Positions 1-64,000 of a stretch of DNA of 64,000 nt are shown in pieces. Position 1 is the first letter of the stretch. Every line of letters begins with the position of its first letter. Position numbers and translations under genes: made by a program. Under the pieces are notes generated by a model that saw only the letters and a list, made by a program, of their open reading frames with translations, had not been told where the DNA came from and did no database searches. Source of the DNA: Rhodoferax sp. (GTDB lineage Bacteria > Pseudomonadota > Gammaproteobacteria > Burkholderiales > Burkholderiaceae_C); contig NZ_JAMPYG010000008.1 of assembly GCF_023700745.1 (NCBI RefSeq), positions 62,001-126,000 of the forward strand, read 5' to 3'.

Positions 1-1680
1 CCCGCACCCACCCGCGATGCCGCCACGGTGCTATTGCTGCGCGACACGCCCGACGGCCTCGAAGTGCTGATGACGCGGCGCTCCAGCAAGGCGAGTTTTG
101 TGCCGGGTGCCTATGTGTTTCCGGGTGGCGGCATTGACGCTGCGGATGGCTGCTGCCACGCCCTGACGCAGCGCCGCGCCACGCAAAGCGCGCAGGCGCT
201 GACGGAGGCGATTGCCGGGATTCGCGAGAGCTTTGAAGAGCTGGGCGTGCTGCTGGCGCGCCACCTGGATGGCAGCTGGGCCACGCAGGCCGAGATTGAC
301 GCGATGGACCGGCAAGGCGACTTTGGCGCGCAATGCACGGCGCGCGGCCTGACGCTGGCTGCCAGCGACATCCATGTGCTGGCGCGCTGGATCACCGACC
401 GCGATTCGCCCAAGCGCTTTGATGTGCCGTTTCTGGTGGCGCGGATGCCTGAAGGGCAAGAGCCCGTGGCCGACGAGGCCGAGCAGTTCGAGCCGGTGTG
501 GGTGCGCCCCGGGGACGCCCTGGCCCGGCACCAGGCGGGCAGCTTTTTTATGATCTACCCGACCATCATCACGCTGGAGCGCCTGCAGGACCTGGCGACG
601 GTGGATGCCGTGCTGCAGGCCTGCGCGGTGTCAGAAGAGCCACTGTGGACCAGTTGCCCGCGCACCGGGCTGCTGGCCGGGCGCGAGCAGCGCCATATGG
701 AACATGAGTCGGCCTACGGCGAGTTGGCGCTGGTTTGTCCGGACGGACAAATTGCACACCCGCTGGACTGGCAAAGCGAGCAGGCCGTGCCGCTGCTCAA
801 GAACGTGCTGCGCCTGACCGCGCCCAATCCCGGCGCCATGACCGGCCCGGGCACCAACAGTTACCTGGTGGGCGACCCCGACACCGGTTTCATCGCCATC
901 GACCCGGGCCCGGCCGATACCGCGCACCTGGACAAACTGTGGCGGGCGGCGGGTGGCGACATCCGCATGATTGTTTGCACCCATTCGCACCCCGACCATT
1001 CCCCCGGCGCCCGGCCGCTGCAGGCCATGTGCCACACCGTGCCGCCGATTCTGGGACTGCCAAGCAAAGAGACGGCGCGGGCCAATAGCATTTTTATGCC
1101 TGACAGGGCGCTGCAGAACGGCGAGGTTTTGGTGCTTGGCACGAATACCTTCGCGGCGGGGGCGCCGCTCCCACAGGGGGCCCCTGTAGGAGGCCCGCCC
1201 TCGGGCCGATGGATGTCCGACAACACCACCCACACGCTGCAGGTGATTTACACCCCGGGTCACGCGGCCAATCATTTGTGCCTTATGCTGCTGGAAGACG
1301 GCCTGCTGTTCAGCGGCGATCACATCCTGAACGGCAGCACCACAGTGATCGACCCGCCCGATGGCGACATGGACGACTATCTGGACTCGCTGGACCTGCT
1401 GCAGACGGCCTGCACCGAGCACCAGCTCAAGTACATCCTGCCCGCCCATGGCTATGTGCTCGGCGGACCGGATGACGAGGCCCGAGCCGCGATCGCCCGC
1501 CTTAAAGCCCACCGCCTGCAGCGTGAGGCCAAGGTGATGGCGGCCATGCAGGCGCACCCCGACGGCACGCTGGACGACTGGCTGTCACTGGTATATGCCG
1601 ATGTGCCGCAGCGCATGTGGCCGGTGGCCAGGCGATCGCTGATGGCGCATGTGGCGCGCATCACCTCGTTGATGCCCTAA
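1..1680 (+). CDS. NUDIX-like N-terminal domain fused to MBL-fold metallo-hydrolase; 5' end truncated by window
   Basis: Frame open from base 1; MBL motif THSHPDHSPGA, downstream GDHIL and PAHG; N-terminal VFPGGGID and RESFEELGVLL resemble a NUDIX box. Confidence 0.85.
   Translation, partial: PAPTRDAATVLLLRDTPDGLEVLMTRRSSKASFVPGAYVFPGGGIDAADGCCHALTQRRATQSAQALTEAIAGIRESFEELGVLLARHLDGSWATQAEIDAMDRQGDFGAQCTARGLTLAASDIHVLARWITDRDSPKRFDVPFLVARMPEGQEPVADEAEQFEPVWVRPGDALARHQAGSFFMIYPTIITLERLQDLATVDAVLQACAVSEEPLWTSCPRTGLLAGREQRHMEHESAYGELALVCPDGQIAHPLDWQSEQAVPLLKNVLRLTAPNPGAMTGPGTNSYLVGDPDTGFIAIDPGPADTAHLDKLWRAAGGDIRMIVCTHSHPDHSPGARPLQAMCHTVPPILGLPSKETARANSIFMPDRALQNGEVLVLGTNTFAAGAPLPQGAPVGGPPSGRWMSDNTTHTLQVIYTPGHAANHLCLMLLEDGLLFSGDHILNGSTTVIDPPDGDMDDYLDSLDLLQTACTEHQLKYILPAHGYVLGGPDDEARAAIARLKAHRLQREAKVMAAMQAHPDGTLDDWLSLVYADVPQRMWPVARRSLMAHVARITSLMP
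1150..1211. repeat. REP-like palindromic doublet (BIME-like) inside the CDS
   Basis: ttcgcggcgggggcgccgctcccacagg followed by inverted-type cctgtaggaggcccgccctcgggccgat; ACAGGGGGCCCCTGT centre; resembles GTGGGAGCGGC..GCCGCGA type REPs. Confidence 0.7.
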
Positions 1681-1693
1681 ACACCGCAGCGGC

Positions 1694-2512
1694 ATGCCGG
1701 CTGTCATCATTTTTTGCCTGGGCCTGCTGGTGGTGCTGTGGCTGGTGGGTGCACCCTGGCTGACCGAGCGCAAACGTCAAAGCCTGCGGACCCGACCCTT
1801 TCCCACCGCTTGGGGCGAAGTCTTGCAGCGACGCGTGCCCTATGTGCACCTGCTGCCCGCCGACCTGCAATTGAAGCTGCAGCAGCACATGCAGGTGTTT
1901 CTGGCCGAGAAGGCGTTCATCGGCTGCAACGGTCTGTCAATCAGCGACGAGATCCGGGTCACGATTGCCGCCCACGCCTGCCTGCTCATCGTCAACCGCC
2001 CCAGCAGCTACTACCCCAAGCTGCGCCAGATCCTGATTTATCCCGACAGTTTTGTGGTCCAGCGCGACCACGTGGACCACATCGGCCTGGCGCACCGCAC
2101 ACGCGAGGTGTTGGCGGGCGAGTCGTGGTCAGAGGGGCAAGTGATCTTGTCGTGGCAGGACACGCTGGCCGGTGCGGCGGTGGTAGATGATGGGCAAAAC
2201 GTGGCCATTCATGAATTTGCCCACCAGCTGGATCAGGAAACCGGCAGCGCCAACGGCGCGCCCATGCTCAAGCGGCGGGCGCAGTACCAGCGCTGGTCCC
2301 ACGTGCTGGGTACAGAATTTGCCACCCTGCAAGCCCGCGTGGCGCGTGGCGCGCCGTCGCTGTTCAGCGATTACGGCGCCACCGATCCGGGTGAATTTTT
2401 TGCGGTGATCTCGGAGGTGTTTTTTGAGCAACCCGGGGCCATGGCCGAAGAACACCCGGCGTTGTACCGGGAGCTCAGCCAGTTCTACCAGTTGGACCCG
2501 TTGAGCTGGTAG
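1694..2512 (+). CDS. mtfA: M90-family zinc-dependent peptidase (MtfA-like)
   Basis: HEFAHQLDQETGSANGAP zinc motif and overall MtfA-like pattern. Confidence 0.85.
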   Translation: MPAVIIFCLGLLVVLWLVGAPWLTERKRQSLRTRPFPTAWGEVLQRRVPYVHLLPADLQLKLQQHMQVFLAEKAFIGCNGLSISDEIRVTIAAHACLLIVNRPSSYYPKLRQILIYPDSFVVQRDHVDHIGLAHRTREVLAGESWSEGQVILSWQDTLAGAAVVDDGQNVAIHEFAHQLDQETGSANGAPMLKRRAQYQRWSHVLGTEFATLQARVARGAPSLFSDYGATDPGEFFAVISEVFFEQPGAMAEEHPALYRELSQFYQLDPLSW

Positions 2513-2549
2513 CCGTCAGCCAACCGCCCCGTCACGCCATTGGTTACCA

Positions 2550-3356
2550 TTGCGACCAATGATCAAACCCCAAAAACCCAAGCCGCCCACCAAACCGCTC
2601 ACGCAGGACGGCGAGCGCCTGTCGAAACGTGTGGCGCAGCTGATGCGTTGCTCGCGCCGCGAAGCCGAGCAGTACATCGAAGGCGGCTGGGTCAGCGTGA
2701 ACGGCAAGGTGGTCGAAGAACCGATGGCACGGATGACGCATCAGACCGTGGTAGTCGACCCGCACGCCAGCCTGATGACGCTCACCGATGTCACGCTGCT
2801 GCTGCACAAGCCGCCCGGCTTCGAGGCCATGGCGGCGCCTGGTGAAGCTGGCAAACGTGTCAAACCGGCGCAACAACTGCTGCTGCCAGCCAATCATTGG
2901 GCGCAAGACCCGTCAGGTGTGCGCTTGCTCAAACACCACTTTGCCAAACTCAGTACCTGCGTACCGCTGGAGCTGGCCGCCAGCGGGCTGGTGGTGTTCA
3001 CCCAGGACTGGCGCGTGCTGCGCAAGCTCACCGAAGACGCGGCCATCATGGAACACGAACTGGTGGTGGAGGTGGCAGGCGAGGTGGCACCCGAGCTGCT
3101 GCAGCGCCTGAATGCGGGCCTGAGCTCCGACGGCCAGCCGCTGCCGCCGGTCAAGGTCAGCGTCAACAGTACGTCGGACACGTCCACCCGGCTGCGCTTT
3201 GCCATGAAGGGCACGCACCCGGGGCTGATCGCCTACCTGTGCGAGCGTGTGGGCCTGCGCATCCAGGGCATCAAGCGCCAGCGCGTGGGCCGGGTAGCCC
3301 TGTCCGGCCTGCCCGAAGGTCAATGGCGCTATCTGCACGACGGCGAGCGCTTTTAA
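2550..3356 (+). CDS. S4-domain / RsuA-RluB-RluF-like rRNA pseudouridine synthase homologue (catalytic Asp position atypical)
   Basis: S4 domain RLSKRVAQLMRCSRREAEQYIEGGWVSVNG; LLHKPPGF; C-terminal LRIQGIKRQRVGRVAL. Confidence 0.8.
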   Translation: MRPMIKPQKPKPPTKPLTQDGERLSKRVAQLMRCSRREAEQYIEGGWVSVNGKVVEEPMARMTHQTVVVDPHASLMTLTDVTLLLHKPPGFEAMAAPGEAGKRVKPAQQLLLPANHWAQDPSGVRLLKHHFAKLSTCVPLELAASGLVVFTQDWRVLRKLTEDAAIMEHELVVEVAGEVAPELLQRLNAGLSSDGQPLPPVKVSVNSTSDTSTRLRFAMKGTHPGLIAYLCERVGLRIQGIKRQRVGRVALSGLPEGQWRYLHDGERF

Positions 3357-3379
3357 AACGCCCCGGCCGCAGAGGCGGG

Positions 3380-3928
3380 TCAGTCCATCAAAAAGCTGCC
3401 CTCGGCGCCGTCGCCAAGTGGCGGGTAGCGGGTGGGATCAGGCAGGTTGTAATGCCACCACTCATAGGGGTGATGCGTCCAGCCGGCCAGGGTCATCAGG
3501 CCCAATAGCAGACCCCGGTGGCGCTGGGCGATCACCGCAATGTCGGTCGAACCGTGAAAGGACTGTTCTGTCATTTCATCAAAGGCCGTGCCCATGTCCA
3601 GCGGCACCCCATGGGCGTCACACAAGATCAGGTCCACCGCGACACCGCGCGTGTGCATGGAGCCCAGGCGCGGGTCGGCAACAAACCGGGGGTCGGGCAG
3701 CGCGGCCCACAAGCGCCACTGCGCAGCGGCTGGCCGGTAGGCATCCAGCACCCGCAGACGCAGGCCCTGAGCGGCTGCCAGTTCGGCTGCGCGCACCAGG
3801 GCCGCCAAGGCCTCCTGATGCAAATAGGCGACCGCGTGGTCGTAAATGGTTTTCCCGGTGAAGTTGTCCGGGGTGGCGTAGCGCAGATCGATGTCGATGG
3901 CGGGGTGGCTGATTTCACGCAGTGGCAT
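3380..3928 (-). CDS. D-alanyl-D-alanine dipeptidase (M15, DdpX/VanX-like)
   Basis: DLRYATPDNFTGKTIY, SMHTRGVAVDL, EWWHYN motifs; start placed at MPLREISH. Confidence 0.85.
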   Translation of the reverse strand: MPLREISHPAIDIDLRYATPDNFTGKTIYDHAVAYLHQEALAALVRAAELAAAQGLRLRVLDAYRPAAAQWRLWAALPDPRFVADPRLGSMHTRGVAVDLILCDAHGVPLDMGTAFDEMTEQSFHGSTDIAVIAQRHRGLLLGLMTLAGWTHHPYEWWHYNLPDPTRYPPLGDGAEGSFLMD

Positions 3929-3962
3929 GGCTGCATTATCCGGTTGCAGGCCCCTGAAAAAC

Positions 3963-4859
3963 TCAAACGCTGAACAGCTGGCCGCGCGCGGCGTCGGTAA
4001 TGGCCAACACACAGGGATGGCTGATGCGCCGCTCGACCGAGATCGCGTAAAACTCTTCTACCAATTCGGCCGTGTGACCGATCACCTGCACGCCAAACTG
4101 GCTACAGGTTTCTTCTTCAAGCACGCGCGGGGCCATGAACACGCCCTGGCCCTCGCGGCCAAAGGCCTTCATCAGCGCGGCGTCGTCAAACTCGCCCACC
4201 ACCACCGGCGCGATCTGGTGGCTGGCAAACCAGCCTTCGAGCTGCTGGCGCACCGAGGCCGTGGCGCCCGGCACCAGCATGGGCACGCCATCCAGGCAGG
4301 CGGGGAACTTGCCAGCCAAGCGCGGCAGCAGGCCGGGTGCAGCAAAAAAACTCATCACGCTGCTGCCCAGCGCATGGCTGTAGGCCTTGACGCTGACGCG
4401 CCGGGGCATGGGCTCGTCGGCAATCACCAGATCAAGCCGGTGCAGCGCCAGTTGCGCCAGCAGGTCGTCAAAGCTGCCTTCGCTGCACAGCAGCTTGACC
4501 GGCTCGGCGATCGAGAAAGCCGGTTCCAGCAGCCGATAGGCGATGGATTTGGACAGCGAATCAGCCACGCCCACCCTGAAATCCAGCCGCCGCTGGGCGC
4601 CGCGTACCTGGCGCAGGCTGCTTTCCAGCTCGCTGCCTAGGTTGAATATCTGGTCGGCATAGCCCAAGGCCAGGCGGCCGTGCTCCGTAAGTTCCAGGCC
4701 GCGGCCACTCTTGCGAAACAGCTTGCGGCCGAGCCAGTCTTCGAGCAGCTTGATCTGCCCCGAGAGGGTTTGCGGGGTGGTGTGCAACTGCTCGCCGGCG
4801 CGCATGATGCCGCCCGCACGGGCCGTGACCCAAAAATAGTAAAGATGCTTGAAATTCAT
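3963..4859 (-). CDS. nhaR: LysR-type regulator, NhaR-like
   Basis: MNFKHLYYFWVTARAGGIMRAGEQLHTTPQTLSGQIKLLEDWLG. Confidence 0.75.
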   Translation of the reverse strand: MNFKHLYYFWVTARAGGIMRAGEQLHTTPQTLSGQIKLLEDWLGRKLFRKSGRGLELTEHGRLALGYADQIFNLGSELESSLRQVRGAQRRLDFRVGVADSLSKSIAYRLLEPAFSIAEPVKLLCSEGSFDDLLAQLALHRLDLVIADEPMPRRVSVKAYSHALGSSVMSFFAAPGLLPRLAGKFPACLDGVPMLVPGATASVRQQLEGWFASHQIAPVVVGEFDDAALMKAFGREGQGVFMAPRVLEEETCSQFGVQVIGHTAELVEEFYAISVERRISHPCVLAITDAARGQLFSV

Positions 4860-4996
4860 GTGAATGGCCTCAGGTATTTGGCTATTGTTCATTTTTTTCG
4901 AAGTAAATTCATTAATTATTCGAATTTACACGAAGTGATTTGAACCTTATAGTTTGAGGTGTGTCTGATTTACCGACACTGACAGGAGGAATTAAT

Positions 4997-5521
4997 ATGC
5001 GTTTAAGTACCAAAGGACGGTTTGCCGTCACCGCGATGATCGATGTGGCCCTGCGCGAAAAGCTGGGTCCGGTGCCGCTGTCTGACATTGCCGAACGCCA
5101 GCAAATTTCGCTGTCGTACCTGGAACAGATGTTCAGCAAACTGCGCCAGCAGGGGCTGGTGACCAGCACGCGCGGTCCCGGCGGTGGCTACACCCTGGGC
5201 CAACGTGCCGATGCCATCACCGTGGCTGACATCATTGGCGCCGTCGAAGACCAGGAGCCCAAGGCGACTGCGCAACCGGCTTGCGCCAACCCCGACATGG
5301 CGCAAGATCTGTGGGACACCATGAACGCCAAGGTGCTGGACTTCATGCAGTCGGTCACGCTGCGCAGCCTGGTGCTGGACCAATTGGCCAAAGGGGTGAA
5401 GGTTGAACAAAAACCCGCACCCAATCGCGGTGTATTCAAGAAACCGGTGCAGCAGCCGGTTCGCACCAACGCGCCCAATTCGGTGTTTGCGCTGGGTCAG
5501 ACCTTGCTGGCGCGGGGATAA
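4997..5521 (+). CDS. Rrf2-family regulator, IscR-like, degenerate Fe-S ligand loop
   Basis: MRLSTKGRFAVTAMIDVALRE..LSDIAERQQISLSYLEQMFSKLRQQGLVTSTRGPGGGYTLG; AGGAGG RBS upstream. Confidence 0.85.
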   Translation: MRLSTKGRFAVTAMIDVALREKLGPVPLSDIAERQQISLSYLEQMFSKLRQQGLVTSTRGPGGGYTLGQRADAITVADIIGAVEDQEPKATAQPACANPDMAQDLWDTMNAKVLDFMQSVTLRSLVLDQLAKGVKVEQKPAPNRGVFKKPVQQPVRTNAPNSVFALGQTLLARG

Positions 5522-5524
5522 AGT

Positions 5525-5885
5525 GTGAAGCCCACCGATAAGCCGGATTCTGTGCACAGAAGTTGCCTTCTGTGTGACTGCCATTAATCTGGGCTACTGA
5601 TCACTCAGTAGCTCGGTGCTACCTACCCGCACACTCCGGGGGCCCCATCAACGTGTGCCTATTTGGTATTGCTGCGCGTAGAGATTGCCCGTTTCACCCG
5701 AACTTAATCGGCTCGTCTCTGTTGCTCTGATCCTCACCTTATACCCAGGACTTGCGCCCCGGGCTTTCAGTGGACAGCCGTTAGCTGCTACGCTGCCCTA
5801 TGCAGTCCGGACGTTCCTCCAGTGCTCTGTTTCCAGAATTGCACCAGCGGCAGTCTGGCGGGCTTCACCGGCCCATTATCGCGGC
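5525..5885 (-). ncRNA. rnpB: RNase P RNA (bacterial class A)
   Basis: Reverse complement contains GGAGGAACGTCCGGACTGCATAGGGCAG and ends ACAGAATCCGGCTTATCGGTGGGCTTCACA, hallmark rnpB segments; ends approximate. Confidence 0.93.
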
Positions 5886-5981
5886 TAAAGCGGGCTTAGA
5901 GCCCGGGGTTCTATCCATATACCCCAAACAATCGATCAATTGGTTCAAAATGACTGCTCCATCACTTTGAGGAGTCCCCGC

Positions 5982-6899
5982 ATGAAAGCCGACAACATCC
6001 TGCAAACCATTGGCAACACGCCCCACATCCGCATCAACCGCCTGTTTGGCGACACGCACAAGGTATGGGTCAAGTCTGAGCGCAGCAACCCTGGTGGCTC
6101 CATCAAGGACCGGATCGCCCTGTCCATGGTGGAAGCCGCGGAAGCCTCCGGCGCGCTCAAACCCGGCGCCACCATCATCGAGCCCACCTCGGGCAACACC
6201 GGTGTCGGTCTGGCATTGGTGGCCGCGGTCAAGGGCTACAAGTTGATTCTGGTGATGCCAGACAGCATGAGTGTCGAGCGGCGGCGGCTGATGCTGGCCT
6301 ATGGCGCTTCGTTTGACCTGACCCCGCGTGAAAAGGGCATGAAGGGTGCGATTGCGCGGGCTGAAGAATTGCTTGCCACCACCCCCGGCAGCTGGATGCC
6401 GCAGCAGTTCGAAAACCCGGCCAACATCGACGCGCATGCGCGCACCACCGCGCAAGAAATCCTGGCTGACTTTCCTGGGGGCATTGACGTGCTCATTACC
6501 GGCGTCGGTACCGGCGGCCACATCACCGGTGTGGCCCAGGTGCTCAAGACCAAATGGCCCAAGCTGAAGGTGTTTGCGGTCGAACCCGTGCTCTCGCCGG
6601 TGATCTCGGGTGGCGCGCCCGGCCCACATCCGATCCAGGGTATTGGCGCCGGTTTCATTCCCAAAAATCTGCACACCGACCTGCTCGACGGCGTGATCCA
6701 GGTCGATGCCGAACCGGCCCGCGAATACGCCCGCCGCAGCGCCCGTGAAGAAGGCCTGCTGGTGGGTATTTCCAGCGGCGCCACGCTGGCCGCCATTGCG
6801 CAAAAACTGCCCGAGTTGCCCGCTGGTGCAACGGTACTGGGCTTTAACTACGATTCCGGCGAGCGCTATTTGTCGGTCGAAGGTTTTCTGCCCAGCTGA
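5982..6899 (+). CDS. cysM: Cysteine synthase B (O-acetylserine sulfhydrylase)
   Basis: [48 protein letters not shown] motifs. Confidence 0.92.
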
Positions 6900-6990
6900 T
6901 GGACGTGTGACGGCAGAACGCCATGGATCGTCACTAAAACTAAAATGCGCTGCTTCTGCTTGATAAACACAAGCCCAACCGGCACGCAAC

Positions 6991-8724
6991 ATGATCCGAC
7001 TCTCTGAACTCAAGCTCGCGCTTGACCACACGCCCGACGACCTCAGCACGCTGATTCTGCACACGCTGGTGATAGAGCCAGAGGATTTGGTCGAATGGCA
7101 CATCTTCAAGCGCAGTTTCGATGCCCGCAAGGCGCAGGTGCGGGTGGTTTACATCGTCGACGTGACGCTGGCCAGCCCTGCGCAGGAAACCGCTTTGCTC
7201 AAGCAACACGCAGGCAATCCGCACGTCATTGCCACACCCGACATGAGTTACCGGCTGGTGGCGCAGGCCCCGGCCGGTCTGGCGCTGCGCCCGGTGGTGG
7301 TGGGTTTTGGCCCTTGCGGCATTTTTGCGGCGCTCATCCTGGCGCAGATGGGTTTCAAGCCGATTGTGCTGGAGCGCGGCAAAAAGGTGCGCGAGCGCAC
7401 CCAGGACACCTGGGGCCTGTGGCGCAAGCATGTGCTCAACCCGGAAAGCAATGTGCAGTTTGGCGAAGGCGGCGCCGGCACGTTTTCCGACGGCAAGCTG
7501 TGGAGCCAGATCAAGGACCCGCGCCATCTGGGGCGCAAGGTGATGGAGGAATTTGTCAAGGCCGGCGCACCGCCCGAGATCCTCGTGGAGTCGCACCCGC
7601 ACATTGGCACCTTCAAGCTGGTCAAGGTGGTGGAAAGCCTGCGCGCCCAGATCATCGCGCTGGGGGGCGAGATCCGCTTTGAGCAGCGCGTCACCGACGT
7701 GCTGGTGGAAGACGGCCCCCAAGGCCGCCAGGTACGCGGCCTCACCGTGCTCGACCAGGCAAGTGGGCAGTCGCATGAGATGCGCGCCGACCAGGTGGTG
7801 ATGGCGCTGGGCCACAGCGCACGCGACACCTTTGCCATGCTGCACGAGCGCGGCGTGACGGTGGATGCCAAACCGTTTTCGGTGGGTTTTCGCATTGAGC
7901 ACCCGCAAAGCGTGATCGACCGCGCCCGCTGGGGCCGCCACGCCGGTCACCCGAGCCTGGGCGCGGCCGATTACAAGCTGGTGCACCACGCCAGCAACGG
8001 CCGTGCCGTGTACAGCTTTTGCATGTGCCCCGGTGGCACGGTGGTAGCGGCCACCAGCGAGCCCGGCCGCGTGGTGACCAATGGCATGAGCCAGTATTCG
8101 CGCAACGAGCGCAATGCCAACGCGGGCATGGTGGTGGGCATTGAGCCCGTCGACTTTGACCAGGATGAAGCCGCATTTGTGCACGCCTTTGGCAGCGCTG
8201 CAGGCCTGCGTTATGCGGAAGAATCCGAACGTCTGAAAGCGCGAAATCCCAGCGCAACGCACCCGCTGGCGGGCATCAACCTGCAGCGCCGGCTCGAATC
8301 CGGCGCCTACCTGCTGGGTGGCAGCAACTACGAGGCGCCGGGCCAACTGGTGGCCGACTTCATAGCGGGCCAGGCGTCAACCAGCTTTGGCACGGTACTG
8401 CCCTCTTACAAGCCGGGCGTCAAGCTGGGCGACCTGCACCCCGCCCTGCCGCACTACGCGATTGCCGCGTTGCGCGAGGCGTTGCCGGCCTTTGGCCAGA
8501 AGATCAAGGGCTTTGACATGCCCGACGCGGTGCTGACCGGGGTGGAAACGCGCACCTCGTCACCGCTGCGCATGCCGCGCGGCGATGATTTTCAAAGCGT
8601 CAATACCCAGGGGCTGTACCCGGCCGGCGAAGGCGCGGGTTATGCGGGCGGGATTTTGTCGGCCGGGGTCGATGGCATCAAAGTGGCCGAGGCACTGGCC
8701 AGGCAGCTGGCCAGTGCGGGGTAA
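6991..8724 (+). CDS. FAD-dependent dehydrogenase (COG2509-like)
   Basis: VVVGFGPCGIFAALILAQMG Rossmann motif, NVQFGEGGAGTFSDGKLWSQIKD, YPAGEGAGYAGGI. Confidence 0.85.
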   Translation: MIRLSELKLALDHTPDDLSTLILHTLVIEPEDLVEWHIFKRSFDARKAQVRVVYIVDVTLASPAQETALLKQHAGNPHVIATPDMSYRLVAQAPAGLALRPVVVGFGPCGIFAALILAQMGFKPIVLERGKKVRERTQDTWGLWRKHVLNPESNVQFGEGGAGTFSDGKLWSQIKDPRHLGRKVMEEFVKAGAPPEILVESHPHIGTFKLVKVVESLRAQIIALGGEIRFEQRVTDVLVEDGPQGRQVRGLTVLDQASGQSHEMRADQVVMALGHSARDTFAMLHERGVTVDAKPFSVGFRIEHPQSVIDRARWGRHAGHPSLGAADYKLVHHASNGRAVYSFCMCPGGTVVAATSEPGRVVTNGMSQYSRNERNANAGMVVGIEPVDFDQDEAAFVHAFGSAAGLRYAEESERLKARNPSATHPLAGINLQRRLESGAYLLGGSNYEAPGQLVADFIAGQASTSFGTVLPSYKPGVKLGDLHPALPHYAIAALREALPAFGQKIKGFDMPDAVLTGVETRTSSPLRMPRGDDFQSVNTQGLYPAGEGAGYAGGILSAGVDGIKVAEALARQLASAG

Positions 8725-8729
8725 CAGCC

Positions 8730-9605
8730 TCAGGCCTGGGCGTTTTGCAAGGCCACAATGCGGTCTTCAATGGGCGGGTGGCTGGAGAACAACTTGCCAA
8801 TGCCCCCGGTGATGCCAAAAGCGGCCACGCTCTTGGGCAATTCGCCGGGCTGCATGCCGCCCAGACGGGCCAGGGCGTTGATCATGGGCTGGCGCCGTCC
8901 CATCAATTGCGCAGCACCCGCGTCGGCGCGGAACTCGCGGTGGCGGCTGAACCAGGCGACCACGATGGCGGCCGCAAAACCCAGCACGATGTCGAGCACG
9001 ATGGTCGTGACCATGTAGCCGATACCGGGGCCGGTGTTTTCGCTGTCGCCCTTGCGCAGGAAACTGTCCACCGCATAACCAATGACACGGCTCAGGAACA
9101 CCACAAAGGTGTTCATGACACCCTGGATCAGCGTCATGGTGACCATGTCGCCATTGGCGACGTGGGCGATTTCATGGCCAATGACGGCCTCTATTTCCTC
9201 ATGCGTCATGCCTTGCAGCAAGCCGGTGCTGACCGCCACCAGCGCCGAATTCTTGAAGGCTCCGGTGGCAAAGGCATTGGGCGCACCCTCAAAAATACCC
9301 ACCTCGGGCATGCCGATGCCGGCTTTGTCGGCGAGCTTGCGCACGGTCTCGACAATCCAGGCTTCATCGACATTGGCCGGCTGGTTGATGATGCGCACGC
9401 CGGCAGTCCACTTGGCCATGGATTTGCTGATCAACAGCGAGATGATGGCACCACCAAAACCCATGACCAGCGCAAAACCCAGCAAGGCGCCCAAATCGAG
9501 TCCGTTGGCCGTGAGGTAGCGGTTCACGCCCAGCAGACTGGCCACAATGCCCAGCACCGCCACGACCATCACATTGGTCAGAACAAACAACAAAATGCGT
9601 TTCAT
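8730..9605 (-). CDS. htpX: Membrane zinc metalloprotease HtpX
   Basis: [46 protein letters not shown]. Confidence 0.95.
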
Positions 9606-9738
9606 GTTTTCCTTTTTCACTCAATCAAACGGTAGCCCCGTTCCGGTGAGCGAATGGTAGTGGCGAAAGGCCGGAAATCAAGTCGGGGAGTGCCTAATTC
9701 CCCCACATCAAGTGCCCATTTAACGGGCGCCCTGCACG

Positions 9739-10875
9739 TCAGGCCGTGATGCCCATGGCGTCGAGCGCCGTTGCCAAGTGGGCCACGCTGCGGTCGGCGT
9801 TGTGCAGCTTTTCCAGACCGAACAGGCCAACGCGGAAGGTTGAAAAATCGGCGGGCTCGTCACACTGCAGCGGCACGCCGGCGGCGGTTTGCAGGCCCAG
9901 CGCCAGGAATTTCTTGCTGTTCTGGATGTCGGCATCACTGGTGTAACTCACCACCACGCCGGGGGCCTTGAAGCCCTCGGCAGCCACACTCCTGATACCG
10001 CGGCTCTCGAACAGGGTGCGCACCCTGGCACCGAGCGCCGCCTGCTCAGCCTTGACCTTCTCGAACCCGTAGGCGCGGGTTTCCTGCATGACCTCGCGCA
10101 GGCGGGTCAGCGCGTCGGTCGGCATGGTGGCGTGGTAGGCGTGACCGCCTTTTTCGTAGGTCTCCATGATCTGCAGCCACTTCTTCAAGTCGCAGGCAAA
10201 GCTGGTGCTGGTGGTGACGTCAATGGCAGCGCGCGCCCGACTGCTCAACATCACCATGGCGCAGCAGGGCGAGCCGCTCCAGCCTTTTTGCGGCGCACTC
10301 ACCAGCACATCGACCCCGGTAGCTTCCATGTCGACCCACATGGCGCCCGAGGCGATGCAGTCCAGCACAAAGAGACCGCCCACTTCATGCACCGCATCAG
10401 CCACGGCTTTCAGGTAGTCGTCGGGCAGCATCATGCCGGCGGCAGTTTCCACATGCGGGGCAAACACCACGTCAGGCTTGTTGGCGCGGATGCTGGCCAC
10501 CACCTCGTCCACCGGGCAGGGAATCCAGGGCGATTGTTTGTCCGCCCCGGTGCGCCGGGCCTTGAGCACGATGGACTCTGCCGGGATCTGCCCCATGTCA
10601 AAAATCTGCGTCCAGCGGTAGCTGAACCAGCCATTGCGGATCACCAGCGCCTTTTTGCCGGTGGCAAACTGGCGCGCCACGGCTTCCATGCCAAAGGTAC
10701 CGCTGCCCGGCACCAGCACCGCCGAGGGGGCGTGGTAAACCTCCTTGAGGATGCTGGAGATGTCTTTCATCACGCCCTGAAAGCGTTGCGACATGTGGTT
10801 GAGCGCACGGTCGGTGTAGACCACAGAGAACTCAAGCAGGCCATCAGGGTCGATGTGGGGAAGAAGTCCGGGCAT
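9739..10875 (-). CDS. Class V aminotransferase (alanine-glyoxylate-type)
   Basis: PGSGTFGMEAVARQF; FVLDCIASGAMWVDMEATGVDVLVSAPQKGWSGSPCCAMVML. Confidence 0.85.
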   Translation of the reverse strand: MPGLLPHIDPDGLLEFSVVYTDRALNHMSQRFQGVMKDISSILKEVYHAPSAVLVPGSGTFGMEAVARQFATGKKALVIRNGWFSYRWTQIFDMGQIPAESIVLKARRTGADKQSPWIPCPVDEVVASIRANKPDVVFAPHVETAAGMMLPDDYLKAVADAVHEVGGLFVLDCIASGAMWVDMEATGVDVLVSAPQKGWSGSPCCAMVMLSSRARAAIDVTTSTSFACDLKKWLQIMETYEKGGHAYHATMPTDALTRLREVMQETRAYGFEKVKAEQAALGARVRTLFESRGIRSVAAEGFKAPGVVVSYTSDADIQNSKKFLALGLQTAAGVPLQCDEPADFSTFRVGLFGLEKLHNADRSVAHLATALDAMGITA

Positions 10876-10955
10876 GGAAAACGCTCCTGTGAATGGGTTG
10901 TCAATGCGTTTAGCTTAGCACGGGGGGTGAACCGTGAACACCCTGAATAACCCAG

Positions 10956-11870
10956 TCAAACCTGAGGCGGCACCTGGTGCACCGTTTGAACCAGCCAATC
11001 CAGGAAAATCTGGGTCGCCGCCAGGTGGTCCTGCCCTGCGGGGCGCACCAGGTAATAGGCACGCTGGTTGTCCAGGGGCCGGTCACAAGCCACCACCAGG
11101 TCACCGCGCGCCAGTTCGGAGTCGATCAGCAAGCGCGGCACCAAGGCCAGGCCCATGCCATGGACGGCCGCAGCCACCGTCATGGAAAACAGCTCAAAAC
11201 GAGCCCCTGACAGGGCCTGCGGCGCGACCACACCTTGTGCCTCGAACCACTGCCGCCAGGCGTCGGGGCGAGTGCTTTGCTGCAGCAAGGGGAGTCTCAT
11301 AAGCGCTTCCGGCAACAACTTGTCCAGCCCTTGCAGCAGGCTGGGGTGGCACACCGGCAGCACCACTTCGTCGAGCAATTTGGTCGCCTGGGTGCCGGCC
11401 CACTGGCCAACTTGCTCGGGCGTGCCGGCAAACAGCGCGCAATCGAACGGCGTGTCGGCAAACATGAAGGGCCGGGTGCGCGTCTCGATGTGCACGGTGA
11501 GTTCGGGCTGCACCCGTTTGAGCCCGGGCAAGCGCGGAATCAGCCAGCGCGTGGCAAAGGTGGGCACAGCCGCCAGATGCAACACGCTACCCCGCCCCTG
11601 TGTGCTCATCACGTCAAGCGTATCCTGCTCCAGCGCCTGCAGGCGCAAGGCCACCTGCGCTGCGTAGTCGCGCCCGCGCGCGGTCAAGCTGACGCCATGG
11701 CGGGTGCGTTTGAACAAGGCCACGCCCACAAAATCTTCCAGCGCGGTAAGCTGGCGCGACACCGCGCCCTGGGTCAGTGCCAGCTCTTGTGCAGCACGGG
11801 TGTAGCTCTGGTGGCGGGCCGCTGCTTCGAAGCAGGCCAGTGCCTGGAGAGAAGGGATCTTTCTGCGCAT
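10956..11870 (-). CDS. LysR-type regulator (GcvA/GcdR-like), divergent to gcdH
   Basis: MRRKIPSLQALACFEAAARHQSYTRAAQELALTQGAVSRQLTALEDFVG; position divergent to glutaryl-CoA dehydrogenase. Confidence 0.8.
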   Translation of the reverse strand: MRRKIPSLQALACFEAAARHQSYTRAAQELALTQGAVSRQLTALEDFVGVALFKRTRHGVSLTARGRDYAAQVALRLQALEQDTLDVMSTQGRGSVLHLAAVPTFATRWLIPRLPGLKRVQPELTVHIETRTRPFMFADTPFDCALFAGTPEQVGQWAGTQATKLLDEVVLPVCHPSLLQGLDKLLPEALMRLPLLQQSTRPDAWRQWFEAQGVVAPQALSGARFELFSMTVAAAVHGMGLALVPRLLIDSELARGDLVVACDRPLDNQRAYYLVRPAGQDHLAATQIFLDWLVQTVHQVPPQV

Positions 11871-12031
11871 GATGTGCGTAATGTACACAAAACTGTTCAA
11901 ATAAGTCTATTTATCCGCTTTAATTGACTCAATATATGATTTTTTCTCAATTCAAAGTGAGAACAAGTCGTTTGCCAAGTCGCTCGCATGGGCGCTACCA
12001 TTGCGCTATTCAACATCCACCGGAGAACCCC

Positions 12032-13225
12032 ATGGCCAAAGCAAGCTTCAACTGGCAAGACCCCTTTTTGCTCGACAACCAACTCAGCGACGACGAGCGC
12101 ATGATCAAGGAAGCTGCCGCTGCCTACTGCCAGGACAAGCTGCAGCCGCGCGTGATCGAGGCCTTTCGCAAGGAGCAAACCGATGTCGCCATCTTCCGCG
12201 AAATGGGCGAACTCGGCCTGCTTGGGCCCACGATCCCCGAAGCCTATGGCGGCCCCGGCCTGAACTACGTCGCTTATGGTCTGATCGCCCGCGAAGTCGA
12301 GCGTGTGGACAGCGGTTACCGCTCGATGATGAGTGTGCAAAGTTCACTGGTGATGGTGCCTATTTTTGAATTTGGCAATGAAGCCACCAAACAAAAGTAC
12401 CTGCCCAAACTCGCCACCGGCGAGTGGATCGGCTGCTTCGGCCTGACCGAACCCAACCACGGCTCGGACCCGGCCAGCATGCTGAGCCGCGCGGTCAAGG
12501 TGCCCGGCGGCTACAAACTGTCAGGCAGCAAGATGTGGATTTCCAACAGCCCGATCGCCGATGTGTTTGTGGTCTGGGCCAAAGAAGTGTCCGAGTCCGG
12601 CGCGGTCGGCCCGATTCGCGGCTTTGTGCTGGACAAGGGCGCGGCGGGTTTGAGCGCCCCGGCCATTCACGGCAAAGTGGGTTTGCGCGCCAGCATCACT
12701 GGCGAGATCGTCATGGACGGCGTGTTCTGCCCCGAAGAAAATGCCTTCCCCGAAGTGCAAGGCCTCAAAGGCCCGTTCACCTGCCTGAACAGCGCGCGTT
12801 ACGGCATTGCCTGGGGCGCGCTGGGCGCCGCCGAAGACTGCTGGCACCGTTCGCGCCAGTACGTGCTGGACCGCCAGCAGTTCGGCCGCCCGCTGGCCGC
12901 CAACCAGTTGATTCAAAAGAAGCTGGCTGACATGCAGACCGAAATCGCACTCGGCCTGCAGGGCTGCCTGCGCCTGGGCCGCATGAAGGACGAAGGCACG
13001 GCGGCGGTGGAAATCACCTCGATCCTGAAACGCAACTCCTGCGGCAAGGCGCTGGACGTGGCGCGCCTGGCGCGCGACATGATGGGTGGCAACGGCATCA
13101 GCGACGAGTTCGGCGTGGCGCGGCATCTGGTGAACCTGGAAGTGGTCAACACCTACGAAGGCACGCACGACATCCATGCGCTGATTCTGGGCCGGGCGCA
13201 GACGGGCATTGCGGCGTTCAACTAA
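12032..13225 (+). CDS. gcdH: Glutaryl-CoA dehydrogenase
   Basis: [76 protein letters not shown]. Confidence 0.93.
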
Positions 13226-13289
13226 TTGGGGTCAGATTCCAATTGATTTCATTTTTTTGTGAGACGGCAGTTTTGGATGGTCTGTGAGG

Positions 13290-13369
13290 GCAGCGGGCGG
13301 GGTACTGGGCTCCGCCTCATACGCGCTTCGCTTTGCGAAATCGGCGAATCCCAATACCCCACCCGCTGC
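13290..13369. repeat. Long imperfect hairpin 1 with conserved core
   Basis: Arms gcagcgggcggggtactgggctcc (13290-13313) and gaatcccaataccccacccgctgc (13346-13369), 20/24 complementary; core gcctcatacgcgcttcgctttgcgaaatcggc. Confidence 0.9.
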
Positions 13370-13454
13370 TGTGCACGCTCTGCTTTGCTGAGATTGAAAC
13401 TGAAATGCAAGCCCAAGTTGTTATTCATCTTTGCAAACGCACGCTCGACCCAGG

Positions 13455-13528
13455 CCATGGGGGCTTAGGCTAGGGGCCGATTTCGCAAAGCGAAGCGCGT
13501 ATGAGGCCCCCAGCCTAAGCTCCCATGG
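13455..13528. repeat. Long imperfect hairpin 2 with the same core inverted
   Basis: Arms ccatgggggcttaggctaggggcc (13455-13478) and ggcccccagcctaagctcccatgg (13505-13528), 22/24 complementary; core is the exact reverse complement of the hairpin 1 core. Confidence 0.9.
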
Positions 13529-13587
13529 CCAGTCACCAAAACCAACCTGCTAACGAATGAATCCTGGCTTAAAGGCCAAAAACAAAA

Positions 13588-14835
13588 ATGACAACACAAG
13601 CCGCCCTCTCCCACCTCAAGGTTCTCGACCTCTCGCGCGTGCTTGCCGGCCCCTGGTGCACCCAGATGCTGGCCGACCTGGGTGCCGACGTGATCAAGGT
13701 CGAACGCCCCGGTGCGGGGGACGACACGCGCCACTGGGGGCCACCCTTCCTCCAGGATGCGCAAGGCAAGGACACCAACCAGGCCACCTATTTCACCGCC
13801 TGCAACCGCAACAAACGGGCCATCACGCTCGACATGGCACAAATCGAGGGCCAGGCGCTGATCCTCAAAATGGCGGCGCAAAGCGATATCCTGGTGGAGA
13901 ACTTCAAGGTCGGGGGCTTGAAACAGTACGGACTGGATTACGACAGCCTCAAAGCGGTCAACCCGCGCCTGATTTACTGCTCGGTCACCGGCTTTGGCCA
14001 GGACGGACCGTACGCCGAACGCGCCGGTTACGACCTGATGATCCAGGCCATGAGCGGCCTGATGAGTATCACCGGCCATGCCGACGGCGAGCCCGGCGGC
14101 GGCCCGATGCGCATGGGCGTAGCGCTGATTGACGTGCTCACCGGCATTTACGCCTGCAGTGCCATTTTGGCCGCGATCGAAGTGCGGCATCGCACGGGGG
14201 AGGGCCAGCACATCGACATGGCACTGCTGGACGTGGGCATGGCGGTACTGGCCAACCAGGCGGCAGGTTTTTTGAACACTGGCAAGGTACCGCAGCGCCA
14301 GGGCAATACGCACCCGAGCCTGGCGCCTTACCAAACCTTCGAAACCCTGGACGGCAGCATGTTGCTGGCGGTCGGCAACGACGGCCAGTTTGCCCGCTTT
14401 TGCGAAGCCGCCGGCCACCCCGAGTGGGCAAAAGATGCACGTTTTGCCAGCAACACCCTGCGCGTCCAACACCGCACCGCCCTGATTCCGGCGCTGCAGG
14501 CGGTCACGCGCACGCGCAGCACGGCGCAGTGGATTGCGCTGCTCGAAGACAAAGCCGTGCCCTGCGGTCCGATCAACGACATGGGTCAGGCCTTTGCCGA
14601 CGCCCAGGTGCAGGCGCGCGGCTTAAGGGTGGACCAAGCCGTCGCCAGCTGCCAGCCAGCCGCAGGCGCGGTGGCAAGCATCGCCACGGTGGCCAGTCCA
14701 CTGCGCCTGATGGCGACGCCGCCGGTGTTGCACCGTCCGCCGCCCGCCTTGGGTGAGCACACCGACGAGGTGCTGGCTGAATTAGGGCTGGATGCGGCGC
14801 AAGTGGCAGGCTTGCGCCAACGCGGTGTGGTCTAG
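13588..14835 (+). CDS. CaiB/BaiF family (class III) CoA-transferase, probably glutarate CoA-transferase
   Basis: LKVLDLSRVLAGPWCTQMLADLGADVIKVERPGAGDDTRHWGPPF; GQHIDMALLDVGMAVLANQ; linked to gcdH. Confidence 0.88.
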   Translation: MTTQAALSHLKVLDLSRVLAGPWCTQMLADLGADVIKVERPGAGDDTRHWGPPFLQDAQGKDTNQATYFTACNRNKRAITLDMAQIEGQALILKMAAQSDILVENFKVGGLKQYGLDYDSLKAVNPRLIYCSVTGFGQDGPYAERAGYDLMIQAMSGLMSITGHADGEPGGGPMRMGVALIDVLTGIYACSAILAAIEVRHRTGEGQHIDMALLDVGMAVLANQAAGFLNTGKVPQRQGNTHPSLAPYQTFETLDGSMLLAVGNDGQFARFCEAAGHPEWAKDARFASNTLRVQHRTALIPALQAVTRTRSTAQWIALLEDKAVPCGPINDMGQAFADAQVQARGLRVDQAVASCQPAAGAVASIATVASPLRLMATPPVLHRPPPALGEHTDEVLAELGLDAAQVAGLRQRGVV

Positions 14836-14862
14836 CGATGAAACCAGCGCGGCGGACGCCCG

Positions 14863-15372
14863 TCAGGCACGGGCTACGGCTTCGAGGTGGACGGCATCAA
14901 ATTTCAGATGGTGCATGCTCTCGCGCAGGATCAGCAGCGTGGCGGCGAACTGCAGGTCGGCCGGAATGCCGGCGCTCGCCGCGGGACGTCCCATCGACAA
15001 AGCGGCCAGCAGGTTAAACAGGCGCTCTACCTGATTCAGTGAAAGTACGCTGGCCGCCCCGTCGGCAAGCCCTGCGCTGCGCCCGAGCGCTTCAATGACA
15101 GCCGCCGGCGCACGCACCGTGGCCTGCGGCGCCGCGATGACTGGCACGCGGCTGAGCTCGTCCTCGACCACCATGATGGCGGCCTCCAGCTCACCCGCTG
15201 ACGGTGGGCTGTGGCCAAAGCACTCCGTTGCGGTTCGGCTGAAACCCATGGCCAGTGACAGCGTTTGTGCGGCGGCACCGCTACCCGCCCAAAAGACCGT
15301 CTGGTGCGCCCCAATGTGCAGCACCGGCTGAACCGTATCGGACCGGGGTGCCGCAGGCGTCATGTCATTCAA
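14863..15372 (-). CDS. Hypothetical protein
   Basis: 169-aa ORF between gcdG-like gene and esterase, no motif recognised. Confidence 0.55.
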   Translation of the reverse strand: MNDMTPAAPRSDTVQPVLHIGAHQTVFWAGSGAAAQTLSLAMGFSRTATECFGHSPPSAGELEAAIMVVEDELSRVPVIAAPQATVRAPAAVIEALGRSAGLADGAASVLSLNQVERLFNLLAALSMGRPAASAGIPADLQFAATLLILRESMHHLKFDAVHLEAVARA

Positions 15373-16060
15373 CCTTTAAAACACCGTTGAGCCACTGCAG
15401 AAAATCGGCCTGCATGGCCGCGCTGATGCCGTGGTCGATGGGGTACCGCCGACTGCGATGCGCCACCCCCAATTGCGACAACAAAGCCTCCGAGCGCTGC
15501 GCCCACAGCACCGGCAACTTGCTATCAAAGTCGCCATGGCCGATAAAAGCCTGCAGCGCGGCCAGGCGTGCCGGTGCGGCCAGATGGGGTTCGAGTTCAG
15601 GCAGGATGCGACCGGACAAGATGCCGAAACCGGCCACGCTTTCAGGCGCCGTCAAGGCGACGCTGGCGCTCAGGATGCCGCCCTGGCTGAAGCCCGCAAT
15701 CACGGTCTGCTGCGGTGCAATGCCGTAGGCCGCTTGCACCTGCGCGACAAACCGGATCAGGTCCAGGCGGCTTTGCTCGGCCTCCTGCGCTTCGATGCGC
15801 GGGCCACTGGCGGTGAAGGCAACGCGAAACCAGGCAAATTGACCCGGCCCCAAGGTCAAGGGACCGCGCGGCAACACCACCAGGGTGTCGGGATTGACGT
15901 CGTTCGCAAGCTCAGCCAGGTTGGACTCGGAACCACCCACGCCATGCAGCAACACCAGCAAGGCCCTGGGCCTGTCCGGCTGGGGTTGCCGGATGCGAAA
16001 CGCCAAGGCAAAGTCGGCGCCCTGTTGCAAGGGCGACACCCCTGGGTTCAAGAAGCTCAT
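15365..16060 (-). CDS. Alpha/beta-hydrolase, phospholipase/carboxylesterase (YpfH-like)
   Basis: LLVLLHGVGGSESNLAELA; VIAGFSQGGILSASVAL; start placed at MSFLNPGVS, overlapping upstream gene by 4 nt. Confidence 0.85.
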   Translation of the reverse strand: MSFLNPGVSPLQQGADFALAFRIRQPQPDRPRALLVLLHGVGGSESNLAELANDVNPDTLVVLPRGPLTLGPGQFAWFRVAFTASGPRIEAQEAEQSRLDLIRFVAQVQAAYGIAPQQTVIAGFSQGGILSASVALTAPESVAGFGILSGRILPELEPHLAAPARLAALQAFIGHGDFDSKLPVLWAQRSEALLSQLGVAHRSRRYPIDHGISAAMQADFLQWLNGVLKVE

Positions 16061-16884
16061 GCTGCCACCTCTGCGACCGGGCTTGCCGCGTTGCGCAAAC
16101 CCCAGCCATAGGACTCCATTGACAGCACACCATAGGTGATGTCGCCGGTAATGACCTGCGCGGCCTCGGCCTCGTGGCTGGCGCCCAGCGCCACCAGCAA
16201 AGGCAAAAAGTGTTCCTGCGTGGGGTGGGCACGCTCGGCATGTGGCGCCAGGCGGCGGTAGTCCAGCAGCGCCGCCACGTCGGCGCGGCTGACGGCCTGA
16301 CGGACCCAATGGGCGAACTCGACAGCGTAGTCGACAGCAGGCGCTGCAGGGCGCTGCAGCTCGTAGAGGTTGTGCGTCATGCTGCCGGAGCCCACGATCA
16401 GCACGCCCTGGTCGCGCAGCGGCGCCAGCGCCCGGCCCAAGGCCAGCGCCCCGGCGGTATCCAGATGGTGCGGCATGGAGACCTGGAACACTGGCACGTT
16501 GGCTTGCGGCAACAAGTGGAACAGTGGCACCCAGGCGCCATGGTCGAGACCACGATGCGCCTCCGCGCTCACAGACCAACCCGCCTGAGCCAACAGCTGC
16601 AGCGCGCCCAAGGCCAGCTCGGGCTGACCCGGCGCCGGGTACTGCAGCGCATACAGCGCAGCCGGGAAGCCGCCAAAGTCGTGAACGGTTTCAGGGGTCG
16701 GTGTTGTCAGTACCTGCAGCTCGCGGGTTTGCCAGTGCGGCGACACCACCAGCACCGCCTTGATACCTGTGAGTTGTTGCCCCAGGGCGCGCAGATTGGC
16801 GCCAAGGAGCCCGGGCTCCAAGGCCAACGTGGGGGCACCATGCGAGATGAAGAAAACGGGCGCGCGCAGCTGGGTCGTGTTCAT
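16057..16884 (-). CDS. ygiD: LigB-domain extradiol ring-cleavage dioxygenase (4,5-DOPA dioxygenase, YgiD-like)
   Basis: FFISHGAPTLALEPG; VVSPHWQTRELQVLT; GLDHGAWVPL; VLIVGSGSMTHNL. Confidence 0.88.
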   Translation of the reverse strand: MNTTQLRAPVFFISHGAPTLALEPGLLGANLRALGQQLTGIKAVLVVSPHWQTRELQVLTTPTPETVHDFGGFPAALYALQYPAPGQPELALGALQLLAQAGWSVSAEAHRGLDHGAWVPLFHLLPQANVPVFQVSMPHHLDTAGALALGRALAPLRDQGVLIVGSGSMTHNLYELQRPAAPAVDYAVEFAHWVRQAVSRADVAALLDYRRLAPHAERAHPTQEHFLPLLVALGASHEAEAAQVITGDITYGVLSMESYGWGLRNAASPVAEVAA

Positions 16885-17066
16885 GGCAATTTCCAGAAGG
16901 TTGAGAGGTGTAGCTGAACCGAGTATGCAATAACCCAGGATTTAATCATTCAAATAAATCGAATCACAACATCAATCAGATTGAACCGATTTGGATTAAT
17001 AGACCCATAAACTTCTTTCCATCGCAGCAGGATAAACCCTGTCCAACCCATTTCCGGAGAAGCATT

Positions 17067-17642
17067 TTGACCCCACCCCTGTCCGCCCGAGTGCCAACAG
17101 CCGCCCGCTACAGCGCGACGGCCATGGTTTTGCACTGGTTGCTGGCGCTGGTCATCGTGACCATGTTTGTGGTTGGCGTGTACATGACCGATCTGCCTTT
17201 TTCCCCGCAGCGACTGAAACTCTACAACTGGCACAAATGGGCGGGCGTCACGTTTTTGGCGCTGACGGTATGGCGCATGGTGTGGCGCGTCACACACCGT
17301 CCACCGACATTGCCCATCACCGTGACCAGGAACATGCCGGGCTGGCAAATCCGGGCCTACCATGCCACGCACCATCTGATATACCTGCTGTTTTTTGCCG
17401 TGCCGCTGGTCGGCTGGGCCTACAGCTCGGCGGCCGGGTTCCCGATTGTCTGGTTTGGCCAGATGCCCCTGCCCGATTTGCTGCCCGTCAACAAGGAGCT
17501 GGCTGAACTCATCAAGCCTTTGCACAAGCTGATGGCGCTGGCGCTGCTGGCGCTGGCCGGTCTGCACATCGCCGCGGCACTCAAACACCACCTGGTGGAC
17601 CGTGACGGCCTGCTGTCACGCATGTTGCCCACCCGTTCCTGA
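17067..17642 (+). CDS. Cytochrome b561
   Basis: RYSATAMVLHWLLALVIV; LYNWHKWAGVTFL; YHATHHLIYLLFF; LHKLMALALLALAGLHIAAALKHH; TTG start. Confidence 0.9.
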   Translation: MTPPLSARVPTAARYSATAMVLHWLLALVIVTMFVVGVYMTDLPFSPQRLKLYNWHKWAGVTFLALTVWRMVWRVTHRPPTLPITVTRNMPGWQIRAYHATHHLIYLLFFAVPLVGWAYSSAAGFPIVWFGQMPLPDLLPVNKELAELIKPLHKLMALALLALAGLHIAAALKHHLVDRDGLLSRMLPTRS

Positions 17643-17670
17643 ACACACCGCCTGTCACGGAGTCCACACC

Positions 17671-18246
17671 ATGAATTTTTTCGCCCTCATTCCCGCCGTC
17701 CTGACCGTGGCATTCAGCGCTGCTGCCATGCCCGCTGCGGCCCAGCAAAAGCTGCTGACCAGCCAGAGCAGCATCGCCTTCGAAGTCAAACAGATGGGGG
17801 TGCCGGTGCAAGGGCATTTCAAGAAGTTCGATGCCCAGATCAGTTTTGACGCGGCCAAACTGGCAACCAGCAAAGTCACCTTGGCCGTCGACATCGCCAG
17901 CGCCACGCTGGGCGCGCCTGAAATGGATGCCGAGCTGCCCAAAGCCACCTGGTTCAACACCGCCAAATTCCCGCAAGCCCAATTCACGTCCTCCGCCTTC
18001 AAGTCCCTGGGTGGAGGCAAGTACGAAGTGGCGGGCAAGCTTGCCATCAAGGGCCAAAGCCACGATGTGACCGTGCCGCTGGCCATGTCACAAAACGGCG
18101 CCACCACCACGGCAACCGGTGTGCTACCCATCAAACGGCTGGCATTCAGGATCGGCGAAGGCGACTGGGCCGACACCTCGATGGTGGCCGATGACGTGCA
18201 GGTCAGATTCAAGTTGGCCCTGAGCGGGATCCCCAAGCTGCCCTGA
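17671..18246 (+). CDS. YceI-family periplasmic protein
   Basis: Signal peptide; SSIAFEVKQMGVPVQGHFKKFDAQISFD; YceI pattern. Confidence 0.88.
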   Translation: MNFFALIPAVLTVAFSAAAMPAAAQQKLLTSQSSIAFEVKQMGVPVQGHFKKFDAQISFDAAKLATSKVTLAVDIASATLGAPEMDAELPKATWFNTAKFPQAQFTSSAFKSLGGGKYEVAGKLAIKGQSHDVTVPLAMSQNGATTTATGVLPIKRLAFRIGEGDWADTSMVADDVQVRFKLALSGIPKLP

Positions 18247-18299
18247 TCGACCGATCAAGCATTTTTTTACCTTTCCCTTAACCCTCTCTGGAGCTTTCC

Positions 18300-18872
18300 A
18301 TGCGTTTATCCCTCATTTCTGCTGCTGCCTTGTCCCTGCTCGCGCTGGGCTCCCAGGCCCAGGCAGCCAACTACGCCATTGACCCGGCCCACACCTACGT
18401 GACGTTTGAGATCGACCACTTTGGCACCTCGACCAACCGCGGCCGTTTTGACAAAAAAGAAGGCAAGGTTGAATTTGACCGCGCCGCCAAGACCGGCAAG
18501 GTCGATATCGCCATTGACACCAAGTCGGTCAACACCGGCTTTGGCGCCTTCAACGAGCACCTGCAAAGCGCCGAGCTGCTGGACGCCGCCAAGTTTCCCA
18601 AGATGACCTTTGTGTCCACCCAGTTCAACTTCAACGGCGACAAGCTGGCCGACATCGCCGGCAACCTGACCCTGCTCGGCAAAACACAGCCGGTCACGCT
18701 CAAGGCCACCAACTTCAATTGCTACGACAACCCCATGCTCAAGCGTGAAGTGTGCGGCGGCGACTTCGAAGCCACCATCGACCGCACCCAGTTTGGGGTG
18801 AACTACGGCATTGACTGGGGGTTTCCGAAAAACGTACGGCTGCTGATCCAGGTCGAAGCCATCAAGCAGTAA
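18300..18872 (+). CDS. YceI-family periplasmic protein
   Basis: AANYAIDPAHTYVTFEIDHFGTSTNRGRFDKKEGKVEFD; ends RTQFGVNYGIDWGFPKNVRLLIQVEAIKQ. Confidence 0.92.
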   Translation: MRLSLISAAALSLLALGSQAQAANYAIDPAHTYVTFEIDHFGTSTNRGRFDKKEGKVEFDRAAKTGKVDIAIDTKSVNTGFGAFNEHLQSAELLDAAKFPKMTFVSTQFNFNGDKLADIAGNLTLLGKTQPVTLKATNFNCYDNPMLKREVCGGDFEATIDRTQFGVNYGIDWGFPKNVRLLIQVEAIKQ

Positions 18873-19410
18873 TTTCGCACACCTGACGCGCAAACGCCTC
18901 CACCTGCCCCCAGTCGGTGAACTCCACCACCGCTGTCGGGTCGGTGGGGCCCTTGGTGATCAGCATGATGAACCGGATCATCTGGCGATCAAAAAAACCA
19001 TACCTTGGGTAATCCAGCTTGCCAGCGAACACCCCCGTCAGACGGGGTTTCCATCTGATGCTTTTGAGCAACTTGCGGCAATAGGGATTGGTTTCAGGGG
19101 TGTTCTTGTCGGGCTTGCGCGCCACGATGTTGACTGAGAAAAATGCGCTGGGCCGGCTCTCCAGCAGCGCCTGATGCCGACCAATGAATTCCGTCACCAG
19201 TGGCTGGTGGTGGCCATAACGGATGCTGGCGCCGATCACAATGCGTTCAAAGCTGTTCAGGTCCAGCGCCCCGGCTTCAGCCAGCAAGGCCACCGTCACC
19301 GGCCGCCCCAAACCCTCCATGACCTGCTTCATCCGATCGCAAATCCGTTTGGTATGACCGTCGGTGGTGGCATAAGCGATCAAAATGCGTTCAGCAGTGG
19401 GTTCCGTCAT
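18862..19410 (-). CDS. hemG: Flavodoxin-domain protein, HemG-like protoporphyrinogen oxidase
   Basis: ILIAYATTDGHTKRICDRM; IVIGASIRYGHHQP; PRYGFFDRQMIRFIMLITKGPTDP. Confidence 0.82.
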   Translation of the reverse strand: MTEPTAERILIAYATTDGHTKRICDRMKQVMEGLGRPVTVALLAEAGALDLNSFERIVIGASIRYGHHQPLVTEFIGRHQALLESRPSAFFSVNIVARKPDKNTPETNPYCRKLLKSIRWKPRLTGVFAGKLDYPRYGFFDRQMIRFIMLITKGPTDPTAVVEFTDWGQVEAFARQVCEITA

Positions 19411-19425
19411 GGCAGGCTTACCAGT

Positions 19426-19947
19426 TTACAAAGGGTGCTCAGTGTAAAACTTTCCGCCGTGATAAAGCAGCGGCGAGACACCTTCGCGGTGTGTGCAATG
19501 CTCCACTTCGCCCACAAAAATCACATGGTCGCCTTCGGTGTAGCGACTGCGGTTGAAACATTCAAAAGTGGCCACAGCACCTGCCAGCAAGGGCGCACCA
19601 CAGCGTCCTTCGACAAACGCCACATCGGCAAAACGATCCAGCCCACGGGTGGCAAAGCGCAGCGCCAGCGTCTGCTGGTCGGCCGCCAGGATGTTGATGG
19701 CGTAATGGGAGCCTTGGCGAAAAGCCTCCATCGATGTCGCCGCCTGCGACAAGCTCCACAGCACCAGCGGCGGCGTGAGTGACACCGAGTTGAAAGAATT
19801 GGCGGTCAGGCCGACCAGGCGGCCATCGGCGGCGCGCGCCGTGACAATGGTGACCCCGGTGGCAAACATGCCAAGGGCCGTACGAAATTCGGTACTGGAG
19901 AATAACGGGGGACTGGCGTTTGCGCCTTGGGATTTCAAAAACATCCT
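19426..19947 (-). CDS. Flavin reductase domain protein
   Basis: FRTALGMFATGVTIVTARAADGRLVGLTANSFNSVSLTPPLVLWSL. Confidence 0.88.
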   Translation of the reverse strand, partial: RMFLKSQGANASPPLFSSTEFRTALGMFATGVTIVTARAADGRLVGLTANSFNSVSLTPPLVLWSLSQAATSMEAFRQGSHYAINILAADQQTLALRFATRGLDRFADVAFVEGRCGAPLLAGAVATFECFNRSRYTEGDHVIFVGEVEHCTHREGVSPLLYHGGKFYTEHPL

Positions 19948-20043
19948 GTGCAATTTAACCGATAACGCATCAACGTAGTGCTGCAGTGGGCAATACAGTG
20001 TCAAGCGGCATTGCTGCGCCCATTGGACGCGGCAATGCCAATC

Positions 20044-20057
20044 AGGGGTATACCCCT
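20044..20057. promoter_or_regulatory. Perfect 14-bp palindrome AGGGGTATACCCCT, candidate operator
   Basis: Direct reading; lies upstream of a second palindrome TGTATTTGTTCAAATACA (20067-20084). Confidence 0.4.
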
Positions 20058-20086
20058 AAACAGAAATGTATTTGTTCAAATACAAT

Positions 20087-20155
20087 ATGCTGGTTGTTCT
20101 TTTTTAGCGATCAGAACAACAAGCGAGTTTGGAGCCCCTCGGGGCTCCTTTTTTT
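20087..20155 (+). ncRNA. Candidate small RNA with intrinsic terminator
   Basis: Hairpin gttgttct...agaacaac (20093-20120), then ggagcccc-tc-ggggctcc-TTTTTTT (20131-20155); no plus-strand CDS explains the terminator. Confidence 0.45.
20131..20155 (+). terminator. Intrinsic terminator
   Basis: Perfect 8-bp GC-rich stem followed by T7. Confidence 0.8.
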
Positions 20156-21497
20156 AGGTCGGCTCGTTTCTGGGCAAGCGCTGCAACTGCAATAGCGCCA
20201 GCGCACTGTACAGTGGCACACTCATCAGGCGCGACACGCCGCTGGCTACCACCGCCGAGGCCATGAGGCTCAGCACCAGACCATGGCCTGCCACCATTTC
20301 CATGACGATGATGAACGAGGTCAGTGGCGCTTGTGTGACGGCCGCCAGAAAACCCACCATACCCAGTGCAATCAAGGTCGGCGCATTGGCATACCCAATG
20401 AACTGCGCCACATCGTTGCCCAGGGCACCGCCAATGGCCAGCGCGGGCGCAAAGATGCCACCGGGCACACCGGCCCAGGCCGTGATCCAGGTGGCCATGA
20501 ACTTCAGCAGCACATAAAACGGCGAGGTGTCATCGTTGCCTTCGAGCATGGCGCGGCTGTGGGCATAGCCGGTACCAAAGGTGTTGCCGTGGCTGACCAG
20601 CCCGATAACGGCAACGATCAGCCCACAAGCAGCGGCAAACACCACCGGGTTGCGCTTGCGCCAGTGGCTGAAGCGGTCGCCTGATTCGCCCCGGATCGAC
20701 ACCAGCAAGAGCCGTGCAAACAGCCCGCCGGCCAGACCACTGAGCACTGCCACGGCCAGCCCCGGCAAGAGCAGTGCCGTGCTCAGGTGTTGCACCCGGA
20801 TCACCCCAAAGTAGGTCGCGTTGCCGTAAATCGACACCGCCATCAGGCCGCTCAGCACGATGGCCGCCAGCAGCAGACCGCTGGAGCGTTGTTCGGGCTT
20901 GCGCGACAGTTCTTCAATGGCAAACATGACGCCGCCCAGCGGGGTGTTGAAGGCTGCCGCAATACCGGCAGCGCCGCCAGCCATCATCAGACCGTGTTCG
21001 GACACCTGCGATTTGTCCGGCAACCAACGCCGGGCATGGTGCATGACCCCGGCGGCAATTTGCACCGAAGGGCCTTCGCGCCCAAGTGACAAGCCCGCCA
21101 GCAGACCCCAGGTGGCGAGCGCCATTTTGGCGAAGCTGAGCTTGAGCGACACAAACAGACTGCGGTTGGCCTGTGACACACCGCCGTCCAGCGCCGCCAT
21201 CACCTGCGGAATACCCGAGCCCGCGCTGCCCATGGCATAACGGCGCATGACCCAGACAATGGCGGCGGCACACAAGGGCGTCCACAGCAACGGCGCCCAC
21301 CAGTAAAGCCGCTGGACATGTTCGAACGCGCCAAATGCGAGTTCGGTCATTCTGGTGAACGCCACCACCGTCAGCCCCGCCAGGGCAGCAAAAACCATCA
21401 CCAGCACACGCCCGGTCCAGGCACGCCAGTCAATCACTTCCTTGTGGATGGCATGCAGGATTTCGTCGCTGTTGACATCTGAATTCATGGTCTTCAT
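20154..21497 (-). CDS. ClC-family chloride channel/antiporter
   Basis: GSAGSGIPQV, GREGPSVQIAAG, GVPGGIFAPALAIGGALG selectivity-filter motifs. Confidence 0.93.
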   Translation of the reverse strand: MKTMNSDVNSDEILHAIHKEVIDWRAWTGRVLVMVFAALAGLTVVAFTRMTELAFGAFEHVQRLYWWAPLLWTPLCAAAIVWVMRRYAMGSAGSGIPQVMAALDGGVSQANRSLFVSLKLSFAKMALATWGLLAGLSLGREGPSVQIAAGVMHHARRWLPDKSQVSEHGLMMAGGAAGIAAAFNTPLGGVMFAIEELSRKPEQRSSGLLLAAIVLSGLMAVSIYGNATYFGVIRVQHLSTALLLPGLAVAVLSGLAGGLFARLLLVSIRGESGDRFSHWRKRNPVVFAAACGLIVAVIGLVSHGNTFGTGYAHSRAMLEGNDDTSPFYVLLKFMATWITAWAGVPGGIFAPALAIGGALGNDVAQFIGYANAPTLIALGMVGFLAAVTQAPLTSFIIVMEMVAGHGLVLSLMASAVVASGVSRLMSVPLYSALALLQLQRLPRNEPT

Positions 21498-21642
21498 GGG
21501 GCTGGATGGCAAGCGTAGGAAAAGGGAAGTCTGGACAGATTGTGCGGGCAAAATACATTGCGACAAACGTATTTAAGCATAATGCCCCCAAGTGGCACGC
21601 CGTGTTGGACGGGTGCCACAATCAACCACAAGGAGGAGCCTC

Positions 21643-22398
21643 ATGATCAAAGTCGGATTGGTGGGTTTTGGCAAAGCAGGACAAGCGGTAGCGCAGGTGC
21701 TTCAGGAAGACCCGCGCTATGAATTGTGCTGGATTGCACGCCGCTCTGCGGTCACCATGGCACCAACACCCTCCGGGATTGACACGCCTTTGGTGGCCCT
21801 GGCCACGCCCGATGACTGGGGCCAGTGGCTCGATAGCCACCCGGTGGACGCACTGGTGGATTTTTCCCGGCCCGAAAGTCTGCACCTCTACGGCGAACAG
21901 GTGCGCATGCGTGGGCTCATGCTGATCAGCGCGATATCCGCTTACAGCGACGCCGACCTTGACTATGCGCACACCCTGGCCAAGAACGCACGCGTGCTGT
22001 GCTCACCCAACATCACGGTGGGCATCAACTTCCTGATCATGGCGGCACGCCTGTTGCGCAAGATCGCGCCGTTTGCCGACGTCGAAATTGTCGAGCAGCA
22101 CTTTCGGGAAAAGCCCGAGGTTTCCGGCACAGCACGCAAAATTGCACAGACGATCGACGTCGACGAGGATCGCATCACCTCGCTGCGGTTGGGCGGCATC
22201 GTCGGCCACCATGAGGTGATTTTTGGCTTTCCGTACCAGACCGTGCGCCTCATTCACAATTCGATCGAACGCCGCGCCTTTGGCACCGGGGCCGCTTTTG
22301 CGCTGGCTGAACTGGCCCGTTGTGAGAATGGCTTTTACACCTTTGACGATTTGATGATGCGGATGGTGAGAAAAGAGTTACTGAGCAAGCAACCCTGA
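21643..22398 (+). CDS. DapB-fold (dihydrodipicolinate reductase-like) oxidoreductase
   Basis: VGLVGFGKAGQAVAQVL; EQHFREKPEVSGTARKIA resembles EHHxxKxDAPSGTA; AGGAGG RBS. Confidence 0.72.
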   Translation: MIKVGLVGFGKAGQAVAQVLQEDPRYELCWIARRSAVTMAPTPSGIDTPLVALATPDDWGQWLDSHPVDALVDFSRPESLHLYGEQVRMRGLMLISAISAYSDADLDYAHTLAKNARVLCSPNITVGINFLIMAARLLRKIAPFADVEIVEQHFREKPEVSGTARKIAQTIDVDEDRITSLRLGGIVGHHEVIFGFPYQTVRLIHNSIERRAFGTGAAFALAELARCENGFYTFDDLMMRMVRKELLSKQP

Positions 22399-22469
22399 CT
22401 CAAATTTAGAGCGCGAACCAGCACGTTCGGCCCTATGATTCCGGGCTCTGCATTAGCACCAAGAATTTT

Positions 22470-22958
22470 ATGCCGCGCACCAACGCACAAGACAGCCAGT
22501 CAGACCAATCCAGCCAGGTTTTGCGCCGCTTTCGGGTGGTATTCAACGCCATCCGCAGCCATTTCAAGCAAATTGAAAAACAGGTCGGTTTGGGCGGTGC
22601 ACAGGTCTGGGCACTGAGCGTGATTCGCGACCAGCCAGGCATTGGCATGGGCGAATTGGCTAAATGCATGGATGTGCACCAGTCCACCGCCAGCAATTTG
22701 GTGAGAGCCTTGCACCAAAAAGAACTGATCCGCATGGACAAGAACGCCCAGGACAAACGCCATGTGCACTTGCACATTACCCATCAGGCACAGACCCTGC
22801 TGGCCAGGGTGCCGGGGCCGTTCGAAGGGATTCTGCCGGCCGCACTCGATGAGTTGAGTCCGCAAACCCTGCAACGACTCGATCAGGATCTGGCCGAGCT
22901 GATTGCGTTGCTCAAAGCCGATGAAAACGCTGGCAGCATTCCGCTGGCGCAGTTGTAG
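22470..22958 (+). CDS. MarR-family regulator
   Basis: GGAQVWALSVIRDQPGIGMGELAKCMDVHQSTASNLVRALHQKELIRMDKNAQDKRHVHLHIT. Confidence 0.9.
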   Translation: MPRTNAQDSQSDQSSQVLRRFRVVFNAIRSHFKQIEKQVGLGGAQVWALSVIRDQPGIGMGELAKCMDVHQSTASNLVRALHQKELIRMDKNAQDKRHVHLHITHQAQTLLARVPGPFEGILPAALDELSPQTLQRLDQDLAELIALLKADENAGSIPLAQL

Positions 22959-22968
22959 CGCGGCAATT

Positions 22969-24945
22969 TCAAGCCGGCGTACCCAGTAGCTCCCAGCGTT
23001 CCAGCGCCGTCATCAGTGCTTCGTCAATCTGCGCGCTGCGGGTGGCCAACTTCAGGGCGCGGGCATTGTCGATGGCGTACAGGCTGCCGTCGGCCAGCAA
23101 GTCGGCAATTTCCTTCTGCTCGGCCTCCAGTGCCGCAATCAGGTCCGGCAGGCCATCCAGCTCGCGCTGCTCCTTGAAACTGAGCTTGCGGGTTTTGGCA
23201 GGTGCCGCACCGGGAACAGGCGATGCCGCGGGCGAAGCGGAACTGCTGGATGCCACCGCCTGTGCCTTTGCCAATGGTTCGCGCTCATAGTGAAACGGCT
23301 GCGCGCCTTTCTGGCCCTTGCTTCTGGCGATCTCGTTGGCACGCCTGCTCTGCGTCAGCCAGTCGGTCACGCCGCCCTCGTACTCGCGCCACTTGGCGTC
23401 GCCCTCGTAGGCAATCGTGCTGGTGACCACGTTGTCAAGAAAGGTACGGTCGTGGCTGACCAGAAACACCGTGCCTTCAAAATTTTGCAGTAACTCCTCC
23501 AGCAGTTCGAGCGTGTCGATGTCGAGGTCGTTGGTGGGCTCGTCGAGCACCAGCACATTGGCGGGGCGGGCAAACAGGCGCGCCAGCAACAGGCGGTTGC
23601 GTTCGCCCCCACTCAGCGAACGCACTGGCGAATTGGCGCGTGCCGGTGAGAACAGAAAATCGCCGAGGTAGCTTTTAACGTGCTGGCGCCGGTTGCCAAT
23701 CTCGATCCACTCACTGCCCGGGCTGATGAAGTCTTCCAGCGTGGCGTCCAGGTCGAGCGCGTTGCGCATCTGGTCAAAGTAGGCCACCGTGATGTTGGCA
23801 CCCTGGCGCACCGTGCCCCAGGCGCTCTCGCCCGGCCCTGGCCTGGGCGCGTTGGCAGGTGCCGGGTCGGGCTTGATTTCACCCAGTATCAATTTGAGCA
23901 GGGTGGTCTTGCCGGCGCCATTGGGGCCCAGCAAGCCGACCTTGTCACCGCGCAGGATGACGGTGGAGAAGTCGTCAACAATTTTTCGTGCCCCAAAACT
24001 CTTGCTCACATGAGTGAGCTCCGCCACCAGCTTGCCACTGAGGGCGCCACTGGCCACCTCAAGCTTGACGCTGCCCAGCGCCTCGCGCCTGGCCTCGCGG
24101 TTGGCACACAGCACGGCCAGTTGGTTGATGCGGCCCTGTGCCTTGGTGCGCCGCGCCTCGACGCCGCGGCGGATCCATACCTCTTCCTGCGCCAGCAGCT
24201 TGTCAGCGCGCGCGTTGATCACAGCTTCCTGCGCCAACTGTTCTTCCTTTTGCAGCAGGTAAGCGGCAAAGTTGCCGGGATAGCTTTGCAGCTTGCCACG
24301 GTCGAGCTCGACGATGCGGGTCGCCACATTGTCCAGAAACGAGCGGTCGTGGGTCACCGTGACGATGCTGCCCTTGAAGTCGCACAGCAGGCCCTCCAGC
24401 CACTCAATGCTGTCCAGATCAAGGTGGTTGGTCGGCTCGTCAAGCAGCAGCACGTCGGGCGCGGCCACCAGCGCCTGGGCCAGCGCCACACGCTTCTTGT
24501 TCCCGCCGGACAATGTGCTGATGCGCGCATCGGCGTCCAGGTGCAGCCGGTGCAGGGTCTCGCCCACGCGCTGCTCCCAGTTCCAGCCGTCCAGCGATTC
24601 GATTTCGCTTTGCATCGCGTCCAGGTCGCCGTGGCCCTGGGAATATTCGTCAATCAGTTCGCGCACCCGGGCCAGACCGGCGCTGACGGCCTCGAACACG
24701 GTGGCGTCAGAATCAAGCTGCGGCTCTTGCGCCACATAGGAAATGCGGGTGTTGCCCTGCACCTGCAAGGTGCCGTCGTCGGGCTTTTCCAGCCCGCCCA
24801 GAATCTTGAGCAGCGAGGATTTGCCCGCGCCGTTGCGGCCGATCAAGCCGACGCGCTCCTGCGTTTCCAGGGAAAAAGTGGTGTGATCCAGCAGCGGGAC
24901 GTGTCCGAAAGCCAGTTGTGCGTCAAGTAGTGTGATGAGTGCCAT
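22969..24945 (-). CDS. uup: ABC-F family ATPase (Uup-like)
   Basis: Two GxxGxGK(S/T) Walker A motifs, two LSGG signatures, LLDEPTNHLDLDSIEWLE and VLDEPTNDLDIDTLELLE. Confidence 0.93.
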   Translation of the reverse strand: MALITLLDAQLAFGHVPLLDHTTFSLETQERVGLIGRNGAGKSSLLKILGGLEKPDDGTLQVQGNTRISYVAQEPQLDSDATVFEAVSAGLARVRELIDEYSQGHGDLDAMQSEIESLDGWNWEQRVGETLHRLHLDADARISTLSGGNKKRVALAQALVAAPDVLLLDEPTNHLDLDSIEWLEGLLCDFKGSIVTVTHDRSFLDNVATRIVELDRGKLQSYPGNFAAYLLQKEEQLAQEAVINARADKLLAQEEVWIRRGVEARRTKAQGRINQLAVLCANREARREALGSVKLEVASGALSGKLVAELTHVSKSFGARKIVDDFSTVILRGDKVGLLGPNGAGKTTLLKLILGEIKPDPAPANAPRPGPGESAWGTVRQGANITVAYFDQMRNALDLDATLEDFISPGSEWIEIGNRRQHVKSYLGDFLFSPARANSPVRSLSGGERNRLLLARLFARPANVLVLDEPTNDLDIDTLELLEELLQNFEGTVFLVSHDRTFLDNVVTSTIAYEGDAKWREYEGGVTDWLTQSRRANEIARSKGQKGAQPFHYEREPLAKAQAVASSSSASPAASPVPGAAPAKTRKLSFKEQRELDGLPDLIAALEAEQKEIADLLADGSLYAIDNARALKLATRSAQIDEALMTALERWELLGTPA

Positions 24946-24998
24946 GTGGCGCGCATTATCCCCTGCCCGGTGCGCCCATCAGACCGCATCAGGCAGAC

Positions 24999-26114
24999 TC
25001 ACGCCAGCAGCGCGTCCGCAGGCACATGGGCGTAACCCAGCGTGCTGGCCACCGCCTCATAAGTGACCTGCCCGTGGGCCACATTGAGGCCGTTTTTCAG
25101 GTGCGGGTTGGCCTTGAGCGCCTGCTGCCAGCCCTGGTCCGCCAGCGTCACGGCATGGGCAATGGTGGCGTTGTTGAGGGCAAAAGTGCTGGTGCGCGCC
25201 ACCGCACCGGGCATGTTGGCCACGCAGTAATGCACCACGCCATCGACCACAAAGGTGGGGTCGGCATGGGTGGTGGCGTGCGAGGTCTCAAAACAGCCAC
25301 CCTGGTCAATCGCCACATCGACCACCACGGCGCCCTTTTTCATGCGGCTGATCATGTTGCGCGTGACCAGTTTGGGCGCAGCGGCACCGGGAATCAGCAC
25401 ACCACCCACCACCAGTTCGGCGTCCAGCACCGCCTCTTCGACGCTGTGGTCGTTTGAATAAAGCGTGTTGATGCGGTTGCCAAACACCAGATCAAGCTGG
25501 CGCAGGCGGTCCACGTTCTTGTCGAGCACCGTGACGCGGGCGCCCAGGCCCACGGCCATTTGCAGCGCATGCGTGCCGACCACACCAGCACCCAGAATCA
25601 CCACATGCGCAGCAGGCACACCGGGCACGCCCCCGAGCAGCACGCCCATGCCACCCCTGGACTTTTCCAGGTGGGCGGCGCCGGCCTGCACCGCCATGCG
25701 CCCCGCCACCTCGCTCATCGGCGCCAGCAGCGGCAGGCCGCCGCCGGGGCCGGTGATGGTCTCATACGCAATACACACCGCGCCCGACTTGACCAGCGCC
25801 GCCGTCTGCGCGGGGTCAGGCGCCAGATGCAGGTAGGTGTACAAAATTTGCCCCGGGCGCAGCATGGCGCACTCATGGGCTTGCGGCTCCTTGACCTTGA
25901 CGATCATGTCCGCTGCGGCAAACACCTGTGCCGCATCCTGGGCCAGCATGGCGCCGGCGGCCAGGTACTGATCGTCGCTCAGGCCGATGGCGGCGCCCGC
26001 CCCGGTTTGCACCAGCACCTGGTGGCCGTGGTGCACCAATTCGCGCACGCTGGCCGGCGTCAGGCCGACCCGGTATTCATGGTTCTTGATTTCCTTGGGC
26101 AGTCCGACCAGCAT
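24999..26114 (-). CDS. ald: Alanine dehydrogenase
   Basis: MLVGLPKEIKNHEYRVGLTPASVRELV; VVILGAGVVGTHALQMAVGLGARVTVLD. Confidence 0.94.
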   Translation of the reverse strand: MLVGLPKEIKNHEYRVGLTPASVRELVHHGHQVLVQTGAGAAIGLSDDQYLAAGAMLAQDAAQVFAAADMIVKVKEPQAHECAMLRPGQILYTYLHLAPDPAQTAALVKSGAVCIAYETITGPGGGLPLLAPMSEVAGRMAVQAGAAHLEKSRGGMGVLLGGVPGVPAAHVVILGAGVVGTHALQMAVGLGARVTVLDKNVDRLRQLDLVFGNRINTLYSNDHSVEEAVLDAELVVGGVLIPGAAAPKLVTRNMISRMKKGAVVVDVAIDQGGCFETSHATTHADPTFVVDGVVHYCVANMPGAVARTSTFALNNATIAHAVTLADQGWQQALKANPHLKNGLNVAHGQVTYEAVASTLGYAHVPADALLA

Positions 26115-26165
26115 GGGGATCTCCTCGAAATGGAAAACTCGAAGTGTGCGTTAAACAGCCCGACA

Positions 26166-26612
26166 ATGGCCCCCTGTTTGTCAACACCGCTTCAAATTTT
26201 GTCATCCACGCTACCCCCTGTTGCCCCTCCGCCACCGTCGCGCCCCCGCTGGGTGCGCTGGGTCTGGTTGCTTTGCGGCGCGCTGTGCCTGCTGCTGGGC
26301 GTGATTGGCATCGTGCTGCCGCTGTTACCCACCACCCCTTTTGTGCTGCTGGCCGCCTATTGCTTTTCGCTGGGCAGTGCACGCTACGAGCAGTGGTTGC
26401 TGACTCACCCGCGCTTTGGCCCGATGGTGCGGGACTGGCGCAGCCAGCGCGCCGTGCCCCTGCGCGCCAAGCAGGTCGCCTGGACCACCATGACGATCAG
26501 CTCAGGTGTCGCCTGGTGGTTCATGCCAACCAACATCGGCTGGGTTCCCGGCGCTTGCTGCGCGCTGGTGGCGCTCTGGATGTGGCGCCTGCCGACGTCG
26601 GACCGGGGCTGA
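26166..26612 (+). CDS. DUF454 / YbaN-like inner membrane protein
   Basis: LGVIGIVLPLLPTTPFVLLAAYCFSLGSARYEQWLLTHPRFGPMVRDWRSQRAVPLRAK. Confidence 0.88.
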   Translation: MAPCLSTPLQILSSTLPPVAPPPPSRPRWVRWVWLLCGALCLLLGVIGIVLPLLPTTPFVLLAAYCFSLGSARYEQWLLTHPRFGPMVRDWRSQRAVPLRAKQVAWTTMTISSGVAWWFMPTNIGWVPGACCALVALWMWRLPTSDRG

Positions 26613-26624
26613 GCCGTACCGCTC

Positions 26625-28148
26625 TTAGCGGCTGCTGGGGAAGGCGAACACCGCGCCCTCGCGCACACCCGCACTGGGCCAGCGCTGGGTGATGGTTTTG
26701 CGCTTGGTGTAGAAGCGCACTGCGTCGGGGCCGTAGGCGTGCAGGTCGCCAAACAGGCTGCGCTTCCAGCCGCCAAACGAATGGTAGGCCACTGGTACCG
26801 GCAGCGGCACGTTGATGCCGACCATGCCGACCTGGATGTGGTCACTGAAGAAACGGGCGGCTTCGCCGTCGCGGGTAAAGATGCAGGTACCGTTGCCATA
26901 TTCGTGGGCATCGATCATGTCCATCGCTTCCTGCAGCGTCTTGACCCGCACCACGCCCAGCACCGGACCAAAAATTTCTTCCTGGTAGGTCACCATGCCG
27001 GGCTTGACGTTGTCGAACAGGCAGGCGCCCAGAAAGTAGCCATTTTCGTGACCGGGCACGCTGACGCCGCGGCCGTCCACCACCAGCGTGGCGCCCTCCC
27101 GCACGCCCTGGTCGACATAGCCCCTGACCTTCTCGAAATGCGCCCGGGTCACCAGCGGGCCCATGTCGCAGCTGGCGTTGGTGCCGGGGCCGACCTTCAT
27201 TTTGGCAATTTCGGCCTGCAGGCCGGCCACCACGGCATCGGCGGTGGCATCGCCCACCGCCACCACCAGCGGAATCGCCATGCAGCGTTCGCCGCAAGAA
27301 CCATAAGCCGCGCCCATCAGGGCATTGACGGCGTTGGGAATGTCGGCATCGGGCATGACCACGGCGTGGTTTTTGGCGCCACCCAAAGCCTGCACGCGTT
27401 TGCCGTGGGCGCAGCCGGTGGCGTAGATGTATTCGGCAATCGGGGTCGAGCCGACAAAACTCACGGCCTTGACGCGCGGGTCGGTCAGCAAGGTGTCGAC
27501 CGCCTCCTTGTCGCCATGCACCACATTGAGCACGCCCGGTGGCAGGCCGGCCTGCAGCGCCAGTTCGGCTACCAGCAAGGTGCTGGACGGATCGCGTTCG
27601 GACGGTTTCAAAATGAAGGTGTTGCCGCAAGCCACGGCCATCGGCCACATCCACAGCGGCACCATGACGGGGAAATTGAACGGGGTGATGCCGGCGGTCA
27701 CGCCCAGGGCCTGGAATTCGCTCCAGGAATCGATGCCCGGGCCGACATTTCGGCTGTGCTCGCCCTTGAGCAACTCGGGCGCGTAACTGGCGTATTCGAC
27801 GTTTTCAATGCCGCGCTGCAACTCGCCCATGGAGTCGCTCAGGACCTTGCCATGCTCGGCCGTGACCAGCGCGCAGATGGCGTCGGCATTGGCTTCAAGC
27901 AGTTCCTTGAGCTTGCTCATGACGCGCGCGCGCTTGAGCGGCGGCGTGTTGCGCCAGGCCGGAAAAGCCGCATGGGCGCTGGCAATGGCCTGCTCCACCG
28001 TGAGCTTGTCGGCCAGCAGCACGCGCTTTTCGGCCTGACCCGTGGCGGGGTTGAAAACATCGGCCTGACGCGTTCCGCCTGCGACCAGCTGGCCGTCGAT
28101 GAGGTGCTGGATTTGGGGAAGATTCTGGATTTGAGGCAGGGTTTGCAT
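26625..28148 (-). CDS. mmsA: CoA-acylating methylmalonate-semialdehyde dehydrogenase
   Basis: [72 protein letters not shown]. Confidence 0.93.
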
Positions 28149-28180
28149 GGCGTCGGTTGGGTACTTGAATAATTAAAAAT

Positions 28181-28222
28181 TTGGCGTCATCGCGAGGAGC
28201 GTTGCACTCGCCATGACGGCCA
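28181..28222. repeat. Short palindromic repeat
   Basis: gtcatcgcgag(gagcgttgca)ctcgccatgac imperfect hairpin between two CDSs; resembles the widespread CGTCATTGCGAGGAGCG family. Confidence 0.6.
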
Positions 28223-28226
28223 CACT

Positions 28227-29576
28227 TCAGGCGGTTTGCTGCAGGGTTTCACCGAGCGCATTGACCAGGCTGTCAATCTGCCCAGGCGTGGAAATGAACG
28301 GCGGCGCCAGCTGGATGGTGTCGCCACCATAACGCACGTAAAAGCCTTTGGCAAGCATCGTCTTGGCAATTTCATAAGGCCGCTTGGCGGGTTCGCCGGG
28401 CAGCGCATCGATGGTGAAGCCGGCGGCCAGTCCCAGGTTGCGGATGTCGACCACATGCTTGCAGCCCTTGAGCGAATGCACGGCGTTCTCAAAATGGGGG
28501 GCCAGCGCCTTGACGCGGTCGATCATGTTTTCACGCACCAGGATGTCCAGCGTGGCCAGGCCCACCGCGCACGGCACCGGGTGTGCCGAATAGGTGTAAC
28601 CGTGGGCAAATTCGAGCATGTAGTCGGGGCCGCCAGCGGCCATGAAGGTGTCGTAGATTTCTTTCTTGGCAATCACCGCACCCAACGGCTGCGCGCCGTT
28701 GGTGATCTGCTTGGCGCAGTTCATGATGTCGGGCGTGACACCAAAATACTCGGCCCCGGTGTAGGCCCCCAGACGACCAAAGCCGGTAATGACTTCGTCA
28801 AAAATCAGCAGAATGTTGTTGGCGGTGCAGATGTCGCGCAGGCGCTGCAAATAGCCTTTGGGCGGCACCACCACACCGGCCGAGCCCGACATGGGTTCGA
28901 CGATGACGGCGGCAATGTTGGACGCGTCGTGCAGGGCAATCAGCTTGAGCAGGTCGTCAGCCAGTGCAGCGCCCTGGTCGGGACAACCGCGGATGAACGA
29001 GCCGGCCGCCGGCTGGGTGTGCGGCAGATGGTCGGCGGCAATGCCCTGGCCAAACACCTTGCGGTTGCCACCGATACCGCCCACCGAGATGCCGCCAAAG
29101 TTGACACCGTGGTAGCCCTTTTCGCGGCCGATCAGCAGGCTTTTGCTGCTTTGACCCTTGGCACGCCAGTAGGCCCGCGCCATCTTCAGGGAGGTATCGG
29201 CCGACTCTGACCCGGAGCCGGTAAAAAAGACGTTGTCGAGCCCGGCGGGTGTGAGTTCTTTGAGTTTGTTGGCCAGCGCAAAAGACAGCGGGTGGCCAAA
29301 CTGGAACGCCGGGGAATAGTCGAGCGTGGCGAGTTGATGGCGAGCGGCTTCCACGATTTCGGCCCGGCCGTGGCCCAGGCCGCAGGTCCACAGGCCCGAG
29401 AGCCCGTCAAAAATCTTGCGGCCGTCGAGGTCGGTGTAGTAGCAACCGCTGGCGGAGGCCATCATGCGCGGGTTGGCCTTGAAGTCGCGGTTGCCGGTGA
29501 ACGGCATCCAGTGCGCATCGAGCCAGGCGGCGTCGGTGCGGGGGCGAGTCAGGGCTTGGGTGTCGGGCATGTTCAT
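28227..29576 (-). CDS. Class III aminotransferase (omega-amino acid:pyruvate type)
   Basis: DAAWLDAHWMPFTGNRDFKANPRMM; LLIFDEVITGFGRLGAYTGAEYFGVTPDIMNCAKQITNGAQPLGAV. Confidence 0.92.
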   Translation of the reverse strand: MNMPDTQALTRPRTDAAWLDAHWMPFTGNRDFKANPRMMASASGCYYTDLDGRKIFDGLSGLWTCGLGHGRAEIVEAARHQLATLDYSPAFQFGHPLSFALANKLKELTPAGLDNVFFTGSGSESADTSLKMARAYWRAKGQSSKSLLIGREKGYHGVNFGGISVGGIGGNRKVFGQGIAADHLPHTQPAAGSFIRGCPDQGAALADDLLKLIALHDASNIAAVIVEPMSGSAGVVVPPKGYLQRLRDICTANNILLIFDEVITGFGRLGAYTGAEYFGVTPDIMNCAKQITNGAQPLGAVIAKKEIYDTFMAAGGPDYMLEFAHGYTYSAHPVPCAVGLATLDILVRENMIDRVKALAPHFENAVHSLKGCKHVVDIRNLGLAAGFTIDALPGEPAKRPYEIAKTMLAKGFYVRYGGDTIQLAPPFISTPGQIDSLVNALGETLQQTA

Positions 29577-29662
29577 GGGTTCTCCAAAAGTGCGAGTTGG
29601 CGATTTTGCGCGACTCTGTTACTCTTATAAATGTTTAACCATCACAACTTGGTTGCCAGTTT

Positions 29663-30601
29663 ATGCAAGTAAAAACACGCGCTGCCCTGGGGCAGTTGAG
29701 CGACATGGACATCCGCCTGCTGCGCGTTTTCAAGACCGTGGTGGACTGCGGCGGCATGGCGGCTGCCGAGCTGGAACTCAACATTGGCACCTCCACGGTG
29801 AGCCGCCATATCAAGGACCTGGAAACGCGCCTTGGGCTCAACCTGTGTCGGCGTGGCCGCGCCGGTTTTGCCCTGACGCCGGAAGGCGAGCAGATATACG
29901 CCGAGACGTTGCGCCTGCTCGCCGGGGTCGATGCCTTTCGCAGCCGCGTCGACGAAATTCACCAGCGCATGGGTGGTGAGTTGCACATCGCGGTGTTTGA
30001 CAAGACCGCCAGCAACCCGCAGTCGCATATTGGCGCTGCCATCAAGCAGTTTGCCGCACAAGCCCCGGAAGTGCGCCTGCACTTGCATGTGGCACCGCTC
30101 AACAGCATCGAACGCGGTGTGCTGGACGGCCAGTTTCAGGTCGGCATCATTCCGGGCCACCGCAGCTCGGCCGTGCTGACCTATGACGAGCTGTTTACCG
30201 AGACCATGTACCTCTATACCAGTGCCGGCCACCCCTTGTTTGCGCCGGATGCAAGACAACAGCCACAAAGCTGGGATGCGCTGCGCCATTACGCTTTTGC
30301 CGGGCTGGGCTACCACTCGCCCAACATGGAGCTGACCCAGCAAGTCAAGCTCAGTCGGGCGGCCACCGGCTACGACCAGGAATCGATTGCCACGCTGATC
30401 CTGTCGGGCTGCTTTCTGGGCTTCTTGCCCGACCACTACGCCGAGAGTTTTGTGCGCCAGGACCGCATGCACGCCGTGCAGCCCCACTTGTTCACCTACC
30501 ACTGCAGCTTTTTCAGCATCGTACGAACCTCGCCACAACCGGCGCGCGTGACACAGGCGTTTCAGGCCGCCTTGCGCCAGGCGCACCAAACGGTCGGTTA
30601 A
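29663..30601 (+). CDS. LysR-type regulator
   Basis: MDIRLLRVFKTVVDCGGMAAAELELNIGTSTVSRHIKDLETRLGLNLCRRGRAGFALTPEGEQIY; divergent to the aminotransferase. Confidence 0.9.
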   Translation: MQVKTRAALGQLSDMDIRLLRVFKTVVDCGGMAAAELELNIGTSTVSRHIKDLETRLGLNLCRRGRAGFALTPEGEQIYAETLRLLAGVDAFRSRVDEIHQRMGGELHIAVFDKTASNPQSHIGAAIKQFAAQAPEVRLHLHVAPLNSIERGVLDGQFQVGIIPGHRSSAVLTYDELFTETMYLYTSAGHPLFAPDARQQPQSWDALRHYAFAGLGYHSPNMELTQQVKLSRAATGYDQESIATLILSGCFLGFLPDHYAESFVRQDRMHAVQPHLFTYHCSFFSIVRTSPQPARVTQAFQAALRQAHQTVG

Positions 30602-30807
30602 CGGCGCTTTTTGGCCTGGATCACACCCCAGGCCAGGCGGCCAGCCGCGACCACGTTCACGGCAATGACGGCCATGGCCGGCCAAAATGGCAATTCATAA
30701 CCCGAGACAGCGGAGTAGACGAGCAAGACACCCAGCGCCAGCGCGCCGATCAGCAGAGCGATGACACCGCCGTTGAAAACGCCACGTTGCAGGTGTTTTG
30801 AAGTCAT
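30598..30807 (-). CDS. Small two-TM membrane protein, hypothetical
   Basis: GGVIALLIGALALGVLLVYSAVSGYELPFWPAMAVIAVNVVAAGRLAWGV; start MTSKHLQ. Confidence 0.6.
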   Translation of the reverse strand: MTSKHLQRGVFNGGVIALLIGALALGVLLVYSAVSGYELPFWPAMAVIAVNVVAAGRLAWGVIQAKKRR

Positions 30808-30865
30808 GGGCAAACATAAAAAGGTTAAAGTTGGCACCCATTTTACGGACCGCCGCGAACTCTGC

Positions 30866-32131
30866 ATGACACCTGAACATGGCCTGCTCGACTGGGGCAT
30901 TGTGACGATTTTTGTCACCGTCTATGCCGGCATGATCCTGGGTGGCCTGCCGCGCCTGAAGCTGGACCGCTCGGGCGTGGCGCTGCTCGGGGCCATTGCT
31001 GTGATCGGCGTTGGCGCCATGAGCACCGGGCAAGCGGCGAGCGCCGTCGATTTGCCCACCGTGCTGTTGCTTTTTTCGTTCATGGTGGTGTCGGCGCAAA
31101 TGCGACTGGGCGGCTTCTACACCGCGGTCACGCACCGGGTGGCGGCGTTGCCGCTGGGGCGCAACGCGCTGCTGGGCGCTCTCATCGGCGTGGCCGGCGT
31201 CTTGTCGGCGGTGTTTTCCAACGACATCATCTGCCTGGCCATGACGCCGCTGGTGGCGCACCTGTGCCTGCAGCGGCGCCTGGATCCGGTACCGTTTTTG
31301 CTGGGGCTGGCCTGCGCCGCCAACATCGGTTCCGCAGCCACCCTGATCGGCAACCCGCAAAACATGCTGATCGGCGCGGTGCTGCAACTGCCCTTTGGCG
31401 GCTATGTGCGCCAGGCACTGCTGCCGGTGGCCTTGAGCCTGGGGCTGCTGTGGGCCTGGCTGGTGTGGGCATCGGGCCGGGAAAAACCGGGCGACACATG
31501 CGGGGCGGCAATGCCCGCCGATCTGCCCGAGGGTTTTGGCACGCTGCAAGCCCCGCCATTTGATGCCTGGCAGACCGCCAAGGGCCTGGCGGTGGCGACG
31601 GCGCTGATGCTGATTTTTTTGTTCACCGACTGGCCGCGCGAGGTGGCCGCGCTGGTGGGTGCCGGCGTGCTGCTGCTGAGCCGGCGCCTGCACTCGTCCG
31701 ACGTCATGGGTTTCATCGACTGGCCATTGCTGGTGTTGTTCATCGGTCTGTTTGTCGTCAACCACGCGTTCGAGTCCACTGGCCTGGCGGGTCAGGCGGT
31801 GGTCTGGCTGGCGGCCCAGGGCGTGCATCTGGCCGACCCCGGCGTCTTGTTGGTGGCCGGTGTCGGCTTGTCCAATCTGGTGTCCAACGTGCCCGCCGTG
31901 ATGTTGCTGCTGCCGCACCTGAGCGGCCCGGACGCCGGCGTGACGCTGGCACTGGTGAGCACGCTGGCGGGCAATTTGCTGCTGACGGGCTCCATTGCCA
32001 ACCTGATCGTGGTCGACTTGGCGCAAAAAAGCGGGGTGGCCATCGACTGGCGCATGCATGCCCGCGTGGGCGTGCCGGTGACGCTGCTGACGCTTGGCCT
32101 GCTGTGGGGCTGGCTGCGCTGGCCCGGATGA
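30866..32131 (+). CDS. Anion permease (ArsB/CitMHS-like SLC13 type)
   Basis: Multi-TM; FSNDIICLAMTPLVAHLC, GSAATLIGNPQNMLIG, SNLVSNVPAVMLLLP signatures. Confidence 0.88.
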   Translation: MTPEHGLLDWGIVTIFVTVYAGMILGGLPRLKLDRSGVALLGAIAVIGVGAMSTGQAASAVDLPTVLLLFSFMVVSAQMRLGGFYTAVTHRVAALPLGRNALLGALIGVAGVLSAVFSNDIICLAMTPLVAHLCLQRRLDPVPFLLGLACAANIGSAATLIGNPQNMLIGAVLQLPFGGYVRQALLPVALSLGLLWAWLVWASGREKPGDTCGAAMPADLPEGFGTLQAPPFDAWQTAKGLAVATALMLIFLFTDWPREVAALVGAGVLLLSRRLHSSDVMGFIDWPLLVLFIGLFVVNHAFESTGLAGQAVVWLAAQGVHLADPGVLLVAGVGLSNLVSNVPAVMLLLPHLSGPDAGVTLALVSTLAGNLLLTGSIANLIVVDLAQKSGVAIDWRMHARVGVPVTLLTLGLLWGWLRWPG

Positions 32132-32149
32132 CGGGCTCGGGATGGGCCT

Positions 32150-33256
32150 TCAGGCCCGGGCGTCACCCCAGCGCAACTGGGTGGCATCGTCATCATGGTA
32201 CAGCGTGTCGCCATGGCGGTCCACGCAATAGTCAGGCGACACGATCATTTCATAAATGCGCATGTCAGCGGCAATGCGTGTGTATTCAAACAAAATACTG
32301 CGTACCAGTTTGCAGCCGGTGCGCAGATGACAGCCGTGACCAATCCAGGCCGGGCCCACGATCGAAACGCCGGGCTCGATGCGCACACTCGAACCGATAT
32401 ACACCGGGCCTTCAATAGACACCTCATCCCATGCGACCGAGGTGTTGAGCCCGACCCAGATGCCCGGTTTGATCTGCCGTCCCGGCATCGTCATGTCAGC
32501 CACCTCACCGCGCAACACCTGCTGCAACACCGACCAATAATCGCCTACCCGACCGATGTCGAGCCATTGAAAAGGCCGGTTCTGCACATAAAACGGCAAC
32601 TTATGAGCGACCAGGTCAGGAAACAGCTGGGCGCCAATGTCGTACACCTGACCCGACGGCACCAGGTCGAGCACCGCCGGCTCGAAGATATAAATGCCGG
32701 TGCTTGCCAGGGTCGACTTGGCCTCGGAAGGCCTGGGCTTTTCTTGGAACGACGCAATGCGCCCATCGGCCGCCGCCACCACGATGCCATAATTTTGCAC
32801 ATCGGCCAGGGGCACATCCATTGCGACCACGCTGGCCAAGGCCTGCTTGGCATGATGTTCTGCCAGGGCAGCCGTGATGTCCAAGTCAATCAGCGCGTCA
32901 CCACACAGCACCAGTGTGGTCTCGTCAAAAAAGCCGCTGAAATCCTGGATGCGCCGGATGCCGCCGGCCGAGCCCATCGGCCGCGGCAAGATCTCACCAT
33001 GGTCACGCACGCCTTCATAGGCATAGCCAATCTGCACACCCCAACGCCGGCCATCACCAAAATACTCTTCGATCTTGTAATGATGCCAGGCCACGTTGAC
33101 CATGATCTCGGTGATGCCGTGACGCGCCAGGTGCTCGATCAGATACGCCATCACCGGCTTGCCCAGAATGGGCACCATGGGCTTGGGCAAGTCCCGCGTC
33201 AAGGGACGCACGCGCGTGCCCTGACCGGCGGCCAAAATCATTCCTTTAGCCACCAA
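32150..33256 (-). CDS. Sugar-phosphate nucleotidyltransferase with hexapeptide-like C-terminus
   Basis: KGMILAAGQGTRVRPLTRDLPKPMVPILGKPVMAYLIEHLARHG. Confidence 0.92.
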   Translation of the reverse strand: MVAKGMILAAGQGTRVRPLTRDLPKPMVPILGKPVMAYLIEHLARHGITEIMVNVAWHHYKIEEYFGDGRRWGVQIGYAYEGVRDHGEILPRPMGSAGGIRRIQDFSGFFDETTLVLCGDALIDLDITAALAEHHAKQALASVVAMDVPLADVQNYGIVVAAADGRIASFQEKPRPSEAKSTLASTGIYIFEPAVLDLVPSGQVYDIGAQLFPDLVAHKLPFYVQNRPFQWLDIGRVGDYWSVLQQVLRGEVADMTMPGRQIKPGIWVGLNTSVAWDEVSIEGPVYIGSSVRIEPGVSIVGPAWIGHGCHLRTGCKLVRSILFEYTRIAADMRIYEMIVSPDYCVDRHGDTLYHDDDATQLRWGDARA

Positions 33257-33284
33257 GGCCTCCTTTGACTTGTTCGAAGCAACT

Positions 33285-33704
33285 TCAGCGCACGATCAAC
33301 ACAGGCACTTTGCAGCTGGCCAGCACTTTGGTCGCGACCGATCCCACCACCAGATTGACCAGGGCACCATAGCCGTGCGACCCCATGACCACAAGGTCGA
33401 ATTTTTCAGCCTCGGCCAGCTTGGCAATCAACTCACCCGCGTTGCCGGTCTTCCAGATGCATTTGGCCTTGACCCCCTGACGCTCCAGGTATTTCTGGAC
33501 CGGAGTCATGACGCGCTGACCTTCGTCCTCGTAATATTTGGTCACCAGTTCCTTGCCAAGCGCGGCACGCGCCTGCGACGGCAGCATCATCTGTGCCGTG
33601 AAGGCGGTGTAGTCGTTTTTAGGCGAAAACAACTCATGGGCAGCCAGATAGGCCAGCATTTTCTTGGTGTACGGACTGCCATCGACGGCGAGAAGAATCT
33701 TCAT
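33285..33704 (-). CDS. Universal stress protein (UspA family)
   Basis: MKILLAVDGSPYTKKMLAYL; DLVVMGSHGYGALVNLVVGSVATKVLASCKVPVLIVR. Confidence 0.93.
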   Translation of the reverse strand: MKILLAVDGSPYTKKMLAYLAAHELFSPKNDYTAFTAQMMLPSQARAALGKELVTKYYEDEGQRVMTPVQKYLERQGVKAKCIWKTGNAGELIAKLAEAEKFDLVVMGSHGYGALVNLVVGSVATKVLASCKVPVLIVR

Positions 33705-33778
33705 GAAGGAACTCCTTAAACGGGATGTCAGTTTACCCAAGCGGTACAGCGGTATGTTGTCACACGTCAAGTACAGCC

Positions 33779-35626
33779 TCAATCTTGCAGACGCTGTGCC
33801 AACTCGGCCTTGGTGTCAATGAGCGCCTGCGGCAAATGGTAGGACAGTTGCTCAAAAAGAGCTGCGTGCAATGTGAGCTCTTCAGCCCAGGCAGCCTTGT
33901 CGATACTGGTCACGGTCTTGAACTGCTCGGCGCTGAAGGGCAAGCCGGTCCAGGTGATTTCGTCAAACAGGGGGGCGATGCCAAACATGGTCTCCACCCC
34001 CTGCGCCTTGCCTTCGAGGCGGTCAATCATCCACTTGAGTACGCGCATGTTGTCGCCGTAGCCGGGCCAGACAAATTTGCCGGCCTCGTTCTTGCGGAAC
34101 CAGTTGACGCAGAAGATCCTGGGCAGGGTGTGACCCGATTCTTCGAGTTTGTGCTCCATGTCGAGCCAATGCTGGAAATAGTCGCTCATGTTGTAGCCGC
34201 AGAACGGCAACATGGCAAAGGGGTCACGGCGCACCACACCCATCTGGCCGACGGCCGCCGCGGTGGTCTCGGAGCCCATGGTGGCCGCCATATAAACGCC
34301 TTCCATCCAGGTGCGGGACTCCGTCACCAGCGGCACCGTGGTGGAACGGCGGCCACCAAAAATGAAGGCGTCGATGGCGACACCCGCCGGGTTGTCCCAC
34401 TCGGGGTCGAGCGCCGGGTTGTTGCCCGCCGCCACGGTGAAGCGCGAATTCGGGTGTGCCGCCTTGGCACCGGTGGCCTTGGCAATTTCGGGCGTCCAGT
34501 CCTTGCCCTGCCAGTCGATCAGGTGCGCGGGCAAACCGCCACCGTCCTGCTCCATGCCCTCCCACCAGACATCGCCGTCATCGGTCAGTGCAACGTTGGT
34601 GAAAATCACGTTTTTATCGAGGCTGGCCATGCAGTTCGGATTGGTGTGGAAATTGGTGCCCGGCGCCACGCCAAAATACCCCGCTTCAGGGTTGATGGCG
34701 TACATCTTGCCGTCCGCGTGCGGCTTGATCCAGGCAATGTCGTCGCCAATCGTGGTCACTTTCCAGCCATCAAAGCCTGCCGGGGGCACCAGCATGGAGA
34801 AATTGGTCTTGCCACAGGCACTGGGAAAGGCGGCGGCCACATGGTACTTTTTGCCCTGCGGATTGGTCACGCCCAGGATCAGCATGTGCTCGGCCAGCCA
34901 GCCCTGGTCACGTCCCATATTGGAGGCAATGCGCAACGCAAAACACTTCTTGCCAAGCAAGGCATTGCCGCCATAGCCCGAACCATAAGACCAGATTTCG
35001 CGGGTTTCAGGGTAATGAACGATGTACTTGGTGCTGTTACAAGGCCACTTCACATCGGCCTGACCCGCCGCCAGCGGCGCGCCCACAGTGTGCATGCAGG
35101 GCACAAAGTCACCGTCGGCACCGAGCACGTCGTACACCGCCTTGCCCATGCGCGTCATGATTTTCTGGCTCACCGCTACGTAGGCGCTGTCAGTGAGCTC
35201 GATGCCAATGTGTGAAATGTGCGAGCCCAGCGGCCCCATGCTGAACGGCACCACATACATGGTGCGGCCCTTCATGCAGCCCTCGAACAGCGGTCGCAGG
35301 GTGGCACGCATGTCGGCGGGGGCCATCCAGTTGTTGGTCGGGCCGGCGTTTTCCTTTTTCTCGGAACAAATGTAGGTGCGGTCTTCCACGCGGGCCACGT
35401 CGCTCGGATCGGAACTGGCCAGGAAACTGTTGGGGCGCTTGGCGGGGTTCAGTTTCCTGAAGGTACCGGCATCCACCAACTGCTGGCACAAGCGGGCGTA
35501 TTCTTCCTCGGAGCCGTCGCACCAGTAAATGCTGTCAGGCTGGGCAAGTGCCGCCATGTCAGCCACCCAGACGATGAGTTTGGCGTTTTTGACGTGGCTT
35601 GGCGGGTTGGGGTTCAGGCTCGACAT
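33779..35626 (-). CDS. pckG: Phosphoenolpyruvate carboxykinase (GTP)
   Basis: [20 protein letters not shown]-loop; [26 protein letters not shown]. Confidence 0.96.
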
Positions 35627-35691
35627 GGCGGCTAAGTCCTCTGGATGTTATAAAAATGGCGGGGTGTCCGGCAGGTTGGCACGACCACCCA

Positions 35692-35764
35692 AAGCTATTG
35701 ATTCTAGAGAAACCGAGTAACAGTTACCTGACGGTTACATCAATAGTTGCGAAGCTATTGATTC
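35692..35764. promoter_or_regulatory. Repeated putative operator AAGCTATTGATTC (direct, 60-bp spacing) plus inverted copy
   Basis: AAGCTATTGATTC at 35692-35704 and 35752-35764; ATCAATAG at 35739-35746 pairs with CTATTGAT at 35755-35762; GTAACaGTTAC between them. Confidence 0.45.
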
Positions 35765-35812
35765 GGACCGAGGAATGCATCAAGGCGATGGTCCGCAGGC
35801 AATCCGGCGGTC

Positions 35813-37015
35813 TTATTGCACCAGTTGGCTCTGCAGGCCGGCCTGCTGTAAGGCTTGCAATACCTCGGTGATGTGCTGCGGACCACGGGTCTGAATCACC
35901 AGTTCAACCTCAACATTTTGCGCAGCCAGCGTGGTGAAGGCCCGCTGGTGGTGGACCTCGTTGATGTTGGCCCCGGCGGTAGCCACCGTGGCGGTAATCA
36001 GGGCCAGCGTGCCGGGCACGTCGCGGGCACTCACCTTCAGTCGCGCCAGGCGGCCGGCGCGCACCATGCCGCGCTCAATGATGGCGGCCAGCAAGAGCGG
36101 GTCGATGTTGCCGCCACACAGCACCACGCCCACCTTCTTGTCTTTGAAGCGTTCGGGGTATTTCAGCAAAGCCGCCAGGCCAGCGGCACCGGCCCCTTCG
36201 ACCAGCGTTTTTTCGACTTCGAGCAGCATCACGATGGCCTGCTCGATGTCGCCTTCGTCCACCAGCACCAAGTCGTTCACTTTGTCGCGAACGATGGTTT
36301 GCGGCAAGGCCCCGGGTGTACCGACCGCGATGCCTTCGGCAATGCTGCTGCTGCCTTGTGGCAGGTGGGTGCCCTTGATGGCGTTGAACATGGCTGGAAA
36401 GCGTGCAGCCTGCACGCCAATGATCTCGATGCCGGGCTTGATCGCCCGGGCCGCCGTGGCCATGCCGGCAATCAGGCCGCCGCCGCCAATCGCCACCACC
36501 AGCGTGTCGAGATCGGGCACGTCGTCGAGCATCTCCAGCGCCACCGTGCCCTGGCCGGCGACGATGTCGGGGTCATCATACGGGTGCACAAAGACAAGTT
36601 GCTGCTGTTGGGCTAACTGCAAGGCATGCGCGCGCGCCTCGTCGAGCGTGTCACCGTGCAGCACGATTTCAGCGCCAAAACCGCGCGTGCGCTCAACCTT
36701 GACGCCCGGCGTGAAGCGCGGCATCACGATCACCGCGCGAATCCCGAGCCGTTGTGCGTGGTAAGCCACGCCCTGCGCATGGTTGCCGGCGCTCATTGCA
36801 ATGACACCCCGGGCGCGCTCTGCGGCGTTGAGTTGCGACAACTTGTTGCAGGCACCACGCTCCTTGAACGAAGCGGTGAATTGCAGGTTCTCGAACTTGA
36901 GCACCACCTGGGCCCCGGTGATGTCCGACAGCGTTTTGGATGCCACGCAGGGCGTGCGCAGCAAATGCCCTTGCAGACGCCGGGCAGCCGCTTGAATATG
37001 TGAGAGTTCAATCAT
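35813..37015 (-). CDS. Threonine ammonia-lyase with C-terminal ACT-like domain
   Basis: FENLQFTASFKERGACNKL; SAGNHAQGVAYHAQRLG; VVAIGGGGLIAGMA. Confidence 0.92.
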   Translation of the reverse strand: MIELSHIQAAARRLQGHLLRTPCVASKTLSDITGAQVVLKFENLQFTASFKERGACNKLSQLNAAERARGVIAMSAGNHAQGVAYHAQRLGIRAVIVMPRFTPGVKVERTRGFGAEIVLHGDTLDEARAHALQLAQQQQLVFVHPYDDPDIVAGQGTVALEMLDDVPDLDTLVVAIGGGGLIAGMATAARAIKPGIEIIGVQAARFPAMFNAIKGTHLPQGSSSIAEGIAVGTPGALPQTIVRDKVNDLVLVDEGDIEQAIVMLLEVEKTLVEGAGAAGLAALLKYPERFKDKKVGVVLCGGNIDPLLLAAIIERGMVRAGRLARLKVSARDVPGTLALITATVATAGANINEVHHQRAFTTLAAQNVEVELVIQTRGPQHITEVLQALQQAGLQSQLVQ

Positions 37016-37043
37016 GGTGACATTGTGCACGGTGACAGCAGAC

Positions 37044-37961
37044 CTACCTGACACGCGTACCAAGCCAGGCCGCCCCCACAATCAGCACACCCGCCAGCGC
37101 CACCGGCCAGGTCAGGGCGCGGCCGCTGACCCACAACAGCAGGGACGTGGACAGCAGCGGCGTCAGGTAGCTCAGCAGGCCGATGTGGCGCGCGTCGCCG
37201 ATCTTGAGCGCCTTGTCCCACAAAAAGAAGGAACCGCCCAGCGGCCCCAGTCCCATCAGGCCAATCAGCGCCCAGTCGCGCAGGCTCAAGTCCACGTTCG
37301 GCTCCATCAGCGCGTGGCAGAGCAAGGCGAGCAGACCCGAGATCCAGGCAAAAGTGCCAATGGCTGCGGTGTCGAAATGCGGCACACGACGCGTCAGCAG
37401 CGAGTAGGTGGACCAGATGAAGGCTGCGACTGCGGCGGCCAGATAACCCCAAAGCCAGTCACTTTGCACACCGGCCGGCACATGGGCACCCGAATCGGCC
37501 CCCCCATCAACGCCAGCCAGAATCACCATGGCGGCACCCGCAAAGCCAATCAGTCCGGCCACAATATGCTGCCAGCGCATGGCCAAGCCCGGCAGCAGCA
37601 CCGGCGCCAGCACCACGATCAGCAGCGGCCACAGGTAATTGACCAGATTGGCCTGTACCGGCGGCGCATTTTGCAAGCCGACAAAGAGCAGGAAGTGGTA
37701 GCCAAACAGGCCATAGACACCGAGCGCCAGGGTGGGCAACGGCACCCGCCATGCCACCAGCCGGAAACCCGAGAGCGGCAGCGCAATCAGGCCGCCCACC
37801 ATCAGCGACAAGCCAGTGAGGAGAAACGGTGGTACATGACTCAACGCCACCCCGAGACTGGCCAGGCTGCCCCACATGGCAATCGCGGCCAGCGCCAGCA
37901 GGTTGGCGCGCGCGTGAAGATCGTGTTTCAAGGGCGTTGGTCGGTCGATGGTTTTTGCCAC
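37044..37961 (-). CDS. EamA/DMT-family transporter
   Basis: Ten-TM-like hydrophobic pattern; SLASLGVALSHVPPFLLTGLSLMVGG. Confidence 0.87.
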   Translation of the reverse strand: MAKTIDRPTPLKHDLHARANLLALAAIAMWGSLASLGVALSHVPPFLLTGLSLMVGGLIALPLSGFRLVAWRVPLPTLALGVYGLFGYHFLLFVGLQNAPPVQANLVNYLWPLLIVVLAPVLLPGLAMRWQHIVAGLIGFAGAAMVILAGVDGGADSGAHVPAGVQSDWLWGYLAAAVAAFIWSTYSLLTRRVPHFDTAAIGTFAWISGLLALLCHALMEPNVDLSLRDWALIGLMGLGPLGGSFFLWDKALKIGDARHIGLLSYLTPLLSTSLLLWVSGRALTWPVALAGVLIVGAAWLGTRVR

Positions 37962-38971
37962 AGGTTGATACCGCCGTCCACCGCGTGCTGGTCAATTGCC
38001 GTGAGCTCATCCGCACTGAAGTCCAGGTGCTTGAGCGCGCCGGCCAGTTCGGTAATTTGGGCGGCTGAACTGGCACCGATCAGGGCGCTGGTCACGCGGG
38101 CGTCGCGCAACACCCAGGCGATGGCCATTTGCGCCAGGCTCTGGCTGCGTGCCTGCGCCATTTCGTGCAAGGCGCGCACATGCCGGAGGTTGGCCTCGTT
38201 CAAGAAATCGGGTTTGAAGGAGCCGCCGCCGGGCCGGTTGATGCGTGCATCCTGGGGCACGCCGCTGAGGTATTTGTCGGTCAGCAGGCCTTGCGCCAGC
38301 GCGCTGAAGGCAATGCAGCCCATCCCGGTGTCGTCGAGCGCATCGAGCAGCTCTGTCTCGATCCAGCGGTTCAACAGGCTGTACGAGGGCTGGTGAATGA
38401 GGGGACGCACGCCCATGCTGCGCAGCAGGGCGGCGGCCTCGCGCGTCTTGCTGGCCGAATAGCTGCTGATGCCCACATACAGCGCCTTGCCCTGCTGCAC
38501 GGCGCTGGCCAGCGCCCCCATGGTTTCTTCGAGCGGCGTGTCGGGGTCGAAGCGATGCGAGTAAAAAATGTCGACATAGTCCAGCCCCATGCGCTGCAGG
38601 CTCTGGTCCAGGCTGGCCAGCACGTGTTTGCGCGAACCGCCACCGCCGCCATAGGGACCGGGCCACATGTCCCAACCGGCCTTGCTGGAGATGATGAGCT
38701 GGTCACGGTAGGGTTTGAAGTCGCGCCGCAGGTGCGCGCCAAAATTGAGCTCGGCGCTGCCGTAAGGCGGGCCGTAGTTGTTGGCCAGGTCAAAGTGGGT
38801 GATGCCCAGGTCAAAGGCTGTGCGCAGCATCTCGCGCTGGCTGGCCAGCGACGTGGCATCGCCAAAGTTGTGCCACAAACCGAGTGAAATGGCGGGTAGT
38901 TTGAGGCCGCTTTTGCCGCAAAACCGGTAGGGCATGGCGTCGTAACGCGCGGGCTTGGCTTGGTAGGTCAT
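37928..38971 (-). CDS. Aldo/keto reductase, L-glyceraldehyde-3-phosphate reductase (YghZ-like)
   Basis: MPYRFCGKSGLKLPAISLGLWHNFGD; FDLANNYGPPYGSAE; YVDIFYSHRFDPDTPLEETMGAL. Confidence 0.93.
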   Translation of the reverse strand: MTYQAKPARYDAMPYRFCGKSGLKLPAISLGLWHNFGDATSLASQREMLRTAFDLGITHFDLANNYGPPYGSAELNFGAHLRRDFKPYRDQLIISSKAGWDMWPGPYGGGGGSRKHVLASLDQSLQRMGLDYVDIFYSHRFDPDTPLEETMGALASAVQQGKALYVGISSYSASKTREAAALLRSMGVRPLIHQPSYSLLNRWIETELLDALDDTGMGCIAFSALAQGLLTDKYLSGVPQDARINRPGGGSFKPDFLNEANLRHVRALHEMAQARSQSLAQMAIAWVLRDARVTSALIGASSAAQITELAGALKHLDFSADELTAIDQHAVDGGINLWQKPSTDQRP

Positions 38972-39002
38972 GGAAATCAGAGTGGTGTAACAGACGTGTG
39001 GA

Positions 39003-40607
39003 TCAACGAACCGAGGCCTTGATCATAGCGGCGGCTTTTTCGGCAATCATGATCACCGGTGCATTGGTATTGCCGCTCACAATGCGCGGCATGATGGACG
39101 CATCCGCCACGCGCAAGCCTTGCAGGCCATGCACGCGCAATTCGGCATCGACCACGTCCATGTCACCCGGGCCCATGCGGCAACTGCCCACCGGGTGGTA
39201 GATGGTGTCGGCCAGGTTGCGGATGGCTTGCTCAATCTCGGCATCGGTTTGCGCCCTGGCGGTGGCCGCCAGCTCGCGTCCAGCGAATTGCGCCAGCGCC
39301 GGCTGTTGCAGAATGTTGCGCATCAGCTTGAAGCCGCGCACCATGCGGTCCATGTCATCGGGATGGCTCAGAAATGCCGGGTCCACCAGCGGCAGCGCCT
39401 GCGGGTCCTTGCTGGCCAGGCGCACGCTGCCGCGGCTGTGCGGACGCAGCAAACACACATGGCAGGAAAACCCGTGACCCAGCGTGGTGGTGCGGCCATG
39501 GTTGATGAGCTTGCCAATCACAAAATGCAGCTGCAGGTCGGGTAACGCTTCTGCCGGGTCGCTCCTGATGAAGCCGCCGGCCTCGGCGAAATTGGTGGTC
39601 AGCATGCCGCTGCGCGTGTGGCGCCACTCAAAAATTCCCTTGAGCACGCGGAAAACACCGCCCGGCGAAACGCCAAACAGGTCCTTGCCGCGGGGAGCAT
39701 CCACCACCTGCACCACATCAATATGGTCATGCAAATGCTGGCCCACGCCCGGCAGGTGGTGGATCGGCGCGATCTGCTGCGCCAGCAGGTGCTCGCGCGG
39801 GCCAATACCCGAGAGCATCAATAATTGGGGCGACTGGATGGCACCCGCGCACAACAACACCTCGCGACGGCATTTGAGCCGTCGGGTCTGGCCCTCATGC
39901 ACATACTCGACGCCCACGGCACGCTTGCCATCCAGCATGATGCGGGTGACGAGTGCGCCGGTGAAAATCTTCAGATTGGGCCGCGCCAGATTGGGTGTGA
40001 TGTAGGCTTTGGCGGCGCTGCAACGCTCGCCGTTTTTATGCGTCACCTGGTAATGGCCCACGCCTTCCTGGTTGGCGCCATTGAAATCGGCGTTGCGCGG
40101 ATAGCCAGCCTGCTCGCCCGCCTGCACAAAGAGTTCGCCAAAGCGGTTGGGGCTGCGCAGATCCATCACATTGAGGGGGCCGTCGATGCCATGAAAATCA
40201 TCGGCACCGCGTTCATTGTGTTCGGCTTTTTTGAAATAAGGCAGAACCTCGGCATACGACCAACCGGGGTTGCCCTGCGCTGCCCAGTGGTCGTAGTCAG
40301 CCGGGTGGCCACGGGTGTAGACCATGGCATTGAGGGAACTGGAGCCGCCCAGCACCTTGCCGCGCGGCTGGTAACTCGATCGACCGTTGAGGCCGGTTTG
40401 CGCCACGGTGGTGAGGCCCCAGCCCAGCAGGCTGAATTTGGCCATGACCGCCAGCCCCGCAGGACAGTGAATCAGCACGCTGCTGTCCACCGGCCCCCCT
40501 TCCAGCAGCGCCACCGTGATGCTCGGATCTTCCGACAGGCGGGCGGCCATCACGCAGCCGGCTGAGCCGCCGCCGATAATGAGGTAATCAAACATGGCGC
40601 TCTTCAT
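39003..40607 (-). CDS. GMC-family oxidoreductase (choline dehydrogenase-like)
   Basis: DYLIIGGGSAGCVMAARLSED; GKVLGGSSSLNAMVYTRGHPADYD; HPVGSCRMG. Confidence 0.94.
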   Translation of the reverse strand: MKSAMFDYLIIGGGSAGCVMAARLSEDPSITVALLEGGPVDSSVLIHCPAGLAVMAKFSLLGWGLTTVAQTGLNGRSSYQPRGKVLGGSSSLNAMVYTRGHPADYDHWAAQGNPGWSYAEVLPYFKKAEHNERGADDFHGIDGPLNVMDLRSPNRFGELFVQAGEQAGYPRNADFNGANQEGVGHYQVTHKNGERCSAAKAYITPNLARPNLKIFTGALVTRIMLDGKRAVGVEYVHEGQTRRLKCRREVLLCAGAIQSPQLLMLSGIGPREHLLAQQIAPIHHLPGVGQHLHDHIDVVQVVDAPRGKDLFGVSPGGVFRVLKGIFEWRHTRSGMLTTNFAEAGGFIRSDPAEALPDLQLHFVIGKLINHGRTTTLGHGFSCHVCLLRPHSRGSVRLASKDPQALPLVDPAFLSHPDDMDRMVRGFKLMRNILQQPALAQFAGRELAATARAQTDAEIEQAIRNLADTIYHPVGSCRMGPGDMDVVDAELRVHGLQGLRVADASIMPRIVSGNTNAPVIMIAEKAAAMIKASVR

Positions 40608-40817
40608 TTTTCAGGGTTTAAAAAATCAGCCCAAAAGTTAGCGCAAATGCACGAGTGTGTGTAGAGGTTAATGCCCAAATAGCCTGCAAACTTTGGGAGA
40701 AACCAACGGCCAAGGCCAAATTGCGGCATGATGACGCCAAATTGCTTGTATTGAATTGGGGGAAATCGCAATGACTGCCTTTGTTGTATTTATCAATTAT
40801 TTGATGTCGAGAAGATA

Positions 40818-43376
40818 ATGACCCTGGCTGGCACTTTGTTTTCCAAAAAGAGTGAGGAGTCGCTGCCTCAAGGCATGCACAGTACGGCAACAGCAGGCTT
40901 GGACAAGACGCCTGTACAGCCATCTGAATTTAGCTGGCCAACGCCTCCTTTTGCCAGTTACGAGGGCCCTGAGCCCTGGCGTGAACCACAAGCATGTGAC
41001 ATCGAGGGCCTGAACGGCGCCATGCGCCGCTGTTTGCTGATTACCCTGAACACCAGCAAAAGGGTCGCTGTCATCCAGATCGAGCAAAATAAAAATGCCG
41101 TTTCTGTCCCTTTTTCACAGTTTTTTCGCCTTCATCTCAAGAAGCTGCTGCACCGGCAAGAAATCAGTTCCCCCGAAGAGTTTGCAGAAATTCTGGGTCA
41201 CCGGGCCATCGTGGAGTACAGCCTCGAACTCAAAAACGGCGTACCGATAACGGGCTTGACCGTCGGTTGCGTCAAGTCAGACGACGGTCTGTACCTGTTC
41301 ACCCCTGTCGGCACCGATGGGTCGATCGAACGGGTCTTCATACCGCACGAAGCCTTTACCAATTTCACCCTGGGCAGTCACATCGGCAAAGTGCTGGTCG
41401 ACCAACAGGTGGTCACAGAGCAGCAGGTCGAACAAGCAGCCGAAGAGCAAGTCCATTTACGCAGTCGAAAACTGGGAGATTATCTTTTGGATACCGCCGT
41501 ACTCTTACCCGAGCAGTTGATGCAAGCACTGGCACAACAGTCAAAAATGCCGATGATCCGGGTCGGCGAGGCGCTGACCATGCTGGGCTACATCAACGAC
41601 GAGCAACTCAAACTCGCCCTGGAAAAGCAAAAAACAGAACGCTCCGTGCCGCTCGGTGAATTGCTCATCAAAATGGGCTTTCTGACGCGCCGGGACCTCA
41701 ACATCGCACTGGCTCGCAAAATGGGTTACCCGGTGGTAGATGTCAAGCTGTTTCCCATTGCAGACAGCGCCCTCAGAAAAATACCGATGAGCACCGCCCA
41801 GCGTCTCAATGTGATGCCATTGATGTTGCACGACAACATGTTGGTGGTGGCAGCGATGGACCCAACCCGCCGCAAAATGCTCGAAGAGCTGGAGTTCCTG
41901 GTGCAATGCCGGGTCATCGCCACGCTGGGTGACGAACTGCAGATCAAGCAGAAAATCCGCGAAACCTACGAAAAATATGGCTTGCACCACAGCGCACTGG
42001 ATGAGGATCTGCCAGGCCTGGACGACACGGGCGCACCGCAAACCAGCTCCAGCGAATTGCTCGAATCGATGGAGCTCAGCAGCTCGGGAGAAGACGCAGC
42101 CCACGATGGAGAGAAACCGATTGAGCAGTCCGACAACACCCTGGTGCGGCTGATCAACACCATGATCATCGAAGCCCACGCCAGGGGCGTGTCCGACATT
42201 CACGTCGAGTCGCAACCGCGGCGCGCCAAGGTGCGCATCCGGTTCCGCCAGGACGGCATGCTGTCGCCCTACCTGGAGTTACCGCACACCTACCGCTCAG
42301 CGCTGGTGGCACGGCTCAAGATCATGGCCGACCTGGACATCTCCGAGCGGCGCAAACCGCAGGACGGCAAAATCAATTTCAGCAAGTTTTCAGCCAAACA
42401 CCGCCTGGAATTGCGTATCGCCACCATCCCCACGGTCAATGGCCTTGAAGACGTGGTCATGCGTTTGCTCGCATCAACCAAACCGATTGCCTTGACCAAG
42501 CTCGGACTCACAGAGACCAATTACGCCCAATTGCACGACGCCATCTCCAGGCCCTATGGCATGGTGCTGTGCGTGGGCCCGACTGGCTCGGGGAAAACCA
42601 CCACGCTGCATTCGGTACTGGGTTACCTCAACACGCCGGAACGCAAAATCTGGACCGCCGAAGACCCAATCGAAATCACCCAGCCCGATTTGCGCCAAGT
42701 GCAGATCAACCCCAAGATTGACTGGACCTTTGCCAAAGCCCTGCGCTCCTTCCTGCGTGCCGACCCCGACATCATCATGGTCGGCGAGATTCGCGACGTC
42801 GAGACTGCCCAGATCGCCATCGAGGCCTCTCTCACCGGGCACCTGGTCCTGTCCACCCTGCACACCAACAGCGCAGCCGAAACCGTGACCCGGCTGACGG
42901 ACATGGGCATGGACCCGTTCAATTTTGCCGATTCCCTGCTGGCGGTGCTGGCGCAGCGGCTGGCACGCAAGTTGTGCACCAATTGCCGCACCGTCGAGCG
43001 CGCCGACGACGACTTTGTCGAAGAACTGCTGCATGACTACCTGCACGCCTTCCCGGATGCCTTGCGGCCATCCCGCGACGAAGTGCTGGCGCAATGGTTA
43101 CGCGATTTTGGCAGCCAGGGTGAACTCAAGCATTTCTGCGCCCCGGGCTGTCCCAAATGTATGGGCACCGGTCTGTCGGGACGCATCGGTCTGCATGAAT
43201 TGCTGACGGTGAATCCGGGCATCAGGCGCCTGATCCAAACCGGCGCACGCTCCGAACTGGTCCAGCTTGAAGCCTTCCAATCGGGCAAGTTCCGTACTCT
43301 GCGCCAGGACGGCATTGGCAAGGTCTTGGCCGGTCTGACCAGCATTGAAGAGGTTCGGGCCAATAGCAATGCCTGA
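40818..43376 (+). CDS. GspE/PilB-family secretion ATPase with four tandem MshEN-like repeats
   Basis: Walker A GPTGSGKTTTLHSVL; MVGEIRDVETAQIAIEASLTGHLVLSTLHTNSA; CTNC..CAPGCPKCMGTG zinc-type motif. Confidence 0.93.
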   Translation: MTLAGTLFSKKSEESLPQGMHSTATAGLDKTPVQPSEFSWPTPPFASYEGPEPWREPQACDIEGLNGAMRRCLLITLNTSKRVAVIQIEQNKNAVSVPFSQFFRLHLKKLLHRQEISSPEEFAEILGHRAIVEYSLELKNGVPITGLTVGCVKSDDGLYLFTPVGTDGSIERVFIPHEAFTNFTLGSHIGKVLVDQQVVTEQQVEQAAEEQVHLRSRKLGDYLLDTAVLLPEQLMQALAQQSKMPMIRVGEALTMLGYINDEQLKLALEKQKTERSVPLGELLIKMGFLTRRDLNIALARKMGYPVVDVKLFPIADSALRKIPMSTAQRLNVMPLMLHDNMLVVAAMDPTRRKMLEELEFLVQCRVIATLGDELQIKQKIRETYEKYGLHHSALDEDLPGLDDTGAPQTSSSELLESMELSSSGEDAAHDGEKPIEQSDNTLVRLINTMIIEAHARGVSDIHVESQPRRAKVRIRFRQDGMLSPYLELPHTYRSALVARLKIMADLDISERRKPQDGKINFSKFSAKHRLELRIATIPTVNGLEDVVMRLLASTKPIALTKLGLTETNYAQLHDAISRPYGMVLCVGPTGSGKTTTLHSVLGYLNTPERKIWTAEDPIEITQPDLRQVQINPKIDWTFAKALRSFLRADPDIIMVGEIRDVETAQIAIEASLTGHLVLSTLHTNSAAETVTRLTDMGMDPFNFADSLLAVLAQRLARKLCTNCRTVERADDDFVEELLHDYLHAFPDALRPSRDEVLAQWLRDFGSQGELKHFCAPGCPKCMGTGLSGRIGLHELLTVNPGIRRLIQTGARSELVQLEAFQSGKFRTLRQDGIGKVLAGLTSIEEVRANSNA

Positions 43377-44406
43377 ACACGCTAGCGCCGCCGCCCACCC
43401 CTACCAATCGCTCACACCCGATGTGGTGATGGACGCGCTGGCCAGCGTCGGGCTGTTTGGCGACGGGCGTCAAATGGCCCTCAGTTCTTACGAGAACCGT
43501 GTCTACCAGTTGCACCTGGAAGACGGGGCTGTGGTGGTGACCAAGTTCTACCGCCCCGGGCGCTGGCATGCCGAGCAGATTCTTGAAGAGCATGCCTTCG
43601 CGCAGGAACTCATGGCCGCCGAGATCCCGGTGGTCGGGCCCCTTACCCTGAACGGCAACACACTCCACCACTTTGGCGGTTTTGCCTTCAGCGTCAGCCC
43701 CTGGCGCGGCGGGCGCCTGCCGGAGCTCGACGACACCGACGTGCTGGAATGGGTCGGCCGCTTTCTGGCGCGCATTCACGCGGTCGGCGCGGTCCAGGCG
43801 TTCAAGTACCGGCCCGCGCTTGATCTGGCCAGTTTTGGCATCGCCTCGCGGGAATGGCTGCTGGCCCATGACCAGGTGCCGCTCGACGTGCAATCGAGCT
43901 GGGCCAAGGTCTCGCAACAAGCGCTTGACCTGATTGCCGGCCATCCCTGCCTGACGGGCGAAGCCACCCCAGGCGAGACGCTGCAGCGACTTCGACTGCA
44001 TGGCGACTGCCACCCCGGCAATATTTTGTGGACGCCCCTGGAGTTACCCGCCAGCGCCCAACCGGGGCCGCATTTTGTCGACCTGGACGATGCCCGTATG
44101 GGGCCGGCGGTACAGGACCTGTGGATGCTGCTCAGTGGCGACCGGCCACAGCGCGCGCGCCAGCTGGGCACCCTGGTGGACGGTTATGAGCAATTTCGCC
44201 CTTTTGACCGGCGTGAACTCGTGCTGATTGAACCGCTGCGCACCTTGCGTCTGTTGCACTACAGCGCCTGGCTGGCCCGGCGCTGGCATGACCCCACCTT
44301 TCCCAGGCACTTTCCCTGGTTTGGTTCCAGCGACTACTGGCAAGGCCAGGTGCAAATGCTGCAGGAACAGATTGAAGCCATGCAGGAAGAACCCCTGGTG
44401 GTGTAG
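43369..44406 (+). CDS. srkA: Stress response kinase A (YihE/SrkA-like)
   Basis: ALSSYENRVYQLHLEDGAVVVTKFYRPGRW; LHGDCHPGNILW; FVDLDDARMGPAVQDLWML. Confidence 0.93.
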   Translation: MPEHASAAAHPYQSLTPDVVMDALASVGLFGDGRQMALSSYENRVYQLHLEDGAVVVTKFYRPGRWHAEQILEEHAFAQELMAAEIPVVGPLTLNGNTLHHFGGFAFSVSPWRGGRLPELDDTDVLEWVGRFLARIHAVGAVQAFKYRPALDLASFGIASREWLLAHDQVPLDVQSSWAKVSQQALDLIAGHPCLTGEATPGETLQRLRLHGDCHPGNILWTPLELPASAQPGPHFVDLDDARMGPAVQDLWMLLSGDRPQRARQLGTLVDGYEQFRPFDRRELVLIEPLRTLRLLHYSAWLARRWHDPTFPRHFPWFGSSDYWQGQVQMLQEQIEAMQEEPLVV

Positions 44407-44514
44407 CGACAACGCCGCATTTGCGGCGACAAGACTAGGTGTTTACCCGCGATTCCCTTAGATAACACCCCCTAATACGCAGGCCAGGGTGCTTTTCGCC
44501 TGCCAATTGCTGCA

Positions 44515-44536
44515 AAATAGCACGACCGTACTATTT
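44515..44536. promoter_or_regulatory. Near-perfect 22-bp inverted repeat, putative TetR operator
   Basis: AAATAGCACG-AC-CGTACTATTT just upstream of the tetR-type gene; 9/10 arm match. Confidence 0.6.
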
Positions 44537-44549
44537 AAACACCCTGGCC

Positions 44550-45230
44550 ATGCATCCTTCCCAACCCAACGCCATCAGCGAACACCCTGGCAAGCGTACA
44601 AGCAGTGCCCGCGCGCTGCAAAAAGGCCAGCAGACCAAACAGATCATCATCGATGCCGCCCTGGGCCTGGCTGAGCAGATTGGCCTGGAAGGCTTAAGTA
44701 TTGGCGCGCTGGCAGAAGTGACACACATGAGCAAGTCCGGCGTATTTGCCCACTTTGGCTCTCGTGAAGAGTTGCAGATATCGGTCATTCGCGAGTACTA
44801 CCAGCGTTTTTCCAACGAGGTGTTTTTCCCGGCCCTGAACGCGCCGCGAGGCTTGCCCCGGGTGCGCACCCTGTTTGCCAATTGGATGCAGCGGGTCGCC
44901 ATCGAAATTCAGTCGGGCTGCATTTTCATCAGCGGTGCGGTCGAGTTTGACGACCGCCCCGGCCCGGTGCGCGACGCCTTGGCCAACTCGGTGCAGACCT
45001 GGCTGGCGGCCATGCACCGCGCCGTGGTGCTGGCCAAGCAGGAAGGGCATCTGGTGCCCGATGCCGATGAGGCACAGATGGCGTTCGAGATCCATGGCCT
45101 GATTCTGGCGCTGCACTACGAAGCCCGCTTCCTGAAGAGCCCTGGCGCCATTGCCCGCGCCAATACCGGATTCGAAAACATCCTGCTGCGTTATGGCAAA
45201 CCCCAAATCCCCGGTTTCCCACGTCACTGA
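44550..45230 (+). CDS. TetR-family regulator linked to beta-oxidation genes
   Basis: TKQIIIDAALGLAEQIGLEGLSIGALAEVTHMSKSGVFAHFGSREELQISVI. Confidence 0.92.
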   Translation: MHPSQPNAISEHPGKRTSSARALQKGQQTKQIIIDAALGLAEQIGLEGLSIGALAEVTHMSKSGVFAHFGSREELQISVIREYYQRFSNEVFFPALNAPRGLPRVRTLFANWMQRVAIEIQSGCIFISGAVEFDDRPGPVRDALANSVQTWLAAMHRAVVLAKQEGHLVPDADEAQMAFEIHGLILALHYEARFLKSPGAIARANTGFENILLRYGKPQIPGFPRH

Positions 45231-45314
45231 CGCGCCATGAACATGCGTTCTGACAATTTGCATTTGTACTAAATCCATTCAACTCATTCAATTCAGACTC
45301 AAGGAGAACCCACT

Positions 45315-47111
45315 ATGGCCACCTATACCCCGCCGCTGCGCGACATGCAATTCATCATGCACGAAGTGCTCAATGTCATGGCCGATTTGCAGGCCATGCC
45401 GGTGCATGCCGAGATCGACGCCGACACCATCAACGCGGTGCTCGAAGAAGGCGGAAAATTTGCCAGTGAGGTGCTGCTGCCGCTCAATATCAGCGGCGAC
45501 ACCGAGGGCTGCACCTACGATGCCGCCAGCCATGCGGTCACCACTCCTGCCGGCTACAAAGAGGCCTACGCCCAGTATGTCGATAGCGGCTGGGCCGCGC
45601 TGTCCTGCGAGCCCGAATTTGGCGGTCAGGGCCTGCCGCTCATCGTGAACCAGTGCTTTTACGAGATGATGAACTCGGCCAACCAGGCCTGGGCCATGTA
45701 TCCCGGCCTGACGCACGGCGCCTATGCCGCGCTCGAAACCCATGGCACGCCAGAGCAAAAAGCCGCCTACCTGCACAAAATGAGCAGCGGCGAGTGGACC
45801 GGCACCATGTGCCTGACCGAGCCCCATTGCGGCACCGACCTGGGCCTGATGCGCACCAAGGCCGAACCGCAGGTCGACGGCAGCTACAAACTCACCGGCA
45901 ACAAGATTTTCATCAGCGCCGGTGAACACGACCTGACCAGCAACATCATCCACCTGGTGCTGGCCCGCCTGCCCGATGCGCCCCCCGGCATCAAGGGCGT
46001 GAGCCTGTTCATCGTCCCCAAATTCCTGGTCAATGCCGATGGCTCACTGGGAGCGCGCAATGGCATTTACTGCGGCGGCTTGGAACACAAAATGGGCATC
46101 AAGTCCAACGTCACCGCGCAGATCGTTCTCGACGGCGCCGTGGGCACGCTGGTGGGCCAGCCCAACAAGGGCATGCAGGGCATGTTCGTGATGATGAACG
46201 CGGCGCGCCTGGGCGTTGGTAACCAGTCGCTGGGCCTGACCGAAGTGGCGTTCCAGAACGCCCTGGCCTATGCCAAGGATCGCATCCAGATGCGCTCCCT
46301 GACCGGCCCCAAGGCGACAGACAAACCGGCGGACCCGATCCTCGTCCACCCCGATGTGCGCAGGATGCTGCTCACCGCGAAAGCCTACGCCGAAGGTGGC
46401 CGCGCCCTGATGTGCTTCAGCTCCATGTTGCTGGAAAAAGAACACCACCACCCCGATGAAGCGGTGCGCAAGGAGTCGGGCGAATTGCTGGCCATGCTGA
46501 CGCCCATCGTCAAAGCCTTCATCACCGACAACGGCTGGGCCGCCATCTCGGGCTGCCTGCAGGTGTTTGGCGGTCACGGCTACATCAAGGAATGGGGCAT
46601 GGAACAGTTTGTGCGCGACGCCCGTATCAACATGATTTACGAAGGCACCAACACGATCCAGAGTCTGGACCTGCTGGGCCGCAAGATCCTGGGCAACAAC
46701 GGCGCCACGCTCAAGAAATTTGGCAAGCTGATTGGCACACTGGTGGCAGAAGAAGGCGTCAATGAAAAGATGGCCGAGTTCATCACCCCGATCGCCATGC
46801 TGGGCGAGCAAATGACCAAGTTCACCACCGAACTCGGTTTCAAGGGCTTCCAGAATCCTGACGAAGTGGGCGCGGCCGCCGTGGACTACCTGCGCGTCGC
46901 CGGTCACCTGGTGTTTGGCTACTTCTGGGCACGCATGGCGCAGGTGGCACTGCGTCAGATTGCCGCTGGCAATACCGACCCGTTTTACGTGGCCAAGCTG
47001 CAAACGGCACGCTTTTATTTTGCCAAACTATTCCCCGAAACCACCACCCTGATGCGCACTGCACGCACTGGCAGTAAAGTACTGATGGACACCGACGCCG
47101 CACTCGCCTGA
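45315..47111 (+). CDS. Acyl-CoA dehydrogenase (FadE-like, with C-terminal extension)
   Basis: GTMCLTEPHCGTDLGLMRTKAEPQ; QVFGGHGYIKEWGMEQFVRDARINMIYEGTNTIQSLDLLGRKIL. Confidence 0.94.
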   Translation: MATYTPPLRDMQFIMHEVLNVMADLQAMPVHAEIDADTINAVLEEGGKFASEVLLPLNISGDTEGCTYDAASHAVTTPAGYKEAYAQYVDSGWAALSCEPEFGGQGLPLIVNQCFYEMMNSANQAWAMYPGLTHGAYAALETHGTPEQKAAYLHKMSSGEWTGTMCLTEPHCGTDLGLMRTKAEPQVDGSYKLTGNKIFISAGEHDLTSNIIHLVLARLPDAPPGIKGVSLFIVPKFLVNADGSLGARNGIYCGGLEHKMGIKSNVTAQIVLDGAVGTLVGQPNKGMQGMFVMMNAARLGVGNQSLGLTEVAFQNALAYAKDRIQMRSLTGPKATDKPADPILVHPDVRRMLLTAKAYAEGGRALMCFSSMLLEKEHHHPDEAVRKESGELLAMLTPIVKAFITDNGWAAISGCLQVFGGHGYIKEWGMEQFVRDARINMIYEGTNTIQSLDLLGRKILGNNGATLKKFGKLIGTLVAEEGVNEKMAEFITPIAMLGEQMTKFTTELGFKGFQNPDEVGAAAVDYLRVAGHLVFGYFWARMAQVALRQIAAGNTDPFYVAKLQTARFYFAKLFPETTTLMRTARTGSKVLMDTDAALA

Positions 47112-47133
47112 TCAATCACTCAAGGAAACCAAC

Positions 47134-49533
47134 ATGACTCGTTTCAATGTCAAAAAAGTCGCCGTGCTCGGCGCGGGTGTCATGGGAGCGCAAATTGCCG
47201 CGCACCTGGTCAATTGCAAAGTGCCCGTCATTTTGTTCGATTTACCGGCCAAAGAGGGCCTGAAAAACGGCATCGTCAGCCGGGCTGTGGAGGGCCTGAA
47301 AAAACTCAAGCCGTCACCGCTGGGCGTGGTTGAAGACGCTGCGCTGATCAGACAAGCCAACTACGAGGAGCACATGGAACTGCTCCGGGACTGTGACCTG
47401 GTGATCGAGGCCATCGCCGAGCGCATGGACTGGAAGCTGGACCTGTACAAAAAAATCGCCCCATTCGTCGCACCGCATGCCATTGTCGCGTCCAACACCT
47501 CGGGGCTGTCCATCACCAAACTCAGTGAGGTGCTGCCCGAGGAAATCAAGCCGCGCTTTTGCGGCATCCACTTCTTCAACCCGCCGCGCTACATGCTGCT
47601 GGTGGAGTTGATCAACACGCCAACCACCCAGGCACACATCCTTGACGACCTCGAAGCCTTTGTCACCAGCAAGCTGGGCAAGGGCGTGGTGCGCGCCAAG
47701 GACACGCCCAACTTCATTGCCAACCGGGTTGGCGTGGCCGGCATGCTGGCCACCATGAAAGAGGTGCAGAACTTCGGCCTGAGCTACGACGTGGTCGATG
47801 ACCTGACCGGCAAAAAGCTCGGTCGCGCCAGCTCGGGCACCTTCCGTACCGCCGACGTGGTGGGGCTCGACACCATGGCCCATGTCATCAAGACGCTGCA
47901 GGACACCTTGAACCTGGAGAGCGATCCGTTCTACGCCAGTTTTGCCACCCCCGAGGTCCTGAAAACCCTGCTGGAGATGGGCCACCTGGGGCAAAAAACC
48001 AAGGCTGGTTTTTTCAAAAAAGTCGGCCGCGATGTCATGCGTTTTGACCTGGCCACCAAAACCTATGTGCCGGGCGGCGAAAAAGCCGACGAGGTCTATA
48101 CCCGCATGCTGAAAAAGCCCGCCGGCGAACGCCTGCAGCTGCTGCGCAACAGCGAGGGCGCGCAAGGGCAATTCCTGTGGGCAATTTTGCGCAACGCTTT
48201 CCATTACGCCGCCGTGCATCTGGGCACCATTGCCGACAACGCACGCGACGTCGACTTTTGCATGCGCTGGGGCTTCGGCATGAAACAGGGCCCATTCGAG
48301 CTCTGGCAGGAAGCCGGCTGGCTCACCGTGGCCAACATGGTGAAGGAAGACATCGACGCGGGTAAGGCACTGTGCAACGCGCCGCTGCCGGATTGGGTGT
48401 TCAAGGGTCCGGTGGCTGAAGCCGGTGGCGTGCACACGCCGCAGGGTTCCTGGAACCCCTCCAGCGGCCAGTTTGTCCCGGTGCGCCAGCTGCCCGTGTA
48501 TGCGCGCCAGCACTTCCCCGAAAGTGTGCTGGGCGCGCAGGCGCCCTCTGCGGCCCAGGCCGGCACCACCTTGTTCGAAGACGATGCCATCCGCCTGTGG
48601 ACGCTCGATGATGCGGTGGTGATTGCCAGTATCAAGACCAAGATGCACGCGATCGGTCCGGACGTGATCGCCGGCCTGCTGCAAGGCCTGGCGCTGGCCG
48701 AAGACAGGTACCAAGGCATGGTGATCTGGTCCAACGACGAGGTGTTCTCCGCCGGGGCCGACTTGCAGGCCATGCTACCGACCTTCATGACCGGTGGGGT
48801 CAAGGCGATTGCGACTGCCGAATACGACATGCAGCAAGCCATGCTGAAACTGCGTTATGCCAACGTGCCGGTGGTGGCTGCCGTGCGCGGCCTGGCGCTG
48901 GGTGGCGGCTGCGAGCTGGCCGCCTACACCGCCAAACGTGTGGCGGCAATGGAGAGCTACATCGGTCTGGTCGAGGTCGGTGTGGGCTTGGTACCCGGTG
49001 GCGGTGGCCTGGCCTACATTGCCCGGCGCGCGGCCGAAAACGCCGCGCTGTCCACCGGCAAGGACCTGCTGCCGTTCCTGAGCGAGGGCTTCACTGCGGC
49101 CGCCATGGCCAAGGTCGGCACCAGCGCGCTCGAATCACGCAAACTCGGTTATTTGCTGGACAGCGACGTGATCGTGCCGCACAAGGACGAGCTGCTTTTT
49201 GTCGCCATCAACGAGGCCAAGGCGATGTTCGACAGCGGCTACCAGCCGCCGCTCAAACGCCAGTTCCCGGTGGCGGGCCGCAGCGGCCTGGCCACCATCA
49301 AGGGCAGCCTGGTGAACATGCGCGACGGCGGCTTCATCAGCGCTTACGACTACTTCATTGGCTGCCAGATTGCCTGGGTGGTCTGTGGTGGCGATGTCGA
49401 TGCCGGCAGTCTGGTCGACGAGGACTACCTGATGACACTGGAACGCCAGGCCTTTGGCACCCTGCTGGGCAACCCGAAAACGCAGGAACGCATCATGGGC
49501 ATGATGCAAAACGGCAAACCGGTTCGAAATTAA
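47134..49533 (+). CDS. 3-hydroxyacyl-CoA dehydrogenase / enoyl-CoA hydratase bifunctional protein
   Basis: KVAVLGAGVMGAQIAAHLVNCKVPVILFDL; C-terminal crotonase VRGLALGGGCELAAYTAKRVAAMESYIGLVEVGVGLVPGGGG. Confidence 0.94.
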   Translation: MTRFNVKKVAVLGAGVMGAQIAAHLVNCKVPVILFDLPAKEGLKNGIVSRAVEGLKKLKPSPLGVVEDAALIRQANYEEHMELLRDCDLVIEAIAERMDWKLDLYKKIAPFVAPHAIVASNTSGLSITKLSEVLPEEIKPRFCGIHFFNPPRYMLLVELINTPTTQAHILDDLEAFVTSKLGKGVVRAKDTPNFIANRVGVAGMLATMKEVQNFGLSYDVVDDLTGKKLGRASSGTFRTADVVGLDTMAHVIKTLQDTLNLESDPFYASFATPEVLKTLLEMGHLGQKTKAGFFKKVGRDVMRFDLATKTYVPGGEKADEVYTRMLKKPAGERLQLLRNSEGAQGQFLWAILRNAFHYAAVHLGTIADNARDVDFCMRWGFGMKQGPFELWQEAGWLTVANMVKEDIDAGKALCNAPLPDWVFKGPVAEAGGVHTPQGSWNPSSGQFVPVRQLPVYARQHFPESVLGAQAPSAAQAGTTLFEDDAIRLWTLDDAVVIASIKTKMHAIGPDVIAGLLQGLALAEDRYQGMVIWSNDEVFSAGADLQAMLPTFMTGGVKAIATAEYDMQQAMLKLRYANVPVVAAVRGLALGGGCELAAYTAKRVAAMESYIGLVEVGVGLVPGGGGLAYIARRAAENAALSTGKDLLPFLSEGFTAAAMAKVGTSALESRKLGYLLDSDVIVPHKDELLFVAINEAKAMFDSGYQPPLKRQFPVAGRSGLATIKGSLVNMRDGGFISAYDYFIGCQIAWVVCGGDVDAGSLVDEDYLMTLERQAFGTLLGNPKTQERIMGMMQNGKPVRN

Positions 49534-49538
49534 TGTGT

Positions 49539-49585
49539 TTGCGGGACAGACCAAGAATTGCGCAGCAATTTTGCTCTGTCCTCAA
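49539..49585. repeat. Palindrome between fadB-like and fadA-like genes
   Basis: ggacagaccaagAATTGCgcaGCAATTttgctctgtcc: outer GGACAGA/TCTGTCC and inner AATTGC/GCAATT stems. Confidence 0.6.
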
Positions 49586-49623
49586 CTGATTAAGAAATTG
49601 CTCTTTCCCTAATTGATTGAGAT

Positions 49624-50826
49624 ATGAATATGAAACAAATTCAAGAAGCCTATATCGTCGCGGCCACACGCTCGCCTATTGGCAAGTCATCACGCGGTTT
49701 TTTCAGAAACATGCGCCCGGACGACCTGCTGGTCAAGGTGCTGCAGTCGGCGCTGGCGCAGGTGCCGGGACTGGACCCCAACGCGATCGAAGACATTGTC
49801 TGCGGCTGCGCCATGCCCGAGGGACAGCAGGGCCTGAACATTGCACGCACCGCTGCCGTGCTGGCCGGCCTGCCGGTGAGCGTGGGCGGCATCACCATCA
49901 ACCGCTTTTGCGCGTCGGGGGTGTCGGCGATCCAGACTGCCGCCGACCGCATTCGGGTCGGAGAAGCAGACGTCATGATGGCCGCCGGTGTCGAGAGCAT
50001 GAGCATGGTGCCCATGGGTGGCAATGCGCCCTCCTACTCGCCGATGATGTTCGACCAGGACGAAAACATCGGCATCGCCTACGGCATGGGACTGACCGCC
50101 GAAAAAGTGGCCACGCAGTGGAAGGTCAGCCGCGAAGCACAGGATGCCTTTGCGCTGCAATCGCACCAGCGCGCCCTGGCCGCGCAGGCAGCCGGCTATT
50201 TCAGCGCTGAAACCACGCCCATCGAGGTCATCGACCGTTCGCCCAACCTGGCCACCGGTGAAGTCATCGAGAGCAAACGCGTGGTGACGCTGGACGAAGG
50301 CGCGCGCGCCGACACCTCGCTGGAAGGCCTGGCCAAGCTGAAAAACCCGTTTGCGGCGCGTGGCACGGTGACGGCGGGCAACAGCTCGCAAACCTCCGAC
50401 GGTGCCGGTGCATTGATCCTGGCCAGCGAAAAGGCCGTGAAGCAGTTTGGCCTGAAGCCGCTGGCGCGTTTTGTCAGTTTTGCGGCCAAAGGGGTGCCGC
50501 CGCAGTTCATGGGCATCGGTCCGATCGAAGCGATTCCAGTGGCACTGCGCCATGCCGGCTTGACGCTCGGCCAGATCGACTGGATCGAGCTCAACGAAGC
50601 CTTTGCCGCGCAGTCACTGGCGGTCATCAACACCCTGGGACTGGACCCGGCCCGGGTCAACCCGATGGGCGGCGCCATTGCGCTGGGCCACCCGCTGGGC
50701 GCCACCGGCGCCATTCGCGCGGCCACGCTGATCCATGCCCTGCAGCGCACCCAGGGCAAATACGGCATGGTCACCATGTGCATCGGCATGGGCCAGGGCG
50801 CCGCCGGCATCTTCGAACGGGTCTGA
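49624..50826 (+). CDS. fadA: Acetyl-CoA C-acyltransferase (thiolase)
   Basis: NRFCASGVSAIQTAADRIRVGEADVMMAAGVESMS; NPMGGAIALGHPLGATGAIRAATL; MCIGMGQGAAGIFERV. Confidence 0.95.
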   Translation: MNMKQIQEAYIVAATRSPIGKSSRGFFRNMRPDDLLVKVLQSALAQVPGLDPNAIEDIVCGCAMPEGQQGLNIARTAAVLAGLPVSVGGITINRFCASGVSAIQTAADRIRVGEADVMMAAGVESMSMVPMGGNAPSYSPMMFDQDENIGIAYGMGLTAEKVATQWKVSREAQDAFALQSHQRALAAQAAGYFSAETTPIEVIDRSPNLATGEVIESKRVVTLDEGARADTSLEGLAKLKNPFAARGTVTAGNSSQTSDGAGALILASEKAVKQFGLKPLARFVSFAAKGVPPQFMGIGPIEAIPVALRHAGLTLGQIDWIELNEAFAAQSLAVINTLGLDPARVNPMGGAIALGHPLGATGAIRAATLIHALQRTQGKYGMVTMCIGMGQGAAGIFERV

Positions 50827-50845
50827 GTCTGGTACGCTACGGCCC

Positions 50846-51622
50846 ATGAAAAATTTGTCCCCTGATCTTCTGCTCGACTCCGCCGGAGGTATCACCACCC
50901 TCACGATCCACCGCGTCGCCAAAAAGAACTCCTTCACCACCGCCATGTACGCCGGCATGGCCGATGTGCTGGAGCAGGCGCAGGCGGACACTGCGGTACG
51001 GGTGCTGGTGATCCAGGGGCACGAAACCATTTTCAGCGCCGGCAACGACATTGCCGACTTCCTGCAGAACCCGCCCACCACGCTGGAGGCACCGGTGTTC
51101 CGTTTCATGCGCGCCATCAGCAGCTTCAGCAAACCCATTGTGGCCGCGGTGTGCGGCCCGGCGGTGGGCATTGGCACCACCCTGCTGTTCCATTGCGACC
51201 TGGTCTATGCCGGTGACAACGCCGCCTTTTCCATGCCCTTTGTCAACCTGGGCGTCTGCCCCGAGGCCGCTTCCAGCCTGCTGGCACCACAGCGCATGGG
51301 CTATGGCCGCGCGGCCGAGGCGCTGTTGCTGGGCGAGCCCTTCTTGGCCGAGGCGGCACTGGAGATGGGTCTGATCAGCCGCATCGTGCCACCCGCCGAA
51401 GCCAACGCCCTGGCCCGGCGCCAGGCGCAAAAACTGGCCGCCAAGCCCTTGACTTCGCTGCTCGCCACCAAGCTTTTGATGAAGCAGGGCCAAGCCAGCC
51501 TGGTGGCCGAGCGCATGGCCGAAGAAGGCACGCTGTTTGGCCGCATGCTGGCCGAGCCGGCCGCGCAAGAAGCCTTTTCCGCGTTCATGGAAAAGCGCAA
51601 GCCAGATTTCAGCGCCTTCTGA
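50846..51622 (+). CDS. Enoyl-CoA hydratase/isomerase
   Basis: IFSAGNDIADFLQNPP; KPIVAAVCGPAVGIGTTLLFHCDLVYAGDNAAFSMPFVNLGVCPEAASS. Confidence 0.92.
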   Translation: MKNLSPDLLLDSAGGITTLTIHRVAKKNSFTTAMYAGMADVLEQAQADTAVRVLVIQGHETIFSAGNDIADFLQNPPTTLEAPVFRFMRAISSFSKPIVAAVCGPAVGIGTTLLFHCDLVYAGDNAAFSMPFVNLGVCPEAASSLLAPQRMGYGRAAEALLLGEPFLAEAALEMGLISRIVPPAEANALARRQAQKLAAKPLTSLLATKLLMKQGQASLVAERMAEEGTLFGRMLAEPAAQEAFSAFMEKRKPDFSAF

Positions 51623-52152
51623 TGCGTGCCCTGATTGCCGCCTGCACCTTGGTTTTTGGCCTGCTCGCCGGTGCCAACAACGCAGCAGCCACCCCCGGTG
51701 AGGTGGCCGTGGGCAGTGTGCTGCGCGAGGCCACCATGCGCGGGCTCAACGGCCCGGACCGAAAGCTCTCGGCTTTTCGCGGCAAGCCGCTGATCATCAA
51801 CGTCTGGGCCAGCTGGTGCCCGCCGTGCATCGCGGAAATGGGCTCGCTGGAACGACTGGCCTGGAGCGAGTTGGGCCTGCAACTCACCGTGATCGGTATT
51901 TCGACCGATGACTACCCCGAGGCCGCCAAGGGTTTCCTGCGCAAAAGCAACGCCACCCTGAACCATTACATCGACCGCCAGCTGGAACTCGAAAACATGC
52001 TCGGGGCCAACCGGCTGCCGCTCACGCTGCTGGTTGATGCCCAGGGCCGGGTACTCAACAAGATTGTCGGTGCACGCGAGTGGGACAGCGCCCAGTCCCA
52101 GCAACTGATCCGCACCACCTTTCGCGGTGCGCTCATCCCCGGTAAAAAGTGA
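51622..52152 (+). CDS. TlpA-family thiol:disulfide oxidoreductase
   Basis: PLIINVWASWCPPCIAEMGSLERL; 1-nt stop/start overlap with upstream gene. Confidence 0.92.
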   Translation: MRALIAACTLVFGLLAGANNAAATPGEVAVGSVLREATMRGLNGPDRKLSAFRGKPLIINVWASWCPPCIAEMGSLERLAWSELGLQLTVIGISTDDYPEAAKGFLRKSNATLNHYIDRQLELENMLGANRLPLTLLVDAQGRVLNKIVGAREWDSAQSQQLIRTTFRGALIPGKK

Positions 52153-52176
52153 TTTTTAATCAACAGGAGACCTGCC

Positions 52177-52767
52177 ATGCGCCCTCTGAAATTTTTGCAA
52201 AGCCCCCTCGCCAGCCTGCTGCTAAGCTGCGCCACCCTGACCGGGTGGGCACAGCCGTTGGAGGTGGAAGGTGTCAAGCTTGAGGCCAGCAGCCAGCTGG
52301 GTGCTGCCAAACTGCAACTCAACGGCGCCGGCTTGCGCACCAAGGTGTTCTTCAAAGTTTACGTGGCGGCCTTGTACACCCCCCAAAAAGCCACCAGTGC
52401 CGCCCAGCTGTTGACCCAAACAGGTGCACGCCGCGTCACAATCACCATGCTGCGCAACGTTGATGCAGAAAGCTTTGCCGGCGCACTGAATGACGGCCTG
52501 CGCGACAACCACACCGAGGCCCAGTTTACCGCCATGAAGCCGAGAATTGACGCGCTGAATGCCAACCTCAAGGCCGTGGGCGAAGCCAAGAAGGGCGACG
52601 TGATCCATTTCGAGTTTGTGCCAGACGTGGGCACGCAGGTCACGGTCAACGGCCAGGTGCGTGGCAATGTGATTGCGGGTGAGGACTTTTTCACCGCCGT
52701 GTTGCGCATCTGGCTGGGTGACAAACCGGTGGATGCCAACCTCAAGAAAGCCCTGATTGGCAGTTGA
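52177..52767 (+). CDS. Chalcone isomerase-like periplasmic protein
   Basis: VEGVKLEASSQLGAAKLQLNGAGLRTKVFFKVYVAALYTPQKA pattern. Confidence 0.85.
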   Translation: MRPLKFLQSPLASLLLSCATLTGWAQPLEVEGVKLEASSQLGAAKLQLNGAGLRTKVFFKVYVAALYTPQKATSAAQLLTQTGARRVTITMLRNVDAESFAGALNDGLRDNHTEAQFTAMKPRIDALNANLKAVGEAKKGDVIHFEFVPDVGTQVTVNGQVRGNVIAGEDFFTAVLRIWLGDKPVDANLKKALIGS

Positions 52768-52797
52768 TCCCTCCGCTTTTCCCACCCAGGATACCCG

Positions 52798-53286
52798 ATG
52801 ACCCCAGCCGCTGCTGCGCCCGCCGAGATTGAATTTGAAGCTGAATTCGTTGCCGGCTTGACCAAGGTTTTTGAAGAACTGATCGTGTTCAACCAGGTGC
52901 TGGGGCTCAAGATCACCGCGCTCAAACCAGCCCAGGTGCGTGCCCGCATCGACATGCGCAACGAACTGGTGGGTCACTACGCCTACAACCGCATCCACGG
53001 CGGCGTCATCAGTGCCTCGCTGGATGCGCTGGGGGGTCTGGCCGTGATGGTGGCCATTGGTGCGCGCCACATGAACGAGACACCCCAGCAGCGACTGCAG
53101 CGCTTTGTCAAGCTCGGCACCATCGACCTGCGCATCGACTATCTGCGCCCGGGCATTGGCGAGTGGTTCGAGTTGCGCGCCGAGGTGATGCGCCTGGGCT
53201 CGCGCGTGGCGTCCACCCGCATGGAGTTTTTGGGCGCTGACGGCAAGCTGCTGTCCACCGGGTCAGCCGCTTACATCGTGTCGTAG
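52798..53286 (+). CDS. Hotdog-fold thioesterase
   Basis: NELVGHYAYNRIHGGVISASLDALGGLAVMVAIG; TIDLRIDYLRPG. Confidence 0.85.
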   Translation: MTPAAAAPAEIEFEAEFVAGLTKVFEELIVFNQVLGLKITALKPAQVRARIDMRNELVGHYAYNRIHGGVISASLDALGGLAVMVAIGARHMNETPQQRLQRFVKLGTIDLRIDYLRPGIGEWFELRAEVMRLGSRVASTRMEFLGADGKLLSTGSAAYIVS

Positions 53287-53703
53287 TCAAACGGCTGGCC
53301 GGGGCACCTCGCGCGGCTTGCCATAGTCGTCAATCGCGACATAGGTGAGGGAAGCTTCCGTCACCTTGGTGTAGTGGCCCTGGGCGCTGATGTGCTCGGC
53401 ATAGACCTCAATCTTGACGGTGATGGAGCTGCGTCCAATGCGTACCAGCTTGCCAAAGAACGACAAAACGTCGCCCAAACGCACCGGCTGCTTGAAGATG
53501 AACTCATTCACCGCCACCGTCGCCATGCGGCCATTGGCAAAGGGCGCCGCCATCACGGCACCCGCCAGGTCCACCTGCGCCATGACCCAGCCACCAAAGA
53601 TATCGCCGTTGGCATTGAGATCACCCGGCATCGGAATAACCTTGAGCACCAATTTTTCATCCGTGGGCAGTTGCACGGCTTTGGCGTCAGTGTTTGCAGA
53701 CAT
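53287..53703 (-). CDS. Acyl-CoA thioesterase (YciA-like)
   Basis: NGDIFGGWVMAQVDLAGAVMAAPFANGRMATVAVNEFIFKQPVRLGDVLSFFGKLVRIGRSSI. Confidence 0.92.
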   Translation of the reverse strand: MSANTDAKAVQLPTDEKLVLKVIPMPGDLNANGDIFGGWVMAQVDLAGAVMAAPFANGRMATVAVNEFIFKQPVRLGDVLSFFGKLVRIGRSSITVKIEVYAEHISAQGHYTKVTEASLTYVAIDDYGKPREVPRPAV

Positions 53704-53749
53704 GGGCACAATCCTTACATAGTTTTTGAATTGATCAGGATTGTCCCCC

Positions 53750-55585
53750 ATGCGCAGCCATTCATCCAGTCGTTACAGCGGCACCACATTACCCATGGTC
53801 AGCGGTCAGGGCGCGACTGCGGCCCGCTCCGACTGGGCCACCCTACAGCGCCTGTTTCCTTACCTGTGGCAATACAAATGGCGCGTCATCGCGGCACTGG
53901 CCTTCATGGTCGGCGCCAAGCTGGCCAATGTCAGTGTGCCGCTGCTGCTCAAGGAACTGGTCGACACCATGAACCCCAAGGGAGCCATAGACGCCGAAGC
54001 GCTGTTGGTGGTGCCGCTGGGCCTGCTGGTGGCCTACGGCCTGCTGCGCCTGTCGACCACCTTGTTTGCCGAACTGCGCGAGCTGATTTTTGCCAAGGCC
54101 ACCGAGGGCGCCGCACGTTCCATCAGCTTGCAGGTGTTCCGGCATCTGCATGCAATGAGCCTGCGCTTCCACCTGGAACGCCAGACCGGCGGCATGACGC
54201 GCGACATCGAACGTGGCACCCGCGCCGTGCACTCACTCATCAGCTACTCGCTCTACAGCATCTTTCCGACGCTGATCGAGGTGGCGCTGGTGCTGAGCAT
54301 TCTGGCGGTCAAGTTCGACATGTGGTTTGCCTGGATCACCGTCGCGGCACTCGTTCTCTACATTGTCTTCACCATTGTGGTGACCGAGTGGCGCACCCAG
54401 TTCAGAAAGCAGATGAACGAGCTCGACAGCACCGCGCACAGCCGCGCCATCGACTCGCTGCTGAACTACGAGACGGTGAAATACTTCAACAACGAGGAGT
54501 TCGAGGCGCGCCGTTACGACGACAACCTGGAGCGCTACCGCAAGGCGGCCCTCAAGAGCCAAACCACTTTAAGTCTGCTCAACACCGGCCAGCAGCTCAT
54601 CATTGCCGCCGGTCTGGTCGCCATGCTGTGGCGCGCCACCCAAGGCGTGGTGGACGGCCGCATGACCCTGGGCGACCTGGTGATGGTCAACGCCTTCATG
54701 ATCCAGCTCTACATCCCGCTGGGTTTTCTGGGCGTGCTCTACCGCGAGATCAAGCAAGGCCTGACCGACCTGGAAAAAATGTTCACCCTGATGGAGCGCG
54801 AGCGCGAAATTGCCGATGTGCCGGGGGCACCCGCCCTGACGCTGGCACCCGACAGCGCCAGCGTGCGCTTTCAGCATGTGAACTTTGCCTACGACCCGGC
54901 GCGACCGATCCTGCACGACATCAGTTTTGACATCCCCGCGGGCAAGACGGTGGCGGTGGTCGGGCCCTCGGGTTCGGGCAAATCAACGCTGGCGCGCTTG
55001 CTGTTCCGCTTCTACGACGTGCAAGGCGGCCAGATCCTGATTGCCGGGCAGGACATCAAACAGGTCACGCAGGCCAGCGTGCGCCAGGCCATTGGCATCG
55101 TGCCGCAGGACACCGTGCTGTTCAACGACACGGTCGAATACAACATTGCCTACGGCCAGCCAGGCGCCACCCGCGAACAGGTGATCGAGGCCGCGCAATC
55201 GGCGCACATTCACCGCTTTATTGCCGCCACACCCAAGGGCTACGAGACCATGGTGGGTGAGCGCGGCCTGAAATTGTCGGGCGGAGAAAAACAGCGTGTC
55301 GCGATTGCCCGTACGCTACTGAAGAACCCGCCGATTTTGATTTTTGACGAAGCCACCTCGGCGCTCGACTCAGCCAACGAACGCGCCATCCAGGCCGAGT
55401 TGCAAAGCGTGGCGCAAAACAAGACCACGCTGGTCATTGCGCACCGCTTGTCCACGGTGGTCGACGCGCACGAGATTCTGGTGATGGAGGCTGGCCGCAT
55501 TCTGGAGCGCGGCACGCATGCCGAGCTGCTGGCCTCAGGAGGCCGCTATGCGCAGATGTGGGCGCTGCAGCAGTCGTCCGAGTAA
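53750..55585 (+). CDS. ABC transporter, fused permease/ATPase (Atm1/HMT1-like)
   Basis: Six-TM exporter domain with NYETVKYFNNEEFEARRYD; Walker A VGPSGSGKSTLARLLFRFYD; LSGGEKQRVAIARTLLKNP. Confidence 0.94.
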   Translation: MRSHSSSRYSGTTLPMVSGQGATAARSDWATLQRLFPYLWQYKWRVIAALAFMVGAKLANVSVPLLLKELVDTMNPKGAIDAEALLVVPLGLLVAYGLLRLSTTLFAELRELIFAKATEGAARSISLQVFRHLHAMSLRFHLERQTGGMTRDIERGTRAVHSLISYSLYSIFPTLIEVALVLSILAVKFDMWFAWITVAALVLYIVFTIVVTEWRTQFRKQMNELDSTAHSRAIDSLLNYETVKYFNNEEFEARRYDDNLERYRKAALKSQTTLSLLNTGQQLIIAAGLVAMLWRATQGVVDGRMTLGDLVMVNAFMIQLYIPLGFLGVLYREIKQGLTDLEKMFTLMEREREIADVPGAPALTLAPDSASVRFQHVNFAYDPARPILHDISFDIPAGKTVAVVGPSGSGKSTLARLLFRFYDVQGGQILIAGQDIKQVTQASVRQAIGIVPQDTVLFNDTVEYNIAYGQPGATREQVIEAAQSAHIHRFIAATPKGYETMVGERGLKLSGGEKQRVAIARTLLKNPPILIFDEATSALDSANERAIQAELQSVAQNKTTLVIAHRLSTVVDAHEILVMEAGRILERGTHAELLASGGRYAQMWALQQSSE

Positions 55586-55681
55586 TGCTTGAGGAATAGA
55601 CAAGGTCAAGGAGGGTTTGAAGTGGGCCGTCCCGTACACCGCGCCTGCGCAGTGACGTAGTCAAAAAATACTCCGCAGTTA

Positions 55682-56319
55682 GTGGAATTGACCACGCAAG
55701 ACAAGCCCGAGGCAGCGATGCACTGGAGTACGCGCAAGATGGCGACCGAGCTCGGCGTCAGCCTCAGTACGGTGATGCGCCATTGGCAGCCTCACTTGGT
55801 GCGTGGCTTGAAGGTTTCGCGTGATCCGAAATTGGTAGAGAAGCTCGAAGACATCGTGGGCCTGTACATGTCGTCGTCCGAACATGCGCTGGTGCTGTGT
55901 TGTGACGAAAAGAGCTAGGTACAGGCGCTGGACAGAACGCAGCCCTGACTGCCGCTGAAGAAGGGACGCGCCTAGACGATGACGCACGACTACAAGCGCC
56001 ACGGCACAACCACACTGATCGCGGCCCCGAACGTGCTGGACGGTCAAGTCATCGGTCAATGCCAGCAGCGGCACACGCACCCAGCGGTGCAGCAGTGGTT
56101 GCAAAAACACCCGAGGTTCAACATGCACTTGACGCCAACACCGGCCTCATTGCTGAAATATGGTTGAGCGATTTTTTCGCGACATCAATGAATACGTCAC
56201 CCATCACAACGAAAACACCAAGCCATTCATGTGGACCAAAAGCGCGCGTGACATCTTGCAGGAGGTCATCCGGGCAAACTCAAAAATAAGTTCTAAGCAG
56301 AACGGAACACTACACTAGC
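55682..56319 (+). pseudogene. IS630-family transposase remnant (premature stops, two internal deletions)
   Basis: [56 protein letters not shown].., [64 protein letters not shown]. Confidence 0.9.
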
Positions 56320-56354
56320 CGCAAGCAACACGTACTAACATCGCCATCAGCGTG

Positions 56355-56600
56355 TCAATAAATGTGTTGACCGCCGTTCATGGCAACGTTGCTGTCGGTC
56401 ATGAAGGCGGCGGTATCGTTCGCGATGAATGCCACCAGCGCGGCGACCTCATCCGACTGACCGAGGCAGCCGACTGGAATTGCATCGATGATCTTCTGGC
56501 GAACGTCCTCGCGCATCGCCATCACCCTCTCAGTCGCCAGGTAGCCCGGCGAGACGGTGTTGACCGTTACACCCTTGCGCGCCACTTCCTGCTGGGGCGT
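56355..56600 (-). pseudogene. phaB: Acetoacetyl-CoA reductase (phaB) C-terminal remnant
   Basis: QQEVARKGVTVNTVSPGYLATERVMAMREDVRQKIIDAIPVGCLGQSDEVAALVAFIANDTAAFMTDSNVAMNGGQHIY. Confidence 0.88.
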
Positions 56601-57100
56601 CGTCGAGGGCGAGGCGCCGCGCATCGTCGAGGAAGTTCATGGCGCCGCCCCCGACCTTGATGGCATCCAGCACTTCGGGATTGGTCCAGATGAAGTTCGA
56701 AGGCGACCACATATCCAGCGACTGCCGCCCCGCGAAAGTCACCATGTTCTCGTGATGGCGCGACACACCGCGCACGCCAGTGGTGGCGTTGTGCCACCAC
56801 TGCTGCTGCAAGAAACCCTGGTGGATCACGTTGAACGGCCATTGCTGCCAGGCTGGTGCCGCGAAGCGCCGATCCAGCTCCAGTCGCTCAATGCAAGCTG
56901 AACAGTCGTGTGCGCCTCCAGCGTGCATGACGTAACGCGCCAGATGTTGCTGCTTTTGCAGACCCTTTTCAAACAGGCTTCGTTGCTTGCCCGGTGAAAG
57001 ACTCAGGTGCAGCGCCCAGTCATATCAGGCCAGCAAGCTCGCCGCCGGCGACAACCCGCCAATGCCGCGTGCCCGCCAGACGTTTGCAACGCGTATCCAG
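56580..57100 (-). pseudogene. phaC: PHA synthase (phaC) N-terminal remnant, frameshifted
   Basis: DWALHLSLSPGKQRSLFEKGLQKQQHLARYVMHAGG...CIERLELDRRFAAPAWQQWPFNVIHQGFLQQQWWHNATTGVRGVSRHHENMVTFAGRQSLDMWSPSNFIWTNPEVLDAI..GAMNFLDDARRLALD. Confidence 0.88.
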
Positions 57101-57480
57101 GACATTGGGGCGGCTGTCTTCAAGCGAAACCAACGCGGGCTTGTCGTGCATGGCAACAAAATTCATCTATGACGATTAATTTTTCAAGTGACTTATTACT
57201 ATCTTAATACTTGCCAAGCGGCAGGAGGATTTCCGTCTTCCTCCGGGCACAACCACTCCCGTTGATCCTCCTGACTCAAGTTGCCGAATCACCGATGAAT
57301 TGATCCCTTGCCCACTATAGCGACACTGTCTCTGCTTAATAAAAATCAAGTTGACCTTGTTTCTACCCAAGGGCAAAAGCTCGCTACTTCTACGGTGGTC
57401 AATCCAATTCCTTATATTGCATCATGGTTATTTTGCATGATAAGATAGTAATAGATAACTTACTTATTGGAGATTTTGCA

Positions 57481-58089
57481 GTGAATGAACGTCCTCAATA
57501 CATGCCCGCTGAAGAGAGGCGAGCAGCCACAGTGCAAGCCGTGGTCGACCTAGCAGCCGAGCAGAACCCGGCCGAGATCACAACCACGGACATCGCTGAT
57601 CGGATGGGCTTGACGCAGGGCGCGCTATTTCGCCATTTCCCGACCAAGGGTGCAATCCTGGAAGCAACGATGTCCTGGGTCAGCGAACGCCTGCTGACCA
57701 GCGTGGACAAAGCGGCCGCTGGCGCTTCGTCCCCCACAGCAGCGCTCGAAGCCATGTTCATGGCCCATGTCGACTTCGTGGCAAAGCACCCGGGCGTGCC
57801 ACGCATGCTGTTCGGAGAGTTGCAGCGCCCTGACGAAACGCTGGCCAAGCGCCTGGTGCAGACCTTGATCCGCCAGTACGAACAGCGGTTGCGCCGCCTA
57901 ATGGAAGCGGGGAAGGCGCAGGACGAGCTGGACGCGGAGCTGAACGTTGATGCCGCTGCCGTGTTATTCATCGGAACCATCCAGGGATTGGTCATGCAGT
58001 CATTGCTGGCCGGTAAGGTCCGTCAAATTCGCCGCGACGCGCCAGCCGTTTTTGCCATCTATCGCCGTGGCATTGGAGCAGCGGAATGA
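57481..58089 (+). CDS. TetR-family regulator of the downstream efflux operon
   Basis: AVVDLAAEQNPAEITTTDIADRMGLTQGALFRHFPTKGAILEATMSWV; GTG start after GGAG. Confidence 0.88.
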   Translation: MNERPQYMPAEERRAATVQAVVDLAAEQNPAEITTTDIADRMGLTQGALFRHFPTKGAILEATMSWVSERLLTSVDKAAAGASSPTAALEAMFMAHVDFVAKHPGVPRMLFGELQRPDETLAKRLVQTLIRQYEQRLRRLMEAGKAQDELDAELNVDAAAVLFIGTIQGLVMQSLLAGKVRQIRRDAPAVFAIYRRGIGAAE

Positions 58090-58177
58090 AAACCCTCTGC
58101 CTCCGTGTTGTCGGCGGGTCAACGTCGAACCAGAGCACCACAAGACCCCAATCGATTCAACACATGGGATGCATGCA

Positions 58178-59218
58178 ATGAGCAAAATCACTTCCTCTCG
58201 CGCCGCGAAGCTGGCCATCGTAATCGTGGCTGTCATTGCTCTGGGTCTCGGCGCCGCCTTCTTGTGGGCGCAGCGTTCCAACGGTCAGACTGGCCCGCTG
58301 CGTCTATACGGCAACGTCGACATCCGCGAGGTGCAACTGGCTTTCCGCCAGCCTGGGCGCGTGGCTGAAATGGCGTTCGACGAGGGCGATGCGGTCCGTG
58401 TCGGTACTCGCATGGCGACGCTGGACGCTCAGCCCTATCGCGACGCGCTGGCGTTCGCTGAAGCCTCGGTGCTGGTAGCACAGGCGGAACTCGCCAAACT
58501 GCGCCGCGGCTTGCGCCCACAGGAAATCATCCAGGCGAGGGAGGCATTGAAGCAAGCGCAGGCCGTCGCCATCGACACCGAGCGCAACTATCAACGCCAA
58601 AACAGTCTGCTCGCTTCGGGGGCCAGCAGTCAGCGCACGGTCGATGCCACCCGTACGGCGCGCGACCAGGCAGCCGCTGGCGTCGAGGCAGCGAAGGCCG
58701 CCCTGTCGCAGGCATCCGAAGGCTTTCGCAAGGAAGACATCGCCGCGGCAGAGGCGCGTCTGGCCGCAGCGCAAGCGGCACGGGCGCAAGCCACCACCGC
58801 TCTTGCGGACACCGAACTCCTGGCACCCAGCAATGGCACCGTGATCGCGCGCGCGCGTGAATCCGGCAGCATGGTTGCGAGCCAAAGCATGGTCTACAGC
58901 CTGAGCCTGGACAAGCCGGTTTACGTGCGCACCTACGTGGGCGAACCGGACTTGGGGCGCATCGCACCCGGCACTGTGGTGCGCGTCAAAAGCGATTCCT
59001 CGGAGAAGGTCTATCTCGGCCATATCGGCTTCATCTCGCCGCGCGCCGAATTCACCCCCAAGACGGTGGAAACGACAGATTTGCGCACCGACCTGGTATA
59101 CCGCCTGCGCATCGTCATTAATGAAGCCGACAGCGACGCCGCCCTGCGCCAGGGCATGCCGGTGACGATCGAGGTCGATGCGAAAGCCAGTACCGGCATC
59201 CCGGCGGGGGGACGTTGA
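58178..59218 (+). CDS. HlyD-family periplasmic adaptor (YbhG-like)
   Basis: GNVDIREVQLAFRQPGRVAEMAFDEGDAVRVGTRMATLDAQPYRDAL; coiled-coil; MPVTIEVDA. Confidence 0.92.
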   Translation: MSKITSSRAAKLAIVIVAVIALGLGAAFLWAQRSNGQTGPLRLYGNVDIREVQLAFRQPGRVAEMAFDEGDAVRVGTRMATLDAQPYRDALAFAEASVLVAQAELAKLRRGLRPQEIIQAREALKQAQAVAIDTERNYQRQNSLLASGASSQRTVDATRTARDQAAAGVEAAKAALSQASEGFRKEDIAAAEARLAAAQAARAQATTALADTELLAPSNGTVIARARESGSMVASQSMVYSLSLDKPVYVRTYVGEPDLGRIAPGTVVRVKSDSSEKVYLGHIGFISPRAEFTPKTVETTDLRTDLVYRLRIVINEADSDAALRQGMPVTIEVDAKASTGIPAGGR

Positions 59219-59219
59219 A

Positions 59220-60988
<1,769 letters not shown>

Positions 60989-60992
<4 letters not shown>

Positions 60993-62158
60993 ACGGCACC
61001 TCAAAGCACAAAGACGGGAATGGACCACTGCAGACCGACCTGCGCCATTTTGATCTGCGGCGCTTGATGGCCCTGGTGTCCAAGGAAAGCTACCAGGCGC
61101 TGCGCGACCCCTCGACGCTGCTGATCGCGTTCGTGCTCCCGGTGGTGTTGCTGCTGCTGTTCGCCTATGCGGTGTCGCTGGATGCGAAGGATGTCCGTGT
61201 CGGCGTGGTGCTGGAGTCGCCCGGTGCTGCGGCGCAAGAGCTCGCGGCGGCCTTTGCCGGCACCCGGTTCCTGGATGCCCACTTCGCCCATGACCGGCGC
61301 GAAGTGGCCGATCAGCTGGTCTCAGGCCACCTGCGCGGCTACGTGGTGATTCCGCAGGATTTCGAGCAGCGTCTGACCCGGGGCGGCAGCGAGCCGCTGG
61401 TGCAGATCGTCACCGACGGCTCCTACCCCAATACTGCCAATTACGTCGAAAACTACGCCCGCGGCGTGGTTCAGTCCTGGCGCGCCGGGCTGGATGTCGC
61501 GGCGCCTGCGCAGGCCGTCATGCTGGAACCGCGCTACTGGTTCAACCCCGAGCTGGAAAGCCGCCGCGCACTGATCCCCGGCGCCATCGCCATCGTCATG
61601 ACCATCATCGGCACCATGCTGACTGCACTGGTGGTGGCGCGCGAATGGGAACGCGGCACCATGGAGGCAGTGCTGTCCACACCTGCCTCGGTGGCCGAAA
61701 TCCTGATCGGCAAGCTGCTGCCGTACTTCGTCCTAGGCATGCTGTCCACGCTGGGTGCGGCGGCGCTGGCGGTGCTCGTGTTCGGCGTCCCGATGCGTGG
61801 CTCCTTGCTGTCCCTGTTGCTCTTGTCGGCGGTGTTCATGGTGCCGGCACTGGGCCAGGGCCTGCTGATTTCTTCCTTGGCACGCAACCAGTTCCTGGCC
61901 GCGCAGATCGCGCTGTTCACGGGTTTTCTACCGGCTTTCATGCTGTCGGGCTTTCTGTATGAGATCGACGCGATGCCCGCGCCAATCCGGGCCATCACCC
62001 GGGTTGTTCCGGCGCGCTATTTCGTCGATTCGCTCAAGACCGTGTTCTTGGCCGGCGACATCTGGGCCGTGTTCCTGCCCAACCTGGCGGCCATGGCGGC
62101 GATCGGGGTGCTGTTCTTCGTGATCGCCAAGCGCGCCACGCGCAAGAACCTGGAGTGA
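60989..62158 (+). CDS. ABC-2 type permease (YbhS-like)
   Basis: VSKESYQALRDPSTLLIAFVLPVVLLLLFAYAVSLD; REWERGTMEAVLSTPASVAEILIGKLLPYF; ATGA overlap. Confidence 0.92.
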
Positions 62159-62162
62159 CGCG

Positions 62163-63281
62163 ATGTTGACTTCCGCATTCTCGTTCACCCGCCTGCGCGC
62201 CCAGTTCATCAAGGAAGTGCTCAGCGTCCTGCGCGATCCGCGCAGCCGCATGGTGGTGTTCGTGCCGCCGATCCTGCAGTTGCTGGTGTTCGCCTTTGCC
62301 GCGACGCTGGAAGTGCGCAACGTCGATATCGCCGTCTACGATCAGGATGCGGGGCGGTGGTCGCACGAGCTGGTACAGCGCCTGGACAGCGCCCGCTTCA
62401 TCACCCACGTCCGGCATGTCGACAGCCAGCAGCAGCTGCACGAGCTGATCGACCGTGGCGAGGTGATCGCCGCGCTCGCGATTCCCGTGGATTTCTCGCG
62501 CTCCATCGCCGCCGGCGAAAGTGGCCGCGCACAGGTACTGGTCGATGGCCGGCGCAGCAACTCCGGGCAGATCACCGTCGCCTACCTCTCCACCATTGCG
62601 GCCGATGTTGGTGCCGAGGTCGTGCCCGACGCCCAAGCACCGACGCCTGTGGTGGTGCGCCACTGGTTCAACCCGAATCTGGTCTACCGCTGGTTCATCG
62701 TGCCCGGCCTGACGGGCATCCTGGCGCTGTTCAGCGCGCTGCTCATCACCTCGCTGTCGATCGCGCGCGAACGTGAACTCGGCACCTTCGACCAGTTGCT
62801 GGTGTCGCCCACCTCTACGCCCGAAATCATCATCTCCAAGTCACTGCCGGCACTTGCCATTGGCACCTTGCTGGGCCTGTTCATGATCAGCGCGGGCGTA
62901 TTCCTGTTCGGCATCCCGTTTACGGGCTCGTTTGCACTCCTGCTCGCCAGTCTGGTGCTGTTCATCCTGTCGGTGGTCGGCATCGGTCTGATGATTTCCG
63001 CGGTCAGCATGACGCAGCAGCAGGCCATCCTGGGCGCGTTCGCCATCGGCGTGCCGGCGGTGCTGATGTCAGGCTTTGCGACGCCTGTGGAAAACATGCC
63101 CGTCGTTCTGCAATGGCTGGCTCAGGCCATTCCGCTGACCCACTTCCTCATCATCGTCGAAGGCAGCTTTCTCAAGGCCATGCCGCCCGGTGACATTCTC
63201 GCCAGCCTGTGGCCGCTGGCGGTCATCGCCCTCGCCACGCTGACGATGGCCACCGTATTCATCCGAGGACGCCTGCAATGA
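62163..63281 (+). CDS. ABC-2 type permease (YbhR-like)
   Basis: LSVLRDPRSRMVVFVPPILQLLVFAFAATLEV; ARERELGTFDQLLVSPTSTPEIIISKSLPALAIG. Confidence 0.92.
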   Translation: MLTSAFSFTRLRAQFIKEVLSVLRDPRSRMVVFVPPILQLLVFAFAATLEVRNVDIAVYDQDAGRWSHELVQRLDSARFITHVRHVDSQQQLHELIDRGEVIAALAIPVDFSRSIAAGESGRAQVLVDGRRSNSGQITVAYLSTIAADVGAEVVPDAQAPTPVVVRHWFNPNLVYRWFIVPGLTGILALFSALLITSLSIARERELGTFDQLLVSPTSTPEIIISKSLPALAIGTLLGLFMISAGVFLFGIPFTGSFALLLASLVLFILSVVGIGLMISAVSMTQQQAILGAFAIGVPAVLMSGFATPVENMPVVLQWLAQAIPLTHFLIIVEGSFLKAMPPGDILASLWPLAVIALATLTMATVFIRGRLQ

Positions 63282-64000
63282 AATCCAAGACCCGCACTCC
63301 CTTTCTTCGCTCAACCATCACCGGCCTGCCCCCTGGGCGCGTGCGTCCGCTCGCATTGGCCCTGTCCTGCGTGCTGCTGACTGCCTGCGCAACCGTGGGC
63401 CCCGGCTACCGCGAGCCGCCACCGGTCGACGTCGGCAGCGGCTGGACCTTGCCGTTGGCAAGCGAATCCCAGTCCGCAGACTTGAGCCAATGGTGGTCTG
63501 TACTGGACGATCCAGTCCTCGATCGCCTGATGGCCACGGCGCTGGCACAGAACCTGGATCTGCGCCAGGCTGCGGCACGCATCGATGAGGCACGCGCCCT
63601 GCGCGATCGTGTGGCCGGCGACCGGCTTCCAACCGTCGGCGCTGGAGCCAGCGTCAACCGGCGCCGTCAAAGCGAGAACGGCCCCTTGCCCGTAGGCGCC
63701 ATCCCCGGTCTTGACGCCACGCAGACCATCTACGACGCGGGCTTCGACGCGGCCTGGGAGGCCGACTTGTTCGGGGCCAAGCGGCGCGCCCTGGAAGGCG
63801 CCAGCGCCCGCCTGCAGGCGACCGAAGCCGAAGCACAGGGCGTACGCATGCGTATCGTGGCCGAGGTCGCGCGCACCTGGTTCACCGCCGTCGGCGCCCG
63901 CTACGAGTTGCACGCACAACAGGCCACGCTGGATACGCTGCAGCAGACCTTTGAATTGGTGCGCCTGCGGCATGCGCTGGGCGACGCGTCGGCCGCCGAT
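63278..64000 (+). CDS. Outer-membrane efflux lipoprotein (NodT family), truncated at window end
   Basis: Open frame from ATG 63278 (ATGA overlap): lipobox LLTACATVGPGYREPP; SQWWSVLDDPVLDRLMATALAQNLDLRQAAARIDEARA; DLFGAKRRALEGA. Confidence 0.92.
   Translation, partial: MKSKTRTPFLRSTITGLPPGRVRPLALALSCVLLTACATVGPGYREPPPVDVGSGWTLPLASESQSADLSQWWSVLDDPVLDRLMATALAQNLDLRQAAARIDEARALRDRVAGDRLPTVGAGASVNRRRQSENGPLPVGAIPGLDATQTIYDAGFDAAWEADLFGAKRRALEGASARLQATEAEAQGVRMRIVAEVARTWFTAVGARYELHAQQATLDTLQQTFELVRLRHALGDASAAD

Follow-up and report, generated by a model that had tools for sequence, protein, structure and literature searches.

Hairpins at the ends of IS200/IS605 elements and in attC sites are recognised in single-stranded form and in a strand-specific manner, and Rickettsia palindromic elements (RPEs) are palindromic repeats that are tolerated in frame inside protein genes. 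REP, BIME and REPIN sequences are short intergenic palindromes, often arranged as inverted dimers of unlike units and sometimes located in genes, that are dispersed without an internal gene (PMC3733652, PMC3116915). The GTAG/CGTC REPs have stems of 5-13 bp, and some RPEs are related to CGTC repeats (PMC3733652). BREs are GC-rich repeats of 75-91 bp in Bordetella and Comamonadaceae, with some copies in coding sequences and four copies in R. ferrireducens T118; they have been described as a sequence repeat of >70% identity that is frequently tandem (Hot et al. 2011, PMC3110155). In Bordetella, BRE maps to the region of BprJ1, a small RNA of 80 nt (PMC3110155), and bprJ is altered in an RNase III mutant (PMC8386462).

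This study concerns a pair of long hairpins downstream of gcdH in Rhodoferax, and no description of the family to which they belong was found in the literature. We consider, with a probability of about 0.48, that the element at the gcdH site represents a Burkholderiaceae family of non-autonomous, REPIN-like inverted pairs of strand-specific hairpins. As a rule, mobile or repeated palindromes are defined through their conserved sequence; in this family the shape, the stem length and a short tip are conserved and the stem sequence drifts, so that its members come out of ordinary similarity searches as repeats that look unrelated.

The hairpin pair between gcdH and the CoA-transferase gene

In the window, i.e., the whole stretch of 64,000 nucleotides that was analysed, the spacer downstream of gcdH holds two hairpins, A and B (Table 1). 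The 32-nt segment GCC-TCATACGCGCTTCGCTTTGCGAAATC-GGC (13314-13345) is present a second time, inverted and with 100% identity, at 13476-13507; in window shuffles the core is expected 0 times, even at 3 mismatches, and no third site with the loose tip pattern occurs within the window. Both hairpins fold better than all 200 of their shuffles (z -3.7 for A and -7.8 for B with DNA parameters), and RNA folding of the two gives z -5.5 to -8.4. Sequence and folding therefore confirm the exact inverted core and the two long hairpins described in the first-pass annotation, which was also right in calling the two stems unrelated to each other; the segment that it placed between them exists as well, but is slightly longer from foot to foot than the ~77 nt given there. 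The linkers can be aligned in part among Rhodoferax copies.

Table 1. Features of the gcdH/CoA-transferase region, in window coordinates
Feature	Coordinates	Strand	Remarks
gcdH, acyl-CoA (glutaryl-CoA) dehydrogenase, upstream gene	11924..13225	+	ORF; name from the first-pass annotation; start codon uncertain
AATTGGGGTCAGATTCCAATT, separate repeat beside the element, not part of it	13224..13244	+	same sequence flanks RAYT at L116 1060
Hairpin A: 27-nt arm + 26-nt apex + 27-nt arm	13290..13369	-	23/27 Watson-Crick pairs
Hairpin A apex (core), TCATACGCGCTTCGCTTTGCGAAATC	13317..13342	+	1 of 4 core matches in the genome
Linker between the feet of hairpins A and B, 82 nt	13370..13451		sequence
Hairpin B: different 27-bp stem, same apex inverted	13452..13531	+	24/27 Watson-Crick pairs
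Hairpin B apex, exact reverse complement of apex A	13479..13504	-	sequence
CoA-transferase, downstream gene	13588..14835	+	ORF; name from the first-pass annotation

Stem covariation, stem length and folding strand

The 26-nt core occurs four times in this Rhodoferax genome, namely as the window pair, as a single copy (L004) and in a chimera (L001). It is limited to the same genus in a sample of 61 genomes, and a species-level genome collection yielded 43 stretches with the exact core, nearly all from Rhodoferax, Comamonadaceae and other beta-proteobacterial bins; one comes from a Phycisphaerae bin and may be due to chance or contamination. Complementary flanks surround nearly every core copy. 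Standard pairs fill 91.9% of the pair cells among 21 core hairpins, compared with 37-42% when the arms are slid, and double (both-side) changes are found at 23 of the 27 stem pairs. The first-pass annotation had named three outcomes that would count against its proposal, and on each the results went the other way: the core is not confined to the gcdH site but is present in many Rhodoferax, its copies do not share one common stem sequence and hence do not form an ordinary fixed-stem REP, and its other matches do have complementary flanks.

Three stem families can be distinguished: A (GGCAGYGGGTGGGGTA...), B (GGCCATGYGGGCT...GGGGGCC) and C, the latter in restriction genes. Stems that are recognisably of family A are found at many loci and in a range of species, and the same is true of family B. 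In the usual element, a hairpin of one stem type with forward core is followed by a linker and then by the other stem type with the core reversed. Since each of these two families keeps its own likeness from locus to locus and from species to species, the stems are inherited and have changed by compensation, which contradicts the suggestion of the first-pass annotation that they are made from flanking DNA.

Hairpin pairs are ordered + then - in 30 of the 31 genuine pairs, and L051 is a further exception. Several variants depart from the usual form. L001 joins an A left arm to a B right arm and L011 shows the reverse, and both look like deletions between cores; in L025/L051 (L051 2634 = L025 1658) the core of hairpin B is turned over inside its stem; in G010 both cores have the same orientation and the stems are near-perfect. 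All of these variants would fit recombination or replication errors at hairpins. At the L051/L025 junction a leftover, GGCCGA directly followed by GGGCC, is a possible footprint of template switching inside the hairpin.

These variants bear on the idea of a mobile apex, or of an apex acting as a replication hotspot, whose stems would be made from the flanks by template switching. The apex is indeed separable from the stem, in that homologous A/B stems carry different apexes at one site, and both the core inversion in L051/L025 with its leftover junction and the like-oriented cores of G010 would suit such a process. The existence of homologous A and B families across loci and species largely refutes it, however, and neither the fixed stem length nor the strand-biased mismatches described below are predicted by flank copying, which makes it very improbable; template switching survives only as an explanation of occasional core inversions, not as the source of the stems.

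Across 146 distinct hairpins, Watson-Crick pairs make up a fraction of 0.65-1.0 from position 1 to position 27 of the stem and drop to 0.23 at position 28, i.e., the stem ends sharply at 26-27 bp. The terminal loop is variable and the tip beside the stem is conserved. Mismatches within the stem are one-sided: on the TCAT...AAATC strand of 97 non-redundant hairpins, A.C outnumbers G.T (157 vs 19) and C.T outnumbers G.A (69 vs 7). Counted per hairpin, 71 of these 97 lean one way and 5 the other, which is the safer figure for the strand bias, as the mismatch p-values ignore shared ancestry. Viewed from the opposite strand, the same mismatches are G.T/G.U wobbles and G.A pairs, from which it follows that selection acts on the structure formed by the single strand GATTTC...GTATGA. 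On this folding strand the tip C-GAT...TGA-G (in full C-GATTT...TATGA-G) could, judging from its sequence, form tandem G.A pairs. The strand bias thus predicts directly which strand folds. For hairpin A the predicted folding strand is the minus strand, which as RNA reaches -59.6 kcal/mol compared with -49.5 for the plus strand; for hairpin B it is the plus strand, with both strands about equal (-59.4 kcal/mol). Because the folding strands of paired hairpins are opposite, each DNA strand of a normal element carries one folding hairpin.

The extensive stem covariation and the clear strand bias of the tolerated mismatches point to an element that is recognised by its shape, so that the structure-based recognition proposed in the first-pass annotation is well supported. 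The strand-biased mismatches fit RNA as well as single-stranded DNA. The elements may accordingly act at the RNA level, with structured RNA from the GATTTC strand serving as a small RNA or as an RNase III/processing or stability element, and the two inverted hairpins would then work whichever way the region is transcribed. Tolerated mismatches that read as G.U and G.A on one strand are the usual signature of selection on RNA. We hold this explanation to be possible rather than probable, for the reasons given below.

Distribution, dispersal and decay

The weaker matches of the first model have the same 27-bp format with other apexes, e.g., TCATACTGTCAAAGGCCCAGAAATC, TCATACGCTTCGCTTTTTGAAATC and TCATACTCGCTTCGCTCGCCAAATC, and this genome contains about a dozen hairpins with the apex TCATACTGGRGTACCAGAAATC, including at least three inverted pairs. 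A broad model comprising all apex classes (27-bp stem; tip C-TCATA...AAATC-G) gives 90.8% paired cells and double changes at 25 of the 27 stem pairs. With this model, matches at E<=1e-6 were obtained in 51 of the 251 Burkholderiaceae genomes and 33 of the 126 genera sampled, where the E-values are rough and the many-genome searches scored only the best candidates per genome. Outside Burkholderiaceae, none of 281 genomes sampled class-wide had a match, which indicates that the model does not simply detect long GC-rich hairpins. Numbers of matches per genome are 14-17 in this Rhodoferax genome, 23 in G187 and 5 in G063; the hairpins measure 73-83 nt and mostly have a G+C content of 0.55-0.78. 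A search of plasmids and phages with one apex class returned no similar DNA, and five viral contigs with the loose tip pattern contained no hairpin according to a generic finder or the model. In Rfam, 18 loci had no match at the gathering score, and the window stretch gave sub-threshold matches only, nearly all of the microRNA type.

The best evidence for mobility is the recent dispersal in G171, a genome of another genus. Its two-hairpin units, about a dozen in number, measure ~230 bp and have a spacing of 154 nt; the sequence common to them drops off near the hairpin feet, and their flanks are largely unrelated. Some homology extends beyond the feet in a subset of these units and in Rhodoferax, so the edges are not absolutely clean. 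The mobility suggested by the first-pass annotation thereby gains indirect support. G171 is alone in its genus, and no empty site for its units was recovered. One of its loci, L212, contains identical hairpin pairs at 1638-1867 and 4620-4849, ~3 kb apart with ordinary-looking ORFs between them, which either a segmental duplication or two insertions could explain. Several G171 elements have another, separate motif beside them, approximately CCAATARAATAYYGCGGGAGCAGCTAT, which is repeated in the flanks of L220, L224 and L225.

No transposase was linked to the hairpin elements at the loci examined. A Y1 (RAYT-type) gene is present in 21 of the 21 genomes searched, and the flanks of the RAYT loci examined mostly contain GGGGTCAGA-type repeats and in no case these hairpins; the linked RAYT that the first-pass annotation had proposed to look for is thus not borne out, the local RAYT being flanked by a different repeat. 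Since repeats of the AATTGGGGTCAGATTCCAATT kind flank RAYT here (L116) and in other Burkholderiaceae, AATTGGGGTCAGATTCCAATT is probably the local RAYT's own repeat. In the window it overlaps the gcdH stop codon, just before hairpin A, and at L010 two inverted AATTGGGGTCAGATTCCAATT-type copies enclose a chimeric hairpin.

Most elements are intergenic, and divergent (promoter) spacers are avoided (6/80 vs 27/94, p 0.0004, genes being assigned with a simple ORF rule), as would be expected of tolerated insertions. Relative to genes, the elements occur in both orientations, including inside ORFs and even within one gene, which argues against a fixed mRNA role. Of the first seven proteins scanned for in-ORF copies, six are restriction enzymes of the MmeI type, and no match was obtained for the seventh ORF; among further cases, L111 is an MmeI-type gene and L213 an ORF with a SpoU-type methylase domain. 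Hairpins within MmeI-type genes are translated in frame, in both orientations, into low-complexity stretches of 27 residues. The MmeI-type restriction-modification genes at L064, L089, L094, L099, L102, L200 and L111 hold 1-3 in-frame hairpins each, situated within the methylase-domain region and near the target-recognition or C-terminal part. Several pairs 1-1.4 kb apart, considered as a candidate autonomous version, turned out to be two hairpins inside such genes (L064, L089, L094, L200, L099) and not a transposase-bearing transposon.

At the gcdH site itself, the search for the gcdH 3' region was successful in 75 of 90 Rhodoferax genomes, and the spacer was compared in the best 30 of the 75. 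About half of the compared spacers contain one or both hairpins. A short spacer without hairpins is seen in G003, G102, G069 and G088, and deletion remnants in G093, G061, G026 and G079; where a lone hairpin survives, it is the sense one in some genomes and the antisense one in others. The empty forms are messy, and no occupied/empty pair with a defined target was found at this site.

These observations also weigh on the RNA-level explanation. Avoidance of divergent spacers would agree with it. If BRE, which is similar in size and host range to these hairpins, belonged to the family, its position in the BprJ1 region (PMC3110155) and the change of bprJ in the RNase III mutant (PMC8386462) would agree with it too. 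Sense and antisense orientations are both common, however, even in one gene, a lone hairpin surviving at the gcdH site is the sense one in some cases and the antisense one in others, no Rfam family was found in 18 loci, and inspection of the sequence after hairpins A and B revealed no T-run 3' of either. The last point also counts against the hairpins being bidirectional transcription terminators or mRNA 3'-end protectors that are kept for that role. Their great stability, mostly intergenic location and rarity between divergent genes would suit such a function, but termination would not require a conserved tip, copies also lie inside ORFs, and the hairpins are missing at the same gene junction in other Rhodoferax species; we regard it as improbable.

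The A/B stems at the gcdH site carry different apexes in different genomes: the core1 apex with TCATA in G000 and G090, the TCAACGCG form in G010, G080, G086, G092 and G004, and a TGTCAAA apex in G062, G025, G005, G099 and G012. These classes are interleaved on the gcdH tree, and both hairpins of an element are usually of one class, although mixed elements such as G095 exist. The flanks in G062 resemble those of G025 and G005, which makes whole-spacer exchange at least as likely as exchange of the apex only. In general, the apex edit distance averages 1.8 within an element and 3.7 between elements of one genome (0/2000 shuffles), in a list that includes two spurious pairs (second rows of L055 and L079) which work against the result. 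Kissing between the two complementary loops of an element could account for such concordance, but G010 keeps near-perfect stems with direct-orientation cores that cannot kiss, elements of the G095 type are mixed, and whole-element replacement or gene conversion yields the same pattern, so that this is a decidedly improbable explanation.

According to the favoured reading of a REPIN-like family, each element would be an inverted pair of long hairpins selected to fold single-stranded, one per DNA strand. A protein may read the tip and the stem length on single-stranded DNA, e.g., at the replication fork, and such an enzyme would disperse the units in trans. Most copies, including that at the gcdH site, would be old, inherited in place and decaying by deletion. 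Natural experiments on their spread and decay are provided by the fixed gcdH site, where apexes differ, and by the copies that lie in frame within restriction genes.

Comparison with known systems

The hairpins would share with IS200/IS605 ends and attC sites the strand-specific recognition of a single-stranded hairpin; unlike these, they have no linked Y1 transposase or integrase at the loci seen, their conserved part is the tip and not the foot, and two hairpins are combined in inverted orientation. As with RPEs, in-frame palindromes are tolerated in protein genes, but sequence and stem are different, and the in-frame copies are mostly in MmeI-type restriction genes.

The likeness to REP/REPIN sequences is closer: a palindromic unit is repeated in many intergenic places (14-17 matches in this genome and 23 in G187), and the dispersed entity consists of two inverted units, as seen in the inverted pairs and the ~230-bp G171 units. 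In contrast to the 5-13 bp of REPs, the present stems are 26-27 bp long and of free sequence, and the family has a conserved tip and strand-biased mismatches. A constant GTAG/CGTC foot tag is absent over 71 hairpins, with GTAC/GTAG-like feet only in G171, and no RAYT is flanked by the hairpins, the RAYT present carrying another repeat. The family is probably similar in style to the mobile REP/REPIN repeats, a likeness that need not reflect common descent. We tentatively suggest that it constitutes a new superfamily, so far in Burkholderiaceae only. A putative enzyme or RNA-binding factor would gauge the length of the stem, 27 bp whatever its sequence, and would read a tip with tandem G.A pairs on one of the strands; the two hairpins at a fixed site would change their apex class jointly, and the linkers of MmeI-type genes would tolerate in-frame copies.

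Size, G+C content, host range and in-ORF copies of BRE match the present hairpins, and it is likely that BRE overlaps this family, in a comparison by description and not by sequence. The variable stem, conserved tip, inverted pairing and strand bias are not mentioned in the BRE section of that paper (PMC3110155). If BRE and the present family are the same, part of the family has already been named, and the architecture, the strand bias and the apex classes would be the addition.
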